In this document: piece after piece, positions 1-32,339 of the stretch
How positions within the stretch are numbered: the stretch's first letter is position 1
How the letters are laid out: the number at the start of each line of letters is the position of its first letter
Source of the DNA: an uncultured Erysipelotrichaceae bacterium
GTDB taxonomy: Bacteria > Bacillota_I > Bacilli_A > RFN20 > CAG-826
Assembly (NCBI GenBank): GCA_902794835.1
Contig: CADBIO010000009.1
Location: 1 to 32,339 of the forward strand
Direction: 5' to 3'
Length of the DNA stretch: 32,339 nucleotides
Notes under the pieces: model-generated
What the model was told of the DNA's origin: nothing
The model's input: only the letters and a program-made list of their open reading frames with translations
Databases searched by the model: none
Program-made: the position numbers and the translations under genes

Positions 1-1673
1 TCTCGGATTTAAAAGGAAAATTGCAAGAATATTTCAATGCCAAAGAAGACAATAACCTTTACCTCATCACCAGCCGTGGGGAGATGCCTTTCTATGTGAC
101 GTTAAATAATGATGTTACTCAAGCAAGACAATTTACTTTCGTTTTTCCTTTTGTTTTCTTTGCCGTTGCCATCTTAGTCATCTTGACGACCCTCTCTCAA
201 CGAGTCTTGCAAGAACGATCGCAAATTGGAACGATGAAGGCGTTAGGTCTTTCTCGGGGGCAAATCTATCTTCACTACATCGGACTGACCTCTGCCTTGG
301 TGGGAATCGGGACCTTGATTGGGGAGGTCCTTGGGCCAATTATCATCCCTCAGATTCTTGGGAAAAAATACCAGATTCTTTATTCTCTCCCACCGATGCG
401 TTATACCTTCCCTCTACTATATGGAATTTTGACTGCCGTCTCTTTTTTAGGCGTCGCCGCTTTGGTGACTTTTGCCATTTGTCGAAAAGAAGTTCGTCTC
501 AAGCCGGTCGATTCGATGCGTCCGGAGCCTCCTAAAATCAAAATGAAACACGTTCACCAGAATCATCGGGAGAAAGTCTACCTGCTTTCGATGAAAATGG
601 CATTCCGTAATATTCGCATCAGTTTAGTGAAATCTATCATGGTTATTGTCGGTGTTATGGGTTGCACGGCTTTGCTTGCCTGTGGGTTTGGGATTGAAGA
701 TACGATTAATTATGGCATTTCTCATGATTTAGGCGTTTTCTATCAGACCGACCTCACTCTTTCTTTTGCCACAGAAAGAAGCTATGAAGATTCCACCAAA
801 GGTTTATTGGCTATTGAAGGGGTGGATAAAGTGGAGCCTTTTGTTTCCACGACAAGCTTAACTTACGTGGTAAATGGACCGCAGATGAATACCACTTTAA
901 GAATTCTTCAACCGGATAGCCAGACCATGCGTTTGAATTTCAGTCATGATACGGTGGCAATTTCTCAGAAAGTGGCAAGAACCATCAACGCCAAAGAAGG
1001 GGATGAAATTGTCTTCCAATATAGCGGGAACAACTACACGTCCAAGGTAGGTGCTGTCCTTGAAGCGTTTGTTTATCATGGTGTTTTTGCTTACACGGAT
1101 GCCTCCTTTTTCTCTTCTATTTCTTCCTTTACCTATGGTGGTGCCAACGTCACCATCAAAGAAGGTTATGAACCAACAGAGATGGATCAGAAGATGGAGT
1201 CTCTCAATTACGTGCAAAATTGCAATACCGTTGCAGAAAGAGAGGCAACGATAAACGATATCATGTCAGGCGTCATGGTGATGACTAATGCCGTCAAAGT
1301 CTTTGCCATTCTTCTAGCTATCGTCGTTCTTTATAATTTGGCCTTAATGAATTTCAAAGAACGTACCAGGGATATCGCCACATTGAAGGTGTTAGGTTTC
1401 AGTCGTGTGGAAATCTCCCTTTCCTTGATGATGGAGACCCTCTTTTTGACTGCCATCGGCGTTCTTCTTGGTTTGGCTCTAGGCTACCCATTCCTTTTAT
1501 TGGTGATGGGGACCAATATCGTCGAATTGGTAGAATATCTATACACGATCCGCTTCCTTTCCTATCTTTTCTCCTTCCTTTTAACTTTTGTCGTAGCCTT
1601 TATCGTCGATTTGATCTTGGTGCAAAGAACAAGAAAGGTCAAAATGGTCGAATCTCTCAAAAGCGTGGAATAA
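1..1673 (+). CDS. ABC transporter permease, FtsX/MacB-like (5' end missing)
   Basis: The reading frame is open to the left edge of the window, so the N-terminus lies outside; the TTG at 21 is probably not the true start. The visible 556 residues hold two FtsX-type permease units. The first has helices around 140-230 nt and the typical ERSQIGTMKALGLSRGQI segment. The second, near the C-terminus, has the matching ERTRDIATLKVLGFSRVEI segment followed by two membrane helices. Between them lies a soluble extracytoplasmic region (about 700-1250 nt). FtsX/MacB-family permeases work with a separate ATPase in lipoprotein release, peptide export or signalling; which applies here cannot be told, because the ATPase gene is not in view. 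A strong terminator follows, so this is the last gene of its operon. Confidence 0.88.
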   Translation, partial: SDLKGKLQEYFNAKEDNNLYLITSRGEMPFYVTLNNDVTQARQFTFVFPFVFFAVAILVILTTLSQRVLQERSQIGTMKALGLSRGQIYLHYIGLTSALVGIGTLIGEVLGPIIIPQILGKKYQILYSLPPMRYTFPLLYGILTAVSFLGVAALVTFAICRKEVRLKPVDSMRPEPPKIKMKHVHQNHREKVYLLSMKMAFRNIRISLVKSIMVIVGVMGCTALLACGFGIEDTINYGISHDLGVFYQTDLTLSFATERSYEDSTKGLLAIEGVDKVEPFVSTTSLTYVVNGPQMNTTLRILQPDSQTMRLNFSHDTVAISQKVARTINAKEGDEIVFQYSGNNYTSKVGAVLEAFVYHGVFAYTDASFFSSISSFTYGGANVTIKEGYEPTEMDQKMESLNYVQNCNTVAEREATINDIMSGVMVMTNAVKVFAILLAIVVLYNLALMNFKERTRDIATLKVLGFSRVEISLSLMMETLFLTAIGVLLGLALGYPFLLLVMGTNIVELVEYLYTIRFLSYLFSFLLTFVVAFIVDLILVQRTRKVKMVESLKSVE

Positions 1674-1715
1674 TTGGATATTGGAAAATTATCGGCATTG
1701 CGCTCCGATAGTCTA

Positions 1716-1742
1716 AAAAGTGTCGATAACATCGACACTTTT
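1716..1742 (+). terminator. Rho-independent terminator after the FtsX-like gene
   Basis: A perfect 12-bp hairpin, AAAAGTGTCGAT / ATCGACACTTTT with loop AAC, is followed by TCTCATTTTTT. It lies 42 nt after the permease stop. The A-rich left arm would also give a U-run on the other strand, so it may act in both directions. Confidence 0.85.
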
Positions 1743-1945
1743 CTCATTTTTTGCCGATTTTGTACCACGATTTTCGGGGATTTTTGTTCGGCGCACGATT
1801 TCAAAATTTAATCTTCCATTGACGGATTAGCGGTGGTGGCTCAGGGGGTGCACTATAGAAGTTTGTTCCCTTTTCTGAAACCCAGCTTCGTAGCAGCTTT
1901 CGGAAAAAGCATTGGATGATGAAGCCATTATGCGATTAAGGGCAT
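1743..1945. other. Gene-free left edge of the accessory island
   Basis: No convincing gene is seen on either strand here. Around 1846-1885 the sequence GGGTGCACTATAGAAG followed by TTTGTTCCCTTTTCTG resembles an insertion-sequence end in character (G-rich tip, then a conserved-looking subterminal stretch). I see neither a transposase nor a matching inverted copy, so this is only a possibility. The text changes from host-like, AT-richer sequence to GC-richer island sequence across this stretch. Confidence 0.3.
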
Positions 1946-2254
1946 TTATCCTAGCGTCCCGTCGATGAACACCCAGTCGTCAGGTATGATTTTAGTTATG
2001 CGCTCACGTGCCTCCTGCAGGAGGGCGAGATACCTCGCTTTTTCGTTTTCGTCCGCGAAGCCGCGGCATTCGAACGCCTTCCCATCGTCGACGAACTGGG
2101 ATTCGTGAAGGCGCTGCAACTCGTCAAGAAGCGACTCGAGGTTTTTCTCGTCGGCCCATTCCTCGGGCATAGCCGTGTCGATGACCTGCCCCTTCTCGTC
2201 GAGAAGCCACAAAGGCCAAGCCCCATATTCAAGCGATAATTTAATTGTTTTCAT
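1946..2254 (-). CDS. Small acidic protein, candidate immunity protein
   Basis: A 102-residue acidic soluble protein (begins MKTIKLSLEYGAWPLWLLDE, ends IDGTLG). It has no signal peptide or membrane segment. I do not recognise a named family with certainty, but size, acidity and position fit an immunity protein. Its ATG overlaps the TGA stop of the upstream toxin-like fragment as ATGA, and a GGAGGG ribosome binding site lies inside the end of that fragment, so the two were made as a coupled pair. In polymorphic toxin cassettes the immunity gene directly follows the toxin C-terminus. It appears intact although its partner is truncated, as is common for orphan immunity genes. The function is inferred from context only. 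Confidence 0.6.
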   Translation of the reverse strand: MKTIKLSLEYGAWPLWLLDEKGQVIDTAMPEEWADEKNLESLLDELQRLHESQFVDDGKAFECRGFADENEKARYLALLQEARERITKIIPDDWVFIDGTLG

Positions 2255-2623
2255 TTTCCATTTCCCTCCGGATGTAAGATTTGCGCCGACGATAAAGCCG
2301 TTGTATCGACCGTCACTGCGACGTGGTAGGTCTTCCCTCCATAATTATATTCATAAATTGGCCTGCCTGTCCCTTTTCCTTGATAGCCGACGATTTCCCC
2401 GTAGGCGACCGCGTTCAGGACGAAAGTTCCGATCATGGAGGCAGGGATTCCGCCAGAAACGAATTGACTGCCGTGCTCTTTGAGGATGTGCTTGAGACCT
2501 GCATTGAGACGACCAACCTCGACGTTTATCTGCCAAACCCAAAATTCGCGATGGCGGGGAACCTTTCCGTTCGTCTACACGACCGCCCGGACAACTATGC
2601 GTTTTTGTTTGTACTTAAAAGCG
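2251..2623 (-). pseudogene. Truncated toxin C-terminal domain, barnase/phage-nuclease-like
   Basis: On the minus strand an open frame of about 107 codons (TNGKVPRHREFWVW...GLKHILKEHG...YHVAVTVDTT) runs from an in-frame TAG at 2577-2575 down to the TGA at 2253-2251, with no credible start before an internal ATG at 2436. Upstream of the TAG the same frame continues with KQKRIVVRAVV, which reads as the same protein, so one nonsense change (Tyr to stop would fit) breaks it. The frame loses sense near 2625, where the WYL promoter begins. The KHILKEHG and GRPIYEYNYGGKTYHVAVTV segments resemble C-terminal nuclease domains of the barnase/EndoU/ColicinE5-like group found in phage proteins and polymorphic toxins. 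The family call is from memory and needs a profile search. The delivery part is absent, so this is a relic. Confidence 0.6.
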
Positions 2624-2663
2624 TGCACGCCTATTGATAATCTATTATGCGTAGAGATAAAAT
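2621..2663 (+). promoter_or_regulatory. Promoter of the WYL regulator with an upstream palindrome
   Basis: TTGATA (2634-2639) and TAAAAT (2658-2663) form a good sigma-A type promoter with an 18-nt spacer. The perfect palindrome GCGTGCACGC (2621-2630) ends four bases before the -35 box and could be an operator, for example for autoregulation by the WYL protein. Operator use is an inference. Confidence 0.6.
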
Positions 2664-2692
2664 TCTTACTAACAAAAAGGCGGAAAAACCTA

Positions 2693-3721
2693 ATGTTTGA
2701 AAACAAGAAGTCGTCCATCTTACTCATCCTCAGGACTTTGGAGGAATACTCCGATGAGGACCATTTCCTAACACAGCAGGACATCATCGATAAGGTGGAG
2801 GCCAACTATGGGATCACTCTGGAACGCAAAAGCGTATCGTATTCCATCTCCTTACTGCAGGAACTCGATTATGATATCGAGAAAGGTCCGCGTGGCGGAT
2901 ATGCCTTATTCTCTAGATTATTCGATCCCTCTGAGGTCCGTTTTCTAACCGACGCTCTATTCTCCTCTAGAGCCCTACCAGGAAAGCAGGCCGCGGACCT
3001 CTCGAAGAAGGCCCAATCGGTTCTAAGCAAGCACCAGAGGTCTTCCTATTCTTATATTTATAAATCACCTCAACTGAACAGGACCGAGTCCAAGGAGGTG
3101 TTCTTCGCGATCGACACGACGCATGAGGGCATCAAGCGGGGGAAGAGGATTTCCTTCCAATACAAAACATATGACGAGCATGGGGAGGTAACCCTTCGCA
3201 ACGATGGATACCGATACATCGTCTCGCCGTATTACCTTGTGAACAGCAATGGCTTCTACTACCTTATCTGCAATTACCGCGAGAAATACCGGCCGATACA
3301 AGTGTTTCGCGTAGATCTGATGACGAACCTTCGAATAGAGGAGGAGTGGCCGATAAAACCCCTATCGACAATTAAAGGCGGAGAGGAGTTTGATATCGCC
3401 GACTACATCAACGACCACGTCTACATGCTTGGCGGGGATGTGGTGGATGCGACCATTCGCGTCGACCAGGCATATGGAATCCAATACCTCAGAGATTGGT
3501 TCGGAAAGAAGGCCAGGATTTACGAAAAAGACGGTCTCTTGTTTGCAAAGATCAGATGTAACGAAGATTCGTTGTTCTTTTGGATACTTCAATATGGCGA
3601 TGAGTTCACGTTGGTTGAGCCGATAAGTTTGATTGAACGCCTGAAACAACATTTGCAAAGACAAAACAAGAAGTACGAGCGAAAACGATATGGAGACAAT
3701 TCAGGGAAAAGGAGGCGGTAA
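2693..3721 (+). CDS. WYL-domain transcriptional regulator
   Basis: A 342-residue protein. Residues 1-65 form an N-terminal winged-helix DNA-binding region (ILLILRTLEEYSDEDHFLTQ, then the helix with SVSYSISLLQELDYDI and GPRGGYAL). Residues about 145-225 form a WYL domain (YIVSPYYLVNSNGFYYLICNY, then VFRVDLMTNL). A WCX-type C-terminal domain with WFGKKARIYEKDGLL follows. The ATG at 2693 is preferred over earlier in-frame starts, which run through unrelated relic sequence; it has a modest AAGGCGG site and a promoter just upstream. WYL proteins bind nucleic-acid or nucleotide ligands and often control defence loci and DNA-damage responses. The next gene starts one base after this stop, so the two are co-transcribed. 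Confidence 0.88.
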   Translation: MFENKKSSILLILRTLEEYSDEDHFLTQQDIIDKVEANYGITLERKSVSYSISLLQELDYDIEKGPRGGYALFSRLFDPSEVRFLTDALFSSRALPGKQAADLSKKAQSVLSKHQRSSYSYIYKSPQLNRTESKEVFFAIDTTHEGIKRGKRISFQYKTYDEHGEVTLRNDGYRYIVSPYYLVNSNGFYYLICNYREKYRPIQVFRVDLMTNLRIEEEWPIKPLSTIKGGEEFDIADYINDHVYMLGGDVVDATIRVDQAYGIQYLRDWFGKKARIYEKDGLLFAKIRCNEDSLFFWILQYGDEFTLVEPISLIERLKQHLQRQNKKYERKRYGDNSGKRRR

Positions 3722-3722
3722 C

Positions 3723-4484
3723 ATGAGAAAAACTAAATTGTTGGACAACCTATTCTCGGAATGGGAAAAAGCACATCAAGACGAGTCGGAAGAGTCATGC
3801 AAGAAAACCATTAATGGGGATAGAATCAAAAAGCATTTCTTTGAGAGAGATGGCATCATAAGCGAAAATGACTTTGAAAAAGAAAAGACGAAGATTCTTT
3901 TTGTGATGGCAGAAGCGAATATTGATAAATATACGGAAGAGGGGTCGAACGGTAAAATAGATTATCGCGAAATCTATAAAAACTACTATAACGATCAAAC
4001 AGGCAAGGATCGGTGGAAGGGCAAAATGAAAGAAAGGCTATCTGCCCTATATGGCTACATGACTTCTCAGACTCACGTCACGCCTCATTTATTGGCTAAC
4101 AAATACGCGGTCATGGACTTAAACAAAAGGGGCGGAAAAGCAAAAATCGGTCGTGGTGCCCACATTGTCGAGTATGTTAGAGTGTATCGCTCTTTCTTAA
4201 GAAAGGAGCTTGAGATTATCAATCCAGATATCGTGGTTTGGGTTGGCACAAACATATATCGGTTAGGCATCCCGAAACTACTTGGTGCTAAAGAAGATAG
4301 AGATAATTTGTGTTTCGTAATCGAAGGGAGGTCCGTTCCAATCATCAGTATATGGCAGACTTCGTATTACCAGGCCCGCATCGAGCCTCTTTCTCCCGAA
4401 GAATGTGGAACCGAGAACAGGATTATCCGGAAGCTTTGCGCAAAGGCAAAAATAGAGATGGACAAATTAATCAGAAACAGCTAG
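3723..4484 (+). CDS. Uracil-DNA-glycosylase-fold-like protein of unknown function
   Basis: A 253-residue soluble protein. The start at ATG 3723 is chosen for its AGGAGG site inside the end of the WYL gene and 1-nt spacing to it. Segments in order are KILFVMAEANI (residues 57-67), YAVMDLNKRGG (128-138), INPDIVVWVG (166-175) and VPIISIWQTSYYQA (205-218). This pattern (strand ending in an acidic loop, a D/N-L strand, a PDIVVxxG strand, a final strand with an active-site-like loop) resembles the uracil-DNA glycosylase superfamily. The canonical catalytic motifs are not clearly present, so activity on uracil is not claimed. Its coupling to a WYL regulator suggests a nucleic-acid-related or defence role. 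A divergent hypothetical protein is the conservative alternative. Confidence 0.6.
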   Translation: MRKTKLLDNLFSEWEKAHQDESEESCKKTINGDRIKKHFFERDGIISENDFEKEKTKILFVMAEANIDKYTEEGSNGKIDYREIYKNYYNDQTGKDRWKGKMKERLSALYGYMTSQTHVTPHLLANKYAVMDLNKRGGKAKIGRGAHIVEYVRVYRSFLRKELEIINPDIVVWVGTNIYRLGIPKLLGAKEDRDNLCFVIEGRSVPIISIWQTSYYQARIEPLSPEECGTENRIIRKLCAKAKIEMDKLIRNS

Positions 4485-4551
4485 ACCAAAGCCATGTCCT
4501 CTTTTCGCCCCATTTCTTTAGGTATTCTTCCTTTAGAAAGGAGGTAAGTGA

Positions 4552-4794
4552 ATGGCAAGGATGACAAAGGCCGATTTCAAATTGCTCAAAGGGCAGACGG
4601 TGGCCTTCGCCGTGGTTACCTATAACGAGGACGCTAGGATCCGTATGGTGAACTATGGCGAAGACGCAAGATTTCAGAAGGTCCAATACGGAAACTCGAC
4701 GAACACCATCAAGGTCAAGATCGTGAACTACGGCGAAGACGTCAAACTCAAGGAAGTGGCTTACGGTGGTGACTTCAAAGTAATCACGAAATAA
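4552..4794 (+). CDS. 80-aa strand-repeat protein, 7(1) septoil-knot/DUF6150-like
   Basis: A short protein made almost only of repeated strand units: TYNEDARIRMVN, YGEDARFQKVQ, VNYGEDVKLKEV, YGGDFKVITK. The V-x-Y-x-E-D-A/V register recurs about every 12 residues. This layout is what I remember of the small DUF6150 family, later described as predicted 7(1) septoil-knot proteins; the match is by pattern only. ATG 4552 follows a strong AAAGGAGG site; ATG 4561 is a second possibility. It lies 67 nt after the glycosylase-like gene on the same strand and is followed by a terminator, so it ends that transcript. No function is known to me. Confidence 0.65.
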   Translation: MARMTKADFKLLKGQTVAFAVVTYNEDARIRMVNYGEDARFQKVQYGNSTNTIKVKIVNYGEDVKLKEVAYGGDFKVITK

Positions 4795-4804
4795 GCAAAC
4801 TTGG

Positions 4805-4834
4805 AGATGCTCGAAAAAACGGGCATCTTTTTCT
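4805..4834 (+). terminator. Rho-independent terminator after the septoil-knot-like gene
   Basis: AGATGC / GCATCT with an inner CG/CG pair around an A6 loop, followed by TTTTTCTTT. It splits the island's plus-strand genes into two transcription units. Confidence 0.8.
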
Positions 4835-4896
4835 TTGTATGTACCAAAAAACGTGCATTAAAGCTCCTACCATTTAGGCATAAGGAGGCTGATAGT

Positions 4897-6219
4897 ATGG
4901 ATAATGAAATCAGCAAATTTCTCCCAAATGTCTATGGTTTGTGGAGAATCAAGGAAGAACTCAAGGTGATCCTTGGGTGGTATAAGGACCCGGAATCGAT
5001 GGGCAAGCGGAAACACCTGCTGCCTAAGGGAATACTCTTCTATGGTGACCCCGGATGTGGCAAGACGATGCTTATGCGGGAATATTCCAAGGAATTCGCC
5101 TGTCCAGTGTTCTTAATTGAAGGCAACGCGGAAGATGTGCAGACGGAGATCATCGAGACCTACGAGAAGGCATCCAAGGAACCGCTCTCCATCGTCATTA
5201 TCGACGAATTGGACCGCCTGATTGACAAAGACGGCAAACTCATCCGTATCTTACAAGCCAAACTCGATGGCTTTAAGCAGAATGTCGGGACGCTCACTTT
5301 GGCGACCGCGAACGAAAAAGGCAAAATCCCGGAGCCCTTAAAACGCGAAGGGAGATTCGACAGGCGGTTTGACATCTATCTTCAAGGGAAAGACGAAGTC
5401 CGTGAGGCCGTGGAAGGCTTTTTGGCGTCCGCCGGGCTTTCCATCGACGAGGAGGGGCTCGAAGAGTTGGTCGATGATTTTAGATTCGATACCGCTAGCC
5501 ACATCAGGGCGGCGATCAATTCTGCCGCGCTCCGCTATGGGGACGATTGTACCGCCGAACAGATCCTGGACGTGTCGCATTTCATCGCCTGGGGTAGACT
5601 TCCCCGCAAAGAGGAGGTAGAGATTGACCGCCGTGTTGCCATACACGAAGCGGGCCATGCGGCCTATCTTCATTTCTTCTCAAAGACCATGGACTGTGGA
5701 CGCATATATTTTTCTGCCTCCGGGGGTTTCACGACATTGATGCCCCTTAAGAAAACATCGAGCATTCTCTCCGTCACCGAGAACATCCGCTGTTCGCTGG
5801 CCGGGCTTGTCGCTGAGGAGATTTGCTTCGGGTACCATGGATATGGATCGCATACGGATTTGAATCAAGCCCACAGCCTAGCTTACCACCTCGTGAATAC
5901 GCAGGCCCTTAATGGCGTAGAGAATCACTGCAACTCCTACGAGGAACTCGAGCCATCCAAGAATATGTCGCAAGCGAAAATGAGGGGGATGGAAAGGGCG
6001 TCACGCCGTTTTGTGGCGAAACAATATAGAATCGTGGAGAAAGCGATGAAGGAGAAAAGGAGACAAATCGAAGCGTTGTCGGATTTCCTGATGGAGCACG
6101 GGAAGGCTTCCAAAAAAGAGATTCAGGCGATATTATCGGCGAATTCATGGTGCTGTAAGAAAAAGGGCGAAGAGAGGGAATGGCATGGAACGCTTGGCAA
6201 AAGAAGCGCAATGGTCTGA
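4897..6219 (+). CDS. Soluble AAA+ ATPase fused to an M41 (FtsH-type) zinc protease
   Basis: A 440-residue protein. Start ATG 4897 is preceded by TAAGGAGG at 8-nt spacing; the earlier in-frame ATG at 4801 overlaps the terminator and is rejected. The AAA+ module has Walker A GDPGCGKT (50-57), Walker B IVIIDELD (99-106) and a second region of homology REGRFDRRFD (150-159) with arginine fingers. The M41 module has the zinc motif HEAGH (250-254) and a third-ligand candidate in GSHTDLNQA (D321). FtsH is normally about 600-650 residues with two N-terminal membrane helices; here there are none, so the enzyme should be cytosolic. The usual aromatic-hydrophobic-Gly pore loop is not obvious (VFLIEGN is at that place). 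The C-terminus is rich in Lys/Arg/Glu. The role is probably ATP-driven degradation of a partner encoded by the island or by a phage; the substrate is unknown. Confidence 0.85.
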   Translation: MDNEISKFLPNVYGLWRIKEELKVILGWYKDPESMGKRKHLLPKGILFYGDPGCGKTMLMREYSKEFACPVFLIEGNAEDVQTEIIETYEKASKEPLSIVIIDELDRLIDKDGKLIRILQAKLDGFKQNVGTLTLATANEKGKIPEPLKREGRFDRRFDIYLQGKDEVREAVEGFLASAGLSIDEEGLEELVDDFRFDTASHIRAAINSAALRYGDDCTAEQILDVSHFIAWGRLPRKEEVEIDRRVAIHEAGHAAYLHFFSKTMDCGRIYFSASGGFTTLMPLKKTSSILSVTENIRCSLAGLVAEEICFGYHGYGSHTDLNQAHSLAYHLVNTQALNGVENHCNSYEELEPSKNMSQAKMRGMERASRRFVAKQYRIVEKAMKEKRRQIEALSDFLMEHGKASKKEIQAILSANSWCCKKKGEEREWHGTLGKRSAMV

Positions 6220-6242
6220 CGCTGCTGATGGTAGTCTTTAGT

Positions 6243-6291
6243 CCCCTATCGGGGGTGATGGTCACTTTACTTCTGACAATTCAGCCATCAC
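6243..6291. repeat. Two inverted repeats at the right edge of the island
   Basis: CCCC-TATC-GGGG (6243-6254) is followed directly by GTGATGG (6255-6261) and its complement CCATCAC (6285-6291) around a 23-nt loop. There is no T-run, so it is not a standard terminator. It lies between the protease gene and the trpS promoter region and may be a boundary or a recombination remnant. Confidence 0.45.
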
Positions 6292-6416
6292 GACTTATTC
6301 AATAGAAATATTGATTGAAAATTCTTCCATCATCGCACAATATCTTTGATGCGCGATTCATCGCAAAACACTAGAAGTAGTGGTAAACTTGAAACCAAGC
6401 TAGGTAGGATTTGATT

Positions 6417-7571
6417 ATGGAAGAAGAAAAGAAAATACCTCAAGTCATGCTGACCGGCGATCGCCCGACCGGCCGTCTTCATATTGGCCATTATGTTGGT
6501 TCTCTTCGTCGTCGCGTTGAACTTCAAAACGAAGGCAAATTCGATGAGATGTACATTATGATTGCCGACACCCAGGCTTTGACTGACAATGCAGGCAACA
6601 TCCAAAAAGTCGAAAACAACGTCATTGAAGTTGCCCTTGATTATCTATCTGCTGGCATTGACCCTTCCAAAGTCACGATCTTTGTCCAATCTCGAATCCC
6701 AGAACTTTTTGAATTCACCTGCTATTTCATGGATCTGGTCACTCTTTCCCGTTTAGAAAGAAATCCGACCGTCAAATCTGAACTTGCGATGCGTGGTTTT
6801 GATGAATCTATCCCGGTTGGTTTTTTGACTTATCCAATCTCTCAGGCCGCCGATATCTTAATGTTTGGGACAACTATCGTTCCTGTTGGAGAAGATCAAG
6901 CTCCGATGATTGAACAGGCCACCGAAATCGCCCATAAATTCAATAGCACCTATAAACCAGTCTTCCTGGAACCCAAGATCATGCTTCCGGAGAATGAATC
7001 TGCCAGACGTCTTCCTGGGACGGATGGCAAAGCCAAGATGTCAAAATCTCTAGGCAATTGCATCTATCTTTCCGATGATGAGGCCACCGTTAACAAGAAA
7101 GTCATGTCGATGTTCACGGACCCGACCCACCTTCGACCAGAAGATCCAGGCCATACCAAAGACAATCCAGTTTTTATCTATCTCGAAGCCTTTGCTACCG
7201 ATGATCATTTCGCAAGATTCTATCCTGAATTCAAGAATCTCGATGAATTAAAGGCCGCTTATGAACATGGCGGTATCGGTGATGTAAAAGTAAAGAAATT
7301 CTTATGCGCCGTCCTTAATGATGTCTTAGATCCAATTCGTTCCAAACGCCATGAATTAGAGAAAGATATCGCCTCCGTGTATCGAATTTTGGAAGAAGGA
7401 ACCAAGCGTGCCCAAGAAAAAGCTCACTATATCGCATTAAGAGCCCGAAGAGCGATGGGGGTCGATTATTTCGAGAATCATAAGCTAATAGAAAAACAGC
7501 AAAAGGCTTACAACAAAGCCCATGAGCAAGAAAAAGCTTATGCGGAATATCTTGCTAAGCAAAAGAAATAG
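6417..7571 (+). CDS. trpS: Tryptophan-tRNA ligase
   Basis: TrpS charges tRNA-Trp with tryptophan in the cytoplasm. The 384-residue protein starts at ATG 6417 (site AGGTAGGA) and opens with MLTGDRPTGRLHIGHYVGSL, which carries the class I HIGH signature. The KMSKS loop is exact (KAKMSKSLGN, about residue 205). DTQALTDN and the GEDQAPMIEQATEIA segment are typical of the TrpRS subfamily. It is slightly longer than E. coli TrpS (334). There is no T-box leader upstream: neither a specifier stem nor the T-box consensus is seen. A possible -10, TAAACT, lies at 6384. A strong terminator follows, so it is monocistronic. Confidence 0.96.
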   Translation: MEEEKKIPQVMLTGDRPTGRLHIGHYVGSLRRRVELQNEGKFDEMYIMIADTQALTDNAGNIQKVENNVIEVALDYLSAGIDPSKVTIFVQSRIPELFEFTCYFMDLVTLSRLERNPTVKSELAMRGFDESIPVGFLTYPISQAADILMFGTTIVPVGEDQAPMIEQATEIAHKFNSTYKPVFLEPKIMLPENESARRLPGTDGKAKMSKSLGNCIYLSDDEATVNKKVMSMFTDPTHLRPEDPGHTKDNPVFIYLEAFATDDHFARFYPEFKNLDELKAAYEHGGIGDVKVKKFLCAVLNDVLDPIRSKRHELEKDIASVYRILEEGTKRAQEKAHYIALRARRAMGVDYFENHKLIEKQQKAYNKAHEQEKAYAEYLAKQKK

Positions 7572-7598
7572 CTGATCGTTGCTGATTTAATCGAATAT

Positions 7599-7626
7599 AA
7601 AGGCGGGCTTGTTTTCCCGCCTTTTT
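7599..7626 (+). terminator. Terminator of trpS, perhaps shared with rarA
   Basis: AAAGGCGGG / CCCGCCTTT with an 8-nt loop, ending in TTTTTG. On the minus strand it reads as the same stem followed by ATATTC, so it could also help stop the convergent rarA transcript. Confidence 0.88.
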
Positions 7627-7696
7627 GTTCGCTTCCTTTTGCTTGCCCAGGTTGTGAATGGGGGTTCATTAGCCCCACGTCATCTTTTCATTAATC

Positions 7697-9019
7697 CTAT
7701 TTAGAATTTGCTTTTTTCCAGTCTTTAATGGCTTTAAGACGTTCCCCGTATTTTGTTTCCAAACCTTGATTTCCCGGCTTGTAATATTCTTTATCTTTCA
7801 AAGAATCAGGGAGACATTGCATTGCGGCGACTTTCTCTTTGGTGTCATGTGCATAGACATAGCCCTTTCCATAACCCAACTCTTCCATCAATTTGGTAGG
7901 TGCGTTACGGATATTTAAAGGAACAGGCTCGTCTAGCATTTTTAAAGCGTCTTCTGCAGCCGCATCATAGGCTTTTTCCATGGCGTTTGATTTTGGTGCT
8001 AAAGACATATAGATCACAGCTTCCGTGAGATTGACATTGCATTCAGGCATTCCGATATAGTGGCAAGCCTGATAGGCGGCAACAGCAATTTCTAAGGCGT
8101 GAGGATCTGCCATTCCGACGTCTTCTGAAGCAAAACGGATGACCCGTCTAGCAACATATAAAGGATCTTCACCTGCTTCTAACATCCTGGCCAGCCAATA
8201 AACGGCAGCATCAGGGTCGCTGTTTCGCATCGATTTATGCAACGCCGAGATGATGTTGTAATGTTCTTCTCCTTTTCGATCATATAAGAAGGTCTTTTTC
8301 GAAGTGATTTGCTCGAGCATCTCTTTGGTGCATACGGTGGTGTCGCCTTGCTTATCCGAGTTGATGATCAGCATCTCCAAGGTCGATAAGGCACTCCGGG
8401 CATCACCATTGGAAAACGTTGCGATTCCTTCCAATATCTCATCCTCGATTTTGATCTTTTCCTTGCCAAACCCTTTTTCTGAAGCGATTGCCCGCTTCAA
8501 AAGTGTTACCACGTCCTCGACGGATAAGGGGTTCAGAACAAACACCTTGCAACGGGATAGCAAAGCGTTGTTGACTTCAAAAGAAGGATTTTCGGTCGTG
8601 GCTCCAATCAAGACGATAGATCCGCGCTCCACATAGGGTAAAAAAGCATCTTGCTGAGCTTTGTTGAAGCGGTGGATTTCATCGATGAAAACGATGGTCT
8701 TTGTGCCATAACGCTTATTTTTGTCAGCCGCTTCCATCACGGCTTTGATTTCTTTGATGCCAGAGGTCACGGCGCTGAAGGTGATGAATTCTGCCTTGGT
8801 TTGTCTAGCGATGATCCTGGCCAAAGTGGTTTTTCCCGTTCCTGGCGGCCCCCAGAAAATCATCGAAGAGACGGCATCGTCTTCAATTAATTTTCGTAAC
8901 ACCCTGCCTGGCCCCACAAGATGAGCCTGCCCAACATATTCGTCTAGCGTTTCAGGGCGCAATCTCTCTGCCAGAGGAGCATCGATTTTATTGTCAAAAA
9001 ATAAAGATTGTTGTTCCAT
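7697..9019 (-). CDS. rarA: Replication-associated recombination ATPase RarA (MgsA)
   Basis: RarA is a clamp-loader-like AAA+ ATPase that acts at stalled replication forks and binds SSB. The protein has 440 residues, the normal length. It shows the N-terminal LAERLRPETLDEYVGQAHLVG, Walker A GPPGTGKT, Walker B IVFIDEIHRFNKAQQDA, sensor 1 GATTENPSFEV and the C-terminal tetramerisation region (AARRVIRFASEDVGMADPHAL, KGYVYAHD). ATG 9019 is not preceded by a Shine-Dalgarno; a TAGAAT -10-like hexamer lies 11 nt upstream on the minus strand, so the leader is short. It is convergent to trpS and divergent from the ABC operon. Confidence 0.95.
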   Translation of the reverse strand: MEQQSLFFDNKIDAPLAERLRPETLDEYVGQAHLVGPGRVLRKLIEDDAVSSMIFWGPPGTGKTTLARIIARQTKAEFITFSAVTSGIKEIKAVMEAADKNKRYGTKTIVFIDEIHRFNKAQQDAFLPYVERGSIVLIGATTENPSFEVNNALLSRCKVFVLNPLSVEDVVTLLKRAIASEKGFGKEKIKIEDEILEGIATFSNGDARSALSTLEMLIINSDKQGDTTVCTKEMLEQITSKKTFLYDRKGEEHYNIISALHKSMRNSDPDAAVYWLARMLEAGEDPLYVARRVIRFASEDVGMADPHALEIAVAAYQACHYIGMPECNVNLTEAVIYMSLAPKSNAMEKAYDAAAEDALKMLDEPVPLNIRNAPTKLMEELGYGKGYVYAHDTKEKVAAMQCLPDSLKDKEYYKPGNQGLETKYGERLKAIKDWKKANSK

Positions 9020-9183
9020 GATTCTTAATTATTCTACTCGATTTTCTATGTGCCCGCATCATGCATATTTACCCTTTAAAAAGGTAAATTATTCCAAAAA
9101 AAGCAAAAAATATGAAATTTGGAAAAGTGTAGAAACAACCGAACAAAACCATTGGTAATTCATTATCGATAAAAGGTTGTTAG

Positions 9184-9212
9184 TTGATATGAAATCGCTT
9201 TCAAACTATGAT
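9184..9212 (+). promoter_or_regulatory. ABC operon promoter with a cre-like operator in the spacer
   Basis: TTGATA (9184-9189) and TATGAT (9207-9212) are separated by exactly 17 nt. Within that spacer lies TGAAATCGCTTTCA (9190-9203), a near-perfect palindrome; with its flanking A it meets every position of the cre consensus WTGNAANCGNWNNCW bound by CcpA and other LacI-family repressors. A repressor there would block RNA polymerase, so the importer is probably repressed by preferred sugars or by its own LacI-type regulator. Confidence 0.8.
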
Positions 9213-9256
9213 TATCTTACGAGATTTTATAAACAAATTTTGTTTAAGGAGGTTTT

Positions 9257-10573
9257 ATGAAATCTAAAAAATTATTTGTTGCACTCGCCACGTTAGCTGC
9301 CTGTGCGACACTCGCCAGCTGTGGCGAAAAAAAGGATGCATCCGCAGTTGAAAAGGCAATCGCCGATGCGGAAACTTTAACGCAAGACGAATTATTCGCC
9401 AAAGCAGCAGAAGAACTCGGCACCAAAGGCCAAGTCAAGATTCTCGCAACCACCAGCCGTGGTGGCAAAGACAAAGTCAAGAATCTCTTTATTGAAATGC
9501 TCCAAAAGCATAACAAAGACATTACTGACCCACTCGTCTATGACACGACTGTCGATGGCGCGATTTACACCACTCTTCTCTCTGAGATTCAATCTGGCAC
9601 TACCAACGGCTACAGCGGTACCATCACCCAAGATGGTTATCAATTGCAAACCAAAGGCTTAGACACCGGCTACTTCAAGAACTACATTCCAAAGGAATGG
9701 AAAGAAGCAGAAGGCGTTGATGTCAAGGAAGCTGGCAACCCATTCACCCTTCAGTACAACTTCAAGACCTGGATGTACAACAACAAGAATGGTGATATGA
9801 ACATCGACAACGTTTGGGATGTCACCGATTCTTCTTTCAAGGGCAAAATCGACACGATGGACCCAACCAACGAAAACGTCAACATGGACTGGCTCATCCA
9901 GCTCACCTCTGACGAAAACGAAGCTGCTTTAAAGAGCGCTTATGAAGCCGAAAACAGAAACTCTGATGTCACCATCGACACCACCGTTTCGAAGCCATAT
10001 TCGACCGCCTTTATTAAAGCTTTCATTAATAATGCCGTCTTCTACGAGGATGATGGTAAAGCCATCAACAACCTTGCTTCGACCCCAGGCAACATCGGCT
10101 GGATCGTCTATTCCAAACTCTTGAAGGTCAACGAATCCGAAGAAATCTCCAAGAAGAACATCGTTGTTGCTGCCTTAGGCACTGAAAACACCGATGGCGC
10201 GACCATGGGCAATTCCAAATTGACTGGTTTCAGCGGCTTCATGTACAAGCACTATCTCCAAGTCATGCCAAACGCGCAATATCCATACGCAACCTGCGCA
10301 TTCTTCAACTTAATCTCCACCAGCAAAGAGGCTTATAGCGTCTGGGGTGGCGACGTTGGTGACTATCCATCTCTCCCATCGATCAACCAAGATCGTACCA
10401 AGAATGGCTATGTCGATGGCGTCAGCACCTTCCCATGCTTGAATGACCCAACCTCCGATTGGTGGTTAGGAAAAGGCGCTGCTGTTGTTGAAACCCCATC
10501 TTTCATCGGCCCGAACTATGAGTCCGTCGTCGAGGGCATCATCGACCCAGCAATCGCTGCGAAAGCGAAATAA
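9257..10573 (+). CDS. ABC transporter solute-binding lipoprotein
   Basis: A 438-residue extracellular solute-binding protein. The N-terminus is a lipoprotein signal: MKSKK, a hydrophobic stretch, then lipobox LASC with the lipidated Cys at 22. The mature part has the mixed alpha/beta look of large type-2 binding proteins, with W/Y-rich segments such as DWWLGKGAAVVETPSFIGPNY near the end. ATG 9257 follows TTAAGGAGG. It is the first gene of a three-gene importer operon. The substrate cannot be read from the sequence: the operon architecture resembles iron/polyamine-type importers, but the cre operator favours a carbohydrate or another carbon source. Confidence 0.9.
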   Translation: MKSKKLFVALATLAACATLASCGEKKDASAVEKAIADAETLTQDELFAKAAEELGTKGQVKILATTSRGGKDKVKNLFIEMLQKHNKDITDPLVYDTTVDGAIYTTLLSEIQSGTTNGYSGTITQDGYQLQTKGLDTGYFKNYIPKEWKEAEGVDVKEAGNPFTLQYNFKTWMYNNKNGDMNIDNVWDVTDSSFKGKIDTMDPTNENVNMDWLIQLTSDENEAALKSAYEAENRNSDVTIDTTVSKPYSTAFIKAFINNAVFYEDDGKAINNLASTPGNIGWIVYSKLLKVNESEEISKKNIVVAALGTENTDGATMGNSKLTGFSGFMYKHYLQVMPNAQYPYATCAFFNLISTSKEAYSVWGGDVGDYPSLPSINQDRTKNGYVDGVSTFPCLNDPTSDWWLGKGAAVVETPSFIGPNYESVVEGIIDPAIAAKAK

Positions 10574-10610
10574 TAACCATATCTTTGTAATCTGCTACAA
10601 ATGATTTGTG

Positions 10611-10636
10611 ATCGGGGCAGTTCACTCTGCCCCGAT
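10611..10636 (+). terminator. Intercistronic hairpin, probable attenuator
   Basis: A perfect 10-bp stem, ATCGGGGCAG / CTGCCCCGAT with a 6-nt loop, followed by TTGTACTT. It sits between the binding-protein and permease genes. Such stems partly stop transcription or protect the upstream mRNA, so that more binding protein than permease is made. Confidence 0.65.
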
Positions 10637-10662
10637 TTGTACTTCAAAAGAAAGGAGACTTT

Positions 10663-12480
10663 ATGGACGAAACTGTTTCGCCACAAAAGAGCCCGTTTCA
10701 GAAAAAACTAAAACGTGGGTTGAACTCGACGCTGACCTTTTTCGGCATGCCCGCTCATTCCATTCTTGTTCTTTTCGGTATCGTTCTTCTTTTGCTCAAC
10801 GTCTTTCCAATCGTCTCATTGCTGATTAAGGCGTTCACAACTTATAAAATCGTCGGCACTGGTGAATTCACCTTCGACAACTTTGATAAGGTCTTTAACT
10901 GGACCAACACAACCTCGGTTGGCTATTTCTGGAAACCATTTGGAAACTCCTTGCTGGTTTCGGTCCTGTCCTGCGTTTTTGCTATTTTGATCGGTGGTGG
11001 TACCGCCTTCTTAATGGCAAGAACCAACATGAAACTCAAAAAATTCATTGGGGCCGTGTTCATTTTCCCTTACATCATGCCTCAGTGGACCCTCGCTTTG
11101 TTCTGGAGAAACATGTTCATCTCGACGGCTTGCAATGCTGGTCACGTGGGTGAATTCCAGGCTCTTACGGGCATTGCAATGCCGCAATGGTTCGTCTTTG
11201 GTGCTTTCCCAATTGCTTTGATGCTCGGTTTGCACTATGCGCCATTCGCCTACATCCTTTTCGGTGGCGTCCTTCAGAATATGGACTCCAACCTTGAAGA
11301 AGCGGCTTCGATTCTTGGCATCCCAAAATGGAAATCCTTCTTCCGCGTTACAGTCCCGATTTTGACACCTGCTTTGTTTTCTACCATTCTTTTGGTCTTT
11401 AGCTCGGCGATGTCTTCTTATTCTATTGCTGTTACTTTGGGTAACCCGGTGAACTATTACGTCCTGGCTACCCGTATGCAATATATGCTTTCCAGTGGCT
11501 CAGCCAAAGAAAGCCAAGGCTACGTTATGGCGATTGTCTTGATCTTGATCGGTTTGGTCATGCTGCTCATGAACCAAGCCCAGACGAGATCCCGTAAACA
11601 ATTCACGACCGTCACTGGAAAATCTGGACAGGTTTCCAAAAACAACCTGGGCAAAGCCGGTTCTTGGATCGTTGGCATCGTCCTTGCGATTTTTGTCGCT
11701 TTCTTCGCGATTGGCCCAATGGTTTCCTTCTTCTTGGAATCCTTATTGCCGAATGTCGGCGACTACTCTTCTGGCTTCTCCTTCAAAGCCTGGATTTCGA
11801 CCGAACCGATTTCCACCAACGACTTTGTCGGATTCTTCCATGAGAACAAGATTTGGAAAGCCCTCGGAGGATCAGTCAAACTATCCGTCTTCTGCGCCCT
11901 CTTTGCCGGCCTTAGCGGTTTCTTGATCGGCTATGCCGTCAGCAAATGCAGAAAGAGCAGAGGCGCGAACTTCGTCAATGGTTTGGCCTTCTTCCCTTAC
12001 TTAATGCCTTCTATCGCATTATCTGTTACCTTCTACTTGATGGGTCTCAACCTCAAGATGGCTTCGATGTGGATCGTTGTTGCCATCATCGCAGGCACTA
12101 TCAAATATATCCCAATGGCATCCCGTTCTTCGTTGAATGCCATGATGCAGTTATCAGGCGAAATCGAAGAAGCCGGCATCATCCAAGGCGTCCCTTGGTG
12201 GAAACGTATGACTCACATCGTCTTCCCAATCCAAAAGGCCGCCATCATCTCTGGCTTCTTGCTTCCATTCATCTCCTGTATGCGTGAATACGATTTGTTC
12301 ATCTTCATCGGCGGAGACCAGATGACCTTGACCAAATTTATGTTCCAATTGGAAGCCGACGGCGTTCCTGCTCTTGAAAACGCAGCGAACTTCGCCTTAA
12401 TTCTCATCATCTTGTTAGTTAACTGGCTGACCAATCTCCTCACTGGCGCCAGCATCGATAAAGGAGTAGGAGGCAAATAA
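10663..12480 (+). CDS. Fused double ABC importer permease
   Basis: A 605-residue membrane protein with about 12 helices in two homologous halves (about 30-300 and 330-600), as in iron(III)-type FbpB/AfuB permeases, so one chain replaces a permease pair. Each half carries an EAA coupling loop that contacts the ATPase: EEAASILGIPKWKSFFRVTVPIL (near 210) and the region IEEAGIIQGVPWWKRMTHIVFP (near 505). ATG 10663 follows AAAGGAGA. The ATPase gene starts 2 nt after its stop, so the two are translated together. It moves the solute delivered by the upstream lipoprotein across the cytoplasmic membrane. Confidence 0.92.
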   Translation: MDETVSPQKSPFQKKLKRGLNSTLTFFGMPAHSILVLFGIVLLLLNVFPIVSLLIKAFTTYKIVGTGEFTFDNFDKVFNWTNTTSVGYFWKPFGNSLLVSVLSCVFAILIGGGTAFLMARTNMKLKKFIGAVFIFPYIMPQWTLALFWRNMFISTACNAGHVGEFQALTGIAMPQWFVFGAFPIALMLGLHYAPFAYILFGGVLQNMDSNLEEAASILGIPKWKSFFRVTVPILTPALFSTILLVFSSAMSSYSIAVTLGNPVNYYVLATRMQYMLSSGSAKESQGYVMAIVLILIGLVMLLMNQAQTRSRKQFTTVTGKSGQVSKNNLGKAGSWIVGIVLAIFVAFFAIGPMVSFFLESLLPNVGDYSSGFSFKAWISTEPISTNDFVGFFHENKIWKALGGSVKLSVFCALFAGLSGFLIGYAVSKCRKSRGANFVNGLAFFPYLMPSIALSVTFYLMGLNLKMASMWIVVAIIAGTIKYIPMASRSSLNAMMQLSGEIEEAGIIQGVPWWKRMTHIVFPIQKAAIISGFLLPFISCMREYDLFIFIGGDQMTLTKFMFQLEADGVPALENAANFALILIILLVNWLTNLLTGASIDKGVGGK

Positions 12481-12482
12481 TT

Positions 12483-14138
12483 ATGCCAAAGATTGAATTA
12501 ATTAATGTTACGAAACGTTGGGGTGGCTTCTATGGCGCTGATCACCTCAATATGGTGATTGAAGACAATGGCTTTGTCACCCTTCTTGGCCCATCTGGCT
12601 GTGGTAAAACCACAACCCTCCGTATGATTGCCGGTTTGGAGACACCAACCGAAGGGAAAATTCTCTTTGATGGCAAGCCAATCTTTGATTCGGAAGAAGG
12701 AATCAACCTTCCTGCTTCCAAGCGTCACGTTGGATTCTTGTTCCAGAACTACGCTCTCTGGCCGCATATGACGGTTTATAAAAACATCACCTTCGGTTTG
12801 CAAGAATTAAAACAAGAACTTCCGGTCATTTCCAGCGATTGGAAGAAATATCACCGCCTTGCGGAAGTGGTTACCAATATCCGCGATATCAAGAAGTTCA
12901 TTGCCTATTCGTTAGACAAAAATCAAAAAGTCGTGGAAGAGAAAGCTTTGCTCTTCTTGATTGACGGTTTCGAGATTTCTATGAGCGCGGCCAAAGAAAT
13001 CTTCAAGCTTGGCTTTGATCAGAAGTCGGACGCAGAATGCGAGGCAATCGCGGAGCAAAAGAAAGCCGAATTCACCGTCAAAGCGGATCAAGCGAAAGCC
13101 AACGTCGAAAAGAAAGGCTATGAGCTTAACGAAAATGGTGAATACGTCAAAGATGGCGAAGTCGTAAGAAAAGAACGCAAACTTGACAAAGAAGAAATCG
13201 ATCTTCGTGTCCGTCGCGTCTCCCGCATCGTCCACATCGGCGAATTCATGGGCCGTTACCCAGCCGAACTCTCCGGTGGTCAGCAACAGCGTGTCGCTAT
13301 CGCCCGTACTTTGGCACCAGAGCCAAAAGTAATCTTCATGGATGAGCCTCTTTCCAACCTCGATGCGAAACTCCGTTTGGAGATGCGTTCTGAGTTAAAG
13401 AGACTTCATAAAGACACCGGCTCCACCTTCGTCTACGTCACCCACGACCAACAAGAAGCGATGACCTTGGCGACCAAGATCTGCTTGATCAATAACGGCG
13501 TCATTCAGCAATATGAGGCTCCATTGGATGTTTATAAGAAGCCAAATAACCTCTTTGTTGCCGACTTCATCGGCTCCCCAAGCATCAACTTCGTGGAAGG
13601 CTTAGCCTCTCAAAAGGGCAAGAATATCGAGCTTGAAGTCTTCGATGGCTGCAAGGCCGAATTCATCCCTAATGAGCCGCTCAACTTGGAAGAGTATTGC
13701 AAACAGCGCGATGCCAGAATGGAAGAAGCCGCTGCCTTAAAAGCGGAAGAACTCTCCCAGAAAGGCGCCGTGGAAAAAGAAAACGCCGACCGTGCCTTCA
13801 ACTACGCCATCGCCAAAGTTACTGGCAATGTGATGGCAGAAGAAGAGCATGACGTCCCTGAGAATACCTACCTTCTCGGCATCCGTCCTGAATTCATCAA
13901 GATCGATACGAAAGAAGGGGATATCGACGCGGAAATCTATTCTGCTCTTCCTACCGGCATGGAAACGACCGTCAAGCTCCGCATCGGTGATTATATCCTC
14001 ACGGGTGTGATCTTCGGTGGCGTTGACTACGTAATGGGAGAAAAGGTCAAGTTGTCTTTCGGAAGCACGGGAATCCTTCTCTTTGATCGCAAGAGTGGGG
14101 AACTTGTCTCCGCAGGTCAACTGAAACTCAAAAAGTAA
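12483..14138 (+). CDS. ABC importer ATPase with a long insert
   Basis: A 551-residue energising subunit, against about 360-370 in MalK/UgpC/PotA relatives. Walker A is GPSGCGKT (36-43), the Q-loop Gln is in FLFQNYALWPHMTVY (Q88), the signature LSGGQ is at 263-267, Walker B is VIFMDEP (283-289), and the H-loop is VYVTHD (about 318-323). The Q-loop to signature distance is about 175 residues instead of about 50: roughly 110-240 is an extra Lys/Glu-rich helical insert in the helical subdomain. A second acidic/Ala-rich insert (about 410-445, with REDARMEEAAALKAEELSQ-like sequence) interrupts the C-terminal TOBE/MOP regulatory region, which resumes with YLLGIRPEF. A terminator follows directly, so this ends the operon. 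Confidence 0.92.
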   Translation: MPKIELINVTKRWGGFYGADHLNMVIEDNGFVTLLGPSGCGKTTTLRMIAGLETPTEGKILFDGKPIFDSEEGINLPASKRHVGFLFQNYALWPHMTVYKNITFGLQELKQELPVISSDWKKYHRLAEVVTNIRDIKKFIAYSLDKNQKVVEEKALLFLIDGFEISMSAAKEIFKLGFDQKSDAECEAIAEQKKAEFTVKADQAKANVEKKGYELNENGEYVKDGEVVRKERKLDKEEIDLRVRRVSRIVHIGEFMGRYPAELSGGQQQRVAIARTLAPEPKVIFMDEPLSNLDAKLRLEMRSELKRLHKDTGSTFVYVTHDQQEAMTLATKICLINNGVIQQYEAPLDVYKKPNNLFVADFIGSPSINFVEGLASQKGKNIELEVFDGCKAEFIPNEPLNLEEYCKQRDARMEEAAALKAEELSQKGAVEKENADRAFNYAIAKVTGNVMAEEEHDVPENTYLLGIRPEFIKIDTKEGDIDAEIYSALPTGMETTVKLRIGDYILTGVIFGGVDYVMGEKVKLSFGSTGILLFDRKSGELVSAGQLKLKK

Positions 14139-14153
14139 CCTCTTTACTTTCTC

Positions 14154-14184
14154 GCCCTGTAGCTAAGCTATGGGGCTTTTTCTT
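14154..14184 (+). terminator. Terminator of the ABC importer operon
   Basis: GCCCTGTAGC / GCTATGGGGC forms 10 pairs (two are G-T) around the loop TAA and is followed by TTTTTCTTT. Confidence 0.88.
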
Positions 14185-14209
14185 TGACCAAAAAAGTATT
14201 TAATCCACG

Positions 14210-14239
14210 TTGTTTTATTTTCGAGATGGTTGATATAAA
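14210..14239 (+). promoter_or_regulatory. Probable promoter of mscL
   Basis: TTGTTT (14210-14215), an 18-nt spacer and TATAAA (14234-14239) lie upstream of the GGGAGG site and ATG 14268. The match is fair only. Confidence 0.5.
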
Positions 14240-14267
14240 ATACTTTCAGTTGCCGGGAGGAAAAAAT

Positions 14268-14969
14268 ATGGCAAAACAAAAGAAAATCAAGGGAAAATTC
14301 TTTAAGGAATTTAAAGAATTCATCAACAAAGGCAATGCCTTCATGCTTGCCGTTGGTGTCGTCATTGGCTCTGCCTTCAGCGCGATCGTCAATGCATTCG
14401 TCAACATTTTATTAAGTGTTGCAACCTGGGCGGTCCCAGGAGGCTTAAAAGGACTCGTTACCGTTCTTCCAGCCTTAAATGATGCCCAAAAAGGTATGGA
14501 TGCCGCTAATGGTTTAGGCCAATTCTTCGCGGCAAGCGATCTCCAAGCACTTGCCCAAGCCGAAGCAGTTGCCACCTATGGACAAGCGACTGTCGATAAT
14601 ACCCCAACCTTAATTGAGAACGTTAAAGGAACGATCCTCAGCAAATACACTTTACACGGAACGACTTATACCTATAATCTTTCCGCCGTCATTGACTGGG
14701 GCACTTTGCTTAATGCAATCATCTCCTTCATCATCATTGCTTTAGTTCTCTTCATCATCGTCAAAGTCGCAAATACCATTGCTACTAAAAACGCTGAAAT
14801 CAAAGCAAAAGCTGAAGAAGCTTATTATGAAAAGCACCCAGAAGAAAGACCAGTTCCACCAGAGCCAGGCAAACCTGCTCCAACTGAAGCTGAACTTCTT
14901 GGTCAAATCCTTGTTGAACTTAAGAAATCGAACGGAGAAGCCGCTGCTCCAGTAGAAGAGGCAAAATAA
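14268..14969 (+). CDS. mscL: Large-conductance mechanosensitive channel with an enlarged outer loop
   Basis: MscL opens on membrane tension to release solutes after osmotic downshock. The family signature is clear: FKEFINKGNAFMLAVGVVIG (N-terminal helix and pore helix TM1, residues about 13-52), TM2 about 147-170 (LLNAIISFIIIALVLFIIVK), and the C-terminal bundle helix TEAELLGQILVELKK (206-220). The chain has 233 residues against about 135-150 usually. The excess is mostly an about 95-residue loop between TM1 and TM2 with Ala/Gln-rich and Thr/Tyr-rich parts, where E. coli has about 30. A Pro-rich linker precedes the C-terminal helix. ATG 14268 after GGGAGG is chosen; an earlier in-frame ATG-less extension to 14184 overlaps the terminator. 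Confidence 0.93.
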   Translation: MAKQKKIKGKFFKEFKEFINKGNAFMLAVGVVIGSAFSAIVNAFVNILLSVATWAVPGGLKGLVTVLPALNDAQKGMDAANGLGQFFAASDLQALAQAEAVATYGQATVDNTPTLIENVKGTILSKYTLHGTTYTYNLSAVIDWGTLLNAIISFIIIALVLFIIVKVANTIATKNAEIKAKAEEAYYEKHPEERPVPPEPGKPAPTEAELLGQILVELKKSNGEAAAPVEEAK

Positions 14970-15003
14970 AACATCCTTCCTATATTAACCGACAACTAAA
15001 AGC

Positions 15004-15033
15004 AAAAACCGAGACCACCTGGCCTCGGTTTTT
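15004..15033. terminator. Bidirectional terminator between mscL and the RimK-like gene
   Basis: AAAAACCGAG / CTCGGTTTTT with further pairing CCA/TGG inside. T-runs are present on both strands, and the two genes converge here. Confidence 0.9.
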
Positions 15034-15039
15034 CTTGCT

Positions 15040-15918
15040 TTAAAGGGATTGAAGGATATGTTCCGCGTAAGCTTTAGCCACATTTACGCCTGTCGTTTTT
15101 TCGCTTCCCGCCATAAAGGCGTTAGAATTGACTTCACACAAGACAGGCTCGCCATCTTTGCCGGTCAATAAGTCGACACCACAATAATCGAGATGAAGAA
15201 GAAGGGCAATCTTCTCAGCGAATTTTTGATAAGATTCTGGAATTTCAACCTTCTCTCCGATTCCGCCTTGTGCGATATTGCTCCGAAAATCCCCATTTAG
15301 GTTATGCCTCCGATAACCCGTGACGAATTTCCCTCCAACTAAGATTAAGCGATAATCGAAACCATAACTGGATTCGATGAATTCTTGATAGAGGTGGGCC
15401 TCGTTTTGAAATTTTTTCTCAAACGAAATCAATTCCGATTCGTTTTGAATGAGATAAACCCCATTTCCAAGAGATCCATAATTCTCTTTTGCCACAAAAG
15501 GGAAGGACAATTCTTTTTCCACGTTCTTTAGGAAAGTAGGATCGAATTGGTGGGAATAATTCAAAGGGGCCGTGACGCTTTTTGGCATACGGATACCATG
15601 ATTTGCTAAGAAAAGATAGGTTAACATCTTATCGTCACAAAGACGGATGGATTCAGCGGAATTAAATAATCTCAACCCCCGTTTTTCTAAAAGATAGGAG
15701 ATATATTTGTCCTTATCGAGATAAAGACAGAAAGCATAAGCGGATAAATCCAAACCGCAAAAAGAACCGTTTTGATCCAAATAAGAAAGAATCTCTGAAT
15801 TAGTCTTCCATTCAAGAACAACGCCTAATTTGGCGAATTCTTCCTTCATTCTTTCATAAGTGTATTTTGGGCCTTCTTGTTGAACGTAGGCGTTGAAAAG
15901 ACAAAGCGCTTTTTTCAT
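15040..15918 (-). CDS. RimK-like ATP-grasp ligase
   Basis: A 292-residue protein of the RimK/ATP-grasp group, which joins an amino acid (often glutamate) to a peptide or small molecule through an acyl phosphate. Visible motifs are FPFVAKENYGSLGNGV (nucleotide-binding loop), YQEFIESSYGFDYRLILVGG (family hallmark), GYRRHNLNGDFRSNIAQGG (RimK-like substrate loop) and CGVDLLTG...VLCEVNSNAF (metal-binding Glu and Asn). The N-terminal third is a small-domain region with low similarity. The substrate is unknown; there is no partner gene such as rpsF nearby. ATG 15918 has no Shine-Dalgarno; TAGACT lies 8 nt upstream on the minus strand, which suggests a very short leader. It is divergent from nadE across a 76-bp control region. 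Confidence 0.85.
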   Translation of the reverse strand: MKKALCLFNAYVQQEGPKYTYERMKEEFAKLGVVLEWKTNSEILSYLDQNGSFCGLDLSAYAFCLYLDKDKYISYLLEKRGLRLFNSAESIRLCDDKMLTYLFLANHGIRMPKSVTAPLNYSHQFDPTFLKNVEKELSFPFVAKENYGSLGNGVYLIQNESELISFEKKFQNEAHLYQEFIESSYGFDYRLILVGGKFVTGYRRHNLNGDFRSNIAQGGIGEKVEIPESYQKFAEKIALLLHLDYCGVDLLTGKDGEPVLCEVNSNAFMAGSEKTTGVNVAKAYAEHILQSL

Positions 15919-15940
15919 ACGTAGATAGTCTAAGCCATTT

Positions 15941-15959
15941 CTTTTATTTTGAATAAAAG
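15941..15959. promoter_or_regulatory. Perfect inverted repeat between the RimK-like gene and nadE
   Basis: CTTTTATT-TTG-AATAAAAG is an 8-bp perfect dyad. It covers the -35 area of the minus-strand promoter (-10 TAGACT at 15932-15927) and lies just upstream of the nadE promoter. It is a candidate operator, perhaps for the Phd/YefM-like domain of the nadE product; that link is an inference. Confidence 0.55.
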
Positions 15960-15982
15960 TATTTGCAAAGACACAATTATGG

Positions 15983-15988
15983 TAAAAT
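15983..15988 (+). promoter_or_regulatory. -10 element of a leaderless nadE promoter
   Basis: TAAAAT ends 6 nt before the ATG, so transcription should begin at or next to the start codon. No Shine-Dalgarno is present. The -35 is weak (TATTTG at 15960 with a 17-nt spacer). Confidence 0.55.
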
Positions 15989-15994
15989 TATGAC

Positions 15995-18133
15995 ATGAAC
16001 AAGAAAATACAACCAATCACTGCCTTACGAGACACCACAAAATTGGAGAAAGACCTCCAGGAAAACGACGGTTTGATCCATATCACAAAGAATGGATATT
16101 CCTCCTTTGTCATCCTTTCGCCAGAACGTTACGAGGCCTTGATCCACAATAGTGGAAAACTTTATTCTGAAGAACCGCGCTTTCTCAAAGAAAAGTTCCA
16201 TCTTTCAGAAACCCAACAATCCGACCCTTTAGGTTTTGTTCGAGTACGCGCTGCCACAATTCCTGTGGAAGTAGGGGGCGTGAGACACAACGCTCAAGAA
16301 ATCATAAAGAAAGTAGAAGAGGCCGAACGCGATGAAGTAGCGATTCTTGTTTTGAACGAATTGTGTCTTTCCGGCTATACGTGTAATGATATTTTCCATT
16401 TTCAGACCTTATTGGACGATTGCGAATCTTCTTTATTGGAGATCGTAGAAAAGACAAAGGAACGTACCCCTCTTTTTGCCATAGGCATCCCATTACGCAA
16501 AGGAAACGAACTCTACAATTGTGCCGTTTTGATCCATCAAGGAAAGATCCTTGGCGTCGTGCCAAAAACTTTCATCCCGAATTATTCCGAATTCTATGAA
16601 GCTAGATGGTTCACCCCAGCTCCCAAAGAGAACTCCGAGATCCTGATTGGCACTAAAACATACCCATTTGGCCGCAACCTCATTTTCATCGATGAGAATT
16701 TTGCCAAACTGAAAATCGGCGTCGAAATCTGTGAAGATCTTTGGACGCCCGACACCCCATCAACAAATCTCGCCTTAAATGGAGCCAATGTGATTTTGAA
16801 TCTTTCTGGCTCTAATGAAACGGTTGGCAAAGCAGAATATCGCAAAAACCTCGTCAGCATGACTTCTGCTAGACTACGTTGCGCTTATGTCTATGCTGAT
16901 GCCGGCGATGGCGAATCGACGACCGACCTGGTTTTTCCTTCTCACAATTTGATTGGTGAAGATGGGACGATTCTAGCCGAAACTGAGCTTTTTAAGATGC
17001 AAGATGCGACTGCGGATATTGATTTAGAACGCTTGCTTTCCGGCCGCATGAAGACAAACACCTTCGAACATCACGAAGACTCTTCTTTCCAATGGATCCC
17101 TTTCTCCTTGCCTCTTTCTGCTCCGAAGAAAATCTTGCGACATTATTCCCGCAATCCCTTTATTCCTGAATCACGCACGATCGATTTAAAACGTGTCCAA
17201 ACCATTTTGGATATTCAAGCCATGGGTTTAGTCAAACGGTTGAAAACAGTGCATCAGGAAAAGGCCATCATTGGCTTAAGCGGTGGTTTAGATTCCACTT
17301 TGGCTTTGCTGGTTACCGTTGAGGCTTTCAAAAAAGCTGGGTATGACAGAAAAGGGATATTGGCCCTGACCTTGCCTGCCTTTGGCACTTCCCAAAGAAC
17401 GCACAAAAACGCCAAACTTTTGGCCGAAGAGCTCGGCGTCTCTTTTGATGAGATCAATATCAAAGAATCGCTTAACGTTCACTTTAAGGACATTTCTCAT
17501 GACCCGAACGATCATAATGTGGCTTATGAAAACGCCCAAGCAAGAGAACGCACTCAAGTCTTGATGGATATAGCCAATGATCGTGGTTACTTGATGGTCG
17601 GAACCGGAGACCTTTCTGAGCTTTGTTTAGGCTGGTGCACCTATAATGGCGACCATATGTCGATGTACGGGGTCAATGCTTCGATTCCCAAAACTCTGGT
17701 CCGTTATCTTTGCCAAGGCTATGCTTTGCTTCACCCCGAGGCCAAACCCGCACTAGAAGACATCATCGAAACACCAATCAGCCCTGAGCTTTTGCCGACA
17801 GACAAAGAAGGGAATATCGCCCAGATGACAGAAGATAAAGTCGGCCCATATGAGCTCAACGATTTTTTCATCTATCATTTCTTGCGTTTCGGATATCGTC
17901 CTAAAAAATTATTCCGTATCGCCCAAGAGGCCTATCGCGGTGTCTATGATGATGCCTTTTTGAAAAAATGGCTTCGCGCTTTCTTCAAACGCTTTTTCCA
18001 AAATCAATTCAAACGCTCTTGCTTGCCCGATGGAGCAAAAGTCGGGTCCGTGGCCATTTCCCCGCGTGGCGATTTGAGAATGCCATCGGATGCGGCAGTG
18101 GATGATTATCTCGTTGAGATCGATCGCCTTTGA
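15995..18133 (+). CDS. nadE: Glutamine-dependent NAD+ synthetase with an N-terminal Phd/YefM-like domain
   Basis: The enzyme converts nicotinate adenine dinucleotide to NAD+, using ammonia from glutamine. It has 712 residues. The nitrilase-type glutaminase domain starts near residue 80 (LGFVRVRAATIPV) with Glu122 (NELCLSGYT), Lys191 (GVVPKTFIP) and Cys246 (VEICEDLW) as the catalytic triad. The synthetase domain has the PP-loop SGGLDST at 429-435 and later LMVGTGDLSELCLGWCTYNGD. In front is an extra 50-residue unit, PITALRDTTKLEKDLQEN..LIHITKNGYSSFVILSPERYEAL, which reads as a Phd/YefM antitoxin DNA-binding domain. A linker of about 25 residues joins it in the same frame; no internal ATG precedes the glutaminase domain, so this is one protein. 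No toxin gene is next to it. It may autoregulate through the dyad at 15941. Confidence 0.93.
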   Translation: MNKKIQPITALRDTTKLEKDLQENDGLIHITKNGYSSFVILSPERYEALIHNSGKLYSEEPRFLKEKFHLSETQQSDPLGFVRVRAATIPVEVGGVRHNAQEIIKKVEEAERDEVAILVLNELCLSGYTCNDIFHFQTLLDDCESSLLEIVEKTKERTPLFAIGIPLRKGNELYNCAVLIHQGKILGVVPKTFIPNYSEFYEARWFTPAPKENSEILIGTKTYPFGRNLIFIDENFAKLKIGVEICEDLWTPDTPSTNLALNGANVILNLSGSNETVGKAEYRKNLVSMTSARLRCAYVYADAGDGESTTDLVFPSHNLIGEDGTILAETELFKMQDATADIDLERLLSGRMKTNTFEHHEDSSFQWIPFSLPLSAPKKILRHYSRNPFIPESRTIDLKRVQTILDIQAMGLVKRLKTVHQEKAIIGLSGGLDSTLALLVTVEAFKKAGYDRKGILALTLPAFGTSQRTHKNAKLLAEELGVSFDEINIKESLNVHFKDISHDPNDHNVAYENAQARERTQVLMDIANDRGYLMVGTGDLSELCLGWCTYNGDHMSMYGVNASIPKTLVRYLCQGYALLHPEAKPALEDIIETPISPELLPTDKEGNIAQMTEDKVGPYELNDFFIYHFLRFGYRPKKLFRIAQEAYRGVYDDAFLKKWLRAFFKRFFQNQFKRSCLPDGAKVGSVAISPRGDLRMPSDAAVDDYLVEIDRL

Positions 18134-18172
18134 TTAGGCAGTCTTTGGAAAAGAGGGTAATATATTAAAGCG

Positions 18173-19039
18173 ATGGAAAACGAGAAAAAAGAAAAGACAG
18201 TCGTGCTTCAAGAAATCGATAAAGATAAAGAAGCAAAACGAGAGAAACATAAAAAATCAAGATTCTGGGAACTGGTTCGTTTTTTGATTACCGGGATCGT
18301 TGCCACCTTGATCGATGCCGGCGTCTTCTTTGTGTTGATGAAATTCGTTTTCTTCTCTCTTGCCGAGCAAGGAGGAGAGAATGGCTGGGGTGGATACCTT
18401 TCCTGGGGCATTGCCACAACGATTTCCTTTTTGGTCTCCTGCGCAGTGAATTTCGTGATGTCCCGCCTTTGGGTCTATCAAAACGTAGATCGAAATATCA
18501 ACACCAAAACACCGAAAACCTTCTGGATTTATGTCGGTCTTGCGGCGCTTGGCTGGCTACTTGGGGTAGGGATCCAGGAATTAGGCGTTTTAATTTGCAA
18601 TTCTGCCTGGCAGCTGAACCTTTCTGTGAATTTCACCAAGGTTTCCTGGACAGATTTATTTAATGAAGCGGGCGTTGCCTTTTGGGCATTCGTGGTGATT
18701 TTCGTCATTAAGACGATTTTAACGATGATCTATAACTATCTCACCAGGAAACTCATTATCTTCAAAGCCCCAAAAGAGGAAAACCCATATGGCAAGCCAG
18801 AAGGAGATTTGGTTGTGACTTTAAGAGGCGAAAAGAAAGAAACCACACCGATTTCTAAAGCAAAAACAGACAATGCCATGACCACGCCTGACTCTTTCAA
18901 GGAAATCTTCCATGAAGAAGTGAAGAAAACGTTTGGTGAGGAACAAAAGAAAATCGATGCCAGGGATGGCAGAAAAATCGTCCGTGAAGAACTCGAAGAA
19001 TACGAATCCGTTCACGGTCGTTCCAAAGGAAAACGATGA
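18173..19039 (+). CDS. GtrA-like membrane protein with charged tails
   Basis: A 288-residue protein with four predicted helices: FWELVRFLITGIVATLIDAGVFFVL (about 30-55), ISFLVSCAVNFVMSRLWVY (about 83-102, the GtrA hallmark), FWIYVGLAALGWLLGVGIQ (about 118-138) and AFVVIFVIKTILTMIYNYL with TRKLIIF (about 178-205). GtrA-family proteins flip lipid-linked sugars or serve teichoic-acid and cell-wall glycosylation. Both ends are extended: about 28 Lys/Glu-rich residues at the start and about 80 charged residues at the end. ATG 18173 has no good ribosome site; TATATT ends 6 nt before it, a possible leaderless start. Its stop overlaps the next ATG as ATGA. Confidence 0.85.
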   Translation: MENEKKEKTVVLQEIDKDKEAKREKHKKSRFWELVRFLITGIVATLIDAGVFFVLMKFVFFSLAEQGGENGWGGYLSWGIATTISFLVSCAVNFVMSRLWVYQNVDRNINTKTPKTFWIYVGLAALGWLLGVGIQELGVLICNSAWQLNLSVNFTKVSWTDLFNEAGVAFWAFVVIFVIKTILTMIYNYLTRKLIIFKAPKEENPYGKPEGDLVVTLRGEKKETTPISKAKTDNAMTTPDSFKEIFHEEVKKTFGEEQKKIDARDGRKIVREELEEYESVHGRSKGKR

Positions 19040-20181
19040 TGAAAGTTGCGGTGATTGGCTGCGGTGCCGCAGGCCTCTATAGTGCCATCCTTTTGAAAAA
19101 GAACAACAGAGAATACGAAGTAACGGTATTCGAAAAAGAAGAGAAACTGGCAAAAAAGGTTTACGCCACGGGAAACGGCCATTGCAACGTTCTAAACAAA
19201 AAATTATTGGCCAATAAATACAACAACATCCCTTATTTCAAAAACCTCTTGAAAGATTTTTCCTACGCCTCCTTAAAAGAAGAACTTTCTTCTTGGGGCG
19301 TGATGCTGTTAGAGAATGGCGATTATGTTTATCCTTTATCCTTCAGCGCTTCAAGTTTCGTTTCTTACCTCCTCTCTTATGGAGAAAAACTTGGGGTCCG
19401 TTTTCTTCCCGCAAAAAAAGTTTCCGATTATGAAAAAACGCAAGACGGGTATCAAATTTGCGATCAAATTTTTGATAAAGTCGTGATTGCGACGGGGGCG
19501 AAATCTTCTCCAAATCTAGGTTCGGATGGCTCTTTCCTCTCCGTTTTGCGAAGACATGGCTACCAGTGGAATGAATTCAAGCCGGGATTAGCCCCAATTC
19601 GGGTAGCTGAAAACGTTAAGTCCTTGCAGGGGATTCGCCATCACGCCTTGGTGAAAGCAAGCTCTGACAAAAAACAAATTTTCGAAGAAGAGGGAGAAGT
19701 GTTATTCAAAAAAGACGGCTTATCCGGAATCGTGATTTTCAATGCCGAAAGCGCGCTCTTCCGAGAAAAGACCTTAATCTCTCCAAAAATTACCATCGAC
19801 TTATTTCCTGAACATTCGTTCTATTCCCTTTGTGACAAATTGAATCAAGCCAAAATCAAAAACCCCGAATATTATCTTTCTTCCTTTTTGGTTTCTGCCT
19901 TGGCTGATTATGTTACCAAAGAGGCGAAAAATAAGAACGTTGACCAGATTGCTCAAACTCTGAAACATCTTACTTTTTCCGTGACTGGGTCTTACGGATT
20001 CGAAGATTCACGGGTTTCGTTAGGTGGCATCCCCTTAAACGAGGTAACGCCCTTCTTAGAATCGAAAAAAGAGAGCGGCGTTTATTTCGTCGGAGAAATC
20101 CTAGATGCCGATGGCTATTGCGGTGGATATAACCTTTCTTGGGCTCTGATCAGTGCCATTCTCGTGAGCAAGCACGTTTGA
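19036..20181 (+). CDS. NAD(P)/FAD-dependent oxidoreductase, BaiN/HI0933 family
   Basis: A 381-residue flavoprotein. The N-terminal dinucleotide fold VAVIGCGAAGLYSAILL binds FAD; ATGNGHCNVLN corresponds to the family's SGGGRCNxTN loop; KVVIATGAKSSPNLGSDG is the typical middle motif; and the C-terminus GEILDADGYCGGYNLSWALISA closes the FAD site. The family's physiological reaction is poorly known; one member (BaiN) reduces bile-acid intermediates, which should not be transferred to this protein. The start overlaps the stop of the GtrA-like gene (ATGA), with AAAGGA as ribosome site, so the two are translationally coupled. A second ATG follows directly at 19039. Confidence 0.9.
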   Translation: MMKVAVIGCGAAGLYSAILLKKNNREYEVTVFEKEEKLAKKVYATGNGHCNVLNKKLLANKYNNIPYFKNLLKDFSYASLKEELSSWGVMLLENGDYVYPLSFSASSFVSYLLSYGEKLGVRFLPAKKVSDYEKTQDGYQICDQIFDKVVIATGAKSSPNLGSDGSFLSVLRRHGYQWNEFKPGLAPIRVAENVKSLQGIRHHALVKASSDKKQIFEEEGEVLFKKDGLSGIVIFNAESALFREKTLISPKITIDLFPEHSFYSLCDKLNQAKIKNPEYYLSSFLVSALADYVTKEAKNKNVDQIAQTLKHLTFSVTGSYGFEDSRVSLGGIPLNEVTPFLESKKESGVYFVGEILDADGYCGGYNLSWALISAILVSKHV

Positions 20182-20196
20182 TTTGGCTTTTCGTCA

Positions 20197-20226
20197 TTGA
20201 CTATCTTTAAAAGATAGAATTAAATT
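20197..20226 (+). promoter_or_regulatory. Promoter with a palindromic operator in the spacer
   Basis: TTGACT (20197-20202) is a good -35; TTAAAT or TAAATT (20220-20226) at 17-18 nt spacing is a weak -10. The spacer is occupied by CTATCTTTAAAAGATAG (20201-20217), an 8-bp perfect dyad around one central A. The position suggests repressor control of the downstream membrane protein gene. Confidence 0.55.
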
Positions 20227-20235
20227 TATATGTTA

Positions 20236-20264
20236 CTTTCAGGTATTAGTGTTAAACCTGAAGG
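20236..20264 (+). promoter_or_regulatory. Hairpin in the leader of the membrane protein gene
   Basis: CTTTCAGGT / ACCTGAAGG (9 pairs, one G-T) encloses an 11-nt loop with TAG at 20247-20249, which can pair with CTA at 20266-20268 just before the GAGG ribosome site. It could be a small pseudoknot controlling translation. No known riboswitch class was recognised. Confidence 0.4.
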
Positions 20265-20280
20265 GCTACGAGGTATTTTT

Positions 20281-21240
20281 ATGAAATATACGACCACATC
20301 GAGAACCATCTCGCTGATTGCCCACGCCGCCATCATCTTAGGATTTGGCTTTTTGGCGGTTTTATTCGGTTTCTTTGTCGCTCCAGAATTCTTAGGTAGC
20401 AACGCCGATCTTTTCTATAAAGATGTCCCTGGATGGAATTTTAATGTCGATGGGGCTTATTTCCTTTGGTTTGAGCTCGCTGTCGTTGGCATCGTCTTTA
20501 CTGTGATTTCTGCCTTGGGTCTCTACCAGGCCATCAAAGCCATTCAAAATCCAAGAGATGATGAACCGGCCGTAAGATCTTTCTCTGCCTTGATTTGCGA
20601 AGGTTGGTTGGCTGCGATTTTCTTCTTTTTCCAAGGTGCTTTGCTTTGGGATTTAACCGCCAATGGCAATATTGTTTTTGTCGTTGTGGCCGCTATTTTG
20701 ATCGCCATTGTCTTATTGATTGCCACCAATATTCCGATGGTTAAAATCTTTGATCAACGCGATCAGACCCCGCTTCTCCGTGATTTCATTGGCTGCGGTG
20801 CCCTCGTGACTGGCGCTATGGCTATTGAAGGCGTTGCCTCTTTATTCTATGCCATGGTCAATAATTCTGGCGTCAGAGGACAAATCTATTATTTCCTTTA
20901 CATCATCATTATTGCTTCTGCCTTGGCGTTTGTTCTCACCCTCTTGGGTTGGCTCTTTTTAGGCAAACACAAGGATAGCAAGGGCTTGAAGATTTCCTCT
21001 TTCTTAGCCGCCGGCGCCATCGCCATCAGCGGCGTTGGATTGATTGCTTATGCCATTATGGACATCAGCTATGGTACCGCTAAAACCGACATCGCCGTTC
21101 ACCTTTACTCTAAATTGAATTCAGGATTTGATCTTGGTTTTGGAATCATGGGAATTGTGATTGGCGCGCTCATGATTATCGGCGCCCTTGTCATGGCATT
21201 GGTCGCTAACAACGACGTCATCAAAAGCAAAAAACAATAA
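20281..21240 (+). CDS. Multi-spanning membrane protein of unknown function
   Basis: About 319 residues with roughly eight hydrophobic helices (about residues 10-33, 58-82, 100-120, 128-150, 168-193, 202-226, 236-262, 286-312) and short charged turns such as QNPRDDEPAVRS and FDQRDQTPLLRD. No catalytic motif or named family is recognised. An upstream in-frame ATG at 20230 would place the leader hairpin inside the gene; ATG 20281 is preferred because GAGG lies 7 nt before it and the hydrophobic sequence follows naturally. It has its own promoter and a terminator, so it is probably a single-gene unit. Confidence 0.75.
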   Translation: MKYTTTSRTISLIAHAAIILGFGFLAVLFGFFVAPEFLGSNADLFYKDVPGWNFNVDGAYFLWFELAVVGIVFTVISALGLYQAIKAIQNPRDDEPAVRSFSALICEGWLAAIFFFFQGALLWDLTANGNIVFVVVAAILIAIVLLIATNIPMVKIFDQRDQTPLLRDFIGCGALVTGAMAIEGVASLFYAMVNNSGVRGQIYYFLYIIIIASALAFVLTLLGWLFLGKHKDSKGLKISSFLAAGAIAISGVGLIAYAIMDISYGTAKTDIAVHLYSKLNSGFDLGFGIMGIVIGALMIIGALVMALVANNDVIKSKKQ

Positions 21241-21258
21241 CGCTTCCATAAATCAATC

Positions 21259-21287
21259 AAGCCCGCTTCGAGTGAAGTGGGCTTTTT
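21259..21287. terminator. Terminator between the membrane protein and kinase genes
   Basis: AAGCCCGCTTC / GAAGTGGGCTT (one G-T pair) with loop GAGT, then TTTATT. The A-rich left arm gives it potential in the reverse direction for the convergent kinase gene. Confidence 0.88.
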
Positions 21288-21300
21288 ATTCATGAGCCCT

Positions 21301-21816
21301 TTATTGATTTGAATCTTTAATTTCGTGATCCAATTTCCGTCCCTGAGGCGAGAAGAAATCGGTGATATATTCGATTTCGTCGTAAGAAGAAATAATTTCT
21401 TCATCTGGTTCTTGATAATCGGATTTTAGGCGTTCCATGACCTCTCTTGGGACCACCCGTTCGCGCATTGCGTTCTGATAAAGAGAAATTTCATAAGGAA
21501 TCTTGAAAATCACTAACACGTGGCGGTCGAAATCTGGCGTGAGGTCGTAATACATCTTCCTTAATTGATTGGTAAGATGCGTTGCATCGGCAATGACAGT
21601 CAGCTCTTTCATGTCATGGACGTGCTCATTGAGCCGTTCTAAATAAGTTTTCCAAACCAGCGCCTCATCTTTAAAACAAGATTCATTGCCAAAAAGTTCA
21701 CCACGAATGCTGTCACTAGAGACGACGAACGTATTGGGGTGGGTGCTCTGATATTGTTTTGCCCAAGTGGATTTTCCGCTACCTGGGATAGCGGACAAAA
21801 GAATCAAAGTTCGCAT
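21301..21816 (-). CDS. P-loop kinase, polynucleotide-kinase-like
   Basis: A 171-residue protein with Walker A IPGSGKST (about 10-17), then VVSSDSIRGELFG (the DSIR segment typical of T4 polynucleotide-kinase-like and Zeta-like small kinases), a Walker B-like LTVIADATHLTNQLR and an Arg-rich lid around YQNAMRERVVPREVMERL. It probably phosphorylates a nucleic acid end, nucleotide or small metabolite; the substrate is unknown. No phosphatase or ligase domain is attached. ATG 21816 has no Shine-Dalgarno; TAAACT ends 8 nt upstream on the minus strand. It is divergent from sdaA across only 48 bp. Confidence 0.82.
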   Translation of the reverse strand: MRTLILLSAIPGSGKSTWAKQYQSTHPNTFVVSSDSIRGELFGNESCFKDEALVWKTYLERLNEHVHDMKELTVIADATHLTNQLRKMYYDLTPDFDRHVLVIFKIPYEISLYQNAMRERVVPREVMERLKSDYQEPDEEIISSYDEIEYITDFFSPQGRKLDHEIKDSNQ

Positions 21817-21824
21817 ACACCGTT

Positions 21825-21857
21825 AGTTTAGTAAAAAACCATATAAACGGCTACAAT
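21825..21857. promoter_or_regulatory. Divergent short-leader promoter pair (kinase / sdaA)
   Basis: On the plus strand TACAAT (21852-21857) ends 7 nt before the sdaA ATG; on the minus strand TAAACT (21830-21825) ends 8 nt before the kinase ATG. Neither gene has a ribosome binding site. The -35 boxes are weak and would overlap each other's -10 region, so the two promoters probably compete. Confidence 0.45.
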
Positions 21858-21864
21858 AAATAAT

Positions 21865-23103
21865 ATGAAATCGATTTCAAAGCTTTTCCGATTTGGGCCA
21901 GGCCCATCGTCCTCGCACACGATTGCCCCTTCCATTGCCGTCAGATCATTTAGAAGCCTGTTAGAAGGAAAAGAGATCACTTCCATCAAAGTCATTCTTT
22001 ATGGCTCACTTGCCTACACGGCAAAAGGTCATAACAGCGACAAGGCGATTGAAGATACTTTTGCCCCTTATCCTTGCGAAGTCATCTTAGATAAAGAAAC
22101 AAAAGTAGAGCATCCTTTGACCATGAAATTTATCGCCATGAAAGGAGAGAAGGAAATCATTGAGAGAACTTATTCTTCTTTGGGTGGAGGAGAGATCACC
22201 TCAAATGACGACCTACGTGTCATCGAAAAAGACATTTACCCTTTCCGCGATTTTGAAGAAATCAAATCCTTTATGAAGGGAAAAGGGCTGAAAAATTTAA
22301 AAGAATTTGCTCTCCTTTTCGAAGAGGAAGCCATCGACGATTATCTAAAAGAAGCTACATTAAGAATGTTCTCCTCCATTGAAAAGGGACTAAAAAAAGA
22401 CAGCCTTATCCCCGCCGACAACAATCCAAAACTCATTTGGAGAAGGAGCGCAGGAAAAATCTATCAGAAAGCATTAGAAATTGAGGAGAGCGAAGCCAGA
22501 CGGGAGATACTGATGACTGCTTACGCTTATGCTGTTGGCGAAAGCAATGCCTCTGGTGAAGAAGTGGTCACTGCCCCAACTTGTGGCTCTAGTGGCGTCC
22601 TTCCTGCGATTCTTTATTATGAATATAAGGACGAAGGTGTGCCATTAGAAAAAATCAAAGACGCCCTATACGTGGCAGGGATTTTTGGCAACATCGTCAA
22701 ACAAAACGCTTCCATCGCCGGCGCCATCGGAGGCTGCCAGGCGGAAATTGGAACGGCATCTTCGATGGGAGCTGCCGCTCTTTGTTATCTTAAAGGAATG
22801 GATCTTTTCGCCCAAGAATACGCCGCGGAATGCGCGATGGAACATTTCCTGGGTCTTTCTTGTGACCCCGTTGACGGCTATGTGATCATCCCGTGCATTG
22901 AAAGAAATGGAATGGGTGTTTTACGTTCCTATGATGCTTATCTTTATGCCAAATACGTTGCCCCGATTCGAAAGAACGAAGTCTCCTTCGATAATGTGGT
23001 TTCGGCGATGAAATTAACCGGCGACGCTTTAGGGGACGCTTACAAAGAAACGGCCCGCGGCGGATTAGCCCAGATTTTAAAAGAATACAAATCTTCCACT
23101 TAA
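21865..23103 (+). CDS. sdaA: L-serine dehydratase, single-chain, iron-sulfur type
   Basis: It deaminates L-serine to pyruvate and ammonia using a [4Fe-4S] cluster. The N-terminal beta domain has the motif FGPGPSSSHTIAPS (residues about 10-23). The alpha domain has TAPTCGSSGVLPAI, GAIGGCQAEIGTASSMGAA, LGLSCDPVDGYV and IPCIERNGMG, which supply the cluster cysteines and active-site loops. It has 412 residues against about 450-460 for other fused forms, with a shorter beta domain but all main motifs. It is probably leaderless (see the divergent promoter). queT follows 67 nt downstream but has its own leader. Confidence 0.93.
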   Translation: MKSISKLFRFGPGPSSSHTIAPSIAVRSFRSLLEGKEITSIKVILYGSLAYTAKGHNSDKAIEDTFAPYPCEVILDKETKVEHPLTMKFIAMKGEKEIIERTYSSLGGGEITSNDDLRVIEKDIYPFRDFEEIKSFMKGKGLKNLKEFALLFEEEAIDDYLKEATLRMFSSIEKGLKKDSLIPADNNPKLIWRRSAGKIYQKALEIEESEARREILMTAYAYAVGESNASGEEVVTAPTCGSSGVLPAILYYEYKDEGVPLEKIKDALYVAGIFGNIVKQNASIAGAIGGCQAEIGTASSMGAAALCYLKGMDLFAQEYAAECAMEHFLGLSCDPVDGYVIIPCIERNGMGVLRSYDAYLYAKYVAPIRKNEVSFDNVVSAMKLTGDALGDAYKETARGGLAQILKEYKSST

Positions 23104-23108
23104 AGGAA

Positions 23109-23162
23109 TATACTCTTCTTTGCGTGTTCTATCCTCTGAACCACGCCAAAAAAACAAGGAGG
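23109..23162 (+). promoter_or_regulatory. Candidate preQ1-I riboswitch in front of queT, with -10 box
   Basis: P1 is GCGTG (23122-23126) / CACGC (23142-23146). The loop begins TTCTA, as in the B. subtilis queC aptamer, and ends with an unpaired C before the 3' arm, where the ligand-reading C is expected. The loop CCTC (23133-23136) pairs with GAGG (23159-23162) to form the H-type pseudoknot P2, spanning an A-rich CAAAAAAACAAG linker much like the Thermoanaerobacter aptamer. The P2 3' strand is the queT Shine-Dalgarno, so ligand binding would block translation. TATACT (23109-23114) puts the transcript start at about 23121, right at P1. Confidence 0.7.
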
Positions 23163-23170
23163 CCCCGATC

Positions 23171-23779
23171 ATGACCGAAAATGACCAAAAAGAAGTCTCT
23201 TCTGAGACACAAACCGCCGAAACAAATTCGTTGGAAAAACCGAAGAAAGAACGTCGTAAGCTCACCACGCACGACTTGATTCTCTACATCACGCAAAACG
23301 CGTTGATTGCCGCGCTCTATTTTGTTTTGACTTCCTTCACCCAGCCAATTTCTTTTGGCGCCATGCAAATGCGACTTGCCGAAGCGTTAGGATTGCTTTG
23401 CTTCTGGCGCCCTGATTTCGCCATTGGGATGACCTTAGGTTGCTTCCTTTCCAACGTTTATTCCTATTCCCCTTGGGATATGTTGCTTGGGACGATGGCG
23501 ACTTTAATTTCTTGCTTATTGATCAGCTATGCTTCTAAATGGCTCTGGATGGGCATCATCTATCCTGTCGTCATCAATGGCTTTGTCGTTGGCGCGGAAA
23601 TCACTTGGATTTTTTCCGACGGCGGCTCTGCTTATGATTTCTGGATTAATTCTGGATGGGTTGCCCTCGGTGAACTTGGCGCCATGAGCATCGGTTATCT
23701 CCTCTGGGTGATTATCGACCATCTAAAGATCTTTAAAACTGTCTTTCAGCCAACACGCCACGTCGACGTGAAGTGGTGA
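23171..23779 (+). CDS. queT: QueT family queuosine-precursor transporter
   Basis: A 202-residue membrane protein of the QueT (COG4708) family, thought to import queuosine precursors such as preQ1 as an ECF-type or stand-alone substrate unit. A charged N-terminal tail of about 40 residues precedes five or six helices. The family segment FGAMQMRLAEALGLLCFWRPDFAIGM, followed by LGCFLSNVYS and DMLLGTMATLISC, is well preserved. ATG 23171 lies 8 nt after GGAGG, which belongs to the riboswitch pseudoknot; starts further upstream would run through the aptamer. Its place before tgt, queA and queH supports the role. Confidence 0.92.
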   Translation: MTENDQKEVSSETQTAETNSLEKPKKERRKLTTHDLILYITQNALIAALYFVLTSFTQPISFGAMQMRLAEALGLLCFWRPDFAIGMTLGCFLSNVYSYSPWDMLLGTMATLISCLLISYASKWLWMGIIYPVVINGFVVGAEITWIFSDGGSAYDFWINSGWVALGELGAMSIGYLLWVIIDHLKIFKTVFQPTRHVDVKW

Positions 23780-23795
23780 TTTTCTTTTAATGCCT

Positions 23796-23824
23796 TTGCC
23801 ATCAAAGCCATGAGGCTTTAGAAT
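23796..23824 (+). promoter_or_regulatory. Promoter of tgt with a near-leaderless start
   Basis: TTGCCA (23796-23801), a 17-nt spacer and TAGAAT (23819-23824): 5 of 6 consensus matches in each box. The expected start point is about 2 nt before ATG 23834, and there is no Shine-Dalgarno. Confidence 0.7.
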
Positions 23825-23827
23825 TAA

Positions 23828-24964
<1,137 letters not shown>

Positions 24965-24967
24965 GAC

Positions 24968-26026
24968 ATGGATATCGAATTATTTGACTATGACCTCCCG
25001 GAAGAGCTGATTGCCCAATCCCCGATGGAACAAAGGGATCAATGCCGTTTGATGGTGATTGATCGAGAACATCACACCTTTGAGCATAAACTATTTCATG
25101 ACATCCTCGATTATCTTAAACCGGGCGATGTTTTAGTGCGTAACAATACCAAAGTCATTCCTGCTCGTTTGCTCGGCGTCAAAGTCGAAACCAAAGGGGC
25201 CGTGGAAGTGCTTTTGCTGAAACAATTGGAGAACGACACTTGGGAATGTCTCGTTGGCAACGCCAAATCCGTCAAAGTCGGAAGTCATTGTTCGTTTGGA
25301 AACGGAGAATTGACCTGCACCTGTGTCGGAGTCAAGCCAGAAGGGCTCCGTGATATGCAATTTCACTATCAAGGCATTTTCATGGAAGTCTTAGAGCAAT
25401 TGGGACAGATGCCCTTGCCTCCTTATATCAAAAAACAATGCTCGAATAACGATGACTATCAAACCGTTTACGCCAAAATTCCGGGCAGCGCCGCCGCCCC
25501 TACGGCAGGATTTCATTTCACCAAAGAACTTTTTCAAGAAATCCGCGCCAAAGGCGTGCAAGTGGAAGAAATCACCCTCAATATTGGCTTAGGCACTTTC
25601 CGCCCAGTCAAAGTCAAAGACACCAAAGACCATGTGATGCATTCTGAAATCATCGAAATGGATGAAACGACCGCCAAAGAACTAAATCAAGCCAAAGCAG
25701 AAGGGCGGCGCATCATCGCCATTGGAACCACCTCGGTAAGAACCTTAGAATCCATTTATCAAAAATATGGCCGCTTCCAGGCTACCAGAGAAGCGACTAG
25801 GCTTTACATTGAACCAGGATATCAATATCTTTCTGTTGACGCGATGATCACGAATTTCCACTTACCAAAATCTACCCTTTTGGAACTGGTATCTGCCTTT
25901 GCGGGAAGAAGTTTCACCCTCGCTTGCTACCAAGAAGCCGTGAACCAGCGATATCGTTTCTTTTCCTTTGGAGACGCGATGTTCATCTATGGGAAACATC
26001 AGAATTCTCCAGCCGACAAAGAGTAA
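24968..26026 (+). CDS. queA: S-adenosylmethionine:tRNA ribosyltransferase-isomerase
   Basis: QueA transfers and rearranges the ribose of S-adenosylmethionine onto preQ1-34 in tRNA, giving epoxyqueuosine. 352 residues, full length. Characteristic segments: FDYDLPEELIAQSP at the N-terminus, VRNNTKVIPARLLG, GSAAAPTAGFHFT, ITLNIGLGTFRPVK, IAIGTTSVRTLES and MITNFHLPKSTLLELVSAFAG. The gap to tgt is 3 nt, with AGAGG inside the end of tgt as a modest ribosome site, so it is translated together with tgt. Confidence 0.97.
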   Translation: MDIELFDYDLPEELIAQSPMEQRDQCRLMVIDREHHTFEHKLFHDILDYLKPGDVLVRNNTKVIPARLLGVKVETKGAVEVLLLKQLENDTWECLVGNAKSVKVGSHCSFGNGELTCTCVGVKPEGLRDMQFHYQGIFMEVLEQLGQMPLPPYIKKQCSNNDDYQTVYAKIPGSAAAPTAGFHFTKELFQEIRAKGVQVEEITLNIGLGTFRPVKVKDTKDHVMHSEIIEMDETTAKELNQAKAEGRRIIAIGTTSVRTLESIYQKYGRFQATREATRLYIEPGYQYLSVDAMITNFHLPKSTLLELVSAFAGRSFTLACYQEAVNQRYRFFSFGDAMFIYGKHQNSPADKE

Positions 26027-26074
26027 TCAATGCCATCAAAAATAAAGCTTTTTTCTAAGGAAATCCCCCTTTCG

Positions 26075-26103
26075 TTGTTCTGAATTAGGAAGTCGATTAA
26101 AAT
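26075..26103 (+). promoter_or_regulatory. Probable promoter of queH
   Basis: TTGTTC (26075-26080), a 17-nt spacer and TAAAAT (26098-26103). Unlike its neighbours, queH then has a short leader with GGAG before its GTG start. Confidence 0.6.
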
Positions 26104-26123
26104 AATCCACGGAGAAAGCGGAA

Positions 26124-26774
26124 GTGAAATCGCATCTTACCACACCTAATTATCATCTTCTTTCCCTGGAAGAGATTCGAAAGATTCCTTTCGGCAAAAA
26201 ACCGACGCTTTTGCTGCACGATTGCTGTGGCCCATGCGCCTGTTTTCCGTTGACTTTTTTATGTAAATATTTTGACGTCACGATTTATTACGCCAATTCC
26301 AATATTTTCCCCAAAACGGAATACGATAAGCGTTTAGGGGAAGTCAAACATCTTTTGCAATATCTCAAAGAGGTCTGGCATTACGAAGTGAAATTAGTGG
26401 TCCCAACCTACGATCACGAAACCTATATGCAAGATTTAAAGCCGTTTGCCTCCTTGCCAGAAGGCGGATTTCGCTGCTTTCTCTGCTATCGAAAAAGGAT
26501 GGAAGAAAGTTATCAATATGCCGACGCCCATCATTTTGACTATTTCACAACGGTCATGACAGTCTCCCGACAAAAATCTTCCTTGATCATGAATCAGATC
26601 GGAGAAGAACTATCGAGCCACCATAAAACAAAATACTTCTTTTCCGATTTCAAGAAAGACGACGGCATTAACAAAGGAGTCGCGTTGCGGAACCAAATCG
26701 GCCTTTATTGCCAGCGTTATTGTGGCTGCGAATACAGCCTTAACGAGGCCAAAGATCACCCTGAAAAACCATAA
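26124..26774 (+). CDS. queH: Epoxyqueuosine reductase QueH
   Basis: QueH reduces epoxyqueuosine in tRNA to queuosine and replaces the cobalamin enzyme QueG. 216 residues. The metal/redox cysteines are in place: HDCCGPCACF (adjacent Cys pair near residue 32), FRCFLCYRKRM (CxxC), and LYCQRYCGCEYS at the C-terminus. TTVMTVSRQKS and the FSDFKKDDGINKG segment are also typical. The start is GTG 26124, with GGAG upstream; no ATG fits. It completes the tRNA steps begun by Tgt and QueA. Confidence 0.95.
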   Translation: MKSHLTTPNYHLLSLEEIRKIPFGKKPTLLLHDCCGPCACFPLTFLCKYFDVTIYYANSNIFPKTEYDKRLGEVKHLLQYLKEVWHYEVKLVVPTYDHETYMQDLKPFASLPEGGFRCFLCYRKRMEESYQYADAHHFDYFTTVMTVSRQKSSLIMNQIGEELSSHHKTKYFFSDFKKDDGINKGVALRNQIGLYCQRYCGCEYSLNEAKDHPEKP

Positions 26775-26794
26775 AATTTAGCCGAAATAAAATT

Positions 26795-26825
26795 AAAAAA
26801 TTGTGCACAATGCACAAACTTTTTG
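26795..26825 (+). terminator. Terminator of queH
   Basis: TTGTGCA-CAA-TGCACAA is a perfect 7-bp hairpin with an A-run in front and ACTTTTTGC behind. It separates queH from the ribosomal operon leader. Confidence 0.72.
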
Positions 26826-27075
26826 CTATTTTTTGTTGAATTTTTAAGAAAAAACTCGATGGTTAGCCGATTTTGCCATAAAGGCTAGATATTATCTTCA
26901 TTTTCTCTGCAAAAATTTTGTTGCAAAGCCTTACGCGTAAGCGCATAATTTTCATCGCTGGCGCAAGCGTGGAAGTGCGATGTTGCTGACACACCGAAAG
27001 GCGTTGTCTAGCCCTCGGCTTAGTCAGGGAACTCGCTCTGAGCCTACGCAGCAAGCCTGATGAAATTACAAGGAG
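26826..27075 (+). promoter_or_regulatory. Structured leader of the S10 ribosomal protein operon
   Basis: No protein gene is seen in about 260 nt. The 5' part is AT-rich and may hold the promoter, though no convincing box pair stands out. The 3' part is GC-rich and folds well on paper: palindrome CTTACGCGTAAG (26930-26941); a stem ATCGC (26954-26958) / GCGAT (26977-26981); then a three-way junction closed by TTGCT (26983-26987) / AGCAA (27050-27054), holding a GAAA-capped hairpin (26988-27008) and GGCTTAG (27017-27023) / CTGAGCC (27038-27044). CCCT (27012-27015) could pair with AGGG (27026-27029). It ends just before the rpsJ ribosome site, as expected for an autoregulatory ribosomal leader (L4 in known S10 operons). 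Confidence 0.6.
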
Positions 27076-27083
27076 GAAAAATC

Positions 27084-27398
27084 ATGGCGAAACAACAAGT
27101 CCTGCGCATTAGATTGCAGGCCTACGACCACAAGATCATCGACGTCGCCGCCGAGAAGATTGTTGAAGTCGCGGACAAGACTGGTGCTGAAATCATCGGC
27201 CCAGTGCCTCTCCCAACGGAGAAACAGGTGTACACGATCTTAAGAGCTACCTTCAAATACAAGGATAGCCGCGAACAATTCGAGATCCGTACCCACAAGA
27301 GATTGATCGATATCGTCAATCCTACCAAAGAAACCGTCGAAGCCATCCGTAAACTTGACTTACCAAATGGTGTCGACATCGATGTCACTGCGAAGTAA
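27084..27398 (+). CDS. rpsJ: Small ribosomal subunit protein uS10
   Basis: A 30S head protein that also serves in antitermination as NusE. 104 residues, normal length, with [20 protein letters not shown] at the start and [16 protein letters not shown] and [15 protein letters not shown] further on. ATG 27084 follows AAGGAGG; a possible earlier ATG at 27060 is rejected because that site lies after it. First gene of the S10 operon. Confidence 0.98.
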
Positions 27399-27412
27399 GG
27401 AGGAAAACATTC

Positions 27413-28096
27413 ATGAAATCCATTATCGGAAGAAAAATTGGAATGACCGAAGTCTTCGCCACTGACGGAACGATGTACCCTGTCACTGTCATCGAAGTTT
27501 TACCGAACGTCGTCGTTGCCAAGAAAACCAATGAAAAAGATGGCTACGAAGCACTCCAAGTCGGTTATGAACCAATCGCTGAGCGTCGTCTCAACAAATG
27601 CGAGTTAGGCATTTATAAAAAAGCTAACGTAGCCCCTCACGCTCATTTATATGAATTAAAGGGCGATGAAATCTATGGCAAGAACGTTGGCGAAACTCTT
27701 ACCGCCGATCTCTTCCAAGCAGGAGAGGTTGTCGATATCATCGGAACCGCCAAAGGACATGGTTACACCGGTACCATCAAGAGATACCACAACCACATTG
27801 GTCCTAAAGGCCACGGTTCTGGTTATCACAGACAAATCGGCTCCCTTGCCAACAACGGCCGTGATAACAACCGCGTCATCCCAGGCAAGACCATGTCCGG
27901 TCACTGGGGCCCACGCCAAGCCACATTGGAAAATGTTACTGTCATTGCCAGCAACGTTGAAAAAGGATACATCCTCGTCAAGGGCGGAATCCCTGGACCA
28001 AAGAAATCCATCGTTATGATTAGAAGCGCAATCTTAGCCCAATTCGGCAAACCAGAAGTCAAAGAATTGGTCAACCGCGCTGAGAAAGGAGAATAA
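27413..28096 (+). CDS. rplC: Large ribosomal subunit protein uL3
   Basis: An early-assembly 50S protein near the peptidyl-transferase centre. 227 residues, usual length. It starts MKSIIGRKIGMTEVF and carries DIIGTAKGHGYTGTIKRY, GSGYHRQIGSLA and PGKTMSGHWGPRQAT, the central extension that reaches the catalytic centre. It lies 14 nt after rpsJ with an AAGGAGG site. Confidence 0.98.
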   Translation: MKSIIGRKIGMTEVFATDGTMYPVTVIEVLPNVVVAKKTNEKDGYEALQVGYEPIAERRLNKCELGIYKKANVAPHAHLYELKGDEIYGKNVGETLTADLFQAGEVVDIIGTAKGHGYTGTIKRYHNHIGPKGHGSGYHRQIGSLANNGRDNNRVIPGKTMSGHWGPRQATLENVTVIASNVEKGYILVKGGIPGPKKSIVMIRSAILAQFGKPEVKELVNRAEKGE

Positions 28097-28101
28097 GAAT
28101 T

Positions 28102-28734
28102 ATGGCAACCAAAACAATTACTCTCCCTGTCGTTTCTCTCGCTGGCGAAAAAGTCGGAGACATCAAATTAAGCGCTGAAGTCTTCGGAATCACCGACAAG
28201 AACGAACAAGTCGTCCATGATGCCGCTGTTGCGGAAGAAGCAAATTATCGCCAAGCAACTGCCAAAACCAAAAAACGCCACGAAGTCAGTGGCGGTGGCA
28301 AGAAACCTTGGAGACAAAAAGGAACTGGCCGTGCCCGTGCCGGCTCCAGCCGCTCCCCAATCTGGGTTGGCGGTGGCACCGTCTTCGGTCCTGATGGCAA
28401 TCAGAGCTACAAGGTGTCTCAAAATAAAAAGGCTCACGCACTCGCGTTAAAGACCGTTCTCTCTCAGAAGGCCGTCAAAGGCTTAATCGTCGTTGACGAT
28501 CTCAAAGTCAAGAAGGTCTCCACCAAAGAATTCGCCCAAGATTTAGTGAATATCAAAGCCGAAGGCAAGATCTTGCTCGTCGCTTCTGACGAAAAGGTCA
28601 TCAAGAGCGCCAGCAACATCGATCGCTTGGAACTCCGTGCCGTCAACAATATCAGCGTTTATGATGTCCTCAATGCCAACGTCCTTGTGATCGGCAAGAA
28701 AGACATCGAAACCCTCGAAGGAGGACTTAAATAA
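28102..28734 (+). CDS. rplD: Large ribosomal subunit protein uL4
   Basis: A 50S protein lining the exit tunnel; in E. coli it represses its own S10 operon. 210 residues, normal length. Typical segments: RQATAKTKKRHEVSGGGKKPWRQKGTGRARAGSSRSP-type tunnel loop (residues about 50-83), VFGPDGNQSYKVS, and the C-terminal LRAVNNISVYDVLNANVLV. Its stop overlaps the rplW start by one base (TAATG). Confidence 0.98.
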   Translation: MATKTITLPVVSLAGEKVGDIKLSAEVFGITDKNEQVVHDAAVAEEANYRQATAKTKKRHEVSGGGKKPWRQKGTGRARAGSSRSPIWVGGGTVFGPDGNQSYKVSQNKKAHALALKTVLSQKAVKGLIVVDDLKVKKVSTKEFAQDLVNIKAEGKILLVASDEKVIKSASNIDRLELRAVNNISVYDVLNANVLVIGKKDIETLEGGLK

Positions 28735-29156
28735 TGGCAACCAAGAAGAAAGAAACCGTCGAAGCAGTGGAAGAAACCAAAACTCCAAAAGCCAAGAAAG
28801 CCCCTGCTAAGAAGGCAGAAAAAGTCGAAAAGAAAGAAGACAAGAAAAAAGTCTTCTCCGCTCCAGTCGCTGCTGACTACAAGATTATCCTTGCACCAGT
28901 CATCACCGAAAAGAGCATGGCTCTCCTTCAAAATTCGAACAAAGTCACCGTCAAAGTCGCTGCCAAAGCGAACAAGACCGCGATCAAGGAAAGCTTCCAA
29001 CGCTTATATCAAGTGTCTGTCGACGATGTCAAGATCGTTAACGTCCTTGCTAAGAGCACAACCAGAGGCGGCCGCTATCAAGGCCACATCTCCGGTTACA
29101 AGAAGGCGATCATCACCATCCATGAAGGCGATGCGATCGACCTCTTCAAAGAGTAA
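28734..29156 (+). CDS. rplW: Large ribosomal subunit protein uL23 with a Lys/Ala-rich N-terminal tail
   Basis: L23 sits at the tunnel exit and docks trigger factor and SRP. The canonical domain begins near residue 48 (DYKIILAPVITEKSM) and runs through the long loop TTRGGRYQGHISGYKKAIITI to the end. In front of it is a tail of about 45 residues of Lys, Ala, Glu and Pro (KAKKAPAKKAEKVEKKEDKK), making 140 residues against the usual 95-100. ATG 28734 overlaps the rplD stop; no other start with a ribosome site lies closer to the canonical domain, so the tail is judged real. Confidence 0.96.
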   Translation: MATKKKETVEAVEETKTPKAKKAPAKKAEKVEKKEDKKKVFSAPVAADYKIILAPVITEKSMALLQNSNKVTVKVAAKANKTAIKESFQRLYQVSVDDVKIVNVLAKSTTRGGRYQGHISGYKKAIITIHEGDAIDLFKE

Positions 29157-29236
29157 GGAATCACCATTAAATCTCGCTTTATATCCTTATATATAAATAA
29201 AAGATTTAAAAAGCATCCAATATAGGAGAAAGAAAA

Positions 29237-30070
29237 ATGGCAATCAAAACTTATAGGCCATATACGAAATCGAGACGTGAAATGGCCTCGCTCTCGTATG
29301 CCGAAATCACCAAGACCACTCCTGAAAAGTCATTGCTCGTCACCAAAAAGCATTCCGGTGGCCGTAACAATCAAGGAGTCATCACCTGCCGTCATCGCGG
29401 CGGTGGAAACAAAAACCGTTACAGAATCATTGACTTCCGTCGCAACAAAGACGGAATCCCAGCAACCGTGAAAGCGATCGAATACGATCCAAATCGTACC
29501 GCCTTCATCGCCTTGCTCGCTTACGCTGATGGCGAAAAACGCTACATCATCAGACCGAAAGATCTCAATGTGGGAACCGTTATCGTCTCTGGCCCAGCAA
29601 CCGACATCAAAGTTGGCAACAACCTTGAACTCAGAAACATCCCTGAAGGCACCTTCGTTCATAACGTTGAATTGATGCCAGGCAAAGGCGGACAACTCTG
29701 CCGCGCTGCTGGCACTAGCGCCCAGGTCCTCGGTACCGACGGAAAATATATCATCCTCCGTTTGGCTTCCGGTGAAGTCCGCAAAGTCTTGGGCCAATGC
29801 CGTGCCACCATCGGCATTGTCGGAAACGAAGATTACAACCTCGTTAACAAAGGCAAGGCTGGCAAAACCCGTTACCAGGGCTTCCGCCCAACCGTCCGTG
29901 GTTCTGCGATGAACCCAGTTGACCACCCTCACGGCGGTGGTGAAGGTAAATGCCCAGTCGGCCGTGACGCCCCACGTACCCCATGGGGTAAGAGAGCAAT
30001 GGGTGTTAAGACCCGTCGCGTCAAGAAGAATTCCACTCGTCTCATCGTAAGACGTAGAAATGGCAAATAA
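29237..30070 (+). CDS. rplB: Large ribosomal subunit protein uL2
   Basis: A core 50S protein needed for subunit association and peptidyl transfer. 277 residues, normal. It starts [16 protein letters not shown], has [19 protein letters not shown], and ends with [18 protein letters not shown] (the conserved loop with the catalytically important His) and GVKTRR. It follows an 80-nt AT-rich gap (29157-29236) with TATATATAAATA, which could hold an internal promoter, and a TAGGAGAAAG ribosome site. Confidence 0.98.
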
Positions 30071-30087
30071 GGAAAGGAGATCGAATC

Positions 30088-30378
30088 ATGTCCCGTTCAT
30101 TGAAAAAAGAACCGTTTGTTGATGCTTACCTTCTCAAAAAAGTCGAAGCCATCAAGAAATCGGGCAAAAAAGAGGTCATCAAAACCTGGTCTCGTCGTTC
30201 GACCATCTATCCTGCATTCGTCGAACAAACCTTCGCTGTCTATAATGGCAAAGAACACATCACCGTCTTCGTCACTGAAGATATGGTTGGCCACAAACTC
30301 GGCGAATTCGCCCCAACCCGCAACTTCCCTGGTCACCACGGCAACAACCTCGGCGATCAAGCTGCAGGCAAGAAATAA
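30088..30378 (+). CDS. rpsS: Small ribosomal subunit protein uS19
   Basis: A 30S head protein contacting S13 and the decoding region. 96 residues, normal. [20 protein letters not shown] at the start, then [26 protein letters not shown] and [17 protein letters not shown] are all standard. AAAGGAG precedes the start. Confidence 0.98.
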
Positions 30379-30389
30379 GGAGTGAGATT

Positions 30390-30905
30390 ATGGCAGAAGA
30401 AAAGAAAACCGTAAAGAAAGCTCCAGCCAAGAAAGCTGCAGCGCCAAAAGCCAAGAAAGAAGCTAAGAAAGCTGAAGTCAAGGCAGAAGAAGTGAAGACT
30501 GAAAAAGTCGAAAAGAAATCCAAAAAGGCTGTGAAGGCTGAACCAGTGAAGGTTGAAAAACCAGCCGTCACCGAAGCTCTCGCCGTTGCCAAAGACGTCC
30601 GCGTCACCCCACGTAAGGTCCGTCTCGTCCTTGACCTCGTCCGTGGCAAAGATGTCGAAGAAGCCCTCAACATCCTCAAGAACGTGAATCGTTCCGCCTG
30701 CACCCCAGTTTCCAAACTGATCAAATCGGCAGCCGCCAACGCCACCAACAACTTCGGACTCGATGGCAGCAAACTCTATGTTGCTGAAATCCAAGCATCC
30801 GATGGCTTGAGAATGAAGAGATACATGCCAAGAGGCAAAGGTTCCTCTTCCGGCTTAATCAAGAGAACTTCCAACATTCGTGTTGTTGTGAAGGAAAGAA
30901 AATAA
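30390..30905 (+). CDS. rplV: Large ribosomal subunit protein uL22 with a Lys/Ala-rich N-terminal tail
   Basis: L22 lines the exit tunnel and reaches its mouth. The canonical domain starts near residue 66 (AVAKDVRVTPRKVRLVLDLV) and continues to the tunnel hairpin region (KRYMPRGKGSSSGLIKRTSN). Before it are about 62 residues of Lys, Ala, Glu and Val (such as VKKAPAKKAAAPKAKKEAKK), giving 171 residues instead of about 110-115. ATG 30390 has an AAGGAGTG site directly after rpsS. Composition matches the tail on L23 encoded in the same operon. Confidence 0.96.
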   Translation: MAEEKKTVKKAPAKKAAAPKAKKEAKKAEVKAEEVKTEKVEKKSKKAVKAEPVKVEKPAVTEALAVAKDVRVTPRKVRLVLDLVRGKDVEEALNILKNVNRSACTPVSKLIKSAAANATNNFGLDGSKLYVAEIQASDGLRMKRYMPRGKGSSSGLIKRTSNIRVVVKERK

Positions 30906-30918
30906 GGAGAGTAAACTA

Positions 30919-31617
30919 ATGGGTCAAAAAGTTAATGCCAACGGCCTCCGTGTCGGAATTAGCCGCGGCTGGGAAGCCAATTGGTTTGCTTCCAAGAAAG
31001 ACTACGCAACGTTCTTAGGCGAAGATATCGCCATCCGTCGTTACTTAGAACCTCTTCTCAAAGAAGCGGTTGTGAGCCACATCGACATCGCTCGTAGCAA
31101 GAAAGACAAAGGCGCATCCGTCATCATCAACGCCTTCGTTGCCCGTCCTGGCATCGTCCTCGGACAAGACAACGCTAAAATCATCGCGATCCGCAATGGC
31201 TTGAAGAAGGTCGTCAAATCCGGTGTTCCAACGATCAACATCGTTGAAGTCAAGAACCCAGATCTCGATGCTACCTTGATTGCCAAATACATCGCATCCG
31301 AAATCGAGAACCGTCAATCCTTCCGCTCCACGCAGAAGAAAGCGATTCAAAGAATGAGAAAGGCTGGTGCCGTCGGTTGCAGAACCCAGTGCCAAGGCCG
31401 TCTCGCTGGCGCGGAAATCGCCCGCCGTGAAGGCTATAAAGTTGGCGTCGTGCCGCTCGAAACCCTTCGCGCCGACATCGACTTCGCAGCCGTGACCGCC
31501 AATACCGCCTATGGCGATATCGGCATCAAAGTCTGGATCTGCCGCAGCACCAAGAAGGTTGACGCAGAGGAAAAGAAGGAAGGAGAACAGGAAAATGTTG
31601 CAGCCAAAGCGCGTTAA
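30919..31617 (+). CDS. rpsC: Small ribosomal subunit protein uS3
   Basis: A 30S protein at the mRNA entry channel with helicase activity. 232 residues, normal. It begins MGQKVNANGLRVGISRGWEA; it has the KH-like region (IVLGQDNAKIIAIRNGLKK, in place of the usual GxxG) and the C-terminal domain RRAQ-like RMRKAGAVGCRTQCQGRLAGAEIAR. The C-terminus ends in an acidic/Lys tail whose last 23 nt overlap the rplP start. Confidence 0.98.
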   Translation: MGQKVNANGLRVGISRGWEANWFASKKDYATFLGEDIAIRRYLEPLLKEAVVSHIDIARSKKDKGASVIINAFVARPGIVLGQDNAKIIAIRNGLKKVVKSGVPTINIVEVKNPDLDATLIAKYIASEIENRQSFRSTQKKAIQRMRKAGAVGCRTQCQGRLAGAEIARREGYKVGVVPLETLRADIDFAAVTANTAYGDIGIKVWICRSTKKVDAEEKKEGEQENVAAKAR

Positions 31618-32146
31618 ATATCGCCGTCCACATCGCCTCTCCTATGAAGGCGTCGCCTCAAAAGGCAACACCATCGAATTCGGCGAATATGGACTTGTGG
31701 CCACTGAAGGTGGTTACATCGACAATCATCAAATCGAATCTGCTCGTATCGTGCTCTCCCGTTACACCGACAGAGCCGGTAAGATCTGGATTAGAGTCTT
31801 CCCTCATCTTGCCAGAACCAAGAAACCAGCCGAAGTCCGTATGGGTTCCGGTAAAGGTTCCCCAGAATCCTGGGCAGCCGTCGTCAAAAAAGGCCGCGTG
31901 ATCTTCGAGATCGGTGGCATTGACGCGGAAACCATGCTCAAAGCATTGCATCAAGCGGGTTTCAAACTCCCAATCAAGACCAAGATCTTAAAGAGAACCA
32001 AAGCGCTCTCTGCCGAAGAACTTGAGAAGATGGAAGAGACCCATGAATCCGCCCTTGAAAAACTCGAAGCTGAAGACAATCTCGTCGCCGAAACCGTCTC
32101 TGACACCGGCAACGAAACTCCAGCAACAGAGGAAGGAGCGAAATAA
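31595..32146 (+). CDS. rplP: Large ribosomal subunit protein uL16 with an acidic C-terminal tail
   Basis: L16 organises the A-site region of the 50S. ATG 31595 lies inside the end of rpsC with AAGGAAGGAGAACAGG as ribosome site; the protein then starts [14 protein letters not shown], as in all bacteria. It keeps [13 protein letters not shown] and FEIGG. The usual protein ends near residue 135-140 ([11 protein letters not shown]); here about 47 further residues follow, mostly Glu, Ala, Ser and Thr ([20 protein letters not shown]...), total 183. Its stop overlaps the rpmC start by one base. Confidence 0.97.
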
Positions 32147-32339
32147 TGACCATTAAAGAATTAAGGGCCTTGACCCCAGAAGAGCTTAACGAGAAGATCG
32201 CTGAATTGAAACAACGTCAATTCGAACTTCGCCGTCAAGCCGCCGTCGGACAATTAGAGCATCCAGACGACTTACACTTCGTCCGTAAGGACATCGCCAA
32301 AGCTGAGACTGTCAAACGTGAGCGTGAGCTCCAAATCAA
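32146..32339 (+). CDS. rpmC: Large ribosomal subunit protein uL29 (cut by the window end)
   Basis: ATG 32146 overlaps the rplP stop (TAATG). The visible 64 residues, [20 protein letters not shown] then LKQRQFELRRQAAVGQLEHP and VRKDIAKAETVKRERELQI, match L29, a small helical protein at the tunnel exit beside L23. The family has about 62-70 residues, so only a few are missing, unless it also carries a tail like its operon neighbours. Confidence 0.96.
   Translation, partial: MTIKELRALTPEELNEKIAELKQRQFELRRQAAVGQLEHPDDLHFVRKDIAKAETVKRERELQI

Follow-up and report, generated by a model that had tools for sequence, protein, structure and literature searches.

The 32,339-nucleotide stretch of DNA analysed here (the window), from an uncultured Erysipelotrichaceae bacterium, encodes a soluble protease of 440 residues in which an AAA+ ATPase module is followed by an M41 peptidase. 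Both catalytic centers retain their active-site residues, and the membrane segment and pore loop of FtsH are missing. The gene is the last of a same-strand series, in which a WYL-WCX regulator is followed by a protein with the uracil-DNA glycosylase (UDG) fold, an 80-residue protein and a terminator-like hairpin; in a related locus the UDG-fold gene is exchanged for another one. These observations suggest, with a probability of roughly 0.55, that the AAA+-M41 protein serves a swappable antiphage cassette under WYL control, in an accessory and probably regulatory capacity, and that it clips a specific partner non-processively.

A membrane anchor and a pore loop that grips the substrate are generally regarded as requirements of FtsH-type proteases. 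Here a whole lineage has kept both catalytic centers and dropped the anchor and the loop, and the role of an AAA+ ring that does not thread its substrate thus becomes testable in a soluble protein of 440 residues. If the cassette is antiphage, an AAA+ protease would be added to the short list of proteolytic switches known in bacterial immunity, and one control module would be reused with different DNA-attacking cargo.

The protease and its active sites

The preliminary description placed the gene correctly, from its ATG to its stop codon (Table 1). The ATG is preceded by an AAGGAGG ribosome site. A longer frame of 472 residues, which begins at TTG 4801, is unlikely from its sequence context to represent the true start, because it crosses the terminator-like hairpin and because the spacer of 109-110 nt, the hairpin and the ATG are kept in three related loci.

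The protein matches the Pfam families AAA (residues 46-160, 73.3 bits, cut-off 21.2) and Peptidase_M41 (PF01434; residues 245-412, 59.8 bits, cut-off 29.9). As both scores exceed their cut-offs, the AAA+-M41 assignment is not due to chance. All the core FtsH motifs that had been listed at the outset are present: GDPGCGKT (K56), IVIIDELD (D103 and E104), REGRFDRRFD (R150 and R153), HEAGH and the distal Asp, to which N139 of the ATPase can be added. In an alignment of 32 soluble sequences, K56, E104, N139, R150, R153, H250, E251, H254 and D321 are invariant, and the first acid of Walker B varies between D and E. By homology, D321 would be the third zinc ligand, and the protein is predicted to be catalytically competent.

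The AlphaFold2 monomer model, computed from the 32 sequences, has a mean pLDDT of 85.9 and a pTM of 0.79. Its fold is FtsH-like over nearly the whole chain (FtsH 3kds: Z 29.1, rmsd 4.8, 399 residues), and YME1 and AFG3L2 also align with it over nearly the full length.

Table 1. Positions of the cassette features in the window
Feature	Position	Strand	Evidence
Sigma-70-type promoter-like site (TTGATA, 18 nt, TAAAAT)	2634..2663	+	Consensus scan, 10/12 matches; just upstream of WYL gene
WYL-WCX transcriptional regulator, 342 aa	2693..3721	+	Start at 2693 by alignment and by model match
UDG-fold protein, 253 aa (264 aa from ATG 3690), exchangeable cargo here	3723..4484	+	Structure model
80-aa beta-repeat-like protein	4552..4794	+	Linkage to AAA+-M41 loci; weak phrog_6462 match
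Terminator-like hairpin, then T-run	4803..4830	+	Between 80-aa gene and protease gene
Soluble AAA+-M41 protease, 440 aa	4897..6219	+	ATG 4897, stop 6219; domain, alignment and structure-model evidence
Shortened loop, residues 75-80, at position of FtsH pore loop 1	5119..5136	+	Alignment, spacing, model secondary structure
HEAGH zinc motif, residues 250-254	5644..5658	+	Sequence, alignment
Distal Asp D321	5857..5859	+	Invariant 32/32 in alignment

Missing membrane segment and shortened pore loop

The protein has no membrane helix, as had been claimed initially. The highest hydrophobicity of any 19-residue segment preceding the AAA domain is 0.84, even in the 472-residue frame, compared with at least 1.89 by the same measure in 49 membrane FtsHs. 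The preliminary description had named an upstream exon-like frameshift carrying transmembrane helices as a finding that would overturn this claim. No such exon or frame is present between the 80-residue gene and the protease start, where there is no room for one, and the short spacer between that gene and the ATG (102 nt) is shared by the window and the loci L034, L113 and L114.

The aromatic pore-loop motif had been called unrecognizable, and the loop is in fact shortened. The alignment shows a deletion at the FVGVG segment of FtsH, and in the model a strand (residues 71-74) leads through a six-residue turn into a helix (residues 81-93). The distance between Walker A and Walker B is 45 residues in the window protein and 40-47 in all 35 soluble proteins, as opposed to 51-52 in all 49 membrane FtsHs and 49-52 in the eight measurable proteins of a more divergent group, clade D; the pore-loop measurement covers 92 of the 95 rows. 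An FVGxG-like motif is found in none of the 35 soluble sequences and in 48 of the 49 membrane FtsHs. An aromatic residue is retained within the shortened loop in two of the 35 soluble proteins, which counts against the reading of the protein proposed below. The stretch from Walker B to sensor 1, which we take to be the location of the second pore loop of FtsH, measures 33-37 residues in the soluble proteins (31 of 35 measurable) versus 39-46 in FtsH.

A review of FtsH describes the phenylalanine of the FVG motif as attaching to the substrate and moving into the pore together with it (PMC9020784). As this loop is lost, a different mode of substrate handling is predicted for the soluble protein.

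The sole membrane FtsH of the 49 that lacks FVGxG is a full-length protein encoded at L081 1438-3402, in G001, a partial genome of 0.4 Mb.

Relation of the soluble proteins to FtsH

Judged by their sequences, the soluble AAA+-M41 proteins are a lineage distinct from FtsH. In a quick tree of 93 rows, which is midpoint-rooted, so that its root is not inferred, and has several long branches, the 34 soluble rows lie on one side of a branch with an SH-aLRT support of 98, the 49 FtsH rows are grouped (support 95), and ten clade D rows lie between. L168, which has an internal stop, and L147, a near-copy, were left out of the 95 rows. Clustering with ordinary FtsH, which had been put forward as evidence that would refute a separate machine, is thus absent, and the suggestion of an AAA+-M41 machine that works in the cytosol and handles its substrates differently, as opposed to an FtsH minus its N-terminus, is supported. 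Against the FtsH model TIGR01241 (NCBIfam) the protein scores 104.6 bits, below the cut-off of 600, and is aligned from model position 162. The protein is not filed as FtsH because of this score, the missing membrane segment and pore loop, and its position outside FtsH in the tree. An ordinary FtsH of 729 residues is encoded on another contig of the same genome.

Of the 279 genomes of the order that were scanned, 28 have the soluble family, at 34 places with at least 298 bits each, and full-length FtsHs (frames longer than 600 residues) reach at most 256 bits; the places were counted by hand, and a small number of membrane-free frames of clade D have scores similar to those of FtsH. The first soluble relatives came from a single-protein scan of 96 genomes of the family. 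In a class sample of 395 genomes, the family occurs in two genomes outside the order (G408 and G499), and in a phylum sample of 245 genomes the three that match are all from the window's own family. The protein had been described as rare, which holds outside the order and is not supported in the sense of a one-off. Two soluble genes lie about 8 kb apart in L104 (5279-6508 and 14560-15939), and two are also found in each of G026, G052, G109, G111 and G241.

Clade D (L045, L046, L047, L052 and L121-L123) consists of more divergent membrane-free AAA+-M41 proteins with a near-normal loop length and no FVGxG. In L045 the gene is followed by a MatE-like transporter, relatives of which are present in L046 and L047.

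AAA+-M41 proteins of phages and plasmids were considered as a source of the family and rejected. The ten records examined, chosen by hand (four of 20 phage rows and six of 20 plasmid rows), are frames of 576-744 residues with hydrophobic N-termini and are of the ordinary FtsH type. A scan of viral contigs with the family alignment gives at least 80 loci, and none of the matches listed extends beyond query residue 252, so that they cover little more than the AAA part. The same contigs scanned with the single 440-residue protein give one weak locus.

The genes upstream of the protease

The promoter-like site ahead of the WYL gene is a prediction only, nine such sites being found versus 5.6 expected in shuffles. 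The regulator matches the Pfam families WYL (34.1 bits, cut-off 21.8) and WCX (30.9 bits, cut-off 23.9), and the Pfam search reports no DNA-binding domain in it. The longer TTG frame of this gene, which begins at 2480, is not conserved. Upstream of the promoter-like site, positions 1700-2490 of the window have no match in the near-copy locus L033, and both sides of this small replaced segment are 97-99% identical.

The neighbor first described as glycosylase-like is confirmed by its structure model to have a UDG fold, and its glycosylase activity is putative. The AlphaFold2 model (pLDDT 78, pTM 0.85) gives a list of 50 VIA rows, all of them UDG-superfamily entries (best Z 10.2), and the best Foldseek match has an E-value of 5.2e-4. 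The Pfam search assigns the 253-residue protein to no family, UDG included, and a distant relative scores 15.5 bits against the UDG family with a cut-off of 24.3. The plasmid and phage searches reveal no homologues, and a sequence search of the PDB yields nothing at E-values up to 5.

The 80-residue protein, proposed earlier as a partner, is indeed a linked part of these loci. It occurs in seven of the 279 genomes of the order, one of them being the near-copy G251, and always beside an AAA+-M41 gene. It has no Pfam family above the cut-off and no significant phage or plasmid match; it is a candidate relative of a small beta-repeat family. The hairpin that follows it is present with a changed sequence in L034, L113 and L114.

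Linkage to WYL genes and exchange of the cargo

A WYL gene is found within 4 kb of 17 of the 36 soluble AAA+-M41 genes, with gaps from 22 bp to 2.3 kb and on the same strand in 12 of the 17; the window and its near-copy L033, which may be one species, are both counted here. The detection profile was made of 24 WYL proteins, many of them from these loci, so it finds such proteins and does not create their proximity. No WYL gene lies within 4 kb at the other 19 soluble loci, some of which are near contig ends, or at any of the 12 clade D genes. On the tree of the 34 soluble rows the WYL label, assigned by hand, changes seven times.

The window and L034 match at the DNA level from 2629 to 3612 (83%) and from 4495 to 6230 (81%), with nothing between. 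The exchanged position is occupied by the UDG-fold gene in the window and by a GmrSD enzyme in L034, the N-terminal domain of which (PF03235) scores 84.1 bits (cut-off 33.2), with the C-terminal domain below its cut-off (20.3 versus 23). L113 has a relative of this enzyme, detected by BLAST. In the domain scans, which covered chosen neighbors, L109 has a PD-(D/E)XK protein (24.2 bits, cut-off 22.3), which lies across the WYL gene from the exchanged position, L111 has a protein with a below-cut-off PD-(D/E)XK match beside WYL, and L115 and L118 share a 447-residue protein without a Pfam family (L115 was the one scanned). Other soluble members adjoin type I restriction-modification genes (L038), PbeA/PbeC (L192) or a type IV enzyme (L103).

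The WYL and UDG-fold pair is also found without the protease in L142 and, with WYL reduced to a remnant, in L140. In L142 (7091-8845), WYL is in two frames, owing to disruption or a sequencing error, and is followed by the UDG-fold relative and a DUF2971 gene; type I restriction-like genes lie alongside, with no AAA+-M41 gene. In L117, a MafB19-like deaminase gene (2620-3090) is next to the WYL and AAA+-M41 pair. The members of one subclade (L040 7270-8906, L041 8503-8955, L100 5935-6783, L101 4115-7290) have neighbors not of the WYL type, namely HAD_SAK_2 (RNA-repair type) and ADP-ribosylglycohydrolase, assigned by Pfam in L040, L041 and L100 and by BLAST cluster in L101. ADP-ribosyl glycohydrolases adjoin the defence protein Brig1 as well, in the available text of its description (PMC11078745).

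Contig C117 of G251, which is L033, shares 98.8% identity with the window as far as the inside of trpS, and the TrpS encoded elsewhere in that genome is 82% identical. For this reason L033 may belong to the window's species and have been misbinned; it is counted and not treated as independent. A search for an empty insertion site in three genomes of the same genus with a close TrpS did not reveal one: the regions compared have no FtsX-type neighbor, and one of these regions ends 0.3 kb before trpS on the upstream side.

Possible role of the protease and alternatives

The functional reading of the protease follows from the WYL regulator and the exchange of the cargo, neither of which figured in the preliminary description. 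GmrSD enzymes attack modified phage DNA. The same is reported of the antiphage glycosylase Brig1, a member of the UDG superfamily (PMC11078745), and for these reasons the cargo proteins are read as antiphage effectors. Upon ATP binding, the protease would assemble into an FtsH-like hexamer in the cytosol. As the loop with which FtsH pulls its chain is gone, the hexamer would not thread and shred its substrates processively and might instead clip one particular partner that contains a flexible segment. Another protein of the cassette would be the most probable partner, either the WYL regulator, whose cleavage would release expression, or the effector or the 80-residue protein, whose cleavage would set toxicity. 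The degradation of the repressor CapH by CapP (PMC12255303) is an earlier example of a defence regulator controlled by a protease, and by analogy the AAA+-M41 protein could be the protease arm of the control of the cassette.

Several findings weigh against a tight unit, among them the 19 of 36 loci without WYL and the subclade with HAD_SAK_2 and ADP-ribosylglycohydrolase-type neighbors. The protease is not obligatory, because WYL and UDG-fold pairs occur without it, and it may be expressed apart, since the conserved terminator divides it from the cargo. A new system is one possible reading of the cassette. The fuller proposal, in which a new type of antiphage system combines WYL control, interchangeable nucleic-acid-attacking cargo (UDG-fold, GmrSD, PD-(D/E)XK), the dedicated 80-residue protein and the cytosolic protease as an ATP-gated, site-specific proteolytic switch that works without pore-loop threading, is possible and should be regarded as tentative.

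The protease might also serve quality control, as a second soluble FtsH-type degrader of general substrates that is merely located in variable islands. Both of its modules, AAA+ and M41, seem intact and resemble those of FtsH, the WYL gene is often not nearby, and other members adjoin genes without a clear defence role. However, the pore loop is lost in all 35 members, which argues against general unfolding, and the patchy spread and the linkage to the 80-residue, WYL and restriction genes point to a dedicated role; we consider quality control rather unlikely. It is likewise unlikely that the genes for the protease, the WYL regulator and the nucleases are unconnected and have merely gathered at the same hot spot in defence islands. 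The separate occurrence of the WYL and UDG-fold genes and the position of the terminator would agree with such hitch-hiking, but the short WYL gaps in 17 loci, the constant association of the 80-residue gene with AAA+-M41 loci and the retention of both flanks where the cargo alone changes do not.

The missing pore loop and a weak similarity of the AAA part to clamp loaders and IetA would also fit a non-proteolytic switch, in which the ring, in the manner of a clamp loader, acts on DNA or on a partner and the M41 domain is dormant or clips itself. This is improbable given that HExxH and the distal Asp are invariant in 32 of 32 sequences, as dormant domains are expected to lose them. Finally, AAA and M41 are arranged and folded as expected of an ordinary FtsH whose N-terminus was lost by deletion, frameshift or assembly error. 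Such an origin is hardly credible: the tree and the relatives refute a truncated FtsH, the protein belonging to a separate clade with membrane-free relatives throughout, and the same start and leader are found in four loci; the genome has its ordinary FtsH elsewhere, and the score against the FtsH model is far below the cut-off. The regulatory protease of a cassette is the preferred reading.

Comparison with known systems

The protease shares with FtsH, AFG3L2 and YME1 the order of AAA+ and M41, the fold, the Walker motifs, the arginine fingers, and HExxH with the distal Asp; unlike them, it has no membrane segment and no FVG loop, its post-Walker B stretch is shorter, and it belongs to a separate clade. 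To our knowledge, the CapP and PprI peptidases lack an AAA+ motor. The pairing of a regulator gene with a metalloprotease gene recalls CapH-CapP and DdrO-PprI, in which the repressor is cleaved by a cognate metallopeptidase (PMC12255303; PMC10904395), but the regulator here is of the WYL type, and its cleavage is a proposal.

CapW and BrxR are WYL proteins that act as repressors of defence operons, and the regulator in the window resembles them in its WYL and WCX domains and in adjoining defence genes (PMC9122588, PMC9122601). A partner metalloprotease is unmentioned there: the words "FtsH", "peptidase" and "metallo" do not occur in the main text of the BrxR paper (PMC9122601), as available, nor "metallo" in that of the CapW paper (PMC9122588). 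The GmrSD cargo of L034 is comparable to the type IV enzyme BrxU, a GmrSD protein in a WYL-regulated (BrxR) island, for which the same available text mentions no AAA+-M41 protease (PMC9122601).

Compared at the level of structure, Brig1 and the UDG-fold cargo are alike in fold and in their defence setting. Sulfolobus tokodaii UDG is the best fold match of both, with a Dali Z of 9.2 for Brig1 in the available text (PMC11078745) and a Z of 10.2 for the cargo. Where two distant cargo relatives have an HP motif, the window protein has QT, and base excision by it is putative.

A search of the open-access literature found no paper on a WYL and AAA+-M41 module or on a soluble M41 family without a pore loop. 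In the MoxR-vWA conflict systems, too, the locus includes an AAA+ ATPase of the FtsH type; unlike the protein described here, those FtsH-type proteins have two AAA+ domains, one of them inactive, and "M41" is absent from the main text in its available form (PMC7159879).

Downstream of the cassette, positions 10663-14138 of the window encode a spermidine/putrescine-like ABC transporter with a fused double permease of 605 residues and an ATPase of 551 residues. This ATPase is matched by family models in separate stretches, which suggests an insertion.

Follow-up and report, generated by a model that had tools for sequence, protein, structure and literature searches.

In this study, we identified in the window, that is, the whole 32,339-nt stretch of DNA analysed here, a gene in which a predicted complete NAD+ synthetase (NadE) is joined in frame to a Phd/YefM-type antitoxin DNA-binding domain, with a predicted antitoxin-type operator directly before its start codon. 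The gene lies at 15995–18133 on the plus strand, begins with ATG and encodes a protein of 712 amino acids in one uninterrupted reading frame. The fusion is confirmed as real and conserved, and it is no artefact of assembly. Judged from its sequence and that of its relatives, it is probably a self-regulating NAD+ synthetase, an antitoxin DNA-binding domain and its operator having been captured together and now repressing their own nadE. No earlier report of a YefM-NadE fusion was found in a literature search covering open-licence papers only.

The larger part of the protein had been read in the first-pass annotation as a complete glutaminase–NAD+ synthetase in frame with the N-terminal extension, and the profile scan bears this out. 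The NAD(+) synthase profile NF002730 covers residues 75–711 with E=1e-243 and 810 bits, against a curated cut-off of 473. Within this region, a glutaminase (carbon-nitrogen hydrolase, CN_hydrolase, PF00795) domain at 16280–17035 (plus strand) holds the E-K-C triad, assigned from motif positions and conservation to E122, K191 and C246; it is followed by an NAD synthetase (NAD_synthase, PF02540, E=2.7e-30) domain at 17228–17791 (plus strand), whose SGGLDS ATP loop (S429–S434) is conserved. The profile and the catalytic motifs thus predict a complete glutamine-dependent NAD+ synthetase. A full-length AlphaFold2 model (pLDDT 88.5) found its best PDB match in NadE of M. tuberculosis (3DLA, 3SYT), which is about 40% identical to fusion residues 80–711, has the same fold and keeps the catalytic residues but, unlike the fusion, has no N-terminal Phd/YefM domain.

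The assignment of residues 1–50 to a Phd/YefM domain also held, and the domain is placed here at residues 1–51 (15995–16147, plus strand; PF02604). Residues 7–51 alone matched Pfam PhdYeFM_antitox with E=1.2e-4, although at 22.2 bits the match lies below the Pfam cut-off of 29.8; the stand-alone Phd members of the lineage likewise fall just under it (26–27 bits), and 19 of 20 fused homologues matched the same profile, the best with E=1.2e-7. When the N-terminal domain was used in a profile search of solved structures, antitoxins only were returned, and phmmer with the domain alone gave no match among solved structures. An AlphaFold2 model of residues 1–76 has the order beta-alpha-alpha-beta-beta-alpha (strand 5–7, helices 8–12 and 14–23, strands 27–32 and 35–41, helix 43–57). 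The first 49 rows of a Foldseek search of this model against the PDB were all Phd/YefM-type antitoxins or their complexes, including the operator-DNA-bound 4ZM0, 4ZM2 and 6L8E, although the small size of the domain kept all E-values above 0.05. A second structure aligner gave antitoxins only in its top 23 rows, followed by a gap in Z from 4.4 to 3.4 before unrelated rows.

Positions 1–51 are conserved among 20 aligned fused homologues, with P7, I8, L11, R12, T14, N33 and G34 invariant. Codon differences within the domain, counted over seven pairs of relatives, fall 53/30/143 on positions 1/2/3, and this third-position excess is evidence of translation and of purifying selection on the domain. 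In E. faecalis Phd, Arg10 and Asn14 form part of the protein–DNA interface (PMC13034048), and by this comparison R12 is a putative DNA-contact residue, which is only a hint because the E. faecalis protein is reportedly of a different fold.

The conservation ends where antitoxins have their toxin-binding tail. Roughly 25 residues after position 51 are unconserved among the 20 aligned homologues, and an alignment comparison found in the fused form no conserved toxin-binding C-terminal tail, its place being taken by a variable linker at about residues 52–79 (16148–16231, plus strand). Conservation of the linker is 0.18, compared with 0.36–0.40 in stand-alone antitoxins, and pLDDT in the full-length model is below 50 at residues 53–69.

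When 279 genomes of the order, an uncultured one within Bacillota, were searched with a profile built from the extension, 70 proved to have the fused form, spread over 15 genera and four families; this count comprises long frames as well as frames cut off at contig ends. As the extension recurs across the order, neither chance nor misassembly can account for it, and an assembly error in the window is thereby ruled out. No fusion was present in overlapping samples of 395 genomes of the class and 392 of the phylum, where the extension profile matched only short stand-alone frames of about 40–206 codons. In the NadE tree, which does not settle the deep branches, the fused forms group together and the fused label needs three changes; a single gain with two losses would fit, and one origin is a possibility.

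Within the window's genus, some fused genes have a diverged Phd domain (33–53 bits) with weaker yet recognisable upstream sites, and some species have an unfused NadE, part of these with a strongly diverged glutaminase half. The NadE proteins of L136, L232, L234 and L235, all from this genus, have 559–577 codons, no Phd domain and a conserved synthetase half together with a glutaminase half too diverged to match; they are possibly ammonia-dependent. Another member of the family encodes a 696-codon NadE with an N-terminal XRE-type helix-turn-helix (L135 in genome G023, minus strand; HTH_3, E=2.8e-10), and no Phd-type operator was seen at this gene. By its predicted domains, it shows NadE joined a second time, and independently, to a domain that binds DNA.

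Paired AT-rich near-palindromes are present directly upstream of the fused genes, such as ACATAATAATGTACATAATTATGT (L113) and GCATAATTATGCTATAATAATG (L152), and the same sites recur at the most closely related stand-alone antitoxin genes, such as ACATAATTATGCTATAATAATG in L174. In the window, the predicted operator ACACAATTATGGTAAAATTATGAC occupies 15971–15994 on the plus strand, directly before the start codon of the fusion gene, and its two sites have a centre spacing of 11 bp. A 22-position motif was trained solely on the promoters of 13 stand-alone YefM-like antitoxins, of which 12 came from families outside the order and the thirteenth (L181) from family f8 within it; each scored site was the best within 60 bp. 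With this motif, 15971–15994 scored best in the window at 18.85 bits, the next independent site reaching 8.8. The mean over 67 fused genes was 11.7 bits, with about a third of them below 8 bits, compared with −3.5 for 71 unfused nadE genes from other bacteria, chiefly Bacillota, and 0.9 for five unfused nadE genes of the same family, differences whose p-values are inflated because related genomes are not independent. Two clear half-sites were found in 48 of the 67 fused genes, 11–12 bp apart in 44 of these, and in none of the 71 controls. An operator-like site is therefore present at most fused nadE genes and, as a rule, absent from unfused ones. The operators of E. coli YefM and of Axe likewise consist of two palindromes 12 bp apart that overlap the promoter (PMC7730913).

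Since an extended −10 (TGnTATAAT) forms part of the motif, the flanks were also scored alone. Forty non-redundant fused sites matched a mean of 10 of 13 flanking positions; among 356 further extended −10-like sites of these loci, the mean was 3.9 and no site had 9 or more. Here too, p-values are inflated by the relatedness of the genomes. On this result, the reading of the upstream site as a conserved promoter only was rejected, although part of its conservation must reflect promoter function since the operator includes the AT-rich promoter core. Recognisable sites persist beside the diverged domains, so that the two have not decayed in step; this counts against self-regulation, and joint decay was rejected as a line of support. 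A dyad is indeed present at 15941–15959, the binding site first proposed, but homologues do not keep it in their upstream regions; the conserved site is that at 15971–15994.

In the window's own genome, the operator pattern fitted exactly at a single place, nadE, and at one other with three mismatches; the reversed pattern gave no matches. Regulation is therefore most likely confined to its own gene. A search for a wider regulon over eight genomes gave matches in the other genomes that were mostly near the reversed-pattern control.

A consensus −35/−10 pair was not found by a promoter scan, and a predicted extended −10 (TGG-TAAAAT) lies inside the operator at 15980–15988 on the plus strand, its end 7 bp ahead of the start codon. 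The stretch 15980–15997 of the window shows no ribosome-binding site, and L116 and L031 look alike in this respect. With the −10 so close to the ATG and no such site in view, the nadE mRNA may be leaderless. On the other side of the operator, a divergent RimK-like ATP-grasp gene (15040–15918, minus strand; PF08443, E=4.3e-38) has a common intergenic region with nadE. Farther off, at 12483–14138, the window encodes an ABC transporter ATPase in which a long charged stretch, at about residues 90–265, appears to be inserted after the Walker A region and before the signature motif.

The predicted fold, the conservation of the domain and its co-occurrence with the operator lead us to infer that the fusion binds DNA and represses its own gene. 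The Phd/YefM domain would pair with its counterpart on another subunit, and the paired domains would bind the palindromes at 15971–15994. Such binding would block RNA polymerase and limit nadE expression, since the sites overlap the predicted −10 just before the start codon. Glutamine-dependent NadE of the M. tuberculosis type, as established for the M. tuberculosis enzyme, is an octamer, and the fusion could for this reason offer several Phd dimers to two adjacent sites at once. We propose that a toxin-antitoxin operon of the YefM-ParE type supplied the domain together with its operator, that the toxin-binding tail was lost, and that NadE took the place of the toxin as the oligomeric partner. 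Self-regulation of NadE through the fused domain had been suggested in the first-pass annotation; it agrees with the antitoxin-type operator predicted at fused nadE genes, and the case is now stronger because the fusion travels with that operator.

An alternative is that the Phd domain has been kept as a module for oligomerisation or stability, for instance as a protease-sensitive tag, and exerts no control of transcription, the upstream element being a promoter only. Phd domains dimerise, which fits such a role, as does the overlap of the operator with the −10 element. Against it, the positions that flank the extended −10 are conserved and recur in true antitoxin promoters, nadE genes without the domain are mostly without the site, and R12, the residue that may contact DNA, is invariant; we therefore regard this explanation as unlikely. 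A still weaker candidate, which we hold to be very improbable, is that the fusion remains an antitoxin for a toxin encoded elsewhere and couples NAD+ synthesis to toxin control, as the first-pass annotation had considered in its suggestion of a toxin controlled in trans. The nearest stand-alone relatives of the extension are indeed antitoxins, most of them followed by a ParE-type toxin gene. The own genome also has six Fic-domain matches, none adjoining nadE and most with their own inhibitory motif, one of about 200 residues lacking a motif recognised in the scan. Three Fic-domain matches (L280–L282) lie within about 4 kb on contig 15 of genome G000 (1289–5363), those at 1289 and 5040 being similar in sequence. 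Yet searches of the own genome, which is 91.6% complete, found neither a ParE nor a YoeB toxin nor a Phd domain besides that of nadE, so that a stand-alone toxin partner of either kind was rejected; the genes adjoining nadE are RimK-like and GtrA-like, in agreement with the earlier remark that no toxin gene is nearby. Together with the replacement of the tail by an unconserved linker, the lack of these partners makes an antitoxin role unlikely and speaks against control in trans. Compared with the YefM/Axe-type antitoxins (YefM-YoeB, RelBE2, RelJK and the ParE-paired YefM-like proteins of the class), the fusion has the same predicted N-terminal fold and signature and the same kind of promoter-overlapping paired-palindrome site with 11–12 bp spacing, but it is joined to a metabolic enzyme, lacks the conserved toxin-binding tail and has no toxin gene after it.

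The self-repressing NadE that we favour could in addition respond to NAD+. In such an extension, the ligand state of NadE (NaAD, ATP, NAD+ or glutamine) would switch DNA binding, as in NadR, a possibility that we put forward tentatively; that NaAD, ATP or NAD+ bound to NadE alters DNA affinity is speculative. The known precedent for a repressor domain on an NAD+ enzyme is NadR of Enterobacterales; it comprises a helix-turn-helix, an NMN adenylyltransferase and a ribosylnicotinamide kinase, and it binds DNA in response to ATP and NAD (PMC12421817). The layout of the fusion is analogous, with an N-terminal DNA-binding domain on an enzyme of the NAD+ pathway; in contrast to NadR, the DNA-binding fold is another one, the enzyme domains are CN_hydrolase and NAD_synthase, and the exact site is at its own gene only, whereas NadR acts on nadB, nadA-pnuC and pncB. 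A search for the 3H/NiaR family, which recovered the B. subtilis and T. maritima controls but no member in the 273 genomes of the order that it covered, also favours a ligand switch, while the linker, predicted to be disordered and unconserved, argues against tight allosteric coupling.

In its fullest form, which we offer with slightly more reserve than the ligand switch itself, our proposal is that a toxin-antitoxin module, domain and operator, was captured as a unit with NadE in the toxin's place, and that the resulting self-repressing, substrate- or product-responsive enzyme serves as an NAD+ thermostat in an order for which the search gave no NiaR. If true, the proposal predicts the mode of control of NAD+ synthesis in a large order of uncultured bacteria where the search gave no NiaR, the usual repressor in Bacillota. 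It would also provide a clear case of an antitoxin DNA-binding domain and its operator jointly taken over to regulate a central metabolic enzyme, and thus a route by which selfish modules may feed ordinary gene regulation.
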